Shown here one piece after another: positions 1-64,000 of a DNA stretch of 64,000 bases. Below the pieces are notes generated by a model. It had not been told where the DNA came from. It made no database searches and was given only the letters and a program-made list of their open reading frames with translations. The stretch comes from Slackia sp. ZJ119. GTDB taxonomy: Bacteria; Actinomycetota; Coriobacteriia; Coriobacteriales; Eggerthellaceae. Location of the stretch: the NCBI RefSeq assembly GCF_011039175.1, contig NZ_JAAKEN010000001.1, positions 310,001-374,000 on the forward strand. Direction: 5' to 3'. The position numbers and the translations under genes are program-made. Position 1 is the stretch's first letter, and each line of letters starts with the position of its first letter.

Positions 1-497
1 CTGCGGCAGGCGGGGCGTCGTTCGAGTCGGGCGGCGAGGCCTTTGCCGCATTCGAGGCGGCGCTCGACGAAGTGTGCCAAACGCTCGCCCGCAAGATGGC
101 GGCCGACGGAGAGGGCGCGTCGCGGCTGGTCACGGTCACGGTGACCGGTGCTGCCAGCGACGAGGACGCCGATGTGGCGGCGCGGGCCATCGCCAATTCG
201 CCGCTCGTCAAAACGATGATCGCCGGCCATGACGCCAATTGGGGCCGTGTGGCCATGGCGATCGGCAAGTGCGGCGCGGCTTTCCGCCAGGAAGACGCCG
301 CCATCGACCTTTTGGGCTTGCCGGTGTGCCGTGGCGGCTTGACGGTCCCCTTCGACGAGGACGAGGCGCTTCGCCGCTTCGAGGATCCCGAAATCGCCAT
401 TGACGTCGACTTGGGCGCCGGCGATTGCGAAACCACCATATGGACCTGCGACTTCACGCACGACTACATCACGATCAACGGAGATTATCGATCATGA
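1..497 (+). CDS. argJ: Glutamate N-acetyltransferase / amino-acid acetyltransferase ArgJ, C-terminal part
   Basis: This is the 3' end of argJ; the 5' part lies outside the window and the frame is open from base 3. ArgJ moves the acetyl group from N-acetylornithine to glutamate, the recycling step of arginine synthesis. The stretch LVKTMIAGHDANWGRVAMAIG and the later DYITINGDYRS end are typical of the ArgJ beta subunit. The nucleophilic Thr at the self-cleavage site must lie upstream and is not visible. The stop codon overlaps the argB start (ATGA), so the two genes are translationally coupled in an arg operon whose order here is argJ-argB-argD. Identity is based on recalled family motifs and on context. 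Confidence 0.93.
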   Translation, partial: AAGGASFESGGEAFAAFEAALDEVCQTLARKMAADGEGASRLVTVTVTGAASDEDADVAARAIANSPLVKTMIAGHDANWGRVAMAIGKCGAAFRQEDAAIDLLGLPVCRGGLTVPFDEDEALRRFEDPEIAIDVDLGAGDCETTIWTCDFTHDYITINGDYRS

Positions 498-1456
498 AAT
501 ACGCAAAGCACACCCGCCCGAACGGAGCGAGCCTCCACGAAGCGAAAGTCCTGGTCGATTCGCTTCCTTGGATCAAAAACGTTACCGGCAAGACCATCGT
601 CATCAAATACGGCGGCTCTGCCATGGTCGACGAAGAGCTGCGCCGCGACGTCATGAACGACATCGTGCTGCTGAAGATCATCGGCGCCAACCCCATCATC
701 GTCCATGGTGGCGGCAAAGCCATTTCCGAAGCCATGGCCGAAAAAAACCTGCCGGTCGAATTCAAAGACGGCCAGCGCGTCACGACGCCTGAGGCCATGG
801 AAGTGGTGCGCGAGGTGCTGGTCGGCCAGGTCAACCAAGACCTCGTGGCGGCGCTCAACGCTCATGGCAATTTCGCCGTGGGCGTGAGCGGGGCGGACGC
901 GGGCATACTCGTTGCCGAGCCGATCGATTCGGACCTTGGCCGCGTCGGCAAGATCATCCGCATCAACCAAGCGCTGCTCGACGACCTGGTGGAGGCCGAT
1001 TACATCCCGGTCGTCGCCTCGGTGGCGCTGGGAGAAGACTGCGGCTTTTTCAACGTCAACGCAGACCGCGTGGCGGGGGCGTTGGCTGCGGCCGTCAAGG
1101 CGAACAAGGTCATCTTCCTCACCGACGTCGACGGCTTGTACGAGAACTTCGAAGACAAAGACTCGCTCATTTCGAACATGACGCTGTTCGAAGCGCAGTA
1201 CATGGTCGAAAACAACATCGTGTCCACCGGCATGATCCCCAAGTTGGAATCGTGCATCCAAGCGCTTGAGTCGGGCGTGTTCCGGGCGCATATCTTGAAC
1301 GGCACCATGCCCCACTCCATCCTGCTCGAGCTTTTGACCAGCTCGGGCGTCGGCACCACCATTCACGCTACGGACGAAGCGTGCAAGTACGACTCGTTCC
1401 CCATGGGGCGCTTCGCGTCGAAGCTGATCGAAAACGCCGCGATAAACAACGCGTAA
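494..1456 (+). CDS. argB: Acetylglutamate kinase
   Basis: The 320-residue product phosphorylates N-acetylglutamate with ATP, the second step of arginine synthesis in the cytoplasm. The amino-acid-kinase nucleotide-binding motif KYGGSAM lies at residues 38-44, VHGGGKAIS near 74-82, and the C-terminal STGMIPKLESC segment fits the hexameric arginine-inhibited ArgB type. A longer in-frame start exists at 425, but the ATG at 494 has a GGAG ribosome-binding site at 480-483 and overlaps the argJ stop by four bases, so it is preferred. Length is slightly above the usual 280-300 residues because of an N-terminal helix, which in other ArgB proteins goes with arginine feedback inhibition. Confidence 0.96.
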   Translation: MKYAKHTRPNGASLHEAKVLVDSLPWIKNVTGKTIVIKYGGSAMVDEELRRDVMNDIVLLKIIGANPIIVHGGGKAISEAMAEKNLPVEFKDGQRVTTPEAMEVVREVLVGQVNQDLVAALNAHGNFAVGVSGADAGILVAEPIDSDLGRVGKIIRINQALLDDLVEADYIPVVASVALGEDCGFFNVNADRVAGALAAAVKANKVIFLTDVDGLYENFEDKDSLISNMTLFEAQYMVENNIVSTGMIPKLESCIQALESGVFRAHILNGTMPHSILLELLTSSGVGTTIHATDEACKYDSFPMGRFASKLIENAAINNA

Positions 1457-1473
1457 GGCGGAAAGGACCTGCC

Positions 1474-2745
1474 ATGAGTTTGGAAACGCAGAAAGAGTTG
1501 GAATCTGCCTACGTCATGCACACGTTCGCTCGCAAGCCGGTCGAATTCGTGCGGGGGCAAGGCATGCTTCTGTACGACGCCGAAGGCAAAGAATACCTCG
1601 ACTTTTTGTCGGGCATCGGAGTGGTCAGCCTCGGCCACAGCAATCCGGCGCTTGTGGCCGCCTTGCAGCGGCAGGACGAGAAGCTGCTTCACGTGAGCAA
1701 CTACTATTACGTGGAAGGCCGCGGGGAAGTGGCCCGCACGCTGTCCGGCCTGTTGAACGCTTGCGTTGGCGAGGCGGACCGCACGCCGTGGAAGAGCTTT
1801 TTCACGAACTCGGGCGCCGAGTCGAACGAATGCGCCATAAAGCTCGCCCGCTTGTACGCGAAGAAGCGCGTCGAAGCGCAGGTCCGCGCACAGGGGGGCG
1901 ACGACGCGGCGGCGGCAGCGGCCCGAGAAGGAGCGCCGCGCACGGTGGTCACGCTGCAAAAGAGCTTTCATGGGCGCACGCTCGCAACGCTGGCGGCGAC
2001 GGCCCAACCGGCCAAGCAAGAGGCGTTCCAGCCGCTCCCCGGCGGGTTCGTTGCCACGCCGGCCAACGACGTCGAAGCGCTGGAGCGGCTGTTCGCTGAC
2101 CAAGGAGATAACGTTTGCGCCGTCATGGTCGAATGCATCCAGGGCGAAAGCGGGGTGCATCCGTGCACGCCGGAATTCCTGGCGAAGGTTCGCGAACTGA
2201 CGGAGCAGGCCGGCGCTCTCATGATCTGCGACGAGGTGCAGTGCGGCATCTATCGCTGCGGCACCTATCCGTTCGGGTTCCAGCACTTCGGCGTGCAGCC
2301 CGACATCGTGTCCATGGCGAAGGGCATCGGCTCGGGCATTCCCATGGGCGTGTGCGCCGCGCGTGCGCAGGTGGCCGATGCGTTCGATCCCGGCGACCAT
2401 GGCACCACGTTCGGCGGCAGCTGCCTGGCCGTTGTCGCCGCCGGTTGCGTGCTTGATCGCTTGGGGGCCGAAGGTGTTCCCGAGCGCATTGCCGACGTGG
2501 GCGACTATTTGCAGCAAAGCCTGGCCGGGGTGGCCGGCGTGGCGGGCGTTCGCGGCATCGGCCTCATGGTTGCCTGCGACCTTGCCGAGGGCATCGACGC
2601 GCACGACGTGGTGAATCGGGGCCTTGAAGAGGGCCTGGTGCTCAACGCGACCGGCCCGTCCACGCTGCGCTTTTTGCCGCCGCTCGTGTGCGAGCGTCGC
2701 CATGTCGACGTTTTGGTCGAGCGCCTGGCGAAGCTGCTTTCGTAG
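1474..2745 (+). CDS. argD: Acetylornithine aminotransferase
   Basis: The 423-residue PLP enzyme interconverts N-acetylglutamate semialdehyde and N-acetylornithine. Family hallmarks are visible: the NSGAESNECAIKLAR segment, FHGRT, the CDEVQCG motif with the PLP-ring aspartate at about D253, and the Schiff-base lysine in MAKGIGSGIP at about K283. The ATG at 1474 follows a GGAAAGGA ribosome-binding site and lies 17 bases after argB. A short alanine-rich insertion (AQVRAQGGDDAAAAAAREG) follows the AIKLARLYAKKR segment and is not typical of the family. It probably forms a surface loop. Class III aminotransferases overlap in specificity, but the operon position argues for ArgD. Confidence 0.95.
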   Translation: MSLETQKELESAYVMHTFARKPVEFVRGQGMLLYDAEGKEYLDFLSGIGVVSLGHSNPALVAALQRQDEKLLHVSNYYYVEGRGEVARTLSGLLNACVGEADRTPWKSFFTNSGAESNECAIKLARLYAKKRVEAQVRAQGGDDAAAAAAREGAPRTVVTLQKSFHGRTLATLAATAQPAKQEAFQPLPGGFVATPANDVEALERLFADQGDNVCAVMVECIQGESGVHPCTPEFLAKVRELTEQAGALMICDEVQCGIYRCGTYPFGFQHFGVQPDIVSMAKGIGSGIPMGVCAARAQVADAFDPGDHGTTFGGSCLAVVAAGCVLDRLGAEGVPERIADVGDYLQQSLAGVAGVAGVRGIGLMVACDLAEGIDAHDVVNRGLEEGLVLNATGPSTLRFLPPLVCERRHVDVLVERLAKLLS

Positions 2746-2898
2746 GGTTTGCCACAAAACGACGGGCACCGGCGGTCCTCTCGCTGCGATGGCGAACAGG
2801 CCGTCCGTCGGCGTCCCGTCGTTTTCCGACGCCTGTCTAAAAAATTTCCTCCTTTCTGGAATTCTTCACGGGCGACGGCCAATTTTGCGGTACTATGT

Positions 2899-2984
2899 AA
2901 TGCATATTTTCGTGTTGTGCGTTGCAGCTTTTGCATACGCTATGCGGAAACGTCGATGCGGAATTGCATATTCTTTGGTTGAAT
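2899..2984 (+). promoter_or_regulatory. Putative ArgR operator (ARG boxes) upstream of argR
   Basis: Three TGCATA words occur in this short AT-rich stretch, at about 2901, 2932 and 2965. The middle one forms an imperfect palindrome, TTGCATA-CGC-TATGCGG (2931-2947), matching the size and AT-rich symmetry of ARG boxes. TACTAT at 2891-2896 could be a -10. The location directly before argR suggests autoregulation. Inference from pattern and position only. Confidence 0.42.
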
Positions 2985-3000
2985 AGGAAGTGTCAGCGGC

Positions 3001-3429
3001 ATGAAGAAGCGCCAGCAACGTCATGACGTCATTCGCGACATCGTTCGCGAATGCAATGTCAGAACCCAGCGCGATCTTGCCTGCCAGCTGCAGTCGGCGG
3101 GCTATGAATGCACGCAGGCGACCATTTCCCGCGACATCATGGACATGGGTCTGGTGAAGTCGCGCGAAGGCTTCTATGTTCTTCCTGAAGAGGTGCGTCT
3201 CCAGCGAATGGTCTCTGAACTGGTAGAGGAAGTGCACGTGGCGGGCAATTTGGTTGTAGTGAAGACGTATTCCGGCGGAGCCGCCGGCGTCTCTGCTGCG
3301 CTTGACAAAGCCAGCCTGCGCGGTGCGCTTGGCACGGTTGCCGGCGACAACACCATCATGATCGCTGCCACCGACCCCGATGCCGCCATCGAAGTCGAAC
3401 GCGCCATCGACCGTCTGCGACGACGATAA
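3001..3429 (+). CDS. argR: Arginine repressor ArgR
   Basis: The 142-residue protein is a full-length ArgR. The N-terminal winged helix-turn-helix (about residues 1-70) includes [15 protein letters not shown] and [15 protein letters not shown]. The C-terminal hexamerisation and arginine-binding domain contains the [10 protein letters not shown] segment, where the aspartate contacts arginine in known family members. In the family, ArgR binds ARG boxes when arginine is high and represses the arg genes. A TAGGAAG ribosome-binding site precedes the ATG. It sits between argD and argG, the usual order in actinobacterial arg clusters. TGCATA palindromes just upstream suggest self-repression. Confidence 0.95.
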
Positions 3430-3703
3430 TCCTTATGTGACCAGGGCGTTTCCCTGGCATTGGCTCGAAGGCTCCCTTCTTCGTGATATAAGGCAATCGT
3501 CTGTCAACATGCCTCCAATCATATGTTTCAGATTCGCGCACGAGCGCTTGCCGTTCGTGCGAGCCGACCGACGCGACGGCCATTGCGGCGGCGTTGCTGC
3601 TGCAGCCGATCGCTTGCAACCGTCGGTGAGGCGTCTTTTCACGATGCGGCCCGAGCCATGCGTTTTCGGTACCGTCAGCCACGTGAAAAGAAAGGACAAA
3701 TCT
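3430..3703 (+). other. Intergenic region argR-argG with short hairpin
   Basis: No gene is supported here. A short perfect hairpin CCAGGG-CGTTT-CCCTGG lies at 3441-3457, just after argR. It has no T-run, so it is at best a weak terminator. Its GCGTTTCCCTGG arm resembles one end of the dispersed intergenic repeat family seen at 32.2, 57.5 and 59.3 kb. The rest presumably holds the argG promoter, but no clear -35/-10 pair was found. Confidence 0.4.
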
Positions 3704-4984
3704 ATGGCTGCGTCAAAAGAGAAAGTGATTCTTGCGTATTCGGGAGGGCTCGACACCTCGTGCTGCATCAAGTGGCTGCAGGAGGAAAAGAACCTCGACG
3801 TCATTGCGGTCGCGGGTGACGTGGGGCAAGAGCACGACGGCCTTGCGCCCCTCAAGGAAAAGGCGCTGCGCTCCGGCGCCATCGACTGCGTGGTCGTGGA
3901 CATGCGCGACACGTTCGCCAAGGAATACCTCACCAAGGCGCTTGCCGCCAACGCCCTGTACGAAGACAAGTATCCGCTCGTGTCGGCGCTGTCGCGCCCG
4001 CTCATTTCAAAGCATCTCGTCGACGCCGCCCACAAGTACGGCGCTCGCTACATCGCCCATGGCTGCACGGGCAAAGGCAACGACCAGGTGCGCTTCGAGG
4101 CGAGCATCGCCATGCTCGATCCGTCGCTTGAGATTCTGGCCCCGGTGCGCGAGTGGGACTTCAACACCCGTCCCGAAGAAATGGCCTGGGCGCAAGCGCA
4201 TGGGGTGGAAGTGCCCACCACCAAAGCTTCCCCCTATTCCATCGACGACAACCTGTGGGGCCGCGCCATCGAATGCGGCGTGCTGGAAGACCCGTGGTGC
4301 GAGCCTCCGGCCGACATCTACACCATGACGCAAGCGCCCGAAGACGCGCCTGACCAGCCGCAATACGTGGAAATCACGTTCGGGCGCGGCGTGCCCTACA
4401 TGCTCGACGGCAAGCAGATGAGCTTTCTGGGCGTCATTTACGCGCTGAACGACATTGCCGGGACGCACGGCTTCGGCCGCATCGACATGGTGGAGAACCG
4501 TCTCGTGGGCGTGAAGAGCCGCGAATGCTACGAAGCTCCCGGCGCCCTTGCGCTCATCGAGGCGCACAAGGCGCTGGAAGACTTGGTGCTTGAACGCGAG
4601 GTGCTGCACTTCAAGCACGGCATGGAGCAGGCCTGGGCCGAGTCGGTCTACAACGGCCAGTGGTTTTCGCCGCTCAAAGAGGCCATCGACGCGTTCATGG
4701 TCTCTACGCAGCGCTGCCTGTCGGGCACGGTGCGCCTGAAGTTCTACAAGGGCGCCTGCACGGTCGTGGGACGCAAAAGCTCGTATTCGCTTTATGACGA
4801 AGGCTTGGCCACCTACGACGAAGACGACTCTTTCGACCATGCGGCGGCCAAGGGCTTCATCGAGCTGTGGACGCTGCCGACGAAGACCTGGGCGATCAAT
4901 CGTCGCCAGGAAGGCGCCCCCGCCGAGCTGTTCGACGCGCAAAACGCTGCCGGCCCGCTGAAAAAGGGTCGCTACGAGAACTAG
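3704..4984 (+). CDS. argG: Argininosuccinate synthase
   Basis: The 426-residue enzyme condenses citrulline and aspartate with ATP to argininosuccinate, the penultimate step of arginine synthesis. The PP-loop motif SGGLDTS is at residues 13-19, the aspartate/citrulline-binding region [13 protein letters not shown] follows in the middle, and the C-terminal helix responsible for tetramer formation is present. The frame stays open upstream, but the ATG at 3704 has an AAAGGAC ribosome-binding site and gives the normal ArgG N-terminus, so upstream in-frame codons were rejected. argH follows after 175 bases. Confidence 0.97.
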
Positions 4985-5020
4985 AGACTAAGTACTAAGT
5001 ACTAATGTAAAACCATCAAG

Positions 5021-5042
5021 GGGCGGCTGCGCAAAGCCGCCC
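5021..5042 (+). terminator. Hairpin between argG and argH
   Basis: A perfect 8-bp stem (GGGCGGCT / AGCCGCCC) with a GCGCAA loop lies 36 bases after argG. No T-run follows, so it may slow transcription, act with Rho, or stabilise the argG message. Just before it is the short direct repeat ACTAAGT (4987-5005). Function inferred. Confidence 0.35.
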
Positions 5043-5159
5043 TGGGGAAGCGCTGACGAGGCGGCCGGGCTCGGCCTTCAACCTCTGGGCGTCCGTCCTG
5101 CGAATTCGGGGCAAGACGGCGCCAGCCAGCGCTTCTCTGGAAGCGACGAAAGGATCTCC

Positions 5160-6593
5160 ATGGCACTGTGGTCAGGCCGGTTTACGCAAGACGTGAGCGA
5201 GTTCACGCAGCGCTTCGGCGCCTCGCTGCCCGTCGACCAGGCGCTTTACGCCCAAGACATCGCCGGTTCGAAGGCGCACGCGGCGATGCTCGCCGCCCAA
5301 GGCGTCATCTCGCCGCACGACAACGAGGCCATCCAAAGCGGCCTTGACGACGTGTGCGCGTCCATCGAGTCGGGGGAATTCGCCTTCGACGTGAACGACG
5401 AAGACATCCACATGGCCGTCGAGAGCGCCCTTATCCGCTCCATTGGGGATGCGGGCGCGCGCCTGCACACCGGCCGCAGCCGAAACGACCAGGTTGCGAC
5501 CGACACGCGCCTGTTCGCGAAGGTGCGCTGCTCGGAGCTCATGCAGGCGAACTGCGACCTGCGCGAGGCGCTCATGTCCCAGGCCGACGCAAACAAAGAC
5601 GTGCTCATGCCGGGGTACACGCATATGCAGCATGCCCAGCCCGTGCTGCTTTCCCACCACCTGCTTGCCTATGTTGCCATGCTCGAGCGCGACTTTGTCC
5701 GCCTGGAGGCCGCCCGCGCCGCCGCCGATGCCTCGCCGCTCGGCGCGGCGGCGCTGGCGGGCACCACCTACCCGCTCGACCGCTTCCAAACCGCCGAAGC
5801 GTTGGGATTTTCGCGCGTCATCAGCAATTCGCTCGACGCGGTGTCCGACCGCGACTTCCTGCTCGATTTGGTGTACGCCTGCAGCGTGTCGTGCCTGCAC
5901 CTGTCGCGCTTGTGCGAGGAGCTGGTGCTGTGGTCCACGGCGGAGTTCGACTTCATCGAGCTGTCGGATGCGTTTTCCACCGGGTCGTCCATCATGCCGC
6001 AAAAGAAGAACCCCGACTTCGCCGAGCTGATCCGCGGCAAGACGGGCCGCGTCGTGGGCGATCTGGTGGCCCTGCTCATGACGCTCAAAGCGCTGCCGCT
6101 TGCCTACAACAAGGATTTGCAGGAAGACAAGCAGGCCGCCATCGACGCGGCGAAGACGTTGGAGGACTGCTGCCGGTGCGCTGCGGGCATGATCGCGACG
6201 ATGACGGTCAAGCCCGCGTCGATGCTGGCCCAGGCGAAAAAGGGCCACCTGGCGGCGACCGACGTGGCCGACTACCTGGCGAAGAAGGGCATGCCGTTTC
6301 GCCAGGCCCATGCAGTCGTGGGGCATCTGGTGCTTTTGTGCGAGCAGCGCGGCTGCGCCCTCGACGACCTTTCGCTTGCCGATTTCCAGGCGGAAAGCGA
6401 CCTGTTCGACGCCGACATCGCAGGAGCGCTCGACCTGCGGGCCATCGTGGAGGCCCGCGCCACCTATGGGGGCACGGCGCCGGTTCGCGTGGCCGAGCAG
6501 ATGGACGCCGCCCGGCAGCGTCTGGAAAAAGACGCGGCCGCCGTTAGCGAGACGTGTCGTGCGTGCGCCCCGTCGGGACCGTGTTCCTGCTGA
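5160..6593 (+). CDS. argH: Argininosuccinate lyase
   Basis: The 477-residue enzyme splits argininosuccinate into arginine and fumarate, ending the pathway. It belongs to the fumarase/aspartase superfamily: the HTGRSRNDQVATD segment, PGYTHMQHAQP and the signature GSSIMPQKKNPD with the catalytic serine loop are all present. The ATG at 5160 is preceded by an AAAGGATC ribosome-binding site. The extreme C-terminus (TCRACAPSGPCSC) carries four cysteines in a short tail, which is not part of the usual fold and could be a metal- or redox-sensitive extension. The tail's role is unknown. Confidence 0.97.
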   Translation: MALWSGRFTQDVSEFTQRFGASLPVDQALYAQDIAGSKAHAAMLAAQGVISPHDNEAIQSGLDDVCASIESGEFAFDVNDEDIHMAVESALIRSIGDAGARLHTGRSRNDQVATDTRLFAKVRCSELMQANCDLREALMSQADANKDVLMPGYTHMQHAQPVLLSHHLLAYVAMLERDFVRLEAARAAADASPLGAAALAGTTYPLDRFQTAEALGFSRVISNSLDAVSDRDFLLDLVYACSVSCLHLSRLCEELVLWSTAEFDFIELSDAFSTGSSIMPQKKNPDFAELIRGKTGRVVGDLVALLMTLKALPLAYNKDLQEDKQAAIDAAKTLEDCCRCAAGMIATMTVKPASMLAQAKKGHLAATDVADYLAKKGMPFRQAHAVVGHLVLLCEQRGCALDDLSLADFQAESDLFDADIAGALDLRAIVEARATYGGTAPVRVAEQMDAARQRLEKDAAAVSETCRACAPSGPCSC

Positions 6594-6670
6594 GGCTCAA
6601 CCAGAAGTTGTGGCGTCGATCGCGTGAAATCTGGAGAAACGGAATGCGCCTGTCGGGGAAACGGTGTAGA

Positions 6671-6701
6671 TTGAACAGCCGTTCTTGCCCAATGCTACAA
6701 T
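6671..6701 (+). promoter_or_regulatory. Promoter for the penicillin-binding protein gene
   Basis: TTGAAC at 6671-6676 and TACAAT at 6696-6701 are 19 bases apart, and the -10 is extended (TGCTACAAT). The predicted start is near 6708, giving a leader of about 20 bases that carries the AGGAGG site at 6718-6723. Confidence 0.6.
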
Positions 6702-6728
6702 GAGCTTCTGTTTCTCCAGGAGGTGTAC

Positions 6729-9047
6729 GTGGCTTCACGTTCTGCTAAAAACAGGCCGAGCACGAAGAAGAAGCATCCGGTCGTCGGCCTGCTCTATATA
6801 CTGATAGCGCTCATTGCCGCCGTGGCGGTGACGGGCGTGGGCATTTATGCGATGGGCGCGTCGTGGATCGGCGACCTCGAAGGCACCGACATCACCGTCG
6901 TCGAACAGTCGAACACGGCCCGTCCGTCTGAAATGTACGCCGCCGACGGCACCACGCTGCTCGCGCGGTTCCAGCTGGAATTCCGCGAGCCGGTGAAGTA
7001 CGACGCCATCAGCGACTACGTGAAGGAAGCCACCGTCGCCACCGAAGACGAGCGCTTCTACGAGCACAGCGGCTACGACCTGATGGGCATCGCCCGCGCC
7101 GCCGTGGTCACGCTGACCGGCATGGGCCGCGAAGGCGCGTCTACCATCACGCAGCAGTTCGTGCGCAACACCATTTTGTCCGAAGAGATGAACGACATTT
7201 CGCTCAAGCGCAAGATCCGCGAAATGTATCTGGCGGTGAAGGTGGAAGAGGCGTATTCCAAAGACGCCATTCTGCTCATGTACCTCAATACCATCAACTA
7301 CGGCGCGGGCGCTTACGGCATCGAGGCGGCCTCGCAGCGCTACTTCTCCAAGCACGCGAGCGACCTGACCCTGACGGAAGCGGCCACGCTCGTGGGCATT
7401 CCGCAGTCGCCGACCAACAACAACCCGCTCGACTACCCGCAGACGTGCCAGGACCGCCGCGACCTGGTGTTGAACCGCATGTACGAAAACGGCTACATCA
7501 CCGAAGCCGAGCGCGACGAGGCCCAGGCCGTGCCGCTGGTGGACATCCTCAATCCCACCGAGCCTTCCGTCGACGGCATCGTGGCCTACCCGTACTTCAC
7601 CAGCTACGTCCGCGACCTGGTCATCCAGGACTACGCCGACATCAACCTGTTCACCGGCGGCCTGAAGATCATCACGTCGCTCGACGTTTCCGCCCAGGAA
7701 ATGGCGGAAAAGGCCGTCGCCGACAAGAAGGCATCGTTCGACGAGTCCATCAGCGGCGCACTGGTGGCCATCGAACCGTCCACGGGCTATGTGAAGGCGC
7801 TGGTTGGCGGCGAAGACTACTACGCCAACCAAACGAACCTCGCCACGGGCTCCGGCACCGACGGCGGCCGTCCGTGCGGTTCTACGTTCAAGACGTTCAC
7901 GCTCGTCACGGCGCTTGAAAACAAGATAAGCCCCCAGACGATGGTCGACTGCGGAAGCCCGGCCAGCATCCCTGAAACCGAATACGGCACCACCGAGCCG
8001 CCGCTGCAAAACATCGACAACATCAACTACGGCACCCGCAGCATCCAACGCGCGTTCGCCGTGTCGTCCAACACCGGGTTCGTGCGCCTGCAGATGGCGC
8101 TTGGCACCGACAAGGTCATCGAAATGGCGCAGCGTCTGGGCATCACGTCCGACCTGCAGCCCTACGCCTCGCTCACGCTTGGCCAGCAAAACGTCACCAT
8201 GCTCGACATGGCCAACGCCTATTCCGTCATCGGCAACGGCGGCACGAAGTACGGCCCGACGCCCATCGTCGAAATCTACGACCACGTCGGCAACCTGGTG
8301 GTCGACAACACCGACCCGCAGGGCGAGCGCGTCATTTCGCAGGAGATCGCCCATGCCGCGCAAGACGTCATGAAGACCGTCGTGAACTCCTACGAAGGCA
8401 CCGGCTACGAAGCCGCCATGGCCAACGGCCAGGAGATCGCCGCCAAGACCGGCACGTCCACCAACTACAAGGACATTACGTTCTGCGGCACCACGCCAAA
8501 GATCGCCGTGGGCATCTGGTTCGGCGATCCGGCAGGCGGCGACGTGACGCTTCCCGCGCATGCCACCTGCGCCGACGTGTTCAAGAACTTCGTGACCGAA
8601 TACCAAGGCGACGCCGCCCCCGAGCCGTTCCCCGATGCGGCCGACCCCGAATACGACCTGACGTATTCCAACTCCACGTACCACATCGGCGGCTATTCGC
8701 AGTGGGACTATTCCAACGCGAACAACAATTACGGGTATTCTTCCGGTAACAATGCCGCGACTGACGAAGGCGACGACGCCGACAACGGCTACGATACCTC
8801 AGACGACGCCAACGCTGCGGCGACTGACACGCCTTCGACCGGCGGCCAAACCGACGGCGGGGCCGCCCCGACCGGCGGCGCGACAGGCGACGGAGGGGCC
8901 GCTGCGCCTGGCACTGCGACCGACGGCGGCGGGGAAGCCCTTCCTCCTGGCGGCGGGGGCGACAACAGCGGCGCTGCGACCGACGGCGGCGGCACGGACA
9001 ATTCGGGCGCTGCGGCGGCTTCCGTTGACGGCGCTGCCGTCGGCTAA
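6729..9047 (+). CDS. Class A penicillin-binding protein (bifunctional glycosyltransferase/transpeptidase)
   Basis: The 772-residue protein builds peptidoglycan on the outer face of the membrane. After a basic N-terminus comes one transmembrane helix (about 20-43). The GT51 glycosyltransferase domain follows, with EDERFYEH near 105, GASTITQQ near 136 and the RKIREMYLAVKVEE segment. The transpeptidase domain carries the active serine in STFK near 385, the SSN triad near 445 and KTGTS near 573. The last ~120 residues are a low-complexity tail rich in Asn, Asp, Gly and Thr. GTG at 6729 is chosen because AGGAGG lies five bases before it; the GTG at 6723 overlaps that site. It is transcribed from its own extended -10 promoter. 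Confidence 0.93.
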   Translation: MASRSAKNRPSTKKKHPVVGLLYILIALIAAVAVTGVGIYAMGASWIGDLEGTDITVVEQSNTARPSEMYAADGTTLLARFQLEFREPVKYDAISDYVKEATVATEDERFYEHSGYDLMGIARAAVVTLTGMGREGASTITQQFVRNTILSEEMNDISLKRKIREMYLAVKVEEAYSKDAILLMYLNTINYGAGAYGIEAASQRYFSKHASDLTLTEAATLVGIPQSPTNNNPLDYPQTCQDRRDLVLNRMYENGYITEAERDEAQAVPLVDILNPTEPSVDGIVAYPYFTSYVRDLVIQDYADINLFTGGLKIITSLDVSAQEMAEKAVADKKASFDESISGALVAIEPSTGYVKALVGGEDYYANQTNLATGSGTDGGRPCGSTFKTFTLVTALENKISPQTMVDCGSPASIPETEYGTTEPPLQNIDNINYGTRSIQRAFAVSSNTGFVRLQMALGTDKVIEMAQRLGITSDLQPYASLTLGQQNVTMLDMANAYSVIGNGGTKYGPTPIVEIYDHVGNLVVDNTDPQGERVISQEIAHAAQDVMKTVVNSYEGTGYEAAMANGQEIAAKTGTSTNYKDITFCGTTPKIAVGIWFGDPAGGDVTLPAHATCADVFKNFVTEYQGDAAPEPFPDAADPEYDLTYSNSTYHIGGYSQWDYSNANNNYGYSSGNNAATDEGDDADNGYDTSDDANAAATDTPSTGGQTDGGAAPTGGATGDGGAAAPGTATDGGGEALPPGGGGDNSGAATDGGGTDNSGAAAASVDGAAVG

Positions 9048-9126
9048 GTCCGCCTGTGCCGCTTCAAGGCGAAACCCAACACGACGACCGGCGCCGGGCG
9101 ACCGGCTGCAGCGAAGGAGCACTGAA

Positions 9127-9630
9127 ATGAACAAGCGGTTGGCGAAAACGTGCATGGCGGCGGCGTGCGCCGTTGTGATGGCGCTTGCGTCTTTGACGGG
9201 GTGCGCGGGCAATAAGGCTGCAGTCGATGAGACGGCGGCGCAGAATCGCCAGTTCATGGCGTCGGTGAACCAGGTCATGGTTGACGTGCAAAGCGCGTTG
9301 GAGGATTTCAGCGATGCGGTGGGCTCGGGCGACGTCGTTTCGATGAAGACCCAGGCGGGCAATGCGGCCGATTGCGTCGAGGCGCTGGACAAGCTGGAAG
9401 CGCCTGACGCGCTCAAAGACATCAAGCAGGACTACGTCGACGGCGTCACGTCGCTGCAAAAGTCGCTTGACGACTACATTGCGCTTTACGCCGACATCGC
9501 AAGCGCCACGCAAGACGCCGCGTTCAACTGGTCGAGCTACAGCGACCGGATAGCCGACATCAAAGCGTCCTACGACGAAGGCATTGCAAAGCTGCAGGCC
9601 GGCGACAAGGCGGCGTCCGAAAAGGAATAG
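9127..9630 (+). CDS. Small secreted lipoprotein, function unknown
   Basis: A 167-residue protein with a lipoprotein signal peptide (basic start, hydrophobic core, lipobox LTGC around residue 26). The mature part is predicted to be alpha-helical, with heptad-like spacing of hydrophobic residues and many Asp, Lys and Ala, so it could form a helical bundle or coiled coil on the outer face of the membrane. No family is recognised with confidence. GAAGGAG lies before the ATG. It sits between the penicillin-binding protein and the U32 gene, all on the plus strand, so co-transcription with the cell-wall synthase is possible. Confidence 0.8.
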   Translation: MNKRLAKTCMAAACAVVMALASLTGCAGNKAAVDETAAQNRQFMASVNQVMVDVQSALEDFSDAVGSGDVVSMKTQAGNAADCVEALDKLEAPDALKDIKQDYVDGVTSLQKSLDDYIALYADIASATQDAAFNWSSYSDRIADIKASYDEGIAKLQAGDKAASEKE

Positions 9631-9671
9631 CCGCAATCCGCTCATACGAAAGACAAGAAAGGAAAGCGGCC

Positions 9672-12161
9672 ATGGTTCAGCCTGTCGAGCTGCTTGCTCC
9701 CGCCGGCTCCCTGGCGGCCCTTCATGCGGCCGTGACCGGGGGAGCCGATGCGGTTTATTTGGGCCTCGACGCGTTCAACGCGCGGCGCGGCGCCGACAAT
9801 TTCACGTTGCAGACCTTGCGCGAGGCGTGCGATTACGCCCATCTGCGCAACGCGGGGGTGTATGTGGCCCTCAACACCATCGTGCTGCCTCGCGAAATCG
9901 AAGAGGCGCTCGAATTGGCGCGGCAGGCCTACCGCGCCGGCGCTGACGCCTTCATCGTCCAAGACATCGGCGTGGCGTCGGAGCTTGTGCGCACGCTGCC
10001 CGAAGCGCGGCTTCACCTGTCCACCCAGATGAACATCCACAACGCGGCCGGCATTCGTGCGGCGGCGCGGCTGGGGGCGGCGCGGGTCACGCTCGCCCGC
10101 GAGCTGTCCTTTGACGAGGTGTCCGAACTGGCGCACGTTGCGGCTGATCTGGGGCTTGAGGTGGAGGCGTTCTGCCACGGAGCCTTGTGCGTGTGCTATT
10201 CGGGCCAGTGCTTCATGTCGTCGATGATCGGCGGGCGCTCCGCCAACCGCGGCATGTGCGCCCAAGCGTGCCGGCTGCCTTATTCGCTGCACAACAAGGC
10301 CTTGCGCAAAGACCTGCCAAGTCCCGGCGAGCATCTGCTGTCTCCGTCAGATCTGTGCACCATCGACGACGTGGACAAGCTGGTCGCCGCCGGGGTTTCC
10401 AGCCTGAAAATCGAAGGCCGCATGAAGTCGCCCGAATACGTCTTCGAGGTGACGAACGCCTATCGCGACCAGCTCGACCGGGCGCTTGCGGCCGCGGCGG
10501 GCGGATCGCACGCCGACCTGCCTGCCGGCGAAGCGGTGCACCAGGCGCTTGAAGAGGTGTTTTCCCGCGGCTTCACCACGGCGTATCTGCAGGGCGAGCG
10601 CGGCAACGACATCATGAGCTACGGCCGGCCGAACAACCGCGGCGTCTTTGTGGGGCGCGTGGCCCGCATCGCGAAGGGCAAGGCCTACGTGGCCGCCGAA
10701 CGCCCGCTCGAACGAGGCGACGTGCTGGAGTTTTGGACGAACAAAGGGCATTTCTCGCACACGGTTGCCGACGTTGCTTATGACAAAGACGGCTTGGCGG
10801 CGCTTGAGCCCGACCGGCCCGTCGGCAAAGGCGACCGCGTGTTTCGGGTGCGCAGCGCCGCACGGGCCTTCGAAGACGACGCGCTCGAGCCGCGCGTGGC
10901 GGTCGACGGCAAGGTGACCGTGCGTTTGGGCGAGCCGCTGCGCGTCGAGTTTTGGCGGGCCGACCGCGACGGCGCGTCGACGGGCGGCATCGGCGCCGGT
11001 GTGCTCGATGCGCGGGCCGTCGGCACGTACGAGGGCCCGGTTGTGGAAGAGGCGCGCACCAAGGCGGTGTCCGCTGAAGACGTGCGGGCCCACATCGACC
11101 GCTTGGGCCAGACGCCCTATGTGCTCGGGTCTTTGGAGATAGACCTCGACGAACGCGTCGGCCTGGGATTTTCGCTGCTGCACAAGGCCCGCGCCCAAGC
11201 GCTCGATGCGCTGACGGAAGCATCGCTTGCTCCTGCGCACGACCGGCTGCTCAGGCGTCTGGACGACCGTCCGCTGCTTTCGGCGGTTCGCTCCAAGGGC
11301 CTGAAAATCGCCGCATGGGCGACCAACCCCGCCTGCGCCAAGGCCGCAAAGAAGGCCGGCGCCGACATCGTCTATGTTCCGGCGCTCAACTATCCGCGCG
11401 GCGAAGCCACCGTGGCCGGCCAGCGCTCGTCTACGGTCGAAGGCGTGCCGTGGCCCAAAGACGCCGTCATCGCCTTGCCGGTGGTGGAGCACGACCCGCT
11501 GCCGTCGACCCGCGAAGGGCGCCTTGGCTTCGACGCTTGGTCGCACGTGAAGCAAAACGCTCCGGTGCTCGTGGAAAGCATCGGCGCCCTTGAACGCGCT
11601 TCCCGCGAAGGCCGCCCGTGCGAGATCGGCCCCCATCTGCCGCTCACGAACGCTTTTGCGCTGCAGGCGGCAGGCGAATGGGGGGCGTCGCGCGCGTGGC
11701 TCTCGCCCGAGCTGACCATAAAGCAGATCGCCGACTTGGCGCAAGATTCCCCTGTCGAGCTGGGCATTGCCGTGTCGGGCTTCCAAGAGCTCATGATCAC
11801 GGAGCATTGCCTGCTCATGAGCCAGGGTCCGTGCGACGAAAACTGCGACGCCTGCCCGAGGCGCAAAAGCCCGCACTACCTGAAAGACCGCAAGGGCTAC
11901 GAATTCCCGGTCGTCACCGACGTGCTGGGCCGCAGCCATCTGTACAACAGCGTGGAATACGACGGCGTTGCGTCGCTGCTGGAACTCATTGGGGCCGGCA
12001 TCGGCGCGGTGATGGTGGACGCGACGCTCATGACCGTCGAGCAGACGACCGCCGCGGTCAAGCGCCTCGTCCGCGCCCGCAGCATCGCGCACGCCGACGG
12101 CAACGCGGTCGCCCGGCTGGAAGCGGCCACGACCGGCCACCTTTACCGAGGGGTGAGCTAG
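9672..12161 (+). CDS. U32 family protein (RlhA/TrhP-like, with C-terminal extension)
   Basis: The 829-residue protein starts with the U32 TIM-barrel (ELLAPAGSLAALHAAV, GADAVYLGLDAFNAR) and contains the signature segment HGALCVCYSGQC...GGRSANRGMCAQACR, whose cysteines probably bind an iron-sulfur cluster. A further Cys set (CDENCDACPRRK) lies near the C-terminus. Although named peptidases, characterised members (RlhA, TrhP/TrhO-type systems) act in prephenate-dependent hydroxylation of 23S rRNA or tRNA. The two-part length of about 830 residues resembles the RlhA-type architecture. The exact RNA substrate cannot be told. ATG 9672 follows AGAAAGGAAAG. Confidence 0.85.
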   Translation: MVQPVELLAPAGSLAALHAAVTGGADAVYLGLDAFNARRGADNFTLQTLREACDYAHLRNAGVYVALNTIVLPREIEEALELARQAYRAGADAFIVQDIGVASELVRTLPEARLHLSTQMNIHNAAGIRAAARLGAARVTLARELSFDEVSELAHVAADLGLEVEAFCHGALCVCYSGQCFMSSMIGGRSANRGMCAQACRLPYSLHNKALRKDLPSPGEHLLSPSDLCTIDDVDKLVAAGVSSLKIEGRMKSPEYVFEVTNAYRDQLDRALAAAAGGSHADLPAGEAVHQALEEVFSRGFTTAYLQGERGNDIMSYGRPNNRGVFVGRVARIAKGKAYVAAERPLERGDVLEFWTNKGHFSHTVADVAYDKDGLAALEPDRPVGKGDRVFRVRSAARAFEDDALEPRVAVDGKVTVRLGEPLRVEFWRADRDGASTGGIGAGVLDARAVGTYEGPVVEEARTKAVSAEDVRAHIDRLGQTPYVLGSLEIDLDERVGLGFSLLHKARAQALDALTEASLAPAHDRLLRRLDDRPLLSAVRSKGLKIAAWATNPACAKAAKKAGADIVYVPALNYPRGEATVAGQRSSTVEGVPWPKDAVIALPVVEHDPLPSTREGRLGFDAWSHVKQNAPVLVESIGALERASREGRPCEIGPHLPLTNAFALQAAGEWGASRAWLSPELTIKQIADLAQDSPVELGIAVSGFQELMITEHCLLMSQGPCDENCDACPRRKSPHYLKDRKGYEFPVVTDVLGRSHLYNSVEYDGVASLLELIGAGIGAVMVDATLMTVEQTTAAVKRLVRARSIAHADGNAVARLEAATTGHLYRGVS

Positions 12162-12193
12162 GTAAATGCTGACCGATTTGGTCAGCATTTACC
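12161..12193. terminator. Perfect 14-bp inverted repeat after the U32 gene
   Basis: GGTAAATGCTGACC (12161-12174) and GGTCAGCATTTACC (12180-12193) form a perfect stem with a five-base loop, starting on the last base of the U32 stop codon. There is no T-run on the plus strand. It may end or process the U32 message, or be a protein-binding palindrome upstream of tyrS. Confidence 0.5.
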
Positions 12194-12246
12194 CGCATGA
12201 CGGCCTCAGCCGGCTTCCCTTGTCCGTGCGCCTTTCGTGCGCCCTG

Positions 12247-12255
12247 TGCTACAAT
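12247..12255 (+). promoter_or_regulatory. Extended -10 promoter of tyrS
   Basis: TGCTACAAT at 12247-12255 is an extended -10 element 44 bases before the tyrS start. No good -35 is at the normal distance, which fits an extended -10 promoter. Confidence 0.5.
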
Positions 12256-12298
12256 CGAGCCTCTGTCCCCGACCGCTTTTCACAAGAATCGAGAACGT

Positions 12299-13510
12299 AT
12301 GCTTTCCCCTGAAGAACAGCTTCACATCATCTCTTCCGGAACCGCCGCCATCGTGCCCGAAGCGGCGCTGATGGAAAAGCTCAAGCGCGGCGTGCCGCTC
12401 AACATCAAGCTCGGCGTCGACCCGACGGCCCCCGACCTGCATCTCGGCCATGCGGTGCCCTTCCGCAAGCTGCGCCAGTTCCAGGACCTGGGGCATGAGG
12501 TCACGCTCATCATCGGCGACGGCACTGCGCTCATCGGCGATCCGTCGGGGCGCAACTCCACCCGTCCGCAGCTGACGCGCGAACAGGTGCAAGCCAACGT
12601 GCAAACCTACGTCGACCAGGCGTTTCTTATTCTCGATCCCGAACGCACGACGCTGCGCTACAACTCCGAATGGATCTTGTCGCTCGACATGGAGCACCTG
12701 CTGAAGATCCTTGCGCAGTTCACGGTCGCCCGCATCCTCGAGCGCGACGACTTCCACAACCGCTACGGCTCGGGCCAGCCCATCGGCCTGCACGAGTTCC
12801 TCTACCCCGTCATGCAGGCCTACGACTCGGTGGTCATCAAGGCCGACGTGGAGCTTGGCGGCACCGACCAGCTGTTCAATCTGCTTGCCGGCCGCGAGCT
12901 CATGGAGAAAATGGGCCTCGAGCCGCAGGTGTGCCTGACGTTGCCCCTGCTCGAAGGCACCGACGGCGTGCAGAAGATGTCGAAGTCTTACGGCAACTAC
13001 GTCGGCCTGACCGACGAGCCGTCCGACATGTTCGGGAAGGTGATGTCCATCCCCGACGAGCTGATGGTGAAGTACTTCCGCCTGGCGTCCACGCTGCCCG
13101 TTGACGAGATCGACGAGATCGAGCGTGCGCTTGCGGCCGACGAGCTGCATCCGAACAAGGTGAAGCGCCAGCTCGCACGCAACATCGTGGAGGCGTACCA
13201 CGACGGCGAAGCGGCCTTGGCGGCGGAAGAGGCGTTCGACCGCCTGTTCAAGGACCACGCCATCCCCGAAGACATCCCCGTGTTCGAGGCCGACCTGACG
13301 CCCAACGACGAGGGCAAGGTGTATGTGGCGAAGCTTTTGGCCGACGCCGGCATGGCGTCGAGCGCGGGCGAGGCGCGGCGCCTCATCGACGGCGGCGGCG
13401 TGAAGGTGAACGGGGACGCGCTGCCTGCGAAGGCGTACAACGTCGATCCGGTGCTGCTCGAAGGGGCCGTCATCCAGGTGGGGAAGCGCAAGTTCGTGCG
13501 CCTGGGCTAG
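12299..13510 (+). CDS. tyrS: Tyrosyl-tRNA synthetase
   Basis: The 403-residue class I synthetase charges tRNA-Tyr. The HIGH-type motif appears as HLGH near residue 48, the KMSKS loop near 226, and an S4 RNA-binding domain ends the protein (about 340-403, ARRLIDGGGVKVNG). The short spacing and sequence fit the TyrZ-like subclass. The open frame extends upstream to 12197, but the ATG at 12299 gives the normal N-terminus. A conserved hairpin terminator follows. No T-box leader is visible in the short 5' region, so tRNA-dependent leader control is unlikely. Confidence 0.96.
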   Translation: MLSPEEQLHIISSGTAAIVPEAALMEKLKRGVPLNIKLGVDPTAPDLHLGHAVPFRKLRQFQDLGHEVTLIIGDGTALIGDPSGRNSTRPQLTREQVQANVQTYVDQAFLILDPERTTLRYNSEWILSLDMEHLLKILAQFTVARILERDDFHNRYGSGQPIGLHEFLYPVMQAYDSVVIKADVELGGTDQLFNLLAGRELMEKMGLEPQVCLTLPLLEGTDGVQKMSKSYGNYVGLTDEPSDMFGKVMSIPDELMVKYFRLASTLPVDEIDEIERALAADELHPNKVKRQLARNIVEAYHDGEAALAAEEAFDRLFKDHAIPEDIPVFEADLTPNDEGKVYVAKLLADAGMASSAGEARRLIDGGGVKVNGDALPAKAYNVDPVLLEGAVIQVGKRKFVRLG

Positions 13511-13586
13511 TTGCCGGCGCCGACGCCGCCGCACGCAACGAAAGGCAAGCGTTCGAAGGCTGCCTGAACTGAAGAGAGTCCGACAG

Positions 13587-13622
13587 CAGGGCCGGAAGCG
13601 AGAGTTTCCGGCCCTGTTTGCA
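13587..13622 (+). terminator. Terminator of tyrS
   Basis: An 11-bp stem CAGGGCCGGAA / TTCCGGCCCTG (13587-13597, 13606-13616) is followed by TTTG. The same 60-base module, including the preceding words GGCTGCCTGAAC and CCGACAGC, recurs after the next gene at 15.6 kb. Confidence 0.7.
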
Positions 13623-13660
13623 GTCGGGGGTGACATTTGAGGGTCATTGTCCGTGATCCC

Positions 13661-13678
13661 TTACAAGAATTTTACATT
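13661..13678 (+). promoter_or_regulatory. Putative Pho box before the Na/Pi cotransporter
   Basis: TTACAAGAATTTTACATT contains TTACA-type half sites 11 bases apart (13661 and 13672). The stretch TACANGAATTTNACATT is almost identical to one upstream of the response-regulator gene at 36084-36100. PhoB/PhoP operators are direct repeats with an 11-bp period, so a Pho site is inferred. Confidence 0.5.
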
Positions 13679-13793
13679 TCCCGGTCAGAGGCCAGGCATT
13701 GACGCGATATGCTGATGTCATCTGCGCGTCGGGCGCAGGATCGCGTCTGCACGACGCGACGGTTGCATGTGAAAGGTGAATAAGGCAGTGGAC

Positions 13794-15566
13794 ATGTTCG
13801 AGACGCTTTTGGGGTTGCTGGGCGGACTCGCCCTGTTTCTGTTCGGTATGAATCTCATGAGCGAGCGCCTGCAGAAGGTTGCGGGCGAGAAAATGCGCAG
13901 CATTCTCGGTCTCATGACGAAAAACCCGGTGTTCGGCGTGCTTGCAGGTGCGCTTGTGACGGCGGTGCTGCAAAGTTCGTCGGCCACCACGGTGATGACC
14001 ATTGGGTTCGTGAGCGCCGGCCTCATGGGCCTGCCTCAGGCCATCTCCATCATCTTGGGCGCGAACATCGGCACCACCATGACGGCGCAGATCATCGCGT
14101 TCAAGATCAGCGACTACATCTTCTTGTTCATCTTTTTGGGCTTCATCATGTCGTTTGTCGGCCGGCGGGAGCGCATCAAGGACATCGGCCTCACCATCTT
14201 CGCGTTCGGCGTGCTGTTCCTCGGCATCGACACCATGGGCGCGGCGATGAAGCCTTTGGCGGCGAGCCCGGTGTTCACGGAAATGATCTCGCAGGTGGCC
14301 GGCATTCCCATACTCGGCGTTGCCGTGGGCACGCTTATGACGCTTGTCGTGCAAAGCTCGTCGGCCACCATCGCGGTGCTGCAGAACTTCGCCTCGCAGC
14401 CCGGGCCTGACGGCGTAAGCAGCATCATCGGGCTTGCGGGAGCCATTCCCATCCTGCTTGGCGACAACATCGGCACCACCATCACGGCGCTTCTGGCCAG
14501 CATCGGGCAGTCGCGCTCGGCCAAGCGCGTGGCGCTGTCGCATTGCATCTTCAACATTTCGGGTGCGCTGCTGTTCGTGTGGTTCGTGCCGGCGTTCGCG
14601 CAGTTCGTGCAGATGATCTCGCCGACGGGGCCCGAAGTGGAAGTCATCTCGCGTCAGATCGCCAACGCGCACACGTGCTTCAACGTGGCCATGACGCTCA
14701 TCTGGCTGCCGTTCATTCCGCTCATGGTGAAGGCGGTCATGGCGATTTTGCCAGACGAGCGCAGGGGCAAGCGCAAGGCGGGCCAAAGCCTTCGCGAGCC
14801 GGCGTATCTCGACCGGAACATGATCGCGCAGCCTGCCGCCGCCATGCAGATGACCGTGCAGGAAATTCTGCGGCTCGCCCATGCGTCGAGCGACGTGCTG
14901 GGGCGTCTTGTGGAGGCCGTGTCCGCGAGCGACGCGGCGCAGCTGGCGCAGGTGGAGGCGCAGGCAAGCGACGCGCATGCGCTCAGCAAGCGCATCACGA
15001 GCTACCAGTCCGAGATGTTCTCGATGGGCGTGCTCACCGAAGAGCAAGCTGGTTTGGCGGCACGGCTCATGCGCGTGCAGAACGAAGTGACGCGCATTGA
15101 CGCGCTGGCAGGCACGGCGGCGGGCAACCTCAAGGGAAGCCGCTACACCACAACGGCGCGAAAGGGGCTGCACGACAGCCTGGACATCGTGCGCGAGATG
15201 CTTGAACGCAGCGTGACCGCGCTCGAAAACGGCGACGCGCAGGTGGTCGAGGACGCGCGGCGCATGTATGAAACCGTGTTCAACATCGGCATTGACCTGC
15301 GTAAAGACCATGTGCGCCGCGTGGCGCAGGGCGAATGCAGCCCCGAGCTCACCGAGCAGTACAACAACATCCTGCTCACGGTCGACCGCATGGGAGACGC
15401 CTGCGTGAACATCGCCGAAGCGGCACGTGCCATCGACTTCAGCTACTTCATCGTGGTGGACGACGAGCAGACGATGCCGCCTGAAGACGAAAGCGGGCGC
15501 GAAGGCGAGCACGACGTCCCGACGACGCACGTCCCGAAAACGGACGTCGCCCCGCAAAACGCCTGA
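13794..15566 (+). CDS. Na+/phosphate cotransporter (NptA family) with PhoU-like C-terminal domain
   Basis: The ~590-residue membrane protein has two repeats of the NptA/SLC34-like transport domain, each with the diagnostic QSSSAT motif (QSSSATTVMT and QSSSATIAVL) and paired GANIGTT/GDNIGTT words. From about residue 355 to the end it is helical and resembles PhoU, which in related bacterial proteins probably senses phosphate status. The role is sodium-coupled phosphate uptake or export across the inner membrane. The ATG at 13794 is preferred because AAGG lies eight bases before it. A GTG at 13776 is in frame but too close to its own AAAGG. The upstream Pho-box-like repeat links it to pstSCAB at 32.5 kb. 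Confidence 0.9.
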   Translation: MFETLLGLLGGLALFLFGMNLMSERLQKVAGEKMRSILGLMTKNPVFGVLAGALVTAVLQSSSATTVMTIGFVSAGLMGLPQAISIILGANIGTTMTAQIIAFKISDYIFLFIFLGFIMSFVGRRERIKDIGLTIFAFGVLFLGIDTMGAAMKPLAASPVFTEMISQVAGIPILGVAVGTLMTLVVQSSSATIAVLQNFASQPGPDGVSSIIGLAGAIPILLGDNIGTTITALLASIGQSRSAKRVALSHCIFNISGALLFVWFVPAFAQFVQMISPTGPEVEVISRQIANAHTCFNVAMTLIWLPFIPLMVKAVMAILPDERRGKRKAGQSLREPAYLDRNMIAQPAAAMQMTVQEILRLAHASSDVLGRLVEAVSASDAAQLAQVEAQASDAHALSKRITSYQSEMFSMGVLTEEQAGLAARLMRVQNEVTRIDALAGTAAGNLKGSRYTTTARKGLHDSLDIVREMLERSVTALENGDAQVVEDARRMYETVFNIGIDLRKDHVRRVAQGECSPELTEQYNNILLTVDRMGDACVNIAEAARAIDFSYFIVVDDEQTMPPEDESGREGEHDVPTTHVPKTDVAPQNA

Positions 15567-15635
15567 TAAGCTGCCGGGCGCTGTCGATGCGGCGGCGCCT
15601 GCTTGAGGGCTGCCTGAACCGAATCGAACCCGACA

Positions 15636-15676
15636 GCGGGGCTGGAAGCGCAGGTTTCCAGCCCCGCTTGCTTTCT
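15636..15676 (+). terminator. Terminator of the Na/Pi cotransporter gene
   Basis: A 12-bp stem GCGGGGCTGGAA / TTCCAGCCCCGC (15636-15647, 15656-15667) is followed by TTGCTTTCT. It is clearly related in sequence to the tyrS terminator at 13587. Confidence 0.7.
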
Positions 15677-15711
15677 GACGCTGCAGGCCTTGGGGCTTTG
15701 ACGGCTTAGGG

Positions 15712-15990
15712 CTACAGCCCCAGCAACTCGCTGTGGCTGCCTGTTCTGGTGGCGGTGAGCACCAACTCGCCTTCGTTCACGACGTATATCAACAGCCAGT
15801 CAGGCTCTATGTGACATTCCCTGTGGTCTCCGTAGTTTCCTTTCAGGGCATGGTCGTGCATGGATTCGGGCAGTTTTTCCTGGTTGGCCAGGCGTATGAG
15901 CACGCTTTTGAGTTTGCCGAGGTCCTTCCCCTGTTTCTTGACGCGCTTGTAGTCTTTCTTGAACTTGGTCGTGTAGTCAATGCGGAGCAT
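15712..15990 (-). CDS. YafQ-type mRNA interferase toxin (RelE superfamily)
   Basis: A 92-residue basic protein (MLRIDYTTKFKKDYKRVKKQG start) of the RelE/YafQ toxin fold. Family members cut mRNA on the ribosome. The histidine-containing DHALKGNYGDHRECHIEPDWLLIY segment matches the YafQ core, including the HIEPDWLL stretch that carries catalytic residues in the family. The start at 15990 is chosen because longer frames would run into the antitoxin. It lies ten bases after the antitoxin gene, on the same strand, as in most type II modules where the antitoxin comes first. Confidence 0.88.
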   Translation of the reverse strand: MLRIDYTTKFKKDYKRVKKQGKDLGKLKSVLIRLANQEKLPESMHDHALKGNYGDHRECHIEPDWLLIYVVNEGELVLTATRTGSHSELLGL

Positions 15991-16000
15991 CGGCGTTTTC

Positions 16001-16285
16001 CTAGTCCTTGTCGAGGGCTGCGAACATGTCCTCGACGCTGTCGAAGGGACCCGCGAGGTTTCGCTTGTTGACCGCATCGTCCATGGCGGCCAACGTTTCG
16101 AGCGAGAAACCGTAAGGATTCGAAGGATCGAAGGGGAAGCCGCCGCGCTTGTTGAATGCGGAAACGAAGATGCGAATTGCGTTGCTCGGCGTCGTGCCGA
16201 TGCTTTCGCAGGTGGCTGCGAAAGCTCTTTTTTCCTCGTGACGCAGTTTGGCCGTTATAGGTTCCATGGTGGTGGGCGCAGGCAT
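16001..16285 (-). CDS. RelB/DinJ family antitoxin
   Basis: A 94-residue protein. The N-terminal half (MEPITAKLRHEEKRAFAATCESIGTTPSNAIRIFVSAF as spread over residues 7-44) is a ribbon-helix-helix DNA-binding domain of the DinJ type. The C-terminal half would wrap and block the toxin. An AGAGGTC ribosome-binding site precedes the ATG at 16285; a second in-frame ATG seven codons in is possible. The complex normally represses its own promoter. The short AT-rich stretch upstream (about 16300-16325) contains TACAAT on the minus strand and GGTATTAC/GTAACCCC-like arms that could be the operator. Confidence 0.88.
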   Translation of the reverse strand: MPAPTTMEPITAKLRHEEKRAFAATCESIGTTPSNAIRIFVSAFNKRGGFPFDPSNPYGFSLETLAAMDDAVNKRNLAGPFDSVEDMFAALDKD

Positions 16286-16387
16286 ATCGACCTCTTTCAG
16301 ATAAGGTATTACTGCGTATGCTATTGTAACCCCTCTGAGGGAAATGGCAAAGAGGGTGCGCAACGGCGACGCACCGCTGCTTCATCC

Positions 16388-16471
16388 CGAAAAGGCCCGA
16401 AGGCCCGGCAGCCTCTTCCGCCGTTGGGCCTTCGACGGTTTCGGGAAGGCGTCGGCGCTTCTCGTGCGCCG
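16388..16471. repeat. 84-bp repeat, copy 1 (identical copy at 30895-30978)
   Basis: By eye this 84-base stretch is identical to 30895-30978, 14.5 kb away. It contains back-to-back palindromic words (GGCCCGAAGGCCCGGC and TTGGGCCTTCGACGG) and can form hairpins. It lies in non-coding sequence in both places. Confidence 0.85.
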
Positions 16472-17028
16472 GCCCGCCGTGCCCCTTGCCTGCCAGGCGT
16501 CCGCCCCGCGGATCCAGGCCAAGACGGCCTTCGTCAGCGTTTCCCTAGGGGCGTTTCGAATCGACCTGTTTCGCATTCGCTTCGATGCCTTTCAGCGAGC
16601 AGGGCAGGGGAAAGGTGCCACAGTCCCGCCTCGTCGCGACTGAGCAGGTCGTAGAGCTTCGATTGGCAAAAAAGCGTGGATCTCGTTGGGCTTTGTCGCG
16701 CCGCATGCTTCAAGGACCGACGGCGCTATTGCCACGGCAAGCAGCGTCGACAATTTGTTTGACGTGGGGAGGCCGTCATTTCAACGCCTCCAAGGTATAG
16801 GAATCGGTGAAATGCACGTGCTCAAGTGTCTTGTCATCGCAGAAAAGAACCTGTTTGAACAGGGATTTTACTTTGAACTTCATTATCGCGGCCGCGTCGA
16901 AGGCGAGTTTTGGGCTGCTCGCATCCATTCTAGCCCAAACGGCGCGTGTCGCTTTCGACGGCGTTGAAGGCGCAGGAACAGCCGCTGAAGTTTTTTTCGG
17001 TTGACAAAGGGGCGGGGTTTTGCGGGGC
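16472..17028. other. Long intergenic region without a supported gene
   Basis: At 16514-16549 there is a copy of one arm of the dispersed AAGACGGCCTTNGTCAGCGTTTCCC family in reverse orientation. From about 16630 to 17000 the base composition falls and a small minus-strand open frame (about 35 codons, 16776-16883, MKFKVKSLFKQVLF start) is visible. It has plausible codon use but no recognisable family and only a weak start context. It may be a decayed gene remnant. No RNA gene was seen. Confidence 0.4.
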
Positions 17029-17120
17029 TTGTGGAAAAGCATAAAGATGTGGCACTGCCGCAACAGCGTCTATAACATGGCAACTGTATTGCATGGTGAG
17101 ACCATAGAGAAAGGTTATTG
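17029..17120 (+). promoter_or_regulatory. 5' region shared by the two large surface-protein genes
   Basis: This stretch aligns by eye with 49495-49588. Both contain a TAAAGATG word, a TGTATTGCAT word and an AGAAAGGT ribosome-binding site before ATGTCGAAG. TATAAC near 17072 is a candidate -10. The similarity implies common regulation or recent duplication. Confidence 0.55.
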
Positions 17121-20100
17121 ATGTCGAAGCCGATTCTTTCGAAGAAGACCTACCGGGGAGGGGGCAGGGTTCTCAGCCTGATCCTTTCAGGCACCCTCGC
17201 CTTCGGCACGGTCCCGGCGGTCGCCCTGTCTCAGGCGGCCCTGGACGCGACTTTCGCGTATGCGGCGGCACCGCCGAGCACGGACGGCACCCTTAACGGC
17301 TGGACGGCCGGCAACGTCGCCTCCAACCTCGGCGTCGCCTCTCCCGACGACTGGAGCTCCGGAAGCACCAAGTACATGTACAACGGCAAGGCCCACGGGT
17401 TCGACCTGGCCAACCTCGACGTGACCGCCACGGTCGCGGAGGGTTCAGGGTCGCTCGACTGGGCCGGCTTCCCTCCCGCTCCCGCCGACAGCTACGTCGC
17501 CGAGCTCGGCGCCGACTGCTACGCCGTCGTCTCTTTGAAGCACACGTCGCCCGATGGGTACGAGACCGACCTGACGGGCGGCATCTCGTCCTACCTGAGC
17601 TCCGGCGCGCTCAGGCTGACCAACGCCGGCACCTACGAGGTTGGCATCGGCGTCGCGGGCACCGCCAACGCGCCCAGCCTCGACGAGGTTGCCACCACGA
17701 TCATCACCATCCCCCCCTTCGACATCTCGAAGTTGTCCCGTCACAACGTCTCGGCCCAAAACCAGCTCGCCAGCCGCTTCCCGCCCAATCCGACCGCTGC
17801 CGACGTGCTGAATCCCGTCGTGAAGCTGCAGAACAGAACGACGCTCGAGAAGGACGTCGACTACGAGGTCGTCGATCTGCGGCCTGGCCTTCCGTCGGGA
17901 GGCGTAACCCAGTGGTCCTTTATCGTCGAGGGCATGGGCAACTGCAAGGGCAGAAATGATCAAGGCGCCTTCAATGTGTGCGACAAGGACATCGCCGACG
18001 CGACGGTCGCCCTGGCCGCTCCGGACGATCCGATCTTCTACGACGGCATGGGAAAGATTCCCGACGTCACTGTCAACGCGCCGCTGGTTGAGGGCGGCGG
18101 GCTTCTGTCCGCGGGCGGTGACTACAGAATCTCCTACAGGAACTACGTCAAGGCCGGCACGGCAACGGTCGACATCATCGGCGCAGGCCAGTATGCAGGT
18201 GAGACGAGCATCGGTTTCAATATCCAGCCGCTGCAGCTTGACGGCGCCTCCCCCGACGGCGTCACGCTCAACGGGGCGGACGGCCTGGTCTACACCGGCA
18301 AGCCCCTCAAGCCTCTGGTGGCGTGGGACCGCAGCGATGTGACCCCGACCAACAACGGCTACACGGGCGGGGCGATCAATCTCGGCCGGTACAGCGGCGA
18401 CCTGACCTGCACGTACGAGGGCAACGTGGACGCCACCACGGGCGGGCGGAAGGCCTACGCGGTGATATCCGGCAAGACGGGCAACTTCGCGGGCGAGCTG
18501 AGGGTCCCGTTCGACATCGAGCAGGCGGAGCTGACGGGCGGCAACGTGTCCGTCGCGAGATCCGTGACTCCCGGCACCTCCGCCGCCGACGCGGTGAAGG
18601 TCACGTTCGGCGAGAGGACGCTCGTCGCCGGCACCGACTACGCTGTCTCGACCTCGGGCATCGTTCCCGGCACCGTGACCGCCACCGTCACCGGCACCGG
18701 CACCGGCAACTTCAAGGGCACGGTCCAGAAGTCGGAGGAGGTCTGCTACGACATCGCCCAGGCCGACGTCACGGTCAAGCCCGTTGTCTACAACGGAAGC
18801 GCCCAAACGTCCGAGGTCGAGGTCAGCTACATGAACGGCAGCGACAAGGTCGTCGTGCCCTCGAGCGCCTACGACGTGACGGGTGCGGGCGCGGCCGACG
18901 CCACGAACGCCGGAACCTACCCGGTGACGGTGACGGGCAAGGAGAACGAGGGCTGGACCGGCTCGGCAAGCTGCAACTTCGTCGTCAACCCGGCGACGGT
19001 CTCCGCCGAGCCGCAGGTCTCATACGACGCGGCCGGCCTGCCGGTCGTGACGGTGCCCGGCCTCGTGGAGGGCGTCGACTTCACGGTCGCGGCCGACCCG
19101 GCGACCAAGACCATCACCGTGACCTACAAGGGCAACTACACGGGCACGGCCACGGTCGGCTACAAGCCCGCGCCCGCGCCCGCGCCCGCGCCCACGCCCG
19201 CGCCCGCGCCTGCGCCCGGCGTGCCCGGCGGCCCAGGCGGTTCCGGCGGGTCCGGAGGCTCTGGCGGACCAGGCGGCTCCGGCGGTTCGGGAGGCTCCGG
19301 CGGGTCCGGCGACACCGATACACCTGGCGGCTCTGGCGGATCGGGGGGCTCGGGAGGATCCGACGGCTCGGGCGGTTCCGGCGGGTCCGATACATCCAAC
19401 GGCTCGGGAGGCTCCGGCGGCACCGGCGGCACCGATGTGCCTGGTCAGCCCGGCGGCGGGTCCGGCGGGTCCGGCGGCTCCGGCGGCTCCGGCGACATCG
19501 ATGGGCCTGGCGAGCCCGACGGTCCGGATGAGCCTGGCGGGTCCGATACGTCCGGCGGCTCTGGGAATCCTGACGTGCCCGGCGGTTCGGGAGGCTCCGA
19601 CGGCTCCGGCGGTTCGGGCGAGTCCGGGGATCCCGATGTGCCTGGCGGTGGCTCGGGCGGCACCGACGTGCCCGGCCAGCCCGGCGGTTCTGGCGGCTCC
19701 GGCGGATCGGATGGATCTGGCGGCTCCGGCGACACCGATGGGCCTGGCGAGCCCGGCGGTCCGGATGAGCCCGGCGGGTCCGATACGCCCGACGGCTCTG
19801 GGGATCCTGACGTGCCTGGCGGTTCCGGCGGGTCTGGCGGCTCCGGCGGCACCGACGTGCCCGGCCAGCCTGGTGGCTCAGGCGGCTCGGGCGGCTCCGG
19901 CGGTTCTGGCGGCTCCGGCGGGTCCGGTCAGCCTGGTGGCTCAGGCGGCTCGGGCGGCTCCGGCGTGCCTGGGGAGTCCGGCGGCTCCGGCGAATCCGGC
20001 GCCTCCGGCGAGTCAGTCGTCCCGCCCGCCCCGCCAACGGGCGGCGGCTGGTCCGGCTCCGGCGAGAACTGGGCCTACTACGAGAACGGCGAGCCCGTCA

Positions 20101-20591
20101 AGGGCGGTTGGAGGTTCATCGGCGGCGAATGGTACCACTTCGAGGAAAACGGCAGGATGACCGACCCGCAGTGGTTCCAGGATGTCGACGGCAGATGGTA
20201 CCTGCTCAACCAGTCCCAGAAGGGCTCCTACGGGGCGATGCTCTCCGGATGGCAGTTCGTTGACGGCGAGTGGTACTACCTGAACGAGAAGCACGACGGC
20301 TACTTTGGCGCCATGCTTTACGGCTGGCAGAAGGTGGACGGCGATTGGTACTACCTCAACACGAAACACGACGGCACGTTCGGCAAGATGCTGTCCGGCT
20401 GGGCCAAGGTCAAGGGCGAGTGGTACCTGCTGAACACGAAGCACGACGGCACGTTCGGCCGCATGCTCACCGGTTGGCAGAAGGCCGGCGGCAAGTGGTA
20501 CTGGATGGACAAATCCGGCGCCATGGCCTCGAACGCCTGGGTCGGCCCCTGCTGGGTGAACGCCTCCGGCGTGTGGACGGCAACCCGCTAG
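17121..20591 (+). CDS. Large secreted surface protein with MBG-like repeats, Gly/Ser stalk and C-terminal cell-wall-binding repeats
   Basis: The 1156-residue product starts with a signal peptide (about residues 1-45). Residues ~60-690 form several beta-rich repeats with the words YNG/YTGK, YKGNYTGTATVGY and GTAT..VTGTGTGNF that resemble MBG/immunoglobulin-like adhesin domains. Then come an Ala-Pro stretch (~683-700), a Gly/Ser/Pro/Asp stalk of roughly 265 residues, and a C-terminal ~180 residues with five or six GW..VDGEWYYLN-type repeats of the choline/glucan-binding family. These probably hold the protein non-covalently on the cell wall; no LPXTG motif is present. ATG 17121 is preceded by AGAAAGG. 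A paralogue lies at 49.6 kb. The ligand is unknown. Confidence 0.9.
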   Translation: MSKPILSKKTYRGGGRVLSLILSGTLAFGTVPAVALSQAALDATFAYAAAPPSTDGTLNGWTAGNVASNLGVASPDDWSSGSTKYMYNGKAHGFDLANLDVTATVAEGSGSLDWAGFPPAPADSYVAELGADCYAVVSLKHTSPDGYETDLTGGISSYLSSGALRLTNAGTYEVGIGVAGTANAPSLDEVATTIITIPPFDISKLSRHNVSAQNQLASRFPPNPTAADVLNPVVKLQNRTTLEKDVDYEVVDLRPGLPSGGVTQWSFIVEGMGNCKGRNDQGAFNVCDKDIADATVALAAPDDPIFYDGMGKIPDVTVNAPLVEGGGLLSAGGDYRISYRNYVKAGTATVDIIGAGQYAGETSIGFNIQPLQLDGASPDGVTLNGADGLVYTGKPLKPLVAWDRSDVTPTNNGYTGGAINLGRYSGDLTCTYEGNVDATTGGRKAYAVISGKTGNFAGELRVPFDIEQAELTGGNVSVARSVTPGTSAADAVKVTFGERTLVAGTDYAVSTSGIVPGTVTATVTGTGTGNFKGTVQKSEEVCYDIAQADVTVKPVVYNGSAQTSEVEVSYMNGSDKVVVPSSAYDVTGAGAADATNAGTYPVTVTGKENEGWTGSASCNFVVNPATVSAEPQVSYDAAGLPVVTVPGLVEGVDFTVAADPATKTITVTYKGNYTGTATVGYKPAPAPAPAPTPAPAPAPGVPGGPGGSGGSGGSGGPGGSGGSGGSGGSGDTDTPGGSGGSGGSGGSDGSGGSGGSDTSNGSGGSGGTGGTDVPGQPGGGSGGSGGSGGSGDIDGPGEPDGPDEPGGSDTSGGSGNPDVPGGSGGSDGSGGSGESGDPDVPGGGSGGTDVPGQPGGSGGSGGSDGSGGSGDTDGPGEPGGPDEPGGSDTPDGSGDPDVPGGSGGSGGSGGTDVPGQPGGSGGSGGSGGSGGSGGSGQPGGSGGSGGSGVPGESGGSGESGASGESVVPPAPPTGGGWSGSGENWAYYENGEPVKGGWRFIGGEWYHFEENGRMTDPQWFQDVDGRWYLLNQSQKGSYGAMLSGWQFVDGEWYYLNEKHDGYFGAMLYGWQKVDGDWYYLNTKHDGTFGKMLSGWAKVKGEWYLLNTKHDGTFGRMLTGWQKAGGKWYWMDKSGAMASNAWVGPCWVNASGVWTATR

Positions 20592-20604
20592 CCTGAACGA
20601 GAAG

Positions 20605-20987
20605 GCGCATCCCCAGCCCGCCGCCGCAATGCCGCCGGCCCTGCTTCGGGATGCGCCCGGCCCCGCCGTCCGGGGACGGCGGGGCCGGTGCAGTTGTGCA
20701 GGCTGTGGCAGCGTTTGACAACGAGGGCGCGGATTCTGTGCAGTTGTGCAGGCTGTGGCAGGGAGATTCGGCATTTCTCCGGAATAGTTAGCGGTTTCTG
20801 ACTTTTAGCGCTCAAAAGGGCCAGGTCAGAAGCTTGGAGGATTGCTCTGGTTCAATGCGTTCTGCCACAGCCTGCTTAACTGCACAAAAAACGGGGATCC
20901 GTTGTCAAACGCTGCCACAGCCTGCCAAATTGCACAGGGACCGGGAACCTTCCGCTGCAAGCCGCGAAACCGCGCCGGTGCTCGCCC
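20605..20987. repeat. 383-bp palindromic repeat element, copy 1
   Basis: This element is nearly identical to 30491-30873 and of the same length. It begins with a perfect 14-bp GC hairpin (20657-20670 / 20675-20688). It then carries two direct copies of a ~36-bp motif (GTGCAGTTGTGCAGGCTGTG...GCAGCGTTTGACAACG), a central core with GGGCCAGGTCAGAAGCTTGG, and two inverted copies of the same motif. It sits directly after the surface-protein gene. The remaining ~270 bases up to the PucR gene show no gene. Confidence 0.85.
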
Positions 20988-21260
20988 AACCCTGCTTGAA
21001 AGGCGGACTTGGGCGCTTCGCCAGTTCGCTTCGCGCCGCTCGGCGTTGGCGGGAAGGCGGGTTTTCGCTTCGCGCCGCAAGCTTTCGCACGGCACGTTTG
21101 TGCATTTGCCCAAACGGGGCTTGCCGATTCGTTCGCGTGAATATGGTCCGTGCCGTTTTGCGCGTGTATCCTGTCCCCAGTGCGCGTGGCTTGGGTCTTG
21201 GGCAGGTGCAAGACGGACGAGGGATCTTGTCCCTGCTCGTGAAAAAGAGCGGGGGTGGCT

Positions 21261-22535
21261 ATGGTCAACGCGGAACTGTATGGCTCCCTTTTTGCCGCTT
21301 TGAGCAAAAGGAGCGCCATGGAGATCGCGAAGGTCTCGCAGAGGCATCTCGGAATGCCCGTGGTTGCCACGGACGCCGCCTTCGTGGTGATCGCGAAGTG
21401 GCCGAACGAGCCGCTGGGCGACGAGCAGTGGGACGCGAACCGCGTCAACTTCCAGATAGAGCCGCGCTTTCTTGAAACGTTTCGCGAAGACGACCACTTC
21501 GCCCGGCACGTTGAGGCCAAGGCGCCTATCCTGATCGACTGGGGCCATTACGCAGGCAGGCCGCGCCTGACCGCGCTCATCCGCACGAAGGGCTCGGTCG
21601 CCGGCTTCGTGAGCGCGTTGACCACGGGCTGCGAGGTAGAGCCGTGGCATTATGCGGCCATCGAGGCCATCGCCGAGGCGTATTCCCTTCTCGCCGAGAT
21701 GGAGGTCGGCGCACGGTCGAAGCGGCTGGACTTTTCCACGGCGTTCCTCTACGGCATGTTGGGCGGGACGCTGTGCGAAGGCGAAGAGCGTGCGATCATG
21801 CGAGCGCAGTTCACAAGCCAGATTCCCGGGCCGTACCTGCTTATCAGCGCCAAGACGCGCAACCCTTACGAGAAGGCACTCGAGCGATACCTGGGAAGCG
21901 AGCTCGAGCGGTACTTCGGGTCGGTCGCCCAGGCCGTCTGCGACGGCACGCTCTACCTTTTGACGGGAAACGTCCCCGCCGACTACCGCAATTCCGAGGT
22001 GTTCCATGCGGCTACGAGCGCCGTGAAGAAGTTCGGGGCCGTGTGCGGCCTCAGCCGCCCGTTCTCCTGTATAGATGACCTTGCCGATCATCGATGGCAG
22101 GCTGACAGCGTGCTGCGCATCGGGGAGATCTTGAAGCCCGACAAGACGGTCTACCACTATGACGACTTCCTGCTGGACATCGCGCTTGACGAGGTGACGA
22201 GCCGCGTCGGGCTGGAACTTGTCGAGCCGACGGCTGTGCGTGCGCTGCGAAGGGAGGACGCGGAGAACGGGACCGAGTACCTCGAGACGCTGCGGCACTA
22301 CATCTTGTCGGGGATGAACAAGAAGGCCACGGCCGCCGCTTTGAACATCCACCGCAACACGCTTTTGTACCGCCTGGAGCACATCGAGCTCGTCGTTGGA
22401 GGGGACGAGGCCCAAGAGGGGCTGTTCCTCTACTTTTTGCTTGAGCGCCACGCCGAAGGCGTCGAGGCGGGGAAGTCGGCACGTGCGCATGCGCGGTGGG
22501 AAAACGGCGAAGGCCCAGGTGAGCGCCGTGTCTGA
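21261..22535 (+). CDS. PucR/CdaR-family transcriptional regulator
   Basis: The 424-residue protein ends in the PucR-type helix-turn-helix (about 345-375, YILSGMNKKATAAALNIHRN, followed by LLYRLEHIE). The first ~170 residues look like a ligand-sensing domain and the middle like the GGDEF-related CdaR region. Such regulators usually activate catabolic genes in response to a small molecule. The ATG at 21261 is chosen (GGGGG directly upstream); a GTG at 21255 is also possible. The gene overlaps the following NuoE-like gene by eight bases, so regulator and redox genes are likely one transcript, which is unusual for a regulator and suggests positive feedback. Confidence 0.85.
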   Translation: MVNAELYGSLFAALSKRSAMEIAKVSQRHLGMPVVATDAAFVVIAKWPNEPLGDEQWDANRVNFQIEPRFLETFREDDHFARHVEAKAPILIDWGHYAGRPRLTALIRTKGSVAGFVSALTTGCEVEPWHYAAIEAIAEAYSLLAEMEVGARSKRLDFSTAFLYGMLGGTLCEGEERAIMRAQFTSQIPGPYLLISAKTRNPYEKALERYLGSELERYFGSVAQAVCDGTLYLLTGNVPADYRNSEVFHAATSAVKKFGAVCGLSRPFSCIDDLADHRWQADSVLRIGEILKPDKTVYHYDDFLLDIALDEVTSRVGLELVEPTAVRALRREDAENGTEYLETLRHYILSGMNKKATAAALNIHRNTLLYRLEHIELVVGGDEAQEGLFLYFLLERHAEGVEAGKSARAHARWENGEGPGERRV

Positions 22536-23097
22536 CGCGACCGCCGCTCCTGTTGTCCCTGCAGCGCCCGCTGGCGGCGCAGGCGCCGGTCCCGCCGCCG
22601 CGCCTGAACACGCGCTCGCCCGGCGCGTGGAGCAGCTTGCGCAGCGCTACCCGGACGACGTCGGCCGCGTCATCGGCCTGCTCAACGACGTGCAGGACGA
22701 GTGCGGCTATCTGCCTGAAGAGGCGCTGCACGCCATCGCCGACCTCTGCGACGTGTCCTTTGACGAGCTCGTCGCGTCGGCGCGTTTCTTCAAGACGCTT
22801 TCGACAGAACCGGTGGGCAAGGTCGTCATCGAAGTGTGCGACGGAACGGCCTGCCACACCCAAGGGGCCGTCCGCCTTGCGCAGACGATGGCCGACAAGC
22901 TGGGGATCGAGATCGGCCAGACGACGCCCGACGGGCTTTTCACGCTGCGCCTCGTGCATTGCGTCGGCGCGTGCAGCGTCGCGCCCGTGGCGGTCGTCGC
23001 CGGGACGGCCTACGGCCGGGTGAAGACGGCGAACGTCGACGGCGTGATCGAGCATGCGCACGCCGCGCTCAAGGAGGTGGACCGCCGTGGGGAGTGA
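22528..23097 (+). CDS. NuoE-like [2Fe-2S] subunit of an NAD(H)-linked oxidoreductase
   Basis: The 189-residue protein has an Ala/Pro-rich N-terminus followed by the thioredoxin-like [2Fe-2S] ferredoxin fold of NuoE. The cluster cysteines are visible at C104 and C109 (CDGTAC) and C145 and C149 (CVGAC). In complex I, NAD-reducing hydrogenases and NAD-dependent formate dehydrogenases this subunit passes electrons to or from the NuoF-like flavoprotein. GTG 22528 is preferred because AGGTGAG lies just before it; GTG 22519 is an alternative. It overlaps both neighbours, so it is translationally coupled to the PucR gene and to the NuoF-like gene. Confidence 0.88.
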   Translation: MSDATAAPVVPAAPAGGAGAGPAAAPEHALARRVEQLAQRYPDDVGRVIGLLNDVQDECGYLPEEALHAIADLCDVSFDELVASARFFKTLSTEPVGKVVIEVCDGTACHTQGAVRLAQTMADKLGIEIGQTTPDGLFTLRLVHCVGACSVAPVAVVAGTAYGRVKTANVDGVIEHAHAALKEVDRRGE

Positions 23098-24928
23098 TCG
23101 CGCGACGGGCGCCGCGCCGGCCGGCCAGGGCGTGGCCGACGCGTCTGCTGCGCTTGCGGCTCAGACGGGCCGGGTGCGCGTCACGGTCGGCTTGGGGTCG
23201 TGCGGGACGGCCGCCGGGGCGAAGGACGTGTTCGCGGCGCTGCGCCAGGAGCTGGCGGGCGCCGACGTCGACGTGGCGGGCGTCGGGTGCATGGGCCTGT
23301 GCCACGCCGAGCCTTTGGTCGGCGTGAGCAGGCCAAACGAAGGCTCGCGCTACTTCGGCAACGTCGAGGTGCGCCAAGCTGCAGAGATCGCTCGGTTTGC
23401 GCGGGGCTGTGGCGACGTCCCTGCCGGAGAGCTCGACATGCAGGAGGCCTTCGAGGGCCAGGTTCGCCTGGTCATGGCTGAAAGCGGCTGCGTCGACCCG
23501 CACTCCTTGGAAGAGTTTTGCGCCCTTGGGGGCTACGAGGCCCTCAAGAAGGCTCTCTCGTCGAGCCCCGATGACGTCATCGATCTCGTCGAGGCGTCCG
23601 GTCTGCGGGGCCGCGGCGGCGCGGGCTATCCGACGGGTGAGAAGTGGCGGCAGTGCGCCCAAGCCGTCGAGGCGCTCAAGGCCGCCGGGGACGACGCGTT
23701 TTCCTTCGTGGTCATGAACGCAGACGAGGGCGATCCGGGCGCGTACATGAACCGCAGCCTGCTCGAAAGCAACCCCCATCGGGTGCTCGAGGGAGTCGTC
23801 ATTGCCGCCTACGCTGTCCGTGCGCGTCGCGCCTACCTGTTCGTGCGCTCTGAATATCCGCTTGCCTGCCGCACGCTCGAAGGGGCGGTCGAGCAGCTGT
23901 ACGCCGCGGGCGGGCTGGGGCGGCACGTCTTCGGCTCGGACTTCAGCTTGGACGTTCGGGTGGTTCGCGGCGCCGGCGCGTACCTCAACGGCGAGGAAAC
24001 CGCGCTTCTGCGCGTCTTGGAAGACGGCGTGTGCCGCCCGCGCAAGCGTCCGCCCTATCCTGCCGAAAAGGGCCTGAAGGGACGGCCGACCTGCGTCAAC
24101 AACGTCGAGACGCTGGCGAACGTCCCCTTCGTGGTCGCACGCGGGGCGCAGGCGTATCGACGCGTGGGCACGCCGACGTGCCCGGGAACGAAGCTTTTCA
24201 GCGTCGTGGGAGACGTGGAGCGATGCGGGCTGGTCGAGGTGCCGCTCGGCACGTCGATCGGTGCGCTGGCAGGCAAGATCGGGCGTGCGAAAACGTTCAA
24301 GGCCGTGCAGATCGGCGGGCCTTCGGGCGGCCTTCTGCCGGCGTCCCTTGCCGACGCGCCCATCGACTACGAGTCGCTCGTCGAGCTCGGCGCCATCATG
24401 GGCTCGGGAGGGTTCGTCGTCGTCGGGCACGACCAGTGCGTCGTCGACATGGCGCTGTACTTCATGCGCTTTTCCCGCGACGAGGCGTGCGGCCAATGCC
24501 GCGCGTGCCTTGCCCGCTCCGACCGGTGCATCGAGATCCTCGAGGCCCTCACGCAGGGGTCTGCCGGCGAAAGCCAGGTCGAGGAGCTGCGCGAAGCCGC
24601 ACAGGCCATTGCGAAGAGCGCGTTGTGCGGCCTGTGCAAAAGCTCCGCCAACGTGGTCCTGTCGGCGCTGCGCTATTTCCCCGAAGAGTTCGCGGCGCAC
24701 GTGCGCGGCGAATGCCCCGGCCTCGTGTGCCGCGACCTCGTCTCGTACGAGATCGACCAGGTGCGCTGCCAGGGGGAGCGCTGCTGTTTGCTCACGTGTC
24801 CGGGCAACGCGATAAAGGGGCGGTTCGGCAAGCCCGGCAACATCGTCGGGCGGCTGTGCCAAAGGTGCGGGATGTGCGCGGTGTCGTGCCCCTACGGCGC
24901 GGTCCGCAAGGTGACGCCCGCGCGGTGA
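23087..24928 (+). CDS. NuoF-like FMN/NAD(H)-binding iron-sulfur subunit
   Basis: The 613-residue flavoprotein has four parts. An N-terminal thioredoxin-like domain carries CGTAAGA and CMGLC. The NuoF core follows, with GLRGRGGAGYPTGEKW near 176 (NADH/FMN site), NADEGDPGAYMNR near 211 and GAGAYLNGEETALL. An SLBB plus [4Fe-4S] region contains CGQCRAC and a later CGLC. A C-terminal two-cluster ferredoxin domain contains CCLLTCP and CQRCGMCAVSCPYG. This layout is that of HydB/HndC-type and NAD-dependent formate dehydrogenase subunits rather than respiratory complex I. It probably exchanges electrons between NAD(H) and the molybdoenzyme downstream. GTG 23087 follows AAGGAGGTGG and overlaps the previous gene by 11 bases. 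Confidence 0.9.
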   Translation: MGSDRATGAAPAGQGVADASAALAAQTGRVRVTVGLGSCGTAAGAKDVFAALRQELAGADVDVAGVGCMGLCHAEPLVGVSRPNEGSRYFGNVEVRQAAEIARFARGCGDVPAGELDMQEAFEGQVRLVMAESGCVDPHSLEEFCALGGYEALKKALSSSPDDVIDLVEASGLRGRGGAGYPTGEKWRQCAQAVEALKAAGDDAFSFVVMNADEGDPGAYMNRSLLESNPHRVLEGVVIAAYAVRARRAYLFVRSEYPLACRTLEGAVEQLYAAGGLGRHVFGSDFSLDVRVVRGAGAYLNGEETALLRVLEDGVCRPRKRPPYPAEKGLKGRPTCVNNVETLANVPFVVARGAQAYRRVGTPTCPGTKLFSVVGDVERCGLVEVPLGTSIGALAGKIGRAKTFKAVQIGGPSGGLLPASLADAPIDYESLVELGAIMGSGGFVVVGHDQCVVDMALYFMRFSRDEACGQCRACLARSDRCIEILEALTQGSAGESQVEELREAAQAIAKSALCGLCKSSANVVLSALRYFPEEFAAHVRGECPGLVCRDLVSYEIDQVRCQGERCCLLTCPGNAIKGRFGKPGNIVGRLCQRCGMCAVSCPYGAVRKVTPAR

Positions 24929-25099
24929 CGCCTGCGGCTGCCGAAGGCGGCCGGGGCGACTGGAACCTATGAAAAAAGCTGTCGCTTGGCGGCTTGGCAA
25001 AAAGGCAAGAAGAAAGGAAAGGGCTTCGGGCCGCGGGAGACGGAAGGGGGTTGCGGGCCCGAGGCGAAGTCGAGGAGAGAAAACGAGAGGAGTGCAACA

Positions 25100-27652
25100 A
25101 TGACGGAGCTCAAGAACAACTTCGGTCCCGACGAGGGACAGCTTGAAGCAGTGCGTGCGAAGCTGATGAACAAGCACGTCGACGAGGAAATCGAGTACTG
25201 CACGTGCTGCCAGAACGGCTGTTTCGACATGTGCCTGCTCAAGTGCCACAAGAAAGACGGGGTGCTGACGGCGATCGAGACCGACAACATCGTCCATCCG
25301 AACGTGGCGCGCGAGGACGCCTACTTTGACGAGGAGGAGTTCCGCAAGGGCATGTTCCAGCATCGCGCCTGCACGCGCGGCCGCGGCTGGAGGAAAGACG
25401 TGTATTCGCCCAACCGCATCAAGTATCCCATGCTGCGCGTCGGGCCGAAGGGCTCGCGCAAGTTCAAGCGCATCAGCTGGGACGAGGCGCTCAATATGAT
25501 CGCCGAGAAGTACGTCGAGACCCGCGAGAAGTACGGTCCCATGAGCGTGTACTGCGACGGCCTCATGGGCGGGTCGACCGACTACATCGGCCAGTTCATG
25601 CCCGGCGGCGCACTGGCCATCTGGGGCGTCGACTCCTACGAGCCGCACGACCTGGCCGACACGTACCAGTTCGGCCGTCCGCTGACCATGGACGCGGCCA
25701 CCTTCGACGGCGGCACGGAGGCCATGACCCTGTTCGACTCCAAGGCGATCGTCCTGTGGGGCTTCGACGTGTACCTCAACTATCCCGAGTTCGCGTACTA
25801 CTTCAACCTGGCGCGTGACAAGGGCATTCCGCTGATCTACATCGATCCCCGCTACACCTGGACCGCGCACCTGGCCGACCAGTGGATCCCCATCCGTCCG
25901 TCCACCGACGCCGCCATGCTCGAGGCCATGGCCTACGTCATCATGACCGAGGGGCTCGAGAACAAGGAGTTCATCGAGAAGAACGTCGACATCGAGGGCT
26001 TCGAGCGCTGGAAGAAGATCATCCTCGGCGACTACGACGGTGTGGCGAAGACGCCCGAGTGGGCCGAGGCCATCTGCGGCGTGCCTGCCGAGACCATCGC
26101 GGCCATCGCGCGTCTGTGCGCCGACGGCCCGGTCTACATGCGCATGGTGTGGGCCGCGACCCGTCTGCTCGGCGGCGAGGACCCGGCGCGTCTCGACAAC
26201 TACCTGCGCATTCTCACGGGCAATCTCGGGCGCAACGGCTGCATCGGCACGGGCATGGACTTCGGCGTGCAAAAGCACTTCCCCGTGCCCGACATGAACT
26301 TCTACGGCGAGCGCTTCGACAAGATCGAGGAGCACTGCGTCATCGAGGGCGAGATCTGGCACCGCGCCATCCTTGAGCACAAGCGCTACGAAGACGGCGA
26401 GATCAGCCTTGCCGACTACAAGCGCATCGTCGGCTGCCCGCAAAACGAGACGGCTCCGAACATCAAGATGATCTGGCAGACGGTCAACCCGCGCAACATG
26501 ATCCCGAACTACTACGACTCGAGCGCTCGCATGAAGGCGGTCCAAATGACCCCGTTCGTGGCCTACTCGGCCTACACGTGGGCCACCACCATGACGTGGT
26601 ACTCCGACCTGGTGCTTCCGCTCGCCCACCAGTTCTTCGAGGGCGGTGGCGGCGACAATTTCGTGCTGCAGGGCTATTCGTTCAACACTGCGTTCTCCCC
26701 GGCCGCGGGCAACTACTTCATCGGCATGGGCAAGGTCATCGACCCGCCGGGAGAGTGCCGCTCGCGTTTGTGGATCCTCAAGGAAGTCGCCGAGCGCATC
26801 CAGATCCCGGGCGATCCCGACGGCGCGTGCGTGGCCGACTACTACTGTCCGGAGATCAAGGGCGTGAAGTGGGAAGACCTCGACGGCGTGCTGGAGGACA
26901 TGGCGCGCAAGAACTTCGAGGCGTGGCGCGAAAAGGACGAGATCAAGCCGCTCGACCCGCCCACGTGGGAAGAGTTCCGCAAAGAGCCCTACTTCATCAG
27001 GCCCATCGAGGGCGACTACTGGGTGTGTTTGCGCGACGAGTGCGAGGGCAAGAAGCCGTTCCAGACGGAGTCGGGCAAGATCGAGATCATCTCGCGCTTC
27101 GTCGAAGAGCACGACTATCACGACGTCGCCTACAAGACCAAGTGCCTGGGCCAGGGCTTCATGGAGCCCATCGGCCACTACAAGCAGACCGAGGTCAGCC
27201 CCTTGAGCGTGCTCGTGAACAAGCATCCGCTGTACATGATCACGCCGCACGCGTTCTATCGCCAGCACTTCTGCCAGGACGAGAACCCCTGGTTCCGCGA
27301 CGAGTACCGCATGGACGTGTGGATCTCCGCCGCCGACGCGGCGAAGCGCGGCATCAAGGACGGCGACATGGTGCTCGCCCACAACGGCGTCGGCCAGTGC
27401 CTGCTGCCGGCCTACGTCACGAGCCGCCTGACCCCGGGCATCGCCTGCATGATCTTCGGGCGCAACTACGATCCGTCCCATCTCAAGACTGAGATCATGC
27501 CCGAAGGCATCGACCGTGCGGGCTCTTGCAACTTCCTCATTCCCTCGGAGGACTACAACCATCGCCGCGGCATCTTGCTGTGCGCCGGCATGATCGACAT
27601 CACGAACGTGGAGGGCAAGGGCTTCAGCATCGAGTGCGAAGGAGTGGAATAA
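25100..27652 (+). CDS. Cytoplasmic molybdopterin oxidoreductase, catalytic subunit (DMSO reductase family)
   Basis: The 850-residue protein is a Mo/W-bis-MGD enzyme. The N-terminal [4Fe-4S] cysteines fall in a Cys-rich segment (C34, C36, C37, C41, C45, C49), with a further Cys in ACTRGRGW near 92, followed by YSPNRIKYPMLRVG and RISWDEALNMI, which are standard for the family. The MGD-binding words ADQWIPIRPSTDAAML and the C-terminal molydopterin-binding domain are present. There is no Tat signal, so it works in the cytoplasm. The lack of the Cys/Sec-His active-site pair of formate dehydrogenases argues against FdhA. Transhydroxylase- or dehydroxylase-like members are possible. AGAGGAG precedes the ATG. 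Substrate unknown. Confidence 0.88.
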   Translation: MTELKNNFGPDEGQLEAVRAKLMNKHVDEEIEYCTCCQNGCFDMCLLKCHKKDGVLTAIETDNIVHPNVAREDAYFDEEEFRKGMFQHRACTRGRGWRKDVYSPNRIKYPMLRVGPKGSRKFKRISWDEALNMIAEKYVETREKYGPMSVYCDGLMGGSTDYIGQFMPGGALAIWGVDSYEPHDLADTYQFGRPLTMDAATFDGGTEAMTLFDSKAIVLWGFDVYLNYPEFAYYFNLARDKGIPLIYIDPRYTWTAHLADQWIPIRPSTDAAMLEAMAYVIMTEGLENKEFIEKNVDIEGFERWKKIILGDYDGVAKTPEWAEAICGVPAETIAAIARLCADGPVYMRMVWAATRLLGGEDPARLDNYLRILTGNLGRNGCIGTGMDFGVQKHFPVPDMNFYGERFDKIEEHCVIEGEIWHRAILEHKRYEDGEISLADYKRIVGCPQNETAPNIKMIWQTVNPRNMIPNYYDSSARMKAVQMTPFVAYSAYTWATTMTWYSDLVLPLAHQFFEGGGGDNFVLQGYSFNTAFSPAAGNYFIGMGKVIDPPGECRSRLWILKEVAERIQIPGDPDGACVADYYCPEIKGVKWEDLDGVLEDMARKNFEAWREKDEIKPLDPPTWEEFRKEPYFIRPIEGDYWVCLRDECEGKKPFQTESGKIEIISRFVEEHDYHDVAYKTKCLGQGFMEPIGHYKQTEVSPLSVLVNKHPLYMITPHAFYRQHFCQDENPWFRDEYRMDVWISAADAAKRGIKDGDMVLAHNGVGQCLLPAYVTSRLTPGIACMIFGRNYDPSHLKTEIMPEGIDRAGSCNFLIPSEDYNHRRGILLCAGMIDITNVEGKGFSIECEGVE

Positions 27653-28392
27653 TGACCCAGTACGCGTTTTTCTTTGACCAGAACCGCTGCTACAACTGCC
27701 ATGCGTGCGTCGTTGCCTGCCGTGACTGGAACGACATCCAGCCGGGTCCGGTGAAGTGGCTGCGCCTGCTTCAGTGGGAAAAGGGCGTGTGGCCCACCCT
27801 GCGCATGAACACGCTGTTCGCCACGTGCTACCACTGCGAAAACCCCGTGTGCGTCGACGCCTGCACGCACCACGCCCTGTTCAAGGAGGACAAGTACGGC
27901 GCCGTGCTGCTTGACGAGGATTTGTGCGAAGGCGACCGCAACTGCTGGAAGGCCTGCCCCTACGGCGCTCCCCAGTACGAGGACGACGCGGCCGGCACGC
28001 CCATGAGCAAGTGCGACATGTGCTACGACCGACTCGAGCAGGGCGAGCTTCCCGTGTGCGTCATGTCGTGCCCGGGCCGTGCGCTCGACTTCGGCACGCT
28101 TGAGGACATGGAGGCCAAGTACGGCACGCTCAAGGCGCTGCCCGACATGCCCGACGGCGACTTCGTGAAGCCCGCCGTGGTGTTCAAGCCGGTCAATCCG
28201 CGCAAGGAGGTCGTGCCCTACGACGTCGACCGCGCCATGGAGCTTTTGCGCGACCGCGGCGAGGATTTGCCGCCGCAGTTCGAGTACGAGGACGTCGAGA
28301 GCGCCGAGGAACGCATCGGCTACGGCAAGCTCGTCATGAAGGCTGCGAGCGTGGAAGAGGCGCTTGCCCTCTCCAAGAACGAGGAAGGGTAG
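27652..28392 (+). CDS. Iron-sulfur (DmsB/PsrB-like) electron-transfer subunit
   Basis: The 246-residue protein has the four cysteine groups of DmsB-type ferredoxins: CYNCHAC...C near residue 13, CYHCENPVC...C near 64, the third group at C92-C102 and CDMCYDRLEQGELPVC near 120. In the third group the second cysteine is replaced by aspartate (C92-E-G-D95-R-N-C98-W-K-A-C102), so this cluster may be [3Fe-4S] or Asp-ligated. The start codon shares one base with the stop codon of the catalytic subunit gene (TAATG). The C-terminal ~70 residues are an extension without cysteines. No signal peptide or membrane anchor is seen, so the complex is soluble. Confidence 0.9.
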   Translation: MTQYAFFFDQNRCYNCHACVVACRDWNDIQPGPVKWLRLLQWEKGVWPTLRMNTLFATCYHCENPVCVDACTHHALFKEDKYGAVLLDEDLCEGDRNCWKACPYGAPQYEDDAAGTPMSKCDMCYDRLEQGELPVCVMSCPGRALDFGTLEDMEAKYGTLKALPDMPDGDFVKPAVVFKPVNPRKEVVPYDVDRAMELLRDRGEDLPPQFEYEDVESAEERIGYGKLVMKAASVEEALALSKNEEG

Positions 28393-28407
28393 GCCTTTTG
28401 CGGGAGG

Positions 28408-28437
28408 CGGGGCCGCGCCGCATGTGGCGCGGCCCCG
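28408..28437. terminator. GC-rich hairpin after the iron-sulfur subunit gene
   Basis: A perfect 12-bp stem CGGGGCCGCGCC / GGCGCGGCCCCG with loop GCATGT. No T-run follows, so partial read-through into the alcohol dehydrogenase gene 36 bases further on is plausible. It may also protect the upstream message. Confidence 0.55.
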
Positions 28438-28473
28438 CTCTAACGAAGGCTGCTGTAACGAAGGGAGTGCGGT

Positions 28474-29514
28474 ATGAAGGGCTTGAAGCTTGTCGAGAAG
28501 GGGAAGGTCGCTTTGGGGGAGCGCCCTGACGTGGAGCCCGGCCCCTACGAGGCGATCGTTCGCACGACGGCCGTCTCGGTGTGCGAGACGGACTACGAGA
28601 TCATCGAGGACCTGATCATGCCTCCGGCGGTCGGCCGCTTCGTGGGTCATGAGGGCGTCGGCATCGTTGAGCGGGTCGGCAGCGAAGTCGAGTACTTCAA
28701 GCCGGGCGATCGCGTGTGCGTGCCCCCGGTGACGCCTTTGTGGCGATCCATCGAGGCGCAGCAGGGATGGGCGCAGTTCAGCCGCGGGGGCATGGCCTTC
28801 GACTGGTGCCTCGACCGAGACGGCGTGTACGGCGAGTTCTTCCGCGTGCGCGACATCGACATGAACTGCTCGAAGATCCCCGACAACGTGACCGACGTGC
28901 AGGCCGTCATGGTGACCGACATGGTGTCAACCTCATGGCATGGCGTGGAGAACACGCCCATCATGCTCGGCGACTCCGTCGTGGTGTTCGGCATCGGCCC
29001 CATCGGCCTGTGCGCGATAGCCGCCGCGGCGCTCAAGGGCGCGGGACGCATCTTTGCGGTGGGGACCAACCCGAAGGGCGCAGAGATCGCCCGGCTTTGG
29101 GGCGCGACCGACGTGGTAAGCTACAAGGAAGGCGACGTGGTCGAACAGATCAGGCAGCTCAACGGCGGCAACGTCGACGTGAGCATCATCGGCGGCGGGC
29201 CCGCCTCGGTGGTGGCGCAGGCTCTCGACGTCACGCGCGGCGGCGGCCAGGTGTGCAGCCTCAACGCCTACTACGATGACGTGGTCATTCCGCCCGCCGC
29301 GTGGAACTCGGGCATGAAGACGCAGAACATTCGCGCGTGGCAGTGCACGGGCGGCCGCGAGCTGTTCGACCGCTACCTGCGGATGATCGAGCTCGGCAAG
29401 TTCGACCCCACGCCGCTGGCGACGCACATCTTCCACGGCCTTGAGCAGATGGAAGAGTGTTTGTGGGCGAAGAAGCAGCGCGACTGCCTGAAGCCGGTGT
29501 GCATCTTGGAGTAA
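28474..29514 (+). CDS. Zinc-dependent secondary alcohol dehydrogenase (MDR family)
   Basis: The 346-residue enzyme closely resembles the Thermoanaerobacter/Clostridium secondary alcohol dehydrogenases. The catalytic zinc ligands Cys37, His59, Glu60 and Asp149 are present, and the structural-zinc cysteine lobe is missing as in that subgroup. The Rossmann motif GIGPIGLCAI is intact. Where the NADP-specific enzymes have Gly-Ser-Arg binding the 2'-phosphate, this protein has Gly-Thr-Asn (AVGTNPKG), so NAD(H) may be preferred. Its place in the molybdoenzyme operon suggests it supplies or removes NADH, or reduces a ketone made by the pathway. GAAGGGAG precedes the ATG. Confidence 0.88.
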   Translation: MKGLKLVEKGKVALGERPDVEPGPYEAIVRTTAVSVCETDYEIIEDLIMPPAVGRFVGHEGVGIVERVGSEVEYFKPGDRVCVPPVTPLWRSIEAQQGWAQFSRGGMAFDWCLDRDGVYGEFFRVRDIDMNCSKIPDNVTDVQAVMVTDMVSTSWHGVENTPIMLGDSVVVFGIGPIGLCAIAAAALKGAGRIFAVGTNPKGAEIARLWGATDVVSYKEGDVVEQIRQLNGGNVDVSIIGGGPASVVAQALDVTRGGGQVCSLNAYYDDVVIPPAAWNSGMKTQNIRAWQCTGGRELFDRYLRMIELGKFDPTPLATHIFHGLEQMEECLWAKKQRDCLKPVCILE

Positions 29515-29717
29515 CGCTGACTTATTTTGTCGGCTTTATGCAGGCGAGCCGGCGGCCGGCGGTCGAAGGCCGAGCGGGCGCAGCGGCACGCAATCGAGGT
29601 CTGAGGCTGCCGGCCTGCCTGAGCTAAAGCCGGTGACATTCATCAGTGTTGCCTTAAACTAACAATAGGTGCGAAGCGCAGGCACGAAAAGCAACGACAA
29701 GCAAGAAGGAGAGGCTC

Positions 29718-30371
29718 ATGGGGTCACTTGATTTGCAGGAGCGGGAACGCCTCGTCGAGGCGCTGTCGATCACGGCCCGCGCGTTCGAGCGCGAGGCGGA
29801 CGAGGCTCTGTTCGGCGCGATCGAGGCGTATGTGGCAAGCCCCCTGGCGGGCTTGCCGGAAGAGGCGCAGAAGCTGGCCGACCGTGCGCAGCGGCAGCTG
29901 ACGAAGGCCCTGCGCTCGCGCGAAGAGGCCGATGACCAGGCGCTTTGGAAGGACTATCTTGACGCTGGGTACGCCGAGCTGTTCCTCGGCGTGTCGACCG
30001 ACCCCATCGCCCCGTTCGAGTCGGTGTACCGCAGCACAGAAAAGACGCTCTACAGCAAGCAGTACTTCGCCATCGCCGACCTGATGAAGGAGGTCGGCTT
30101 CGCGCGTCCGCAAGACTTCGTCGAGCCTGAGGACCATCTCGCCATGGAGCTGGCCTTGTACGTGAAGCTCAACCGCGACGCCGGCGCCGCCGCGAAGAGG
30201 GGAGACGAGCAGCAGGCCCGGCAGCTTTTCGCCTTTGCCCAGGTTCTCAAGGAGGACCACCTGGACAGATGGGTCGGCCAGGCGTGCGACGACCTGATCG
30301 CGCACGACGACAGCAACGGCTTCTACAGCGGCATGGCGAACCTGGCGAAGGCGGTCTTGCTGGTCCTGTAA
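29718..30371 (+). CDS. TorD/DmsD-like molybdoenzyme assembly chaperone
   Basis: The 217-residue all-helical protein matches the TorD/DmsD/NarJ pattern: YAELFLGVSTDPIAPFESVY, a middle VGFARPQDFVEPEDHLAMELALY segment (the EP.DH motif) and a C-terminal DRWVGQACDDL. These chaperones hold the apo-catalytic subunit until the molybdenum cofactor is inserted. The partner is most likely the product of 25100-27652, although that protein has no Tat signal. A 203-base gap separates it from the dehydrogenase gene. The gap holds a GGTCGAAGGCCGAGCG-type intergenic repeat fragment near 29550. GAAGGAGAGG precedes the ATG. Confidence 0.85.
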   Translation: MGSLDLQERERLVEALSITARAFEREADEALFGAIEAYVASPLAGLPEEAQKLADRAQRQLTKALRSREEADDQALWKDYLDAGYAELFLGVSTDPIAPFESVYRSTEKTLYSKQYFAIADLMKEVGFARPQDFVEPEDHLAMELALYVKLNRDAGAAAKRGDEQQARQLFAFAQVLKEDHLDRWVGQACDDLIAHDDSNGFYSGMANLAKAVLLVL

Positions 30372-30490
30372 AGCGACGTCGGCGGGCAGCGCTTGGGGGT
30401 TGCCCGCCGGCGTGTGCTGTACAGGCGGAGAGGCGGGGGTCGTGACGGCGAGCGCTCCGCCTTCGGCCCCGGGCAAGACGGAATGAATGG

Positions 30491-30873
30491 GCGCGTCCCC
30501 AGCCCGCCGCCGCAATGCCGCCGGCCCCGCTTCGGGATGCGCCCGGCCCCGCCGTCCGGGGACGGCGGGGCCGGTGCAGTTGTGCAGGCTGTGGCAGCGT
30601 TTGGCAACGGGGGCGCGAATATTGTGCAGTTGTGCAGCCTGTGGCAGGGAGATTAGGCATTTATCCGGAGCAGTTAGCGGTTTCTAACTTTCAGCGTTCA
30701 AAAGGGCCAGGTCAGAAGCTTGGAGGGTCGCTCTGGTTCAACGCGTTCTGCCACAGCCTGCATAACTGCGCGAAAAACGGGAATCCGTTGTCAGGCGCTG
30801 CCACAGCCTGCACAACTGCACAGGGACCGGAGCCCTTCCGCCGCAAGCCGCGAAACCGCGCCGGCGCCCGCCC
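30491..30873. repeat. 383-bp palindromic repeat element, copy 2
   Basis: Nearly identical to 20605-20987 and of equal length, with the same 14-bp hairpin (30543-30556 / 30561-30574), the same paired direct and inverted ~36-bp motifs, and the same core. It lies between the chaperone gene and the tRNA. Confidence 0.85.
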
Positions 30874-30894
30874 TCTGCCGGCCTTGGCCGGGCG

Positions 30895-30978
30895 CGAAAA
30901 GGCCCGAAGGCCCGGCAGCCTCTTCCGCCGTTGGGCCTTCGACGGTTTCGGGAAGGCGTCGGCGCTTCTCGTGCGCCG
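30895..30978. repeat. 84-bp repeat, copy 2 (identical copy at 16388-16471)
   Basis: Same 84 bases as at 16388-16471, here 21 bases after the 383-bp element. Bases 30979-31120 hold no supported gene. Confidence 0.85.
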
Positions 30979-31120
30979 TCGTGCCGGTCGCGCTGCTTTT
31001 GTTCGTGACCTTGTCGGGCTTGTGCGGAAGCTGTGCTGCGCGTCGCTCGAGTTTCCGCGCCGTTTCGCCGCTCCATGTGGTGATTTTGCCGAATCTGCCG
31101 CCAAGACCTAGGCAGATGGC

Positions 31121-31126
31121 TTATAA
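31121..31126 (+). promoter_or_regulatory. -10 element of the tRNA-Gly gene
   Basis: A consensus TATAAT lies 14 bases before the tRNA 5' end. No clear -35 is at the proper distance. Confidence 0.5.
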
Positions 31127-31140
31127 TTCCGCCTGCAAAC

Positions 31141-31215
31141 GCGGGTGTCGCCAAGTGGTAAGGCCCGAGCTTCCCAAGCTCGTATTCGCGGGTTCGAGTC
31201 CCGTCACCCGCTCCA
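31141..31215 (+). tRNA. tRNA-Gly (anticodon CCC)
   Basis: The sequence folds as a normal cloverleaf: acceptor stem GCGGGTG / CACCCGC, D arm GCC...GGC, anticodon stem CGAGC / GCTCG with loop TTCCCAA (anticodon CCC), and T arm with loop TTCGAGT. The CCA end is encoded (31213-31215). It reads GGG codons. The last ~27 bases plus downstream sequence are repeated in tandem. Confidence 0.95.
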
Positions 31216-31227
31216 TAACCAATAACC

Positions 31228-31250
31228 AGGCTGCTTCGGCGGCCTTTCTT
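31228..31250 (+). terminator. tRNA-Gly terminator (first of three similar)
   Basis: AGGCTGC-TTCG-GCGGCCT followed by TTCTT. The same hairpin recurs at 31416-31442 (tail TTCTTTTT) and 31602-31630 (tail TTCTTTTT) in the tandem units. Confidence 0.75.
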
Positions 31251-31299
31251 GTTCGGGTTCCTTTCAAGACTCGAACCCGAGAGGGAATTTTCCGTCAAG

Positions 31300-31325
31300 A
31301 AAACGTGCCCTCTGGCACGTTTTTA
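31300..31325 (+). terminator. Strong intrinsic terminator in the first tandem unit
   Basis: AAAACGTGCC-CTCT-GGCACGTTTT is a perfect 10-bp stem ending in a T-run. The corresponding place in the second unit has diverged to AAAACCGAAGGTTTT. Confidence 0.75.
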
Positions 31326-31635
31326 GGAAAATTGATCGAGCACGCGAAGCGCGCGCAGATCCGCGGATCGCGAAGCGATACGCGCGAGTCCCGTCACCCG
31401 CTCCATAACCAATGACCAGGCTGCTTCGGCGGCCTTTCTTTTTCGTTCTCCTTTCAGGACTCGAACCCGAGAGGGGATTTGCCGTCAAGCAAAACCGAAG
31501 GTTTTGTAGACAAATCGGCCGAGGAGCCGAAGGCGACGAGGCCTCTGCGGATCGCAAAGCGATACGCACGAGTCCCGTCACCCGCTCCATAACCAACAAC
31601 GAGGCTGCCCAGGCGGCCTTTCTTTTTCTTCCCCC

Positions 31636-31665
31636 TTGAAACCATTATCCTCGGGGTGCTATAAT
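31636..31665 (+). promoter_or_regulatory. Promoter of the MOSC gene
   Basis: TTGAAA (31636-31641), an 18-base spacer and TATAAT (31660-31665) with an extended TG. This is the best sigma-70-like promoter in the window. It implies a leader of about 120 bases before the MOSC start. No known riboswitch fold was recognised in that leader. Confidence 0.7.
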
Positions 31666-31791
31666 CACGCTGCGCCAAAGTTTTGCCTTGCTTGTCGTCG
31701 TGCAGCGGCAGCGGGTTTGTATCTATTGTTGCACCGGGTATGTCGAAGCGGCGCACGGCATATCGACTCTTGAACGTAAGGAGCGTGCAAC

Positions 31792-32223
31792 ATGGGCACT
31801 GTCAAAGCCGTTTGCACCAGCGAAATCAAAGGCATCCAAAAAGAAGAAGTCCCGTTCATCGAGCTGAAGTCCGACTGGGGCATCGCCGACGACGCGCATG
31901 CCGGCGCGTGGCACCGGCAGGTCAGCCTTCTCAGTTACGAGAAGATCCAGGAATTCAACGACCGCGGCGCAAACGTCAGCAACGGCGCCTTCGGTGAGAA
32001 CATCATCGTGGAAGGCTTCGACCTCAAGTCGCTTCCCCTTGGCACGCGGTTCAAGTCGGGCGACGTCGTGCTTGAGCTGACCCAGATCGGCAAGGAGTGC
32101 CACGCGCACTGCGCCATCTACCACAAGATGGGCGACTGCATCATGCCGCGCGAGGGCGTCTTCTGCAAAGTGATAGAAGGGGGGCGCATCGCCCCTGGTG
32201 ACAGCATCGACATCGTCGACTAG
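31792..32223 (+). CDS. MOSC domain protein
   Basis: A 143-residue stand-alone MOSC domain (named after MoCo sulfurase C-terminal). The start VCTSEIKGIQKEEV and core GIADDAHAGAWHRQVSLLS...GAFGENI are typical, as is the cysteine in GKECHAHCAIY. Family members bind the molybdenum cofactor or handle sulfur during its maturation. The extra cysteines (CHAHC...C...C) may relate to sulfur transfer. Its place near a molybdoenzyme operon fits a role in cofactor supply. TAAGGAG precedes the ATG. Confidence 0.87.
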   Translation: MGTVKAVCTSEIKGIQKEEVPFIELKSDWGIADDAHAGAWHRQVSLLSYEKIQEFNDRGANVSNGAFGENIIVEGFDLKSLPLGTRFKSGDVVLELTQIGKECHAHCAIYHKMGDCIMPREGVFCKVIEGGRIAPGDSIDIVD

Positions 32224-32234
32224 GAAAGCGCCTG

Positions 32235-32400
32235 CCAGGGAAACGCTGGTTAAGGCCGTCTTTGGCAACGTGCGGTCTGAGCCTAGATCGAGCTGAGCAG
32301 CGTTTCCTTAGAGCCGCCTGCGCAGGACTGGCGGAACTGGTCGGCGCTTCTCTCGTCGTCGGCCGGCCGCCTGCGCTTGCGTCCCTTGCCGCTCAGGCGG
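32235..32400. repeat. Dispersed intergenic palindrome family member
   Basis: Starts with CCAGGGAAACGCTGGTTAAG and GCCGTCTT, and has an inverted arm CAGCGTTTCCTTAG at 32298-32311. Then come GC-rich words with GGCGGCCGCCTGCGC that recur near other family members. No gene lies between the MOSC stop and pstS. Confidence 0.55.
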
Positions 32401-32444
32401 CCGCCTGCGCCTCTCAAAAACCTTTCGGTATTTGAAACGAAATA

Positions 32445-32462
32445 CTTTGCAGAAGCTTTGCA
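32445..32462 (+). promoter_or_regulatory. Possible Pho-type direct repeat before pstS
   Basis: CTTTGCA-GAAG-CTTTGCA has an 11-bp period like a Pho box, but the half sites differ from the TTNACA type at 13.66 and 36.08 kb. Weak assignment. Confidence 0.3.
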
Positions 32463-32492
32463 ATCCTCTGACGTTGCCTTGATGAAGGATCG

Positions 32493-32568
32493 TCATTCTG
32501 AATTCGAGCCTCCTCTTAGGCTCCCTCCCGCAAGAGGAGGCACTGGTCACAGAAAGGATTCAGAATGA
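32493..32568 (+). promoter_or_regulatory. Structured pstS leader enclosing the start codon
   Basis: TCATTCTGAAT (32493-32503) pairs perfectly with ATTCAGAATGA (32558-32568), whose ATG is the pstS start codon. Inside, CCTCCTCTT (32509-32517) pairs with AAGAGGAGG (32532-32540). The AGAAAGG ribosome-binding site is in the loop between the two stems. This layout would limit translation when folded. Function inferred. Confidence 0.5.
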
Positions 32569-33509
32569 GAAAGAAACTGTTCAAGACGGGGCTTGTCGTG
32601 GCTGTCGCGGCAGCGTGCGCCTTCGGAGTGCTGGGCGCTTTGGGTTGCGCGTCTCCGAGCAACCAGTCCTCGGATGCCGGGACGTCTTCTGAGGCGTCTT
32701 CCGAGGGGTCGTCCACCGCTGCTTCGGGCGGCGAAATCTCCGTGTACTCGCGCGAAGACGGCTCGGGCACGCGCGGCGCGTTCGTGGAGCTCTTCGAGCT
32801 GGAAGAAAAGGACGCGAGCGGCAACAAGATCGACATGACGACCGACACGGCCGTCGTCACCAACTCGACGTCGGTCATGATGACCTCGGTGGCAAGCGAC
32901 CCGAACGGCATCGGCTACATCTCGCTCGGCTCGCTGAACGACACGGTCAAGGCGCTCGCGATCGACGGCGTCGACGCGACGGCCGAGAACGTGAAGAGCG
33001 GCGACTACAAGGTGTCCAGGCCGTTCAACATCGTCACCACGGACGCTCTCAGCCCCCAGGCGCAGGACTTCATCGACTTCATCATGAGCGCTGACGGCCA
33101 GGCGGTCGTCGAGGAAAACGGCTACATCGCCGTTGAGGACGGCGCCGCTCCCTACGCCGCTTCCGATGCGAGCGGGAAAGTGGTCGTGGCCGGCTCCTCG
33201 TCGGTGACCCCCGTCATGGAGAAGCTTGCGGAAGCCTATCAGGCGGTGAACTCCAACGTTTCCGTCGAAGTGCAGCAGTCTGACTCCACGACGGGCGTGA
33301 ACATGGCCGTCGAAGGCACGTGCGACATCGGCATGGCGTCGCGCGAGCTCAAGGACTCCGAGACCTCTGCCGGCGCGAAGTCCTCTGCCATCGCCAAGGA
33401 CGGCATCGCCGTCATCGTTTCTCCCGACTCTGCGATCGACGGGCTGACGAGCGAGCAGGTGAAGGGCATCTTCTCCGGCGAAATCGTGAACTGGTCCGAG
33501 ATCGGCTAG
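32565..33509 (+). CDS. pstS: Phosphate ABC transporter, substrate-binding lipoprotein PstS (permuted domain order)
   Basis: The 314-residue lipoprotein has a signal peptide with lipobox LGC at residue 28 and a Ser/Glu-rich spacer. The periplasmic-binding fold then starts with VYSREDGSGTRGAFVELF, normally the second half of PstS. It continues to a hinge (AAPYAASDASGK), then VVVAGSSSVTPVMEKLAEAY, QQSDSTTGVN and GTCDIGMASRELKDSE, normally the first half, and ends at IFSGEIVNWSEIG. So the two lobes are in swapped order. All phosphate-binding words (GSSSVTP, GSGTRG) remain. Similar permuted forms may exist in Firmicutes (recalled, unchecked). It is first in pstSCAB and delivers phosphate to PstCA. 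Confidence 0.88.
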   Translation: MRKKLFKTGLVVAVAAACAFGVLGALGCASPSNQSSDAGTSSEASSEGSSTAASGGEISVYSREDGSGTRGAFVELFELEEKDASGNKIDMTTDTAVVTNSTSVMMTSVASDPNGIGYISLGSLNDTVKALAIDGVDATAENVKSGDYKVSRPFNIVTTDALSPQAQDFIDFIMSADGQAVVEENGYIAVEDGAAPYAASDASGKVVVAGSSSVTPVMEKLAEAYQAVNSNVSVEVQQSDSTTGVNMAVEGTCDIGMASRELKDSETSAGAKSSAIAKDGIAVIVSPDSAIDGLTSEQVKGIFSGEIVNWSEIG

Positions 33510-33515
33510 GCAACC

Positions 33516-34376
33516 ATGTCTGGATCGGCAATCAAGGAAAACGTCGCGAGGGTCCTTTTCATCATCGCGGCAGCCATCTCCATCCTGGCGGTAGCGTTGA
33601 TATGCGTGTTCCTCTTCGTGAACGGCATACCGGCGATGGCGACCATCGGCGTTCCGGAGTTCCTGTTCGGCACGACGTGGAAACCGACCAGCGGCATCTA
33701 CGGCATCTTCCCCATGATCGTTGGCAGCATCTACGTGACCGCCGGCGCCATCCTGGTGGGCGTGCCGGCGGGGGTGCTCACCGCCATCTTCCTTTCGCGA
33801 TTCGCGAACGAGAGGATCTCGGCGATCCTTCGCCCGGGCGTCGAGCTTTTGGCGGGCATCCCGTCGGTTGTGTACGGCTTTTTCGGAATCATGGTTATCG
33901 TGCCGTTCATCAGGATAAACATGACGGGACGCGGGTTCTCTCTTTTGGCGGCGGCGGTGCTGTTGGGCATCATGATCCTGCCCACCATCATCACCGTGGC
34001 GAAGAATGCGCTCGACGCGGTTCCGAAGAGCTACTACGAAGGCGCGGTGGCGCTTGGGGCGACGCATGAGCGTGCCGTGTTCAACGTGCTCGTTCCGGCG
34101 GCCTTCTCGGGCATCATGGCCGCCATCGTCTTGGGCGTGGGCCGCGCCATCGGCGAAACCATGGCCGTGGTCATGGTGGCCGGCAACCAGCCGGTGATAC
34201 CGGGCTCCGTCTTCGACGGCGTGCGCACCATGACGGCGAACATCGTCATGGAAATGGGCTATGCCGCCGACCTGCACCGCGGCGCACTCATCGCCACGGG
34301 CGTCGTGCTCTTCGTGTTCGTCATGCTGATCAGCCTTCTTTTCAGCGCGATCAAAAAGCGGGGTGAGGTGCGATGA
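33516..34376 (+). CDS. pstC: Phosphate ABC transporter permease PstC
   Basis: The 286-residue inner-membrane protein has six predicted transmembrane helices. The EAA-like loop contacting PstB is SYYEGAVALGATHERAVFNVLVPAAFSGI. VELLAGIPSVVYGFFG is the PstC/PstA signature. It pairs with PstA to form the phosphate channel. It starts six bases after the pstS stop and its own stop overlaps the pstA start, so the operon is tightly coupled. Confidence 0.95.
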   Translation: MSGSAIKENVARVLFIIAAAISILAVALICVFLFVNGIPAMATIGVPEFLFGTTWKPTSGIYGIFPMIVGSIYVTAGAILVGVPAGVLTAIFLSRFANERISAILRPGVELLAGIPSVVYGFFGIMVIVPFIRINMTGRGFSLLAAAVLLGIMILPTIITVAKNALDAVPKSYYEGAVALGATHERAVFNVLVPAAFSGIMAAIVLGVGRAIGETMAVVMVAGNQPVIPGSVFDGVRTMTANIVMEMGYAADLHRGALIATGVVLFVFVMLISLLFSAIKKRGEVR

Positions 34377-35206
34377 TGGCGAAGGTTTTGCGGACGCTCG
34401 TGTATATCGGCGCCATCGTTTCAACGGCAGTGCTCGCAGGCATCGTCGGCTACATCCTCATCAACGGCGTGCCGTATCTGACGCCGCAGCTTTTCGAGTG
34501 GACGTACACCTCTGAGAACGTATCGCTGATGCCTGCGCTCATCAATACGCTTTTGATGGCGGTGTTCGCCCTGGTCCTGGCGCTTCCCGTCGGCATCGGA
34601 GCGGCCATCTACCTGGTGGAATACGCCCGCTCGTCCAGCCGTTTCGTCCGTGCCGTGCGCATGACCACCGAAACGCTGCAGGGCATCCCGTCCATCATCT
34701 ACGGCCTGTTCGGCTTGCTGTTCTTCACGACCATGCTCGGCTGGGGGCTCTCCCTTATCTCCGGCGCCTGCACGCTGGCGATCATGGTGCTCCCCGTGAT
34801 CATGCGCACCGCCGAAGAAGCCCTGCTGGCCGTGCCGGAATCCTACAAGCAGGGCGGCTTCGCCCTGGGGGCGGGGCCGGTGCGCACGATATTCCGCTGC
34901 GTGCTCCCCAGCGCGCTTCCGGGAATTCTGGGCGGCGGCCTGCTTGCCCTGGGCCGATGCGTGGGAGAGGTTGCGGCGCTCCTGTTCACGGCTGGAACGG
35001 TTGCCCAGATCCCCGATTTTGCCGGCCAAGGGTTCCTCGCGCTGTTCGACTCCTGCCGCACGCTGGCTGTCCATATGTACGTGCTTTCGAACGAGGGCCT
35101 GCATATGAATGAGACGTACGCGACGGCGGTCGTGCTCCTTGCACTCGTCGTCATCCTGAATGCGGCGGCGAACTTCGCGGCCAAGAAGCTCAAGAGAGGG
35201 ATATAG
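34373..35206 (+). CDS. pstA: Phosphate ABC transporter permease PstA
   Basis: The 277-residue protein has six predicted membrane helices and the paired motif TETLQGIPSIIYGLFG. The EAA loop is SYKQGGFALGAGPVRTIFRCVLPSALPGI. It forms the channel with PstC. The start overlaps the pstC stop (ATGA); a second ATG follows directly, so either codon may be used. Confidence 0.95.
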   Translation: MMAKVLRTLVYIGAIVSTAVLAGIVGYILINGVPYLTPQLFEWTYTSENVSLMPALINTLLMAVFALVLALPVGIGAAIYLVEYARSSSRFVRAVRMTTETLQGIPSIIYGLFGLLFFTTMLGWGLSLISGACTLAIMVLPVIMRTAEEALLAVPESYKQGGFALGAGPVRTIFRCVLPSALPGILGGGLLALGRCVGEVAALLFTAGTVAQIPDFAGQGFLALFDSCRTLAVHMYVLSNEGLHMNETYATAVVLLALVVILNAAANFAAKKLKRGI

Positions 35207-36031
35207 ATGGAAGCGGTAGAAGAGAAGATGGTGACCCCGACCTTTATCAGAGGGGCCGAAGCTCACCGGGGAGAAGAGGTGCAGACGAAGATGGAGGTGC
35301 GAAACCTCGATCTTCACTATGGAAACTTCCATGCCTTGAAAGACGTTACCCTCGTCTTCCCCGAAAACGAGGTGACAGCGCTCATTGGACCTTCGGGATG
35401 TGGCAAATCCACCCTCCTGAAGACGCTGAACCGGATGAACGACCTGGTGGACGGATGCAAGGTGACGGGCGCCATCGAATTGGACGGCAAAGACGCCTAC
35501 AAGGACATAGACGTCAACGACTTGCGTCGCCGGGTGGGCATGGTGTTCCAGCAGCCCAACCCCTTCCCCATGAGCATCTATGACAACATCGCGTTCGGGC
35601 CGCGCACGCACGGCATCAAGAAGAAGGACGAGCTGGACGTCATCGTGGAACAGTCGTTGCGCGACGCCGCGATCTGGGACGAAGTGAAGGACCGCCTCAA
35701 GAAGAGCGCCTTGGGCCTCTCGGGCGGCCAGCAGCAGCGTCTGTGCATCGCCCGTGCGTTGGCAGTGCGCCCGGAGGTGCTGCTGCTCGACGAGTCGACG
35801 AGCGCCCTCGACCCCATTTCCACGGCGAAGATCGAAGAGCTCGTGGGCCAGCTCGCCTCGAAATACACGGTGATCATGGTGACCCACAACATGCTCCAGG
35901 CGATCCGCGTTTCCACGAAGACCGCCTTCTTCCTGCTGGGCGAGATGGTGGAAGCGGGGGACACCGACACGCTGTTCACCCATCCGCAAGACAGCCGCAC
36001 GGCCGACTACGTCTCCGGTCGATTCGGCTAG
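35207..36031 (+). CDS. pstB: Phosphate ABC transporter ATPase PstB
   Basis: The 274-residue ATPase powers PstSCA. Walker A is GPSGCGKST with [11 protein letters not shown] after it, the Q-loop follows in [18 protein letters not shown], the ABC signature is LSGGQQQR and Walker B is [12 protein letters not shown]. The ATG at 35207 directly follows the pstA stop. The first ~28 residues are extra, and an internal ATG at 35291 would give the usual N-terminus. No phoU follows; the PhoU-like part of the Na/Pi cotransporter at 13.8 kb may be the only such domain nearby. Confidence 0.96.
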
Positions 36032-36080
36032 GATCAAAAGGCGTAAGATCACCACGGAGTTTGCTCGGCGCACGACAGTC

Positions 36081-36136
36081 CTTTACATGAATTTGACATT
36101 CGTGCGCCGACCAACCCGTTTGCCCGGACGTACAAT
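36081..36136 (+). promoter_or_regulatory. Putative Pho box and -10 of the response-regulator gene
   Basis: TTTACATGAATTTGACAT (36082-36099) has half sites 11 bases apart and closely matches the repeat upstream of the Na/Pi cotransporter. TACAAT at 36131-36136 is only seven bases from the start codon at 36143. If it is the -10, the message is leaderless. Confidence 0.5.
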
Positions 36137-36142
36137 AGGGGC

Positions 36143-36829
36143 ATGATCTATTACGTAGAAGACGACAGCAACATCAGAGACCTGGCCATCTACGCTCTCA
36201 ACCAAGCGGAGTTCGAGGTGGCTGGGTTTTCTTGCGCCGATGACTTCGAGGCGGCCTGCGCACGCCAGCTGCCCGACTTGGTCCTTCTGGACATCATGCT
36301 TCCCGGGAAAGACGGCCTTGCGATATTGACCGATTTGAGGGCCGACCCTTCGACCCGGCACATTCCCGTGATGATGCTCACCGCCAAGGGAGCCGAGATA
36401 GACAAGGTCCAAGGCTTGGACCTGGGCGCCGACGACTACCTTGCGAAGCCCTTCGGCATGATGGAACTCGTCTCGCGCGTCCGGGCGCTGTTGAGGCGGG
36501 CGGAATCTCCCGCCGTGGCTGCCGGGGGAAAGTGCAAATGCGGCGGGATCACGCTTGACGGCGATGCGAGAACGGTGTTCGTCGGAGAGGCCGCGCTGTC
36601 GCTCACGCGCAAAGAATTCGACCTGCTGCAAATGCTCATGAGCAACCGCGACCACGTTCTCAGCCGCACGCATCTGCTCGAAAGCGTTTGGGGCTGGGAT
36701 TTCGCCGGCAACACCAGGACGGTGGACGCGCACGTGCAGACGCTGCGCCAAAAGATCGCCGACGCGTCTCCTGAAGCGGCTTCCATGATAGAGACGGTTC
36801 GGGGTGTCGGTTACGTCATGAGGGCGTGA
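36143..36829 (+). CDS. OmpR/PhoB-family response regulator
   Basis: The 228-residue regulator has a receiver domain with the acidic pair in YYVEDD, the phosphorylated aspartate in LVLLDIMLPGKDG and the conserved lysine in LAKPFG. It also has a C-terminal winged helix (about 130-228, LTRKEFDLLQMLM...DAHVQTLRQKI...RGVGYVM). Its position after pstSCAB and before a PhoR-like kinase suggests that it is the PhoB/PhoP-type phosphate regulator. The receiver starts unusually early, with no residues before MIYYVEDD. Confidence 0.93.
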   Translation: MIYYVEDDSNIRDLAIYALNQAEFEVAGFSCADDFEAACARQLPDLVLLDIMLPGKDGLAILTDLRADPSTRHIPVMMLTAKGAEIDKVQGLDLGADDYLAKPFGMMELVSRVRALLRRAESPAVAAGGKCKCGGITLDGDARTVFVGEAALSLTRKEFDLLQMLMSNRDHVLSRTHLLESVWGWDFAGNTRTVDAHVQTLRQKIADASPEAASMIETVRGVGYVMRA

Positions 36830-36836
36830 GCTCGTC

Positions 36837-38234
36837 ATGAGGGGCGAGGCGAAAAGGCTTTCCACGACGCTGTTCCGGTCGGTCTTCGTGTACTCCATCG
36901 CTATCCTTCTGTGCTTTTCGGGCGTCTTCATGGCCTTGTTCTACCTTGTCTACGAGCACGATGAAGAACAGCGCGTGGCAATGATCGCGGAAAGCGCTGC
37001 AGCCTTCCTTGAGGACAAGGACACGGAAAGCAACGTGCGCATCCTGAAAGACCAGCTTGGGCAGGACATCCGCTATACGTTGGTGGATGCTCAGGGCAAC
37101 GTCGTCTTCGACAGCAGCGGAAACGTGAGCGAGAACCACGCCGACCGCCCGGAGATCCTCGAAGCGCGGGAAAAGGGCATCAGCACCGTCACGCGCTATT
37201 CTTCGACGCTGGGAAAAGACACCATCTACACGGCAGTCCTTCTGGATTCGGGAAACGTGCTTCGCCTGTCAGAAGAGCGGGCGTCGTTCGTCTCCGTCTT
37301 CAAATCGACCGAGCCTGCGCTTCTTGTCGCGCTTGCCGCCGCGTTCGTGCTGTCCGTCGCGCTCTCGCGGCTGCTCACGCATCGCACCGTGGCCCCGCTC
37401 AACCAGATCGACGTGGCCAGCCCTCTCGAAAGCGAAACGTACGAAGAGATGCGGCCGCTTCTTTCAAGGGTCGAGGCGCAGCAGCGGCAGCTCATGGAGC
37501 AGAACCGGGAGCTTGCCCGCGCCGAGAACATACGGAGGGAGTTTTCTGCGAACGTCTCGCACGAGATGAAGACGCCGCTGCAGGTCATCTCGGGGTATGC
37601 GGAGCTGCTTGCCGGCGGCAACATACCGCAGAAGGACGCCGAGCGCTTCGCCCACATCATTCTGACGGAATCATCGAATATGACCGATTTGATCAACGAT
37701 GTGCTCGTGCTCTCCCGCATCGACGACCCCGTGATGGAAAACGCCGGCAAGGAAGAAGTGGAGCTGCTGTCGCTGGCGCACGAGGTGGTGACGCGGTTTT
37801 TGCCGCTGGCCGAGAAGCAGTCGGTGAGCATTCGCTGCCTGGGCTCGTCCGTCGTCGTCGACGGCAACAAAAGCCTTCTCGACCAGCTGGTGTCGAACCT
37901 CCTTTCCAACGCTTTGAAATACAGCGATTCGGACGGGGAAGTCGTCGTGCTCGTGGGCAAAAGCATCGCTTCTCCCGATTCGGAAGGGATGCCGATGGCC
38001 TACATCCGGGTCAGGGACAACGGGTGCGGCATTCCGCTTGAAGAGCAGCACAAGATATTCGAGCGGTTCTATCGCGTGGACAAAAGCCGCTCGAAAGAAA
38101 GCGGCGGCACGGGTTTGGGGCTTGCCATCGCCAAGCATGCCGCCGTGTTCCACAACGGCACCATCGCGGTCGAAAGCAGCGTCGGCCGCGGGTCGGTGTT
38201 CACGGTCCGTATTCCGACCGAGCACGAAGGGTAG
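36837..38234 (+). CDS. PhoR-like sensor histidine kinase
   Basis: The 465-residue membrane kinase has two transmembrane helices (about 18-42 and 160-178) flanking a ~115-residue extracytoplasmic sensor. It then has a linker, the H-box VSHEMKTPLQ with the phosphorylated histidine at about 242, the N-box LVSNLLSNALKYS, the G1 box VRDNGCGIP and the G2 box GTGLGLAIAKH. It lies seven bases after the response regulator, so the two form one system. Gene order suggests a phosphate-starvation sensor that works through the Pst transporter. Confidence 0.93.
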   Translation: MRGEAKRLSTTLFRSVFVYSIAILLCFSGVFMALFYLVYEHDEEQRVAMIAESAAAFLEDKDTESNVRILKDQLGQDIRYTLVDAQGNVVFDSSGNVSENHADRPEILEAREKGISTVTRYSSTLGKDTIYTAVLLDSGNVLRLSEERASFVSVFKSTEPALLVALAAAFVLSVALSRLLTHRTVAPLNQIDVASPLESETYEEMRPLLSRVEAQQRQLMEQNRELARAENIRREFSANVSHEMKTPLQVISGYAELLAGGNIPQKDAERFAHIILTESSNMTDLINDVLVLSRIDDPVMENAGKEEVELLSLAHEVVTRFLPLAEKQSVSIRCLGSSVVVDGNKSLLDQLVSNLLSNALKYSDSDGEVVVLVGKSIASPDSEGMPMAYIRVRDNGCGIPLEEQHKIFERFYRVDKSRSKESGGTGLGLAIAKHAAVFHNGTIAVESSVGRGSVFTVRIPTEHEG

Positions 38235-38249
38235 CCGGCGGTGTTGGGG

Positions 38250-38402
38250 GCGGGCGCCTTCAGTTTCGGCCGCGTTGAGCTTGCGTACAAGGCGCCGCGC
38301 CCGGTTTCGCATCGCCGTCAGCTCAGGGTCGTCGCACCGGTACAGCTCTCTGGCAAGCATGCGCTCCCGCTGCGTCGCTCTTGCGCCGTCGTCGTTGCTC
38401 AT
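38250..38402 (-). pseudogene. Truncated maltose/galactoside acetyltransferase start (Mac domain only)
   Basis: The minus-strand frame beginning with ATG at 38402 reads RERMLARELYRCDDPELT...RARRLVRKLN, a clear match to the N-terminal Mac domain of maltose O-acetyltransferases. After about 45 residues the similarity stops, and the frame runs antisense through the sensor-kinase gene. The start overlaps the stop of the acetyltransferase gene before it (ATGA), so it is coupled to it. It looks like the remains of a second acetyltransferase cut off when the kinase gene was brought next to it. Confidence 0.55.
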
Positions 38403-39031
38403 GCGCACCCCAGCTCGTCGGCCGTCAGCATGCGTATCGTCCGCGCCGGCACGCCGCCGACGATGCAGTTCGCGGGCACGTCCTTCGTGACGACGGCGCC
38501 GGCCGCCACGACCGCGCCCTCGCCGATGGTCACGCCGGGAAGCACGGTCGCGTTCGACCCGATCCACGCGCGGTCGCCGATGCGTATCGGCGCGGGGATG
38601 AGCGACTGGCGCCTCGCGGGCGCGAGGTCGTGGTTCAGCGTCGCCAGCACGACGTTGTGCCCGATGAGGACGTCGTCGCCGATGAAAATGCCGCCTTGGT
38701 CCTGAAACCGGCAGCCGGAATTGACGAACACCCGCCGCCCGAGGTGGATGTTGCGCCCGTAGTCGGTCGTGAACGGGGGAAACAGGGCGAACTCGTCGTC
38801 TACGGGCCTGCCGATGATGCGTGAAAACAGCTCGCGCACCTCTTCGGGCTCGTGGTAGGAGCCGTTGAGCTCTGCGGTCAGGCGCAGGGACTGCTGCGAG
38901 GTTTCGCGCATGAAGCGCACGATTTCCGCCCGTTCGCCGTCGGTGGCGTTTTCGGAATTGAGGTAGGCGAGGGCGTCGCCCATGTTGTCGGCGGCGAGCT
39001 CGCGAGGCTTTTCGATGCGTTCGTCGTTCAT
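38399..39031 (-). CDS. Sugar O-acetyltransferase (NodL/LacA/Maa family)
   Basis: The 210-residue protein has a helical N-terminal part and a left-handed beta-helix built from hexapeptide repeats ([46 protein letters not shown]). The catalytic histidine is in LATLNHD. It transfers acetyl from acetyl-CoA to a sugar or similar acceptor. It follows the hydrolase gene by 15 bases on the same strand, so the two are co-transcribed. Acceptor unknown. Confidence 0.88.
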
Positions 39032-39046
39032 GGTCGTGCGTGCTTT

Positions 39047-40018
39047 CTACAGGTTTTCTTCGAGGAAGGCTTGCATGGCGTCGAAGGGGATGAAGTCGTA
39101 GTTGTCGTACAGGTCGCAATGCGTGGCCCCCGCCACTTCGACGAATTGCTTGTTGCCGCCGTTGAGCTGGGCGAATGCGTCGCGGCCCATGTAGAGCGAA
39201 TGCGCCTCGCTGCCGTGCGCGACCATGACGGCGCTCTCTATCTCGCCGGCCCAGCACAAAATCGGCTGGTTCAGGAAGCTCATGGTGCCGATGTTGGTCC
39301 AGCCGTCGTTGGAATTGAGCGAGCGGGGATGATACCCCCGGGGGGTTTTGTAGTACGCGTAGTACTGCTTGACGAAGTCCGGCGCGTCGGCGGGAAGCGG
39401 GTCGACCACGCCGCCTGAGCGGGGGTAGGCGCCCGTCCGGTAGTCGCGCGTGCGGTCTTCGCAGAACTGTTTGCGGGCCTCGCGCCTGCTTGCGGGGCTG
39501 TCCTGCGCGTCGAAGTAGCCTTTTGCGGCGATGCGGCTCATGTCGTACATGGTCGAGACGATCGTGGCCTTCACGCGCACGTCGATGGCGGCGGCGTTGA
39601 GGGCAAGGCCGCCCCAGCCGCAAATGCCGATGATGCCGATGCGGTCGGGGTCGACGTCGCTTCGGCAGGAGAGGCAGTCCACGGCGGCCTGGAAGTCTTC
39701 GGTGTTGATGTCGGGCGACGCCATGTAGCGGGGCGCACCGCCGCTTTCGCCGGTGAACGACGGGTCGAAGGCCAGGGCGACAAACCCGCGCGAGGCCATC
39801 TCCTGGGCGTACAGCCCGCTCGCCTGCTCCTTCACGGCGCCGAACGGCCCGCACACGGCCAGGGCCGCCAGCTTGGCGTCGGGCTTGCAGTCCCGCGGCC
39901 GGTACAGGTCTGCGGCCAGGTCGATGCCGTAGCGGTTGTGGAACACGATCTTTTCGTGGCGGACCTGGTCGTTTTGGGGGAACACCTTGTCCCATTTCGG
40001 GGTCAGTTCAAGTTGCAT
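39047..40018 (-). CDS. Alpha/beta hydrolase (dienelactone-hydrolase/YcjY-like)
   Basis: The 323-residue hydrolase carries the nucleophile elbow GICGWGG, where Cys replaces the usual Ser, as in dienelactone hydrolases. The C-terminal histidine is in VAGATHCDLYD and the acid residue is expected between them. The N-terminal part (VFHNRYGIDLAADLYRPRD) is typical of the YcjY/FrsA-like group. The ATG at 40018 follows AAGGAGC. Neighbouring acetyltransferase and aldo/keto reductase genes on the same strand suggest a small detoxification or sugar-modification operon. Substrate unknown. Confidence 0.85.
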   Translation of the reverse strand: MQLELTPKWDKVFPQNDQVRHEKIVFHNRYGIDLAADLYRPRDCKPDAKLAALAVCGPFGAVKEQASGLYAQEMASRGFVALAFDPSFTGESGGAPRYMASPDINTEDFQAAVDCLSCRSDVDPDRIGIIGICGWGGLALNAAAIDVRVKATIVSTMYDMSRIAAKGYFDAQDSPASRREARKQFCEDRTRDYRTGAYPRSGGVVDPLPADAPDFVKQYYAYYKTPRGYHPRSLNSNDGWTNIGTMSFLNQPILCWAGEIESAVMVAHGSEAHSLYMGRDAFAQLNGGNKQFVEVAGATHCDLYDNYDFIPFDAMQAFLEENL

Positions 40019-40464
40019 GCGACGCTCCTTTTCAGTACGGGTGCGGCGAAGGGCCGGTTGGGGCCGCCAGGGCCCCCGGCGCTTGCCGGGGGCTTCGCTG
40101 GCTGGCCGCCCGCCTTCGCTGCAAGCATTGTTCCCCAAGCTGCTTTGAATTGCAAATGCCTGCGATTGATGGAACCGTATGCGTTTTAGGCATGGATTTC
40201 CAGCGCGACCGCTGCGGCGGGTCGGGCGGCTGGGACGCAGCGGCGTTCGGGTCTGCGGCGGACTCGGGCGGCTGGGGCAGCCGCCGGGCTTGGGCTGCGG
40301 CTGCTGCAGCAGCGCCCGGGACTGCTGCCGGGCTGGGGCCGCCGCGGCGGCTTGGGCTGCGTCTGGGGCTGCCACGGCGTTCGGGACTGCGGCGGCGTTC
40401 GGGGCTGCGGCTGCGTTCGGGGCCGCAGCAGCGCCCGGGGCTGACTCCGCCCGCCCTGCCTCCC
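40019..40464. other. Low-complexity GC-rich intergenic sequence
   Basis: No gene is supported. From about 40280 to 40445 there are imperfect tandem words of about 15-18 bases (GGGGCTGCGGCTGCGTTCGG type). Read in one minus-strand frame, they would give an Ala/Pro/Asn repeat, but they lie after the reductase stop codon. The array may once have encoded a C-terminal extension. Confidence 0.5.
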
Positions 40465-41652
40465 TTATCGGCTGATCAGGCGGGTGCCGAGGCGGACGAA
40501 CGTCGACAAGCCGGGGATCTGCAGGCGGCGTTTGACCGATGCGAGCGATTCGGGGATGTCGATGTGCTGGGGACATTTGCTGACGCACGCGCCGCACTGG
40601 ATGCAGTCGCTGGCAAAGTGCGCGTCGCCCACCATGGCGCCCGACGCGGTGACGTACTGCTGCATGCCCTGGTACCAGCCGTGCGCGAACGAGGCGTTGT
40701 AGGCGGCGAAGCACGAAGGGATGTTGACGCCTTTCGGGCACGGCATGCAGTAGCCGCAGCCGGTGCAGGGAACCTTGTAGCTTTCGGCGATGGCGGCTCG
40801 GGCCAGCTCGACGGCTTGACGCTCGGCCGGCGCAAGCGCGTCGGGCAGGGCCTCGCAGGCGGTGTCGGCGTTTTCGCTCACCTGGGACAGCGTGTTCATG
40901 CCCGACAGCACCATCGTCACCTGGGGGTGGTCCCACACCCACCGCAGCGCGAGGCGCACCGGGTCGGCGGGGATGCCCGCGTCGGCGAGGATCGCTTGTG
41001 CGTCGGCGGGCAGCTCGGTCGCCAGCTTGCCGCCGAGCAGGGGCTCCATCACGAACACCGGCAGGCCGCGCTCGGCTGCGGCGACAAGCCCGGCGGTGCC
41101 GGCCTGGTAGTGCTCGTTCAAGTAGTTGTACTGGATCTGGCAGAAATCCCAGTCGTAGGCGTCGAGCAGAATCGGGAAGTCCGCTTCGGGGCCGTGGTAG
41201 GAAAAGCCGATGCGCACGATGCGGCCGGCCGCCTTCTGCCGTGCGATCCACGCTTCGATGCCCAGCGACACGAGCCGCCGCCACGATTGTGCGCTCGTCA
41301 GGTTGTGGACGAGGTAGTAGTCGATGCGGTCGGTGCCCAGGCGCGTTTGGGACGCCTGCAGGTAGCGGTCGAAGTCCTCGGCCGCGTCGCAGCGCGGCGT
41401 CGGCAGCTTGGTGGCCAGGTTGATGCGTTCGCGCAGGTCGGGGTTGCGGGCGAACACCTCGCCAAGCGCTTGCTCGTTGCCGCGGTAGATGTAGGCGGTG
41501 TCCAGGTAGTTGACGCCGCGGTCGACGGCGAGGCGCAGCAGCTTTTCGCTCGCCGCAAGGTCGATCTTGCCGGCGGACGTCGGCAGGCGCATGCAGCCGA
41601 AGCCCAGCGCGGAAAGCTTGGCGCCGTCGGCGGGACTGGTTCTGAATTGCAT
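40465..41652 (-). CDS. Aldo/keto reductase with C-terminal 2[4Fe-4S] ferredoxin domain
   Basis: The 395-residue enzyme has an aldo/keto reductase barrel (LGFGCMRLP, NYLDTAYIYRGNE with catalytic Asp/Tyr, LATKLP, DYYLVHNL). It is followed by a helical link and two cluster motifs, CTGCGYCMPCPKGVNIP and CIQCGACVSKCPQHIDIP. Such ferredoxin-tailed reductases are common in anaerobes and probably use low-potential electrons. AAGGAGG lies before the ATG at 41652. It is divergent from a TetR gene with twin palindromes between them, so TetR control is likely. Confidence 0.92.
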   Translation of the reverse strand: MQFRTSPADGAKLSALGFGCMRLPTSAGKIDLAASEKLLRLAVDRGVNYLDTAYIYRGNEQALGEVFARNPDLRERINLATKLPTPRCDAAEDFDRYLQASQTRLGTDRIDYYLVHNLTSAQSWRRLVSLGIEAWIARQKAAGRIVRIGFSYHGPEADFPILLDAYDWDFCQIQYNYLNEHYQAGTAGLVAAAERGLPVFVMEPLLGGKLATELPADAQAILADAGIPADPVRLALRWVWDHPQVTMVLSGMNTLSQVSENADTACEALPDALAPAERQAVELARAAIAESYKVPCTGCGYCMPCPKGVNIPSCFAAYNASFAHGWYQGMQQYVTASGAMVGDAHFASDCIQCGACVSKCPQHIDIPESLASVKRRLQIPGLSTFVRLGTRLISR

Positions 41653-41676
41653 GGCGGGGCCTCCTTGTCTACAATG

Positions 41677-41729
41677 AGTTGCGGCGTGCAACTTGTATGC
41701 GACAGACTATAAGTTGCAGAGTGAAACTT
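41677..41729. promoter_or_regulatory. Twin operator palindromes between the reductase and TetR genes
   Basis: AGTTGC-GGCGT-GCAACT (41677-41693) and AAGTTGC-AGAGT-GAAACTT (41711-41729) share the half site AAGTTGC with a five-base centre. They lie 18 bases apart in the divergent promoter region, as expected for TetR dimers. Confidence 0.65.
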
Positions 41730-41753
41730 GTCAATGGACTCGGAAAGGAAGCG

Positions 41754-42509
41754 ATGGGAGCCGCAAAAACAGGAGCGCGGAAAGCGAAGGGGACGGGCGG
41801 CGCGAAGGTGCCTCGCCGCCGCGCCCGCACCGACGAGCAGAAGCAAAGCCGCCTCGCCGACATTCTGGACGCGGCCGAGCGCTTGCTCGACGACCACGCC
41901 TATCGCGACATCACGATGACCATGCTCGCCGAAGACGTGGGCTATTCGCGCACGAACCTGGCTCATTACGTGGCCTCGAAAGAGGAGATCTTCCTGCTTT
42001 TGTACGTCCGCTCGCTGCAGAGCCTCTTTGGCGACGTGCGTGCGCTTTTCGAGAATCGCCTGGTGAAAGCAGCAGAACCGCCCAAGCCGACCGATCTGGC
42101 GAAGGCGGCGGAGCTGCTTGCTCCCGTCGTCGCCAAGCATGCCGATTTCGGGCGCATCGGGGCGCTGCTTGCCGGCATCGTCGAGACGAACGTGACGCCA
42201 GGGCGGCTCGTCGCGTGCAAGGCGACCGTCGTCGATCTGCTGCAGAGGGGGTCGGACCTGCTGGCCGGCGCGGGGCTGTTGCCTTCGCCGGCGTGCGCTT
42301 CGGAGTTTCTGCTCGGCCTGTCCTGCTATGCGTCGGGCCTGTATCCTGCGGCGCATCCGCTGCCCATCCAAGTTGAAGCCTCGCAGGCGGCGGGCTATCC
42401 GCGGCAAGACTACGAGCAGGCGCTGCAGAGATACCTCGAAGTGCAGCTTGCCGGCTATTGGGCGCTTGAGGCCGCGGCGCAAGGTCGGGTCGAGGGAGGC
42501 GCCGGCTGA
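41754..42509 (+). CDS. TetR-family transcriptional regulator
   Basis: The 251-residue protein has a basic N-terminal tail and a TetR helix-turn-helix (RLADILDAAERLLDDHAY, ITMTMLAEDVGYSRTNLAHYVASKEEIF, about residues 34-82). The large helical C-terminal domain is for ligand binding. It probably represses the divergent reductase-hydrolase-acetyltransferase genes through the AAGTTGC palindromes. ATG 41754 is preferred (GGAAAGGAAG); the frame extends upstream through the operator but without a start signal. Confidence 0.9.
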   Translation: MGAAKTGARKAKGTGGAKVPRRRARTDEQKQSRLADILDAAERLLDDHAYRDITMTMLAEDVGYSRTNLAHYVASKEEIFLLLYVRSLQSLFGDVRALFENRLVKAAEPPKPTDLAKAAELLAPVVAKHADFGRIGALLAGIVETNVTPGRLVACKATVVDLLQRGSDLLAGAGLLPSPACASEFLLGLSCYASGLYPAAHPLPIQVEASQAAGYPRQDYEQALQRYLEVQLAGYWALEAAAQGRVEGGAG

Positions 42510-42593
42510 TCTTGCCGGCTTCGGGTCGGGGGGCGGCGCCAGGCGGCACGATGCAAGCATATGTTGTCGAGCGAGCGGGAAGGGAGGACCTGC

Positions 42594-43640
42594 ATGAAAA
42601 CCGATGAGCGTCCGGTGCTCGAGACCGAGCGGCTGGTGCTTCGGCCTTGGAAGACCGCAGACGCCGACGAGCTGTTTCGTCTGGCGAGTGATCCGAACGT
42701 GGGGCCGATTGCGGGATGGCCGGCGCACGAAAGCGCTGATGAGAGCCGCATGATCATCGAAACGGTGCTCGGTGCGCCTGAGACCTATGCCGTGGTGCTG
42801 CGCGAGGCGGCCGCTTTGGTCGGATCGGTGGGGCTGCTGTTCGGCGATGCGGGCACCGTGCCGCTTGCGCCTGGCGAGGCCGAGGTGGGGTATTGGGCGG
42901 GCGTGCCGTTTTGGGGCCGCGGGCTCATTCCCGAGGCCGTTCGCGAGATCGAGCGCCACGCCTTTTGCGATCTGGGGCTTGCGCGTCTGTGGTGCGCGTG
43001 CGCCGTCGAAAACGCGAAGTCGGTGCGCGTGCAGGAGAAATGCGGCTTTTCGCACTGCCGCACCGAGCGCGACGTGGTCGTGCGGCTCACGGGCGAGGTG
43101 CACGATGAGCGGGTGTCCGTTCTTTCGCGCGACGACTGGGCGGCTTCGGCTGATGCGGGCGAGCTGCGCCGGCTGCTTCGGCGTGAAGGCCGCATGGCGG
43201 TTACGGCAGCGGGTGGGCGGTCAAAACGCCTGGTCAGCGAGGTGTTCGAAGTTTGGCATGCATCGGTGCGGGCCACGCACGACTTCCTGGGCGAGGACGA
43301 CGTGGCACGCATTGCCGACTACGTTCCCGACGCGTTCCGCACGGTGGAGACGTTGCTGCTGGCACGCGGCAGCGCAGGAGAGCTGCTGGGGTTTGCCGGC
43401 GTCAGCGGCGACGATCTCGAGATGCTGTTCGTCCGCCCGGAAAGCCGCGGCGCGGGCGTAGGCAAAGCGCTTTTGCGCATCGCCGTTGAAGGGTATGGCG
43501 TCACGCGGCTCGACGTGAACGAGCAAAACAGCCAGGCGCGGGGTTTTTACGAGCACGCCGGGTTCGTCGCGGTCGGCCGGTCGGAAACGGACGCCGCCGC
43601 CCCTTTCCCGATCGTGCACCTGGCGCTTGAGCAGGCATAA
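42594..43640 (+). CDS. Two-domain GNAT N-acetyltransferase
   Basis: The 348-residue protein joins two GNAT domains. The first (about 1-170; LETERLVLRPWKTADADELF, VGYWAGVPFWGRGLIPEAV) is RimJ/RimL-like and usually acetylates protein N-termini. The second (about 205-345; MLFVRPESRGAGVGKALL, NEQNSQARGFYEHAGF) resembles YjaB-type acetyltransferases. Both keep the acetyl-CoA loop words. A stable fusion in one frame suggests two linked activities or an internal duplication. GGGAGG lies before the ATG at 42594. Substrates unknown. Confidence 0.88.
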   Translation: MKTDERPVLETERLVLRPWKTADADELFRLASDPNVGPIAGWPAHESADESRMIIETVLGAPETYAVVLREAAALVGSVGLLFGDAGTVPLAPGEAEVGYWAGVPFWGRGLIPEAVREIERHAFCDLGLARLWCACAVENAKSVRVQEKCGFSHCRTERDVVVRLTGEVHDERVSVLSRDDWAASADAGELRRLLRREGRMAVTAAGGRSKRLVSEVFEVWHASVRATHDFLGEDDVARIADYVPDAFRTVETLLLARGSAGELLGFAGVSGDDLEMLFVRPESRGAGVGKALLRIAVEGYGVTRLDVNEQNSQARGFYEHAGFVAVGRSETDAAAPFPIVHLALEQA

Positions 43641-43786
43641 GCGGATGTCAGGAGGGGGCCTGTGCGCGGCATGGCTTCCGGGGAGGGCTGGAGGCCTTGC
43701 GGCCTGCCGGCAGCGTCGAGGGCGCCGATGCTGCGAGGCTGGCTCCTGCCGGCGTGAGGTTCCCCCGCCCTCGTCCCGCCTATCTA

Positions 43787-44041
43787 ATGTGTAGGAATTG
43801 TGTGTTGGAGATTCTGCGAGAGGATTTCGGGCGGTCGCGCATCAATTTTTGATTATTCCCAGTTGGGAATAATCAAAAATGAAGCATATCTGCGGTAGTT
43901 TTCTGCGAAAAAGGGGAGGGCGGTGCCGAAAGAGGGGTTCGGAATGCGCATTTTTGCCTCGGAAGGCTGGATTTTGCACGAAATGATGCGAAGCGGTGTC
44001 AAATAGGCAGGAAAAATCTCCAGTACACAGATTCTTCACAT
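43787..44041. repeat. 255-bp AT-rich inverted-terminus element, copy A
   Basis: The ends are imperfect inverted repeats of about 28 bases (ATGTGTAGGAATTGTG inward at the left; the right end read inward starts ATGTGAAGAATCTGTG). In the centre is a perfect palindrome with 17-base arms (43845-43861 / 43864-43880). A conserved block with TGCGGTAGTTTTCTGCGAAA follows. The region up to the MerR gene (44042-44481) has no other supported gene; part of it (44050-44100) matches the flank of copy B. Confidence 0.75.
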
Positions 44042-44481
44042 GAACCAGCGCCAATCGCAAGGGTCGGCCCCTCTTGCCGCCGATGCGCGTCGGCTATACT
44101 TCGAAAAACCTTGACTGTCCCGGAATCCGGCCTCATGGCGCCTTGCCTGCGCCGTCCGGCTCGCTCCAGCACCTCGCCGCCTGACCGGCGCCGGTCGAAT
44201 CGACGCCGACGTGCCGGTGCAGCAAAGGCGTGAAGGGTGCAGGCGCACCGCCGGGCGCGGGATGCTGCAGGGCGGGGGCGCATCGCCCTGACGAGCCGCT
44301 CGGGTGGAAGGCGCGCCAGGCGTGCGCGGCCTTCGTCTGCGGCGGGCGTTTCGCGTGTTCGGCGTCCGCGCGAGGGCGGTTTTTCGCGGCAACGGGGGCG
44401 TTTGGGCAAAAAAGTTGCTGAAAACGCTTGCTCGTCACGCGACGTCACATAGTACAAACGGCTCCGAGGAGGTGAAACGCC

Positions 44482-45288
44482 GTGTCCGAAAACAACACCT
44501 ACACGACAGGAGAGCTGGCGTCGACCTGCGGCGTCACCGTGCGGACCGTGCAGTATTACGACACGAAGGGGCTGCTTGCGCCGTCGGGCTACTCGGAAGG
44601 CGGCCGGCGGCTCTATACCGAAGACGATGCGGATCGGCTGCGCTTCATCGTGATGCTCAAGTCGCTCGGGCTGGGCCTTGCGCAGATTCGCGGCGTGTTG
44701 GACAGCGCGAATCGGGAGGCTATCTTGCGGACGCTGCTGGACGAGCAGGCCTTGCGGCTGGAAGACGAGGTCGCGGTCCGAAAAGAGCAGCTGGCGGCCA
44801 TTGCGCTTTTGCGGTCCGACTTGCAGCGGTTCGGCGTGGTGACGGCGGTGACCGAATCGGACGTGGCGACCGGTATGGAAGATCGAAAGGCCGAGCGACG
44901 ATGTCGGGCGGCGATGCTCGTGGTCGGGGCGGCGATGGATGCGGCGTGGATCGGGGCGCTTGTGTACGGCATCGTGTCGGGCGTGTGGTGGCCGTTCCCG
45001 ATTGCGCTGGGAGCGGTCGCAGCGGCAGCGGCGTGGGCGGTTGTGCGGATCGACGCCCACGTGACGTACCGCTGCCCGGCGTGCGGATGCGAGTTTCGGC
45101 CGGTGATACGCGAGTTTTTCTTCGCGCGTCACACGAAGTTCACCCGCAGGCTTACGTGTCCTTGCTGCGGCGTGAAGGACTGGGGCGTCGAGAGGTATCA
45201 CGCCGCCAGGCTTGCCATACGCCCCGGCGAACGTCTGCCCGGGAAGGGCGTCGGAGGCCTGGACGAAAGCCAGGGGAGCGCTGACTGA
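44482..45288 (+). CDS. MerR-family regulator with membrane segments and zinc ribbon
   Basis: The 268-residue protein starts with a MerR DNA-binding domain (YTTGELASTCGVTVRTVQYY, ...GGRRLYTEDDADRLRFI) and a dimerising helix. Unusually, two hydrophobic helices follow (about 138-158 and 162-182) and then a zinc ribbon-like CPACGCEF...CPCCGVKDW. A membrane-bound MerR regulator could sense a membrane or envelope signal. GTG 44482 follows GAGGAGGTG. It is preceded by an AT-rich inverted-terminus element and followed by another, then by a CPBP membrane protease, which may be its target. Confidence 0.85.
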   Translation: MSENNTYTTGELASTCGVTVRTVQYYDTKGLLAPSGYSEGGRRLYTEDDADRLRFIVMLKSLGLGLAQIRGVLDSANREAILRTLLDEQALRLEDEVAVRKEQLAAIALLRSDLQRFGVVTAVTESDVATGMEDRKAERRCRAAMLVVGAAMDAAWIGALVYGIVSGVWWPFPIALGAVAAAAAWAVVRIDAHVTYRCPACGCEFRPVIREFFFARHTKFTRRLTCPCCGVKDWGVERYHAARLAIRPGERLPGKGVGGLDESQGSAD

Positions 45289-45432
45289 TTCCGCCAGCCC
45301 TGACCTCGGGGCGGCCGTGCGTAAGCGGCGAAGGCCCTTGCGGGGATGCATGCCTTGCGGGGGGCGCTGGGAGCTTCTGCGCGTGCGGGGAAGGCTTTTG
45401 GTTGGCGTCATCGCTCTCGATTGCTTCTGCGA

Positions 45433-45677
45433 AAGTGAAGATTTTGTGTGTTGGAGATATTTGGCACGATTTCTCGGGGATTCCGCATCATTTTGCCGCT
45501 CGACCGTGCCTCTTGGAAGCGGAATTAGGTATATATACATCAAAAGTGCGTCCAAAGTAACATTACTGAAAGTATAAAAGCGCTTGTTTCGGCCATTTCA
45601 CCCCGTTTTTCGCCGAAAAAGATGCAAAGACGGCCAAAAAATGCCTTAGAAATCTCTAGCACATAATTTCTACACAT
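45433..45677. repeat. AT-rich inverted-terminus element, diverged copy D
   Basis: About 245 bp. The left end AAGTGAAGATTTTGTGTG and the right end, read inward as ATGTGTAGAAATTATGTG, match the ends of copies A-C. The middle differs. The right end lies 26 bases before the CPBP start codon, so this copy probably supplies its promoter region. Confidence 0.6.
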
Positions 45678-45703
45678 AAAAATGCCGACGATTGGAGGAA
45701 AGC

Positions 45704-46810
45704 ATGCATACGAACCCGTCTTGTCCCGCTGCGGGCGCCCAAACGCCCCCTGGGCCCTCTAGCGGCCCCGGAAGTCCCGCCGCCCCCGCTTCGACCGCCC
45801 TCGGAACCTCTGCCGCAGGTGCTCCAACGCCCCCCGGAGCTCCTGCCGCCCCGCCTGCTGGCCCTCGTTCGTTCAGGGCGACTCTTGCGCGACACCGCGC
45901 CGCCACGTACTGCGTCGTCACCTTCGCGCTGACCTGGGCGTACTTCTTCGCTGTGGTCTATCCTCTGGCGCTTCCACTTGCTGCGGCCGGCGAGGCGCCC
46001 CTCTCGTCTACCCCCGTTGTGCTGGCTGTGGGCGTTGCCATGTTCTTCCCCGCGATCAGCGTCGTCGTGGTGCGTCTGGCTACCGGCGAGGGCTTCCGCC
46101 GCGCCTGGATCGTCCCGCGCGACTTCCGCCGCACCTGGCGCTACTACGTCATCGGCTGGTTTGCCCCCATGGTGCTCATTGCTGTTGGCGCTGTGGTGTT
46201 TTTCCTGGTCAACCCCGGTGTTTTCGACCCCTCTATGCCGGGGTTCGTCGCGACTGCCACCGCCCGGATGCAAGACGCGGGAATTGCGCCTCCCTCTGCA
46301 AGCGAGCTGCAGGCTGTCGGTTACGCCCAGCTTGCGCTGCAGCTGGTGGGGCCGCTGCTCAACAGCGTCGCGTGCTTCGGCGAGGAGTGGGGCTGGCGCG
46401 GGTATCTGCTGCCGCACGCCCTCGAGCGCGTCTCGCCCGTGAAAGCCGCCCTTGGCATCGGCGTCGTTTGGGGCTTGTGGCACGCGCCCATCACGGTGCT
46501 CGGGCACAATTTCGGTCTGGGGTATCCTGGTTGGCCGGTGGTCGGCATCCTTGCGATGTGTTGCTTCTGTACGGCGCTGAGCTGCCTTTTCACGTGGCTG
46601 ACGCTGCGATCGGGCAGCTGTTTGCCAGCCGTTTTCGCGCACGGGGCCGTCAACGCCTGCGGCGCGGGGCCGGCGCTGTTCATGGCAACGGCGGCGAATC
46701 CGTTCGTCGGTCCGGCGCCGACGGGCATCGTGGGCGGCATCGGGTTTGTCGCGGCGGCGGCGCTGTGCGTCGTGTCGCTGCGCCGACATCCCGGCAAGCC
46801 GGTGGAATGA
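45704..46810 (+). CDS. CPBP (CAAX/Abi) family intramembrane metalloprotease
   Basis: The 368-residue membrane protein has a long Pro/Ala/Gly/Ser-rich N-terminal tail (about 55 residues) and about eight hydrophobic helices. The CPBP motifs are present: FGEEWGWRGYLLP (glutamate pair and arginine), GVVWGLWHAP (first zinc histidine) and FAHGAVNA (second histidine and asparagine). Bacterial members act in bacteriocin self-immunity, prenyl-protein processing or signalling. GGAGGA precedes the ATG at 45704. It is preceded by a MerR gene that could control it. Confidence 0.88.
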   Translation: MHTNPSCPAAGAQTPPGPSSGPGSPAAPASTALGTSAAGAPTPPGAPAAPPAGPRSFRATLARHRAATYCVVTFALTWAYFFAVVYPLALPLAAAGEAPLSSTPVVLAVGVAMFFPAISVVVVRLATGEGFRRAWIVPRDFRRTWRYYVIGWFAPMVLIAVGAVVFFLVNPGVFDPSMPGFVATATARMQDAGIAPPSASELQAVGYAQLALQLVGPLLNSVACFGEEWGWRGYLLPHALERVSPVKAALGIGVVWGLWHAPITVLGHNFGLGYPGWPVVGILAMCCFCTALSCLFTWLTLRSGSCLPAVFAHGAVNACGAGPALFMATAANPFVGPAPTGIVGGIGFVAAAALCVVSLRRHPGKPVE

Positions 46811-46954
46811 TGCCTGCGGGGCAAGGCTGCATCCGGTGCGGGGCCGCGCCCGGTGAGCCGCATCTGGAGCGAGGCCGCCGCCTACTGCGAGAGTCTGCAT
46901 CCGCTGGCCGTGGACTCCAGCGGCGCAAGGTTCCCCCGCTTCCGCCCCCCGGCG

Positions 46955-47210
46955 ATATGTAGAAATTGTGTAGTGGAGATTTATCGGGCGGAATTCAGGG
47001 GTTCAAGCATCAATTCGGTATTCTCCTCAATTGGAGATAGTTAAAAATGTGGTACATATGCGGTAGTTTTCTGCGAAAGGGGGGAGCGCAGCGTCGAAAA
47101 AGGGGTCGAGAGTGCGCATTTTTGCCTCAGAATGCCGTTTTTTGCACTAAAAAGATGCGAAGCGGTGCGAAATCGGCAAGAAAAATCTCCAACACACATA
47201 TTCTTCACAC
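46955..47210. repeat. 255-bp AT-rich inverted-terminus element, copy B
   Basis: The left end ATATGTAGAAATTGTGTAG and the right end (AATCTCCAACACACATATTC before TTCACA) match copies A and C. The central palindrome is degenerate, but the TGCGGTAGTTTTCTGCGAAA block is kept. The downstream flank (47270-47327) also resembles the flank of copy A. Confidence 0.75.
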
Positions 47211-47317
47211 AGGCAAGCGGCATCCACGCAAGCAGGCGCCGCTCACACGAACAAGCGCCCTTCGCAAGAACAAGCGCCCATCGCAAGGATCGACCCCTCT
47301 TTCCGCCGTCGCGCGTC

Positions 47318-47326
47318 GGCTATAAT
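47318..47326 (+). promoter_or_regulatory. Promoter -10 of the DNA glycosylase gene
   Basis: TATAAT at 47321-47326, preceded by GGC, lies 43 bases before the start codon. Similar sequence lies downstream of element copy A (TATACT at 44095-44100). Confidence 0.5.
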
Positions 47327-47368
47327 CAGCATCCTCCCGAAAACCCCGACTCTCCGGAGCGCGACCCT

Positions 47369-48022
47369 ATGACGTCCTTGCCCGCAACGCCCGACTCGCC
47401 TCGGTGTCCCGCCGACCTCGGACAACAGCCTGCCGGCCCTGGCCAGCCGGCTTGCGTGTGCGGGATGCTCGCCGCTGACCAGCGCAAATCGGCCGACGCC
47501 GCGCATTTCGAGGCGGCGCCCTCGCAGCCGGCTCGCGTGCGCCACCCCATTCGCCCGGTGTTCGACGCCAGGTCGCGCGTGCTGCTGCTCGGCACGATGC
47601 CTTCGCCCGCATCGCGCCAGGTCGGCTTTTACTACGGACATCCGCGCAACCGCTTCTGGACCGTGCTTGCCCGCCTGTTCGACGAGCCCGTTCCCGCAAC
47701 GGTCGACGCCCGCCGCGACCTGGCGCTTCGCCGCGGCATCGCGCTGTGGGACGTGCTGGCCGAATGCACGATCCGCGGAGCCAGCGACGCGTCTATCAGC
47801 GAGTGCGTTCCGAACGACATCGCAGGCCTGCTGAAGAAAGCCCCGATAGAGGCCGTGTTTTGCACGGGCTCGAAAGCGGCGCAGCTCTATAGTCGCTATT
47901 GCGAACCAAGTACCGAATTAGAAGCCGTGCGCCTGCCGTCGACCAGTCCGGCAAATGCAAGCGCCTCGCTGGAAGACCTCGTGGAAGCCTACCGCTGCAT
48001 CCTGCCGTATTGCCGTGGCTGA
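47369..48022 (+). CDS. DNA-deoxyinosine/uracil glycosylase (UDG superfamily)
   Basis: The 217-residue repair enzyme removes deaminated bases (hypoxanthine, perhaps uracil) from DNA. The family words VLLLGTMPSPASRQVGFYYGHPRNRFW (catalytic loop and base-binding region, given here as motif names around residues 72-97) and LPSTSPAN near the C-terminus are diagnostic for the deoxyinosine glycosylase group. The first ~60 residues are an extra low-complexity tail rich in Pro, Ala and Cys; translation might instead begin further in. It is transcribed from a TATAAT promoter just downstream of an AT-rich inverted-terminus element. Confidence 0.86.
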   Translation: MTSLPATPDSPRCPADLGQQPAGPGQPACVCGMLAADQRKSADAAHFEAAPSQPARVRHPIRPVFDARSRVLLLGTMPSPASRQVGFYYGHPRNRFWTVLARLFDEPVPATVDARRDLALRRGIALWDVLAECTIRGASDASISECVPNDIAGLLKKAPIEAVFCTGSKAAQLYSRYCEPSTELEAVRLPSTSPANASASLEDLVEAYRCILPYCRG

Positions 48023-48195
48023 AAGCAGTCCCAGGTCAGCGCGTGGCAAGGCCCGCTCGGCCGCCCGGCCCGTCGTGCGAGCGGCCTTTGCGCGTTCTGC
48101 GTCCATCGGCGTGCGGGGCGCGTGGATGCCCTTGTGCGTCTTGGCGGCGCGTCGCAGCTGTCGTCCGCTGCGTCCCGAGACGTCGTCCGCTGCCG

Positions 48196-49134
48196 TTATG
48201 CCAGGTCAACCTGCGAGCGAGCGAACAGCGCAGCTCCCAAAGCGCCGGCGCGATTGCCCTGGCGGGCCGCCTCGATGGGCGTGTCGCGACAGGCGGGGCA
48301 GGCGTGTTTGCGGAAGACGTCGCGCGTGGCGGGCAGAAACGCCTCGGCGCTGCCCGCCAGGCCGCCGCCGATGAGAAACACGTCCGGGTCAATGACGCAC
48401 GCGATGGTGGCAAGCGCCTGCCCCAATCGTCTCGCCAGTTCGACAACAGCCTCCTGGGCAGGGACGTTGCCGTTCTCCGCCGCAAGAAAGACCGAATAGG
48501 CGTCCGAGTCGTGCATCGGCTCGGGGAAAAGCGGCGTGCCGTCCGCAGCCGCCCGTTCGCGGGCCAGACGCACGAGCCCGCGTGCCGAGGCGTACTGCTC
48601 CAGACATCCGCGCGATCCGCAGCCGCAGAGGTGCCCGTCGGCTTCCACGGTGATATGCCCGACCTCGCCGGCCGCGCCCCGCGCCCCTGGCACCACGCGC
48701 CCGTCGACCACGATGCCCGCGCCAACCCCCGTGCCCAGCGTCACCAGCACGAGCGATCGCGGCGCATCGCCTTTCGGCAGCAGCTGTTGTTCGCCGAAGG
48801 CGGCGGCGCTTGCGTCGTTCAAGGCGAACGTGGGGCAGCGGAGCTCGCGCGTGAGCGCGTCGCGCAGAAGGTCCAGGTCAAGTGCGATGTTCGGTGCCAT
48901 GCGAAGCACGCCGGCCCCATCGACCGCCCCCGCGACGGCCAGCCCGACGCCGGCGACGCCGCCCGCCTGCTCCATCCCCAGGCCGACGCGCAGGTCGCGG
49001 ACGAACGTGCGCACTTCGTCTTCCGAAGTCAACGGGGGAGTGGGCACGCTGGTCCACGCGTGCTCCGCGCCGTCGGCAGAAAGCACGACCGCCTTGGTCG
49101 CCGTGCCGCCCAGATCGATGCCGATGTATTGCAT
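48196..49134 (-). CDS. ROK family sugar kinase / transcription-factor-like protein
   Basis: The 312-residue protein has the ROK ATP-binding start YIGIDLGGTATK and VTLGTGVGAGIVVDG. It also has the zinc-binding signature GEVGHITVEADGHLCGCGSRGCLEQ. There is no N-terminal helix-turn-helix, so a sugar kinase (glucokinase-like) is more likely than a repressor. The start at 49134 gives the usual N-terminus but has no ribosome-binding site. A strong promoter 60 bases upstream would place an in-frame ATG (49194) at the transcript start, so a 20-residue longer leaderless form is possible. Confidence 0.88.
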   Translation of the reverse strand: MQYIGIDLGGTATKAVVLSADGAEHAWTSVPTPPLTSEDEVRTFVRDLRVGLGMEQAGGVAGVGLAVAGAVDGAGVLRMAPNIALDLDLLRDALTRELRCPTFALNDASAAAFGEQQLLPKGDAPRSLVLVTLGTGVGAGIVVDGRVVPGARGAAGEVGHITVEADGHLCGCGSRGCLEQYASARGLVRLARERAAADGTPLFPEPMHDSDAYSVFLAAENGNVPAQEAVVELARRLGQALATIACVIDPDVFLIGGGLAGSAEAFLPATRDVFRKHACPACRDTPIEAARQGNRAGALGAALFARSQVDLA

Positions 49135-49201
49135 GTTGGCATCATGTTTGCGGGCAGGCGAAGCAGAAAGCGGAATGTGAGAGAAGGCATTCATGCCCGC
49201 C

Positions 49202-49230
49202 ATTATATCGGCAGCAGGTGCAGCGGTCGA
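49202..49230 (-). promoter_or_regulatory. Promoter of the ROK gene
   Basis: On the minus strand TCGACC and TATAAT are separated by 17 bases (TATAAT covers 49202-49207). The predicted start is about 49195, one base from an in-frame ATG at 49194. Confidence 0.55.
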
Positions 49231-49494
49231 GAGCATGTCTTTGGCCGGTGAAGCGTGGGAGACGTTGTCCTGGGGCCATCGGACGACGTCCGGGGCCGTG
49301 GGACGGCGCTTCCGCCGCGACGGCTTCGCCTCGACGCGTCGTCGCGCCGAGCCAAGGTCTCGGCGCTCCTTTGGCTTGACCTCGGCTGCGCCGTCGCGGC
49401 GAAACCGCCTGCCGAAGGGTGGAGCATTCGCGCTGGCGCGGGCGCCTGACGCGGGGTGACATTCTCGCCGGCGGGGCGGCCGCGGCGGCGGGGG

Positions 49495-49588
49495 TTGTGG
49501 AGAAAGCGTAAAGATGGGGTGCTGCCTCGGTTGCGTCTGTGATTATGGCAGATGTATTGCATTATGAACCCACTAAGAAAGGTCTGAT
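49495..49588 (+). promoter_or_regulatory. 5' region shared by the two large surface-protein genes (second copy)
   Basis: Aligns with 17029-17120 (TAAAGATG, TGTATTGCAT, AGAAAGGT before ATGTCGAAG). TGATTATGG occupies the place of the TATAAC candidate -10. Bases 49237-49494 hold no supported gene. Confidence 0.5.
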
Positions 49589-52500
49589 ATGTCGAAGATC
49601 ACTCTTTCGAAAACGACCTACCGGGGGGGGGCAAGGTTCTTAGCCTGATCCTCGCCGGCACCCTCGCGCTCGGCATGACCCCGGCGGCCGCCCTGTCCCA
49701 GGCTGCGCTGGAGGCGGCTCCCGCCTACGCGGCCGAGGCGGAATCGGTTGCGATCTCGAAAAGCATGACGGCGGCCGCGTTCGATGCGGCCTTCCCTACA
49801 GGCTCTACAGCCGTAGGCAAGACTTGCGCATGGGAGGTCGCTGTCTCCACTGCCGCCCTCGAAGACGCGCTTGCCGAGAAGCCGTTGGTCTACAACGGGA
49901 AGTCCCAGGCTCCCGGCACCGCCGGCGTGACGATCAGCGGCACGTACAAGTATTACGCCGATGATGGAGCGGCCGAGGCGACGGAGGTCCCCTTCACCGT
50001 GGACCAGGCGCTCGTCGATGTCGCGTATGAAAAGAACAATGTTTCGAAACCTGCCGACGAAGTCGTCGGCGCCGGCGACGACTACGAGGCGGCCTACACG
50101 GTGAGCACGACGGCGAACGCTGAACTCGCCTCCAAGGTCGTCCCGATCAACACTGCGATCGGCTCAGCCAACACTCTTGGCTTCAGCATCGCGAAAGCCC
50201 AGATCAGGCCTTCGAACATCGGCGTTCCCACCGGCTATATGGGAGGCAGCATGCCGGAGACCCTGCTTTATGACACCACGGCGAAGATCGACCTGGGCGG
50301 CAACACGGTGGTGGACCTGTACGAAGAGCCCGCGACCGATGATAACATCCTGGACATTGAGTACTTCGAGGATCTGCTAATGGAGGACGGGTATTTCATC
50401 GAACCCGGCACGATCAACGTCCACGTCAAGTTGAACGGCCGCAATGCCGACAGCGGGAACTACGAGCTGGTCGACTACGAGGGAGCGGTTCAAACCACCC
50501 TCGCTTTGACCGCCGACATCGTGGTCCCTCCGGCGTGCCAGGGCGCGTTCAAAACAGACGGTCGCTATGTCGACTCCAGCGACGGCCTGTCCGGGACGAT
50601 TCCGTGGGACGCGGACCTGGAAAGTCTTGATGACGATATCTGGAAAAGCATTCTCGTCACCGTTCCCGGCGACGACACGCACACGACGATTGAGTACTGC
50701 TGGACGCAGACGTACTTCTACGCGGCCGACGGCAAGCCCGTGGTGAACGAGGACGGCGAGGCCACGACGCCGTTCAAGCCTGGCGAGTACAAGGTCGACG
50801 TCGCCATGGACGGCGCGGCGGAGCCCTTCGCGACGCTCGGCCTGACCGTCGTCGGCAAGCTCTCGGACACTCGCAGCGACATCGTCGCGGAATACAACGG
50901 CACAACAATTGACAACGGCGACGGCCCCGACGTCAAGCTCGCCTGGAAGGCCGGCCTGACGGACGCCGAGCGCGAGGCCGACGTCCTCGAGCAGCTGCAG
51001 GCCGGCTTCAAGGCGTATCTGAAGAAGGACGGAGGCGCGAAAGGCGACGTGGAGGTCGACGCCGCCAAGGACCTGAAGTTCGCCGTGAGCGTCCCGGCCA
51101 ACGACCCGAGGGCCCAAGGCCAGATCACCGTCTCCGGCTCGGGCAACGGCGTGTACGCCGGCACCCAGGCCGTCAACTTCAAGTACGGGGATGACCTGCC
51201 CGCCGGCTTCGGCCTGAAGAAGGCGAGCGAGCCCTACGCCGGCTCCAACACAGCGAACAGTGATCCGGCGAAGAAGGACGGCTACAAGGTCTCCGACCTG
51301 CTGGCTGTCCCGCAGGTGCCCGACCCTGACGGCGTTCCAGGCGCGACGAAAGCCTTCGACGGCTACACCGTGTCGGTTTCGTACGTCGACGCAAAGGGCG
51401 AGACCGTGCAGGTCGGAACCGACTCCGACGACGATGCGGACGCTTACCTCACCGAGGCGGCCGCGTACGACATCGTGGTCAAGGGAACGGACCCCTACGT
51501 CGGCACCGTGTCGCTGAAGTTCGCCATCGCGCCGCTCGAGATGGCCGTCGACGCCAACGTGTCCTGGGACGGCAACACCAGCAACGTGAGCCTGGACGGG
51601 GCAACCGAGACGTGGCACACCGCCTTCACCGGCGCCGCGCTCGAGCCCGTCCCGGCCATAAAGGCCGCGTTCAACTCGGGGGACTTCTCCGGCTTCAAGC
51701 GCAAGCCGGCCGACCCGGGGAAGGACGAGGCCTGGGACTACGACATCGCGTGGGAGAACAACGTGAACGTCGGCACCGCCAAGGCCGTCCTGACGTTCGC
51801 GGGCAACTACTCCGGCACCGTCGAGATCCCGTTCGACATCACGCCGGCCGCTCTGACCAGCACCAACGCCGCCGTCTCCGCCGACAACTGGGTCGCCGCC
51901 GACTTCAACAAGGGCGACGAGGCCCTCAACGGGGCGGACGTGCTGAACCCTAAGGTCTCCTACACGGATCTCGCCGGCAAGACGATCGAGCTCGTCGAGG
52001 GCAAGGACTACGCCGTCGGCGAGGTGGCCAAGGGCGCCACGAGCGGCGGCGCGACCGCCTACACCTTCGAGGTCAAGGGCATCGGCAACTACTCCGGCAC
52101 CGCCAAGGGCCGGTTCGTGGCGACCGACCAGGACGTCAGAGAGCTGTGGACGGCCGAGGTCGACAAGGGCGGCCACGTCTACAGGATGGGCCAGGAGGTC
52201 AAGGCCGACGTGGCCGTCAAGGCCCGGCAGGGCGGCACGGCCGTCGAGGAAGAGGGCAACTACAAGCTGGTCTACGAGAACGACGCCAACGCCGGCACCG
52301 CCACGGTGAGGGTCGTGGGCATCGGCGACTACGCCGGCGCCATCGAGCTGGCCTACGAGATCGCCCCGCTGGAGATCTCGCAGGAGTCCGCGGCCGACAT
52401 CAAGACGACCGCCCCGGCCGCGGGCTACGCGTTCGAGCCCGGCAAGGCGTTCGAGCCCGAAGTGGCCTGGAACGCCTCGTGCATCACGCCGAACAACTGC

Positions 52501-53913
52501 GCGGACCCCATCCCGCTGAACCAGCTCGTCAACGACCTGGCCGTCACCTACGCCGACAACGACAAGGCCGGCACCGCCCAGCTGATCGTCTCCGGCAAGG
52601 AGAACGGCAACGTCACCGGCTCCTACGCGGTCGACTTCGCCATCAACCCGGCCGACATCTCCAAGGCGACCGTCGAGGCCGCGGCCGCGGCGCCGGGCAC
52701 CCCTGCGCCCGACGCCGTGAAGGTCACGTTCGGCGAGGCCGAGCTCGTCGCCGGCACCGACTACGAGGCGGCCGTCGAGGGCGCCGCCCCCGGCAAGGTG
52801 GCCGTGACCGTCACCGGCGCGGGCAACTACGCCGGCGAGGTCGAGAAGGACGTCGAGGTCCTCTACGACCTCGCCCAGGCCGACGTCGCGGTCGAGCCTT
52901 CGGTCTACGACGGAAGCGCTCAGACGCCGAAGGTCGAGGTCAGCTACGCGGCCGGCGGCGAGAAGGTCGTCGTCGACCCGGGCGCCTACGGCGTGTCGGT
53001 CGAAGGCGAGGCCACCGACGCCGGCGCCTACCGGGTGACGGTCGCGGGCAGCGAGGACGCCGGCTGGACGGGCGAGAAGCAGGCCGACTTCGTGATCGAG
53101 CCGGCCGCCGGCCCCGAGACCGCCGAGGTCACCTACACCGCCGCCGGCGCCTACAAGGTGACGGTGCCGGGCCTGACCGAGGGCGTCGACTTCACGGTCG
53201 CGGCGAACCCCGCCCAGGGCAAGCTCGTGATCACCTACAAGGGCAACTACGCCGGCACGGCCACCGTGGACTACGTGCCCGCGCCCGCGCCCGATCCCGC
53301 GCCCGCGCCCACGCCCACGCCCGATCCCGCGCCCACGCCTGATCCTGCGCCTACGCCCGATCCTGCGCCCGCGCCCGCGCCCGCCCCGGCCAAGGACGGC
53401 TGGGTCGGCTCCGGCAACGACTGGACCTACTACGAGAACGGCAAGCAGGTCAAGGGCGGCTGGAAGCTCATCGGCGGCGCCTGGTACCACTTCGAGGCGA
53501 ACGGCCAGATGACGAACACCCAGTGGTTCCAGGACGCCGACGGCACGTGGTACCTCCTGAACCAGTCCCACAAGGGCTCCTACGGCGCCATGCTCACCGG
53601 CTGGCAGAAGGTGGGCAAGGACTGGTACTACCTGAACAAGTCCGGCGCCATGCAGTCCGGCTGGTTGAAGGACGGCGGCGAGTGGTACTACCTCAACGCC
53701 AAGCACGACGGCTCCTTCGGCCGCATGCTCACCGGCTGGGCGAAGGTGGGCAAGGACTGGTACTACCTGGACGCCTCGGGCGCCATGCTCACCGGCTGGC
53801 AGCTCGTCGGCGGCAAGTGGTACTACCTTGACGCCTCCGGCGCCATGGCCGCAAGCGAGTGGGTCGGCCCCTACTGGGTCAACGCCTCCGGCGTGTGGAC
53901 GGCCACCCGCTAG
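49589..53913 (+). CDS. Large secreted surface protein, MBG-like repeats and cell-wall-binding repeats; out of frame at a G9 tract
   Basis: A paralogue of the protein at 17.1 kb. The normal start (ATG 49589, MSKITLSKTTYRG) runs into a run of nine G and stops at the TGA at 49646-49648. With ten G the frame would continue through LSLILAGTLALGMTPAAALS into the long open frame ending at 53913, giving about 1440 residues. The open frame has many beta-rich repeats (YNGK, YAGSN, YKGNYAGTATVDY), a linker of Pro-Ala-Asp repeats and about seven GW..VG..WYYLN wall-binding repeats. An internal ATG at 49675 would lack the signal peptide. This is either a phase-off gene or a sequencing indel. Confidence 0.85.
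49623..49631 (+). repeat. Poly-G tract (nine G) in the signal-peptide region
   Basis: Nine consecutive G. The paralogue at 17.1 kb has an interrupted tract (GGGGAGGGGG) that is one base longer overall and in frame. Such tracts change length by slipped-strand pairing. Confidence 0.8.
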
Positions 53914-53951
53914 GCTGCGGCTAGCTCTCCCTTTGCAGGCCGTCAGATGAA

Positions 53952-53986
53952 AGAAGGCCCCTTCCCTTGCCTGGGAGGGGCCTTCT
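53952..53986. terminator. Hairpin after the second surface-protein gene
   Basis: AGAAGGCCCCTTCCC and GGGAGGGGCCTTCT form a long stem with one bulge. The plus strand lacks a T-run; the minus strand ends in CTTCTTTCATCT. It may work in both directions. Confidence 0.55.
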
Positions 53987-54085
53987 GGAAAGCCGGATGT
54001 TGTTCGACTTCGGCCTTGGACGGCCTGCAGGGGCGCTTGCTCGCCCGCTGACAAGCAAGCGCCCTGTGGGCCGTTATCGGTCCAC

Positions 54086-54115
54086 AAAAAAGCCGCCGGG
54101 CGGGACCCCGACGGC
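54086..54115 (-). terminator. Intrinsic terminator on the minus strand
   Basis: On the minus strand GCCGTCGGG pairs with CCCGGCGGC (8 of 9) and six T follow. No minus-strand protein gene ends here, so it points to an RNA transcript. Confidence 0.65.
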
Positions 54116-54376
54116 TCTTCGCACTGCCTTCGCCTAGGGACAACCTTTCTGACCCGCCCGAAGCGAGGGCCTGGCGCCGGGTGACCTTTCACATCAGCCT
54201 GGCGCCGGGAGACGGCTGCCGCGCAACGACCTTTCTTCACAATACCTTCGCGCTGCGGCCCAAAGCGTCCGGGGGCACGGGACGGCTTGGACAACCGCTC
54301 CCTCCCCGGGCATCCACGAAACGTGAAACCCAAGGCGGCTCTTTCGGGCCGTCTTTCAGCTTCGCCCGTTTCGCAA
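54086..54376 (-). ncRNA. Possible structured non-coding RNA
   Basis: On the minus strand a -10-like TATAGT (54383-54388) is followed by about 290 bases with no convincing open frame. The stretch is rich in short hairpins and has three AGAAAGGT/TGAAAGGT words. It then ends in an intrinsic terminator. No known RNA (RNase P, tmRNA, SRP, 6S) was recognised. The direct repeat CCCGGCGCCAGG occurs twice. Confidence 0.35.
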
Positions 54377-54426
54377 CTATCTACTATAACAGAAGCCGCT
54401 TTTTCAGCTGTGGGTATTTTCTGGTC

Positions 54427-54635
54427 CCTCGGGAAACACTGGTCAATTCCGCCGGCCCTGCGTCTGCAGGGCGGCGCCTGGCAGTCTCAGGCCTCGTTCG
54501 TGCATGCCAGTGCGCTCGCTCGGCCTTCGGCCGCCACCCGTCCACCCTGCAGACCCAGGCTAAGACGGCCTTGATCAGCGTTCCCCTCGGGAAACACTGA
54601 CCGATTCCGCCAGCCCTGCGTCTGCAGGGCAGCAC
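54427..54635. repeat. Dispersed intergenic palindrome family member (double unit)
   Basis: A ~48-base block (CCTCGGGAAACACTG...CCCTGCGTCTGCAGGGC) occurs at 54427 and again at 54587. Between them, from 54558, is the family arm AAGACGGCCTTGATCAGCG. The GCCCTGCGTCTGCAGGGC word is a self-complementary hairpin. Confidence 0.65.
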
Positions 54636-54658
54636 CGCGCCGCCTCTTCTTGAAAAGC

Positions 54659-54676
54659 AAACGCCCCCGGGCGTTT
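54659..54676 (-). terminator. Terminator of the ccdA-tlpA gene
   Basis: AAACGCCC-GG-GGGCGTTT on the minus strand is a perfect 8-bp stem followed by GCTTTTC. Confidence 0.65.
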
Positions 54677-54759
54677 GTGCTGGCTCGGGGGCGCGGGGTT
54701 GTTTTCGGTTGCGGCGTTTTCGCGGCTTTGAGGGGCTTTCCGTTGCGGCTGCGGCGCTG

Positions 54760-56172
54760 CTACTGGCGCTTGCCGGACATGGTCTGCTCGACGATCGAGT
54801 GCATCATGTCGGACGTGAGTGCGCCCGCTGCCTGGCCGAACACGTTGCCGTCCTTGTCGATCATGACGGTCGTCGGGAACGATTCGATGCGATAGGCGTC
54901 GAACAGCGATCCGTCGAAGTCCATGATGACGGGGTAGGTGACGCCGTTTTTCATGAGGAAGGTCTTCAGCTCGGCGGACGATCCGTCATAGGCGTCGGCG
55001 TTCTGGTCGTTGGGGTTCGCCACGCCCAGCACTGCCAGCTCGCCTTCGTTCTTGCCGAACTCCTTGTACAAGGCTTCGATGTCGGGCAGCTCGGCGATGC
55101 ACGGGCCGCACCACGTGGCGAAGAAGTTCAAGAAGATCGTCTTGCCTTTGAGCTGGTCAAACGTCATTTCGCCGCCGTTCGCCAGCGGGAATGTCACGTC
55201 CGCGAGCGGGGCTTTCGGCAGGGTTTTCTTCGCCTCCGCGCCGCCGTCTGCACTCTGGCCGCTCTCGCCGTCCGCTGCGCCTTCGCCGCCTGCTGCGCCG
55301 CTTTCGTCCGTCGCGCCGCCCTCGCCGTCGCCCGCGTTCTCTTCGGCCTTCTGCTCCTGGTCGGCGCCTTGCTGCGTTGCGGTTTCGCTTTGGCCCTCTT
55401 CGGTCGTCGCGGCCTGCTCCTGCGCTGCCGGGCTGCCGCTGCCGATGGACGAGAAGAAGTTCGACACGCCGTTCATCCAGCCGGTCAGGGTGAGCAGGCC
55501 CATGACGATCAGCAGGGCGCCGCCGACCTTCACCGTGTATTTCACGACCGACCCGTGCGTGCGGAAAAAGCGCAGAACCTCGCCCGTGAACAGGCCCACT
55601 GCCAAAAACGGCAGCACGAACCCGAGCGTATAGACGCCCACGAGCAAAAAGCCCTCGACGGCCGTTGCGGACGAGCCGGCCATGAGCAGCACGCTCGTCA
55701 GCACCGGCCCGATGCACGGCGTCCACGCGAAGCTGAACGTGAAGCCCAGCGCAAGCGCAATGAGCGGGTTCATCGCGAACTTGTTGAGGTTGAACGGCAG
55801 GCGATGCTCCGTTTCGATGGCGCGCGACGTGCCGAACGCGCCGAGCATGTACAGGCCGAACGCCATCATGATGATGCCTGATATGACAGAAAACACGTTT
55901 TGATAGTCGTGGAAGAACTGCCCCAGGGCGGTGAATCCGGCTCCCAGCAGGAAAAACGCGAAACTGACGCCCACGACGAAGCACAGGGTGTTGACGAACA
56001 CCGTGCCGCGCGGGTAGTCGATGGTGCCGTCGTCGCGCGTTTTGGCGGCCCCGCCGGCCAGGTATCCGATGTAGAGCGGCAAAAGCGGCAGCACGCAGGG
56101 CGAGAAGAAGCTCAAAAGCCCCTGCACGAACACGGTGATGGCGGAGATGCTCTCTCCGAGGGAAAAGCCCAT
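54760..56172 (-). CDS. CcdA-TlpA fusion (membrane thiol reductant carrier with thioredoxin domain)
   Basis: The 470-residue protein joins a CcdA/DsbD-type membrane domain (about 1-235) to a TlpA/ResA-like thioredoxin domain (about 335-470, WCGPC active site). The membrane domain has redox cysteines in FFSPCVLPLLPLY and FAWTPCIGPVL. The two are linked by an acidic, Gln/Glu/Gly-rich spacer of about 85 residues. It would carry electrons from cytoplasmic thioredoxin across the membrane to reduce disulfides outside, for example in cytochrome c maturation or protein repair. The ATG at 56172 follows AAAGGACG. The direct fusion removes the need for a separate partner. Confidence 0.92.
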   Translation of the reverse strand: MGFSLGESISAITVFVQGLLSFFSPCVLPLLPLYIGYLAGGAAKTRDDGTIDYPRGTVFVNTLCFVVGVSFAFFLLGAGFTALGQFFHDYQNVFSVISGIIMMAFGLYMLGAFGTSRAIETEHRLPFNLNKFAMNPLIALALGFTFSFAWTPCIGPVLTSVLLMAGSSATAVEGFLLVGVYTLGFVLPFLAVGLFTGEVLRFFRTHGSVVKYTVKVGGALLIVMGLLTLTGWMNGVSNFFSSIGSGSPAAQEQAATTEEGQSETATQQGADQEQKAEENAGDGEGGATDESGAAGGEGAADGESGQSADGGAEAKKTLPKAPLADVTFPLANGGEMTFDQLKGKTIFLNFFATWCGPCIAELPDIEALYKEFGKNEGELAVLGVANPNDQNADAYDGSSAELKTFLMKNGVTYPVIMDFDGSLFDAYRIESFPTTVMIDKDGNVFGQAAGALTSDMMHSIVEQTMSGKRQ

Positions 56173-56337
56173 GGGTCGTCCTTTCAAGAGGCGGGGCCGG
56201 CAGCGCCAAGCCGACGTCTGGTGAATCGATGTCCGCAAGTGTAAAAGCGCTTCGCGGGCGTGGCAACGACGATGAAGCCGCGCTACGGAAACGACAGACC
56301 TCTACACCGCAGGGATCAGAAGGGGCGCGAAGCCGCA

Positions 56338-57000
56338 GGTCGGGTTAGGGGGAGGAGGGGGAGTGGGGAAGGGCCGGTGCGGGTAGCGCGGCTGGGGCAG
56401 TGGCGCTGGCGCAGGTAGAGGTACGTGAGTGGGCAGGGGCCGGCGTGGGTTGCGCGAGCGCAGGTAGGGGCACGGGAGTGGGTAGGGGCCGGTGCAGGCA
56501 AGGGGTGCGGGAGTGAGTAGAGGAAGGAGCGGGCAGCGCTGGCGCAGGTAGGGTCCGGCGCGGGTGGGGGCGCGGTGGGGCAGGAGCGCGAGTGGCGGCA
56601 GGGCTCGAGGGCGAGCGGCGCTCGCACGCAGGCGGTTGCACGGGCGGGGCAGGAGCGCGAGCGGGGGTAGAGGAAGGAGCGGGCAGCGCGAGCGGGGGCA
56701 GAAGAGCGGGCGGCAGGAGCGCGGGTGGCGCAGGCGACGGCGCAGGTGGACGCCGGTGGGGTAGAGGTTGGCGCGGGCGTGGGTAGGGGTGCGAGCGGGT
56801 AGTGGCCGGTGGGGGCAGGGGCGCGGGCGGGGGCAGAAGAGCGGGTGGCAGCAGGACTCGAGGGCGAGCGGCAGGAGCATGGGTGGCGCAGACGACGGCG
56901 CGGGTGGCGCGGGCGCAGGCAGGGGCTGGTGGGTGTTGCAGGGGTCCGGGCAGACGACGGCGGGGGCAGGAGCGCGGGCCTGGGCGCGGGCCGGTGTTAC
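56338..57000. repeat. G-rich low-complexity array
   Basis: About 660 bases of imperfect tandem words such as GGGCGCGGGTGGCGCAGGCG, GGGGCAGGAGCGCGAGCGGG and CTCGAGGGCGAGCGGC. The plus strand is strongly enriched in G over C. Several open frames cross it on both strands, but none looks coding. Runs of GGG at short spacing could form G-quadruplexes. Confidence 0.65.
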
Positions 57001-57196
57001 GCCGCAGATGCTGGGAGGTGACGAAGCGCCGACGTGCGTGTCAGCGCGGTTTCAAGTGTTCGTCTCGGCTGCAACCGATGCTTGTTCAGGCCTTTCAAGT
57101 GCGTGTTCGCGCCCATAATGGCAAGCAGGCAAAACCTGACGGGCCCTTGGAGCGGGCGAAACACGCGAAGCGCTCGAGCAGAAAGGATCGGACATC

Positions 57197-57403
57197 ATGA
57201 AAAAGTCAACCGTGCTCATCTGTGCTGCGATCACCGTGCTGTCCTTCGCGCCTTTCTTGTGCGGCTGCACAACAAGCGGAGCTGCCAACGAGGCGCCCGA
57301 TACAAGTGCCGCCGCCTTCTCGGCCGCGGCGGACCAGGGGCCTGTCGCGGCGCCTGCAAGAGCAGCCGGCCTGCCTCTTGTCGACTCCCTGCGCGTCGCA
57401 TAA
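57197..57403 (+). CDS. Small putative lipoprotein
   Basis: A 68-residue open frame with a clear lipoprotein signal peptide (MKKSTVLICAAITVLSFAPF, then LCGC lipobox) and a short Ala-rich mature part of about 45 residues. GAAAGGA precedes the ATG and a perfect hairpin follows the stop. No family is recognised. It could be a true small lipoprotein or the decayed start of a larger one, since the mature part has low complexity. Confidence 0.55.
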   Translation: MKKSTVLICAAITVLSFAPFLCGCTTSGAANEAPDTSAAAFSAAADQGPVAAPARAAGLPLVDSLRVA

Positions 57404-57417
57404 TCCTGCCTGCCGAA

Positions 57418-57446
57418 AGCCGGGCGGCGAGCAATGCCGCCCGGCT
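57418..57446. terminator. Hairpin after the small lipoprotein gene
   Basis: AGCCGGGCGGC-GAGCAAT-GCCGCCCGGCT is a perfect 11-bp stem. A second stem, GCAAGGGCCG / CGGCCCTTGC, lies at 57484-57514. Neither is followed by a T-run. Confidence 0.55.
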
Positions 57447-57519
57447 GCGAACAAGATCGTCTCCTTCTCTCTCCCCTCTTTGGGCAAGGGCCGTCCACCC
57501 CGGGCGGCCCTTGCTCGCA

Positions 57520-57740
57520 TGCCAGGGAAACGCCGATCAAGGCCGTCTTGTCATGCGCAGGCGAGGTGGAAGCCAGGCGGCCGAAGCCGAGCGTGCACTG
57601 ACGTGTGCAAACGAGGCCCGAGGCCGCCAGGTACCGGCTCGCCTGCGCGGGGCTTGCGGAAGTTGTTGGTGCTTCTCTGGAAAAACCCCGATCAAAGTCG
57701 GCTTGCTTTAGGTTCGCAGGGCGGATGCTCGAGGGCCGAA
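57520..57740. repeat. Dispersed intergenic palindrome family member
   Basis: Contains CCAGGGAAACGCCGATCAAG with GCCGTCTTG (57522-57550). It contains GGCGGCCGAAGCCGAGCGTG words and a second partial unit at 57670-57740 (CCCCGATCAAAGTCGGCTTG, GGGCCGAAGGCCGAGCGTGC). No gene lies between 57404 and 58353. Confidence 0.6.
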
Positions 57741-57891
57741 GGCCGAGCGTGCGCATGTCGACGCAAGGCTGCTTCCGCCGGCTTGCAGGTCGCCGCTGTA
57801 GGGGGAGTCGTCTTATCAACTTGGAGGCTGCCTGCGACGCGGGCTTTCCCGCTCCCGCCGGTTCGCGGTTTCCCGCTTTCGGCCCCGTTTG

Positions 57892-58146
57892 ATGTGCAGA
57901 AATTGTGTAGTGGAGATTTGTCGGGCATATTTTGGATGTTCGAGCATCAATTTATCATTATTCCCAATTGGGAATAATCAAAAATAGGGCACATATGCGG
58001 TAATTTCTTGCGAAAAAGGGGAGCGTTGCGTCGAAAAAGGGGCTTGGAGGACGTATTTTGGCCCCAGAAAGTCGGTTTTCGCGCCAAAATGATGCGAAGC
58101 GCTACCAATTCGGCACTAAAAATCTCCAACACACATATTCTTCACA
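57892..58146. repeat. 255-bp AT-rich inverted-terminus element, copy C
   Basis: Same length as copy A. The left end is ATGTGCAGAAATTGTGTAG, and the right end read inward starts ATGTGAAGAATATGTGTG. The central palindrome ATTATTCCCAA / TTGGGAATAAT (57957-57978) is perfect. The conserved ATATGCGGTAAT and GCGAAAAAGGGGAG words are kept. Confidence 0.75.
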
Positions 58147-58259
58147 TAAACAAGCGCCCGCATGCTGCCCGTTCCCCGTGCTGCTCCCCACCTCCCCCGC
58201 CCCTCTCCACCCCCGCTTCGCTCGCTTGCAACCCCAAGGGTGGCGCAATCCTGCCGCTG

Positions 58260-58268
58260 TGCTATAAT
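58260..58268 (+). promoter_or_regulatory. Extended -10 promoter of the amino-acid transporter genes
   Basis: TGCTATAAT at 58260-58268, 86 bases before the substrate-binding protein start. No -35 of note. Confidence 0.55.
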
Positions 58269-58353
58269 GCCGACTCGTCGAATGCTTTAGCACGATAGAG
58301 TGATGAAGTGGAAAGGGCGCCTTCGGGCGCAAAACAAGAAGGAGACACGTCTT

Positions 58354-59205
58354 ATGCTCAAGAAAATGAAGGCAATCGCTGCTGTGGCTGCGACACTTGC
58401 GCTGTCGGCCGCGCTTATGACCGGGTGCTCGGGCGGATCGGATTCCAGCGCCGATTCCAGCGCCGACCAGCCGGCGACCAATGACGCCGCTTCGAGCGAC
58501 ACCACCCTCGTCGTCGGCTTCGATTCCGGCTATCCGCCGTACGGCTATGTGGGCGACGACGGCAACTACACCGGCTTCGACCTGGACCTGGCCACGGCGG
58601 TCGCCGAAAAGAAGGGCTGGGAAGTCCAGCTTGAGCCCATCGACTGGGACGCCAAAGACGCGCTGATCGACTCGGGCGCCATCGACTGCATCTGGAACGG
58701 CTTCACCATGGAAGGCCGCGAGGGCGACTACGCCTTCAGCGAGCCCTACATGCTCAACGAGCAGGTGCTGGTCGTGCGCAGCGATTCGGGCATCGAAACG
58801 ACTGCTGACCTGGCCGACAAGATCGTCATGACGCAGGTCGACTCCGCCGCGCTCGACGTGCTGGAAGGCGACCAGGCCGACCTTGCCGCCACGTTCAAGG
58901 AAGTGCAGACCATCGGCGACTACAACAACGCCTTCATGCAGCTGGAGTCCGGCATGGTCGACGCGGTGGCGTGCGACCTGTCCATCGCCGCGTACCAGAT
59001 GGCCGCGAACCCCGACGCGTACAAGGAGCTCGACACGCTTTCCAGCGAGCACTACGCGGTGGGCTTTGCGAAGGACAACCAGGCTCAGGCCGACGAGGTG
59101 ACCGCCGCTCTGAAGGAGCTCGACGCTGAGGGCACCGTGGCCGAGCTGTGCGAGAAGTACGCTGACCAGGGCATTTCGTACGACAACTGGGTGCTGGGCA
59201 AATAA
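58354..59205 (+). CDS. Polar amino-acid ABC transporter, substrate-binding lipoprotein
   Basis: The 283-residue lipoprotein has the lipobox MTGC near residue 24 and a Ser/Asp/Ala spacer. The SBP family 3 fold follows (VGFDSGYPPYGYVGDDGNYTGFDLDLA start, WNGFTMEGREGDYAFSEPY, and the Arg/Asp ligand-binding words that hold the amino-acid alpha groups). AGAAGGAG precedes the ATG. The permease and ATPase follow on the same strand. A strong terminator directly after this gene would allow more binding protein than membrane parts. Substrate could be glutamine, cystine, lysine or similar. Confidence 0.93.
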   Translation: MLKKMKAIAAVAATLALSAALMTGCSGGSDSSADSSADQPATNDAASSDTTLVVGFDSGYPPYGYVGDDGNYTGFDLDLATAVAEKKGWEVQLEPIDWDAKDALIDSGAIDCIWNGFTMEGREGDYAFSEPYMLNEQVLVVRSDSGIETTADLADKIVMTQVDSAALDVLEGDQADLAATFKEVQTIGDYNNAFMQLESGMVDAVACDLSIAAYQMAANPDAYKELDTLSSEHYAVGFAKDNQAQADEVTAALKELDAEGTVAELCEKYADQGISYDNWVLGK

Positions 59206-59216
59206 GCTTGAAACCG

Positions 59217-59260
59217 ACGGGAAGGCGCGGCCCCCTGTTTGGCGGCGCCTTCCCGTTTTT
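59217..59260 (+). terminator. Intrinsic terminator between binding protein and permease
   Basis: ACGGGAAGGCGC and GCGCCTTCCCGT form a perfect 12-bp stem ending in TTTTT. Partial read-through is expected, since the permease gene is downstream. Confidence 0.8.
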
Positions 59261-59322
59261 GTGCGCGTGCGCTTGTCCGCAGAATGTCTCTGCTGCAGCG
59301 CTTTTCGGCGAAGCGACGCAGC

Positions 59323-59392
59323 CAGGGAAACGCTGATCGAATATGACCTGCAAAGTCAGGGTTGATGAAATCGATCAGCATTCCCCTGGGAC
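59323..59392. repeat. Dispersed intergenic palindrome, compact copy
   Basis: CCAGGGAAACGCTGATCGA and TCGATCAGCATTCCCCTGG face each other with 17 of 19 bases paired and about a 28-base middle. The right arm ends about 25 bases before the permease start. It is the most regular copy of the family. Confidence 0.7.
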
Positions 59393-59416
59393 ATTTCGCC
59401 TCTTTCAAGGAGACCT

Positions 59417-60070
59417 ATGGAATTCTCAACCATGATGAACCTGCTGATGTCGGGTTTGTTCTTTACGGCGCAGATCTTCTTCACGACGCTCATCGGCGCG
59501 TTGCCGCTCGGCGTGGTGGTGGCGCTTGCCCGCATGAGCTCGTGCAAGCCGCTCGCGCTGGTCACGCGCTTCTACATTTCCGTCATGCGCGGCACGCCGC
59601 TCATGCTGCAGCTCATGGCGCTCATGTTCGGGCCGTACTACCTGCTGGGGCTGAACATGGGCAACGACTGGAAGTACATCGCGTGCTCGGTCGGCTTCAT
59701 TTTGAACTACGCGGCCTACTTCGCCGAGATCTACCGCAGCGGCATCCAGTCCATTCCGCGCGGGCAGTACGAGGCGGCCGAAGTGCTGGGCTACTCGCGC
59801 GGCCAGACGTTCATGAAGATCGTGCTGCCGCAGGTCGTCAAGCGCATTTTGCCGGCGATGTCCAACGAGATCATCACGCTGGTGAAAGACACGTCGCTTG
59901 CGTTCGTGCTGGGCATCATGGAGATGTTCAGCCAGGCGAAGGCGCTGGCGGCGTCGCAGGTGTCCATGGTGCCTTACGTCATCGCGGGCGCCATCTACTG
60001 GGTGCTCAACCTGGTGATCGAGGTCGTTTTGACGCGCATCGAAAAGCGGCTGAACTACTACCACGACTAG
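59417..60070 (+). CDS. Polar amino-acid ABC transporter permease (HisM/GlnP family)
   Basis: The 217-residue inner-membrane protein has about five helices. The family words FYISVMRGTPLMLQL near the start and the EAA loop GQYEAAEVLGYSRGQTFMKIVLPQVVKRILP contact the ATPase. It forms the channel, probably as a homodimer since only one permease gene is present. CAAGGAGAC lies before the ATG. Confidence 0.94.
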   Translation: MEFSTMMNLLMSGLFFTAQIFFTTLIGALPLGVVVALARMSSCKPLALVTRFYISVMRGTPLMLQLMALMFGPYYLLGLNMGNDWKYIACSVGFILNYAAYFAEIYRSGIQSIPRGQYEAAEVLGYSRGQTFMKIVLPQVVKRILPAMSNEIITLVKDTSLAFVLGIMEMFSQAKALAASQVSMVPYVIAGAIYWVLNLVIEVVLTRIEKRLNYYHD

Positions 60071-60174
60071 CTTGAAAAGGCGGCGCGACGACGCAGCGAC
60101 GCCTGCGCCGCGACTGTTGCCGCAGGCGCCGCGCCTGCGGCGGCCGTACGTATGACCTGCGGAAAGGAACCGCT

Positions 60175-60957
60175 ATGACGACTGACAACGTGCACGAGAA
60201 GGCCCTCGTCAGGCTTGACCACGCGCGCAAGAGCTTCGGCGACAACGAGGTGTTGAAGGACATCTCGCTTTCCGTGCATCCGGGCGAGGTGGTGGCGATC
60301 ATTGGGCCGTCGGGCGGCGGGAAGTCGACGCTGCTGCGCTGCTGCACGCTGCTCGAGCGGCTGGACGGCGGCACGCTGGCCTTCGACGACTTGGTGGTGG
60401 CCTCCGACGAAGGCGGGCGGGCGAAGTACGGGTCCGCAAGCGTGCTGAAAGAGGCAAAATCGCGCTTTGGCCTGGTGTTTCAGAACTTCAACCTTTTTCC
60501 GCACTATACGGTGATGAAAAACATCACCGATGCGCCTTTGCACGTGCAGAAGCGCGGGAAAGAGGAAGTGTTCGCCGAGGCGCGGGCGCTGCTGGCGAAA
60601 ATGGGGCTGGAGGGCAAAGAGGGCATGGTTCCCTGCGAGCTGTCCGGCGGGCAGCAGCAGCGCGTGGCCATCGCGCGGGCGCTGGCGCTCAACCCCGACG
60701 TGCTGTTTTTCGACGAGCCGACAAGTGCGCTTGATCCGGAGCTGACCAAAGAAGTGTTGAAGGTCATCCGCGAGTTGGCGGCCGAGCGCATGACCATGGT
60801 GATCGTGACGCACGAGATGAGCTTTGCCCGCGACGTGGCCGACCACATCATTTTCATGGACGGCGGCGTCATCGTGGAAGAGGGCCCTGCGTCCGAGGTC
60901 ATCAACCACCCGCAGCACAACCGCACGCGGGCCTTCCTGAACAACTACGAGAACTAG
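60175..60957 (+). CDS. Polar amino-acid ABC transporter ATPase (GlnQ/HisP family)
   Basis: The 260-residue ATPase has Walker [11 protein letters not shown]-loop [17 protein letters not shown], signature [15 protein letters not shown], Walker [15 protein letters not shown] and H-loop VTHEMSFA. It energises the permease at 59417. The 104-base gap holds only GC-rich sequence. GGAAAGGAACC precedes the ATG. A terminator follows at 61014. Confidence 0.95.
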
Positions 60958-61013
60958 TCAGACGGGAACTGGTCAGAGTTATCCTAGGCAAACATCGACC
61001 GGCGCAGGCGAAG

Positions 61014-61046
61014 GGCCGCCCTCGCAATGGGGCGGCCGATGTTTTG
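61014..61046 (+). terminator. Terminator of the amino-acid transporter operon
   Basis: GGCCGCCC-TCGCAATG-GGGCGGCC is a perfect 8-bp stem. An outer arm AACATCG / CGATGTT (60991-60997, 61037-61043) is followed by TTTTGG. Confidence 0.6.
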
Positions 61047-61345
61047 GTGCCAAAATCGCAGGTTGTGGCAGCGCTTGGCGACGGGGTTCGGATTTTGGTG
61101 CAGTTTTACAGGCTGTGGCAGCGTTTGACAACGGAATCCTCATTTCTGTGCAGTTATGCAGGCTGTGGCAGCGATTTCGGCCTTTTCAACCCGATTGCTT
61201 CCTTGCAAAAAGGCATTGCCTTTAGAAACCCCAGGTCAGAAGTGGGCGGCATGTTCCGCTGTCGGCGAAGCGCTGCCACAGGCTGCATAACTGCACAAAA
61301 TTCCCCCTCTCGTTGTCAAACGCTGCCACAGCCTGCGTTTTTGGC
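61047..61345. repeat. Diverged relative of the 383-bp palindromic element
   Basis: Three forward copies of the CAGGCTGTGGCAGCGTTTGA motif (about 61050, 61093, 61150) face two inverted copies (about 61270 and 61315). The shared CCAGGTCAGAAG word lies between them. The leading 14-bp hairpin and outer parts of the 20.6/30.5 kb copies are missing. Confidence 0.75.
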
Positions 61346-61540
61346 AGGTCGGACGGCGAGAAAGGCACTTCTACGGCAGGCCGAACACTGCGGAAGGCGC
61401 TTCCACGACAGGCCTGGCGCCACGAAAGGCACTCCTGCGACAGGCCGAGCACCACGAAAGGCGCTCCTGCGGCAGGCCGGGCACTGCGGAAGGCGTTTTC
61501 GCGACGGACCGTGCGCCGCAACAAGGCACATCTGCGGCAG
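61342..61540. repeat. 32-bp direct tandem repeat array
   Basis: Five adjacent units of 32 bases start at 61363 (AGGCACTTCTACGGCAGGCC type), with partial units at both ends. Units differ at several positions. There are no spacers, so this is not a CRISPR array. The rest up to the helicase start shows no gene. Confidence 0.75.
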
Positions 61541-61634
61541 AAGCGCCGCGCGGCGTCTTCCCCCGGTCCTCGTTCTGCTCCTTCCGCCCGGGGATCTTTC
61601 GCGCCGACGGTGCGCCGCCGTCGTCGTGCCACGC

Positions 61635-61640
61635 TACAAT
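61635..61640 (+). promoter_or_regulatory. -10 element of the helicase gene
   Basis: TACAAT (CGCTACAAT) lies 38 bases before the GTG start; no -35 recognised. Confidence 0.45.
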
Positions 61641-61677
61641 GTTTCGACCAGACAAAACTCATCGGAAGGCGGCGCGT

Positions 61678-64000
61678 GTGGACGAAAACGAGCAGAACGT
61701 GGATGCTGGCGAAGCCGAAGCCCCAGGCGGCATCGACCCGTTCGAGCCGGGGTCGCTTGCGTGGCGGCTCCCCTGGGCGGAAACGGGCGAGGGCGACCTG
61801 CTGAGCCCGTCCGACGCGCTCGAGGTGTTTCTGGAATGGGTGGACGACCGCGGCGTTGCGCCCTGGGCGCACCAAGAAGACGCGCTGATGGACCTGGCCG
61901 TGGGCGATTCGGTCGTTTTAGGGACGCCGACCGGGTCGGGCAAGTCGCTCGTGGCGCAGGGACTGTGCTTCATGGCGGTGGCCACCGGGCGTCGGGCGTA
62001 TTACACCGCGCCGATAAAAGCGCTGGTCAGCGAGAAGTTCTTCGACATGGTGGACATCTTGGGGCGCGACAACGTGGGCATGATCACCGGAGACGTGGCC
62101 CTGAACACCGATGCGCCCGTCATCTGCTGCACGGCGGAAATCCTTGCGAACTTGGCTTTGCGCGAAGGCGACAAGGCCGATGTGGGATGTGTGGTCATGG
62201 ACGAGTTCCACTACTTCGGCGATCCTCAGCGCGGCTGGGCGTGGCAAGTGCCGCTCATCGAGCTGCCGCAGTCGCAGTTTCTGCTGATGAGCGCCACGTT
62301 GGGCGACACCTCCGCCATTGCCGCCGCCCTGGAAGAGCGGACCGGCCGCGCGGTTGACCTGGTCGACCAGGCCGAGCGCCCCGTGCCGCTTGCCTACGAG
62401 TACTCGCTCGACTCGCTCGAGGCCACCGTCGAGCTGGCCATGCGCAACGGAAACTCCCCCCTCTACCTGGTGCATTTCTCGCAGGACGCCGCGCTGGCCT
62501 CGGCGCAGAACCTTGCCAGCTACGGCGTGACCACCAAGGCGCAGCGCGAGGCCATCAAAGACGCGGTCCGCGGCGCCCGCTTCACCACGGCGTTCGGCAA
62601 AATCCTCCAGCGCCTGCTGGCGTGCGGCATCGGCGTCCACCACGCGGGCATGCTGCCGCGTTATCGCCTGCTCGTCGAAAAGCTGGCGCAGCGGGGGCTT
62701 TTGCCGGTCATCTGCGGCACGGACACGCTCGGCGTCGGCATCAACGTGCCCATCCACACCGTGGTGCTGACGGCGCTTTCAAAATACGACGGCACGAAGA
62801 CCCGCCGGCTGCGGGCCCGCGAGTTCCACCAGATAGCGGGCCGGGCGGGGCGGTCCGGCTTTGACACGGAAGGCCTGGTCATCGCCGAGGCGCCCGAGCA
62901 CGACAGAGAAAACGCCAAGCTGGTCGCCAAGGCTGGCGGCGATCCGAAAAAGCTGCGGAAGCTCAAGAAGAAGCAGCCGCCCGAAGGCTTTGTCGGGTGG
63001 AACGAAGACGTGTTCAAGCGCCTTGTCGAGCAGCCGCCCGAAACGCTGAAGCCCCACATGCGCATCACGAACGCGATGGTGCTGTCGCTCGTGGAGCGCG
63101 GGGGCGACGCGAAGGCGCACGTGGCGGAGCTCATCGAGCGGTCGGCGCAGTCCGACGAACAGAAAGCGGCGCTCGTCGCCCGAGCCGACGAGATCTTCGC
63201 GACGCTCATCGACGGCGGCGTCGTGGTCGAAGGCACCGACGACGAGGGGCGCCCGACCTACACGCTGACGGTGGAGCTGCCCGACGACTTCGCGATGGAC
63301 CAGCCGCTCGCGCCGTTTCTGCTGGCGGCGCTCGATTTATTCTCGTTCGAGGATGAAACGTACGCGCTCGACGTGATTTCCCTGGTGGAGGCCACGTTGG
63401 AGAATCCGCGCCAAGTGCTGCGAGCTCAGGAGCGCCAGGCCCGCGAACGTGCGGTGGTCGAAATGAAGGCCGACGGCATCGACTACGAAGAGCGCATGGA
63501 ACGCCTGGCCGACGTGACGTATCCTCGCCCGCTCGAAGACGAGCTCGGCGCCGCCTTCCGCGAGTATTGCAAGGCCGTGCCGTGGGCGGCTGACTACCAG
63601 CTGGAGCCGAAGTCGGTGTTGCGCGACATGATCGAGACGGCGAGCGACTTCAAAACGTACGTCAACCGCTACAACATCGCCCGTTCGGAAGGGACGCTTT
63701 TGCGCTACCTGTCCGATGCGTACCGGGTGCTGGACAAGACGATCCCCATCGACCGGCGCGACGAGCAGCTGTGGGACTGCATAGCGTGGCTCGGCCTGCT
63801 CGTGCGCACGACGGACTCCAGCTTGGTGGACGAGTGGCAGGGCGCAGGCGCATTGCTGGACGTCGACGCAGCGCCGCCTTCTGCGGACGGGTCGGTGGTG
63901 GCCGACCGCCGCGCGATGCGCGTGCTCGTGCGCAACGCGCTGTTTGCCCGTGTGCGGCTGGCGGCGATGGACAAGGCCGCTGACCTGGGACGCATCGACG
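61678..64000 (+). CDS. Ski2-like DEAD/DEAH-box helicase (N-terminal part, runs off the window)
   Basis: The frame is open from GTG 61678 to the window end (at least 774 residues). Superfamily 2 motifs are visible: motif I GTPTGSGKS, motif II MDEFHYFGD (DEFH), motif III LMSATLGDTS, and motif VI HQIAGRAGRSG. The word GVHHAGMLPRYR is typical of Ski2/Mtr4-type helicases. The C-terminal part resembles the actinobacterial group with a DUF3516-like domain. It probably unwinds RNA in decay or ribosome processing. GGAAGG precedes the start. It was identified by direct translation because no stop codon lies in the window. Confidence 0.9.
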   Translation, partial: MDENEQNVDAGEAEAPGGIDPFEPGSLAWRLPWAETGEGDLLSPSDALEVFLEWVDDRGVAPWAHQEDALMDLAVGDSVVLGTPTGSGKSLVAQGLCFMAVATGRRAYYTAPIKALVSEKFFDMVDILGRDNVGMITGDVALNTDAPVICCTAEILANLALREGDKADVGCVVMDEFHYFGDPQRGWAWQVPLIELPQSQFLLMSATLGDTSAIAAALEERTGRAVDLVDQAERPVPLAYEYSLDSLEATVELAMRNGNSPLYLVHFSQDAALASAQNLASYGVTTKAQREAIKDAVRGARFTTAFGKILQRLLACGIGVHHAGMLPRYRLLVEKLAQRGLLPVICGTDTLGVGINVPIHTVVLTALSKYDGTKTRRLRAREFHQIAGRAGRSGFDTEGLVIAEAPEHDRENAKLVAKAGGDPKKLRKLKKKQPPEGFVGWNEDVFKRLVEQPPETLKPHMRITNAMVLSLVERGGDAKAHVAELIERSAQSDEQKAALVARADEIFATLIDGGVVVEGTDDEGRPTYTLTVELPDDFAMDQPLAPFLLAALDLFSFEDETYALDVISLVEATLENPRQVLRAQERQARERAVVEMKADGIDYEERMERLADVTYPRPLEDELGAAFREYCKAVPWAADYQLEPKSVLRDMIETASDFKTYVNRYNIARSEGTLLRYLSDAYRVLDKTIPIDRRDEQLWDCIAWLGLLVRTTDSSLVDEWQGAGALLDVDAAPPSADGSVVADRRAMRVLVRNALFARVRLAAMDKAADLGRID

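Follow-up and report, generated by a model that had tools for sequence, protein, structure and literature searches.

The gene that starts at position 49589 of the window (the whole 64,000-nucleotide stretch analysed) very probably belongs to a phase-variable, Opa-like repertoire of surface proteins, with a slipped-strand poly-G switch at each locus and exchange of passengers among loci. Under this explanation, a poly-G tract in codons 12-15 of a secreted protein would gain or lose G residues by slipped-strand mispairing at replication. Cells with the tract in frame would translate a signal peptide and a wall-bound passenger of 1,400 residues, and cells with the tract out of frame would end translation after 19 residues. 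With 14 members in the genome of the window, 11 of which carry their own tract, a population could show many combinations of surface proteins. Recombination would add a second, slower layer, in which the leader (upstream region, tract and signal peptide) stays in place. The passenger, which has conserved signal-peptide and wall-repeat sequence on its two sides, would move between loci, including those whose leaders are tract-free and always in frame. We infer slippage in living cells, expression, a promoter and display at the cell surface, as well as selection by host or phage.

The elements of the window locus and of its paralogue are as follows.

49576-49582, plus strand: probable ribosome-binding site AGAAAGG, read from the sequence; the motif occurs in 25/26 family leaders
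49589-49622, plus strand: ATG and opening portion of the leader, with MSKITLSKTTYR from ATG 49589
49623-49631, plus strand: poly-G tract of 9 G, the proposed switch; 9-13 G occur at this place in 21/26 members
49646-49648, plus strand: TGA closing the short frame in the current state, with the short peptide MSKITLSKTTYRGGARFLA before the stop
49633-49731, plus strand: signal peptide h- and c-regions, KVLSLILAGTLALGMTPAAALSQAALEAAPAYA, in the passenger frame; recognised by eye, with 21 invariant columns among 12 members
49630-53913, plus strand: passenger frame of 1,427 codons and a stop, the start of which reads GKVLSLILAGTLALGMTPAAALSQAALEAAPAYA
49735-51732, plus strand: N-terminal part of the passenger, within the variable region, modelled as small, beta-rich (Ig-like) domains arranged in a row
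53395-53901, plus strand: C-terminal cell-wall repeats of the choline-binding type (PF19127, PF01473, PF19085)
about 49247-54060, no strand, approximate edges: whole-gene stretch without a counterpart at the collinear locus of a same-genus genome, G136
17121-20591, plus strand: paralogue in the window, in frame, with the interrupted tract GGGGAGGGGG at 17155-17164

This layout agrees with the earlier note, which had read MSKITLSKTTYR as followed by nine G that direct translation to the TGA. The note had also calculated that one more G would restore a signal peptide and join it to a frame of 1,412 codons. The ATG-initiated ORF in the passenger frame does span 1,412 codons (49675-53913), and the arithmetic was borne out by two paralogues, C24 and C7, which are in frame with a tract of different length; the 40 nt 5' of the tract are identical in these two and the window gene. 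The paralogue starting at ATG 17121 was likewise described correctly, with GGGGAGGGGG at the matching place, an intact frame and a corresponding signal peptide. At the syntenic locus of G136, the corresponding gene carries 10 G.

To define the family, we searched the 138 genomes of the taxonomic family with a profile of the signal peptide. Strong matches occurred in two of them, at 14 places in the genome of the window (G000) and at 12 places in G136, which is assembled as a single contig. Weak signal-peptide matches alone were found in 13 other genomes (best E 1.2e-6 to 9.3e-4); among genomes of the same genus, G135 had one weak signal-peptide match and G134 had zero matches to the signal-peptide profile. 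The scan for G runs at 19 weak-match loci covered one strand. Scans of a wider genome-contig collection, from which the genome of the window and near genomes may be absent, with A1 and A2 gave 221 and 68 pattern matches, respectively, and no confirmed relative, and a scan of viral contigs gave six pattern matches and again no confirmed relative. The signal-peptide profile A1 represents 12 of the 14 G000 members, without C15 and C36, and the coverage of all members was 12/26 for A2, 24/26 for A3 and 26/26 for the passenger tree, in which C24, C7, C4 and C35c are cut by contig ends. The one leader without the ribosome-binding motif is that of C35a, whose sequence begins 47 nt before the passenger, that is, 3' of the position of this site; its frame state was taken from its own ATG and its identity with C3.

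The members with a tract of 9-13 G at the common leader place comprise 11 of 14 loci in G000 (9 G at four, 10 G at seven) and 10 of 12 loci in G136 (9 G at two, 10 G at six, 11 G at one and 13 G at one). Of these 21 genes, 16 are out of frame and five are in frame, namely C24, C7, G136_1750, G136_1641 and G136_351, the last of which was read by hand, outside the motif script. This in-frame share is compatible with the one third expected of a free tract (probability of five or fewer, P = 0.25). The remaining five members are all in frame, and tract-free members encode the same residues by mixed codons. Four of the five represent two tract-free leader types, each present in both genomes (C15 with G136_627, and C36 with G136_476), and the fifth, without a tract of such length, is the window paralogue at 17121. 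Thus, many unlinked loci each carry a tract of their own and would presumably switch separately.

Because long G runs are not rare by composition in a GC-rich window, the case must stand on the place of the tract and its conservation. The window contained two overlapping matches of 8 G, compared with 3.86 +/- 2.52 in shuffles, indicating no excess. By a hand count from lists, G000 has 27 tracts of at least 9 G and G136 has 20, of which 11 and 10, respectively, are located at the leader place of the family. The longest G run in each of the 26 passengers (100,893 nt) was only 4-6, and GGG accounted for 184 of their 3,644 glycine codons (5%); G runs of the leader length therefore occur nowhere else in the family genes. 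A chance homopolymer is ruled out by this position at one family-specific place.

We then compared tract lengths among leaders of the same type. Of the 21 tract genes, 20 entered this comparison, the exception being G136_351, for which there is no partner with a tract. Tract length was unequal in 25 of 43 pairs, and the flanks differed at only 85 of 4,291 bases. Leader type 2 gave 10 pairs across two species, each identical over 100 flanking bases, and six of the 10 had unequal tracts. The tract lies within the 5' coding region, where its length sets the frame, and lengths vary in paralogues and between two species with hardly any change in the flanks, as at known contingency loci. The earlier note would have counted a tract that never varies against its reading; the lengths in fact differ on both levels. 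Its on/off contingency-locus reading gains support from the conserved place, from length variation between near-identical leaders, and from the intact frame behind the tract in copies that are out of frame; the pairs tested had dN/dS below 1. Tracts of paralogues are not independent of one another, and the near-identity of their leaders points to gene conversion or a recent common origin. In Cutibacterium acnes, most comparable G/C tract lengths follow clades, from which the authors infer slow change, as far as the accessible part of that paper goes (PMC4746626). By analogy, slow, clade-following change could apply to the poly-G family as well.

Homopolymers are error-prone and their length can be miscalled, and one might suppose that sequencing or assembly error hides a real tract that is in frame and a gene that is always on. 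We consider this highly improbable. It would require a mistake in every one of the 16 out-of-frame tracts, which measure 9, 10 or 13 G and come from two genomes assembled separately, while tracts of 10 G in the type 1 leaders of C24, C7 and G136_1750, and of 11 G in G136_1641, are in frame. In addition, contig ends of G000 share identical runs of 126 and 127 nt, pointing to a short-read k-mer assembly, which would usually be reliable for runs of 9-10. We also observed that G000 contigs break off within passengers and that these ends come in pairs, identical over 126-127 nt (L009, L010, L014 and L016), as if a k-mer assembly had been broken by shared repeats. Contigs C2, C9 and C35 start with the conserved leader.

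The window gene is a presence/absence locus. G136 is collinear here, with most aligned pieces 83-94% identical, and has 70 bases, between 380828 and 380899, in place of about 49247-54060. Two further features lie 3' of the gene: a pair of 63-nt direct repeats that are 84% alike (54426-54488 and 54584-54646), and an ORF on the minus strand (54760-56238) whose matches to models of DsbD-like and ResA-like thiol-disulfide oxidoreductases stay below the cut-off. A gene that is out of frame and missing from the corresponding locus of a relative could be an ordinary decaying pseudogene with a chance frameshift. This is scarcely credible, however, because its 1,427 codons are open with no further stop and the same state recurs in 16 genes, which together hold 21,410 open codons and show dN/dS below 1 in the pairs tested. 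In 14 of these genes the frame runs to a stop codon, and in two (C4 and C35c) to the contig end. We estimated dN/dS for nine hand-picked pairs by a simple counting method. The six pairs made up of two out-of-frame genes gave 0.54-0.71, and the remaining three gave 0.53-0.66. Constraint on the passengers (0.53-0.71) is therefore moderate, not strong. Together with the open codons, these values indicate that the off copies are not in decay. Gene conversion by copies that are in frame could be another way in which passengers are kept intact.

We next considered how out-of-frame genes might still yield protein. No ATG, GTG or TTG in the passenger frame was present 5' of the tract in 11 of the 16 out-of-frame genes, which rules out an alternative start before the tract as a general bypass. 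A possible alternative start exists in the other five (C16, C35b, C35c, G136_1625 and G136_1485), so some product is conceivable for those. Alternatively, RNA polymerase or the ribosome might slip at the G run, giving some full-length protein at any DNA length, with the tract tuning the amount. Runs of at least nine identical bases can promote such slippage, and the 16 out-of-frame tract genes are fully open, as this explanation would have it. However, both out-of-frame offsets occur among the members, so that no single programmed shift fits all, whereas general polymerase or ribosome slippage is compatible with the offsets. In-frame tract copies exist as well, and DNA length differs between near-identical leaders, which would be unneeded under programmed slippage. 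On balance we regard slippage during transcription or translation as quite unlikely and favor length change in the DNA itself, for which slipped-strand mispairing is an established route in homopolymer tracts. The same route is named for the tracts of Gardnerella in the accessible part of PMC11287997.

The stability of such tracts may also depend on mismatch repair, and we searched for repair genes by profile in the four genomes of the genus (G000, G134, G135 and G136) and in 14 control genomes. MutS1 had no match in any of the four. MutL matches in the four genomes reached 25-41 bits against a cut-off of 180, and none exceeded it. None of the four exceeded the cut-off of 24 for the C-terminal model of NucS; three gave 20-22 bits, in partial matches spanning 40-41 of the 124 model positions, and the fourth gave none. 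Among the controls, MutS1, MutL and NucS matched 11, 14 and 7 genomes, respectively, with 11, 11 and 7 over the cut-off. Loss of repair would be expected to make the tracts less stable.

To examine whether passengers move between loci, we paired loci of the two genomes by their flanks, using mechanical ORFs on both strands, overlapping ones included. C24, on a contig of 3,240 bases, was left out of this comparison; C9 and the window gene had no partner among the G136 flanks compared, and the locus of the latter is the collinear one described above. Eleven G000 loci were paired with G136 loci, with a mean identity of 81-91% on the main sides and support from both sides at five loci and from one side at six. 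The passenger cores at these syntenic pairs are only 36-77% identical. The syntenic partner was the best passenger match in four of the 11 pairs (C7, the paralogue at 17121, C4 and C15), and in the other seven the best match was elsewhere or tied: two G136 loci tie for C16, and a non-syntenic G136 locus is better by 2-36 points for C36, C35c, C2, C35b, C35a and C3.

The clearest case is C36, which has a tract-free leader. Its passenger is 74% identical to that of G136_2052, whose leader is of the poly-G type (9 G, out of frame), compared with 38% for the syntenic, tract-free G136_476. Between C36 and G136_476, DNA identity is 84-97% from -300 to +100, falls to 26-58% in the passenger from +100 to +3,400, and returns to 81-97% from +3,700 through the wall repeats and downstream, apart from one window at 67%. 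Between C36 and G136_2052, identity is 19-39% over the last 300 bases 5' of the passenger, 73-98% over most of +600 to +4,200 (three windows at 58-66%), and in the DNA behind the passenger 55% in one window and then 33-49%. As a separate observation, the segments about 300-600 bases 5' of the G136_2052 and C36 passengers (L083 and L096) are 61-76% identical despite otherwise unlike leaders and near flanks.

Mapped onto a tree of all 26 passenger cores, the seven types of leader require 11 changes, where the minimum is 6 and the mean of shuffles is 17.0; none of 200 shuffles gave an equally low number. Leader types are thus still clustered on the passenger tree, indicating that exchange is occasional. 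The passenger of the window gene is sister to that of C9, which has a different leader type (support 100/99), and a group of four that includes C36 and G136_2052 contains four leader types (support 86/88, under the program's star). Reassortment of leaders and passengers, as in Opa-type families, is therefore seen between the two species, and passenger cassettes seem, from these comparisons, to be traded between sites.

Such exchange raises the alternative that the out-of-frame members serve chiefly to store silent passengers for recombination into the tract-free, always-in-frame loci, the tract serving to keep the donors quiet. The closeness of the C36 passenger to an out-of-frame poly-G member and the retention of two tract-free leader types in both genomes are in its favor. 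We nevertheless think it rather unlikely, because a single exchange between a tract-free locus and a tract locus is clear, the passenger tree still shows clustering by leader type, and poly-G members can themselves be in frame. Somewhat less doubtful, and still tentative, is a two-layer form of the phase-variable repertoire, with 10-11 poly-G loci and, per genome, 2-3 loci that have no pure tract and are always in frame, passengers being exchanged between these two classes in a single bacterial genus. Here the tract-free loci would be expression sites fed by a phase-variable archive, and, with no MutS, MutL or NucS over the cut-off, no known mismatch-repair brake would act on slippage.

The structure model of the 49735-51732 product (24 rows, mean pLDDT 83.3, pTM 0.60) matched S-layer proteins, cadherins, invasin and other Ig-like chains in the PDB, none of them strongly. 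The best VIA match had Z 6.0 over 83 residues, none of the 985 VIA chains reached a Z of at least 8, and TM-scores were at most 0.22 in the best 50 of 1,073 Foldseek matches. These fold matches are generic for Ig-like chains and point to no function. The C-terminal repeats exceed the gathering score in PF19127 (98.8 bits, cut-off 27) and PF01473 (89.4 bits, cut-off 20.5), and their nearest solved relative is choline binding protein J (6jyx). The likeness to the choline-binding proteins of Streptococcus pneumoniae lies in these repeats (PF01473 and PF19127); N-terminal of about residue 1180 of the passenger, the structure search reported no solved relative. A wall-bound stalk or adhesin would be the natural interpretation.

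In the opa genes, the switching repeat lies in the signal-peptide region. Neisseria gonorrhoeae has 11-12 unlinked, intact opa genes with a slipped-strand pentamer repeat in the coding region and variable parts that recombine, according to the accessible parts of PMC5020929 and PMC5953494. The window family resembles this system in logic, with unlinked loci, a slipped-strand repeat inside each coding region and recombining variable parts; we do not claim homology. It differs in that the repeat is poly-G rather than a pentamer, that the products are wall-bound beta-rich chains of 1,400 residues rather than small outer-membrane proteins, and that it includes tract-free leaders. Closer in taxonomy, the accessible parts of papers on two Actinomycetota, C. 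acnes (PMC4746626) and Gardnerella (PMC11287997), report G/C tracts that lie within genes or ahead of them, in some cases genes of putative surface proteins, which is the likeness to the window family. However, 39 of the 54 variable tracts in C. acnes are intergenic, and those parts of the two papers do not describe a family of about 12 loci with a tract at one codon and exchanged passengers.

Tracts also occur at other places in these genomes. In another genus, 9 C stand just behind a different signal peptide of large secreted proteins at L043 (G003) and at L045 and L054 (G009); all three are out of frame, at least 488 codons being open in each up to the locus end, and L044, examined alongside them, has no C tract. 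In the same-genus G134, where we examined 14 tracts of at least 10 out of 43 of at least 9 G, three lie just after a signal peptide recognised by eye and are in frame (L106, L107 and L114). On the evidence of these few loci, switches at signal-peptide tracts may have more than one origin in the taxonomic family. Two other secreted proteins have 10 G after an apparent signal peptide, with 826 codons behind in another frame at L023:3799-3808 (G000:C12:379798-379807) and 707 codons behind in another frame at L121:380-389 (G136:C1:394379-394388). At L029:3144-3156 (G000:C39:10143-10155), 13 G separate a 466-codon frame from a 1,281-codon frame, the two being in different frames. At L022:2443-2455 (G000:C9:42442-42454), 13 G follow 181 open codons and precede 209 in another frame; the latter contains DPPYG, which we take to be a motif of DNA adenine methyltransferases, and the locus is possibly a phase-variable methyltransferase that is now out of frame. 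Adjoining runs of 15 G, 11 C and 26 C at L025:2213-2268 (G000:C34:142212-142267) resemble an artefact of the assembly or else an unusual palindromic tract.

Poly-G phase variation is already known and the switch is in itself ordinary; the unusual part is the combination of a fixed leader, a mobile passenger and tract-free loci. We did not find such a two-layer family in the literature on phase variation (Eggerthella, Slackia, Eggerthellaceae, Coriobacteriia and slipped-strand loci of the gut), in a search restricted to papers readable without subscription, and the accessible parts of PMC8778435 (prophage retroelements), PMC3711429 and PMC13060105 contain no description of the poly-G family.

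Phase-variable surface repertoires of the Opa kind have been best studied in Gram-negative pathogens. The family described here would represent a wall-anchored repertoire of the same logic in another genus, in which the switch is tied to the locus and the protein cassette is mobile. If this is true, clonal cultures would be mixtures of surface types, and a single reference genome would show most such genes as broken though they are not. Cells of one population may then differ from each other in their binding to host, food or phage.
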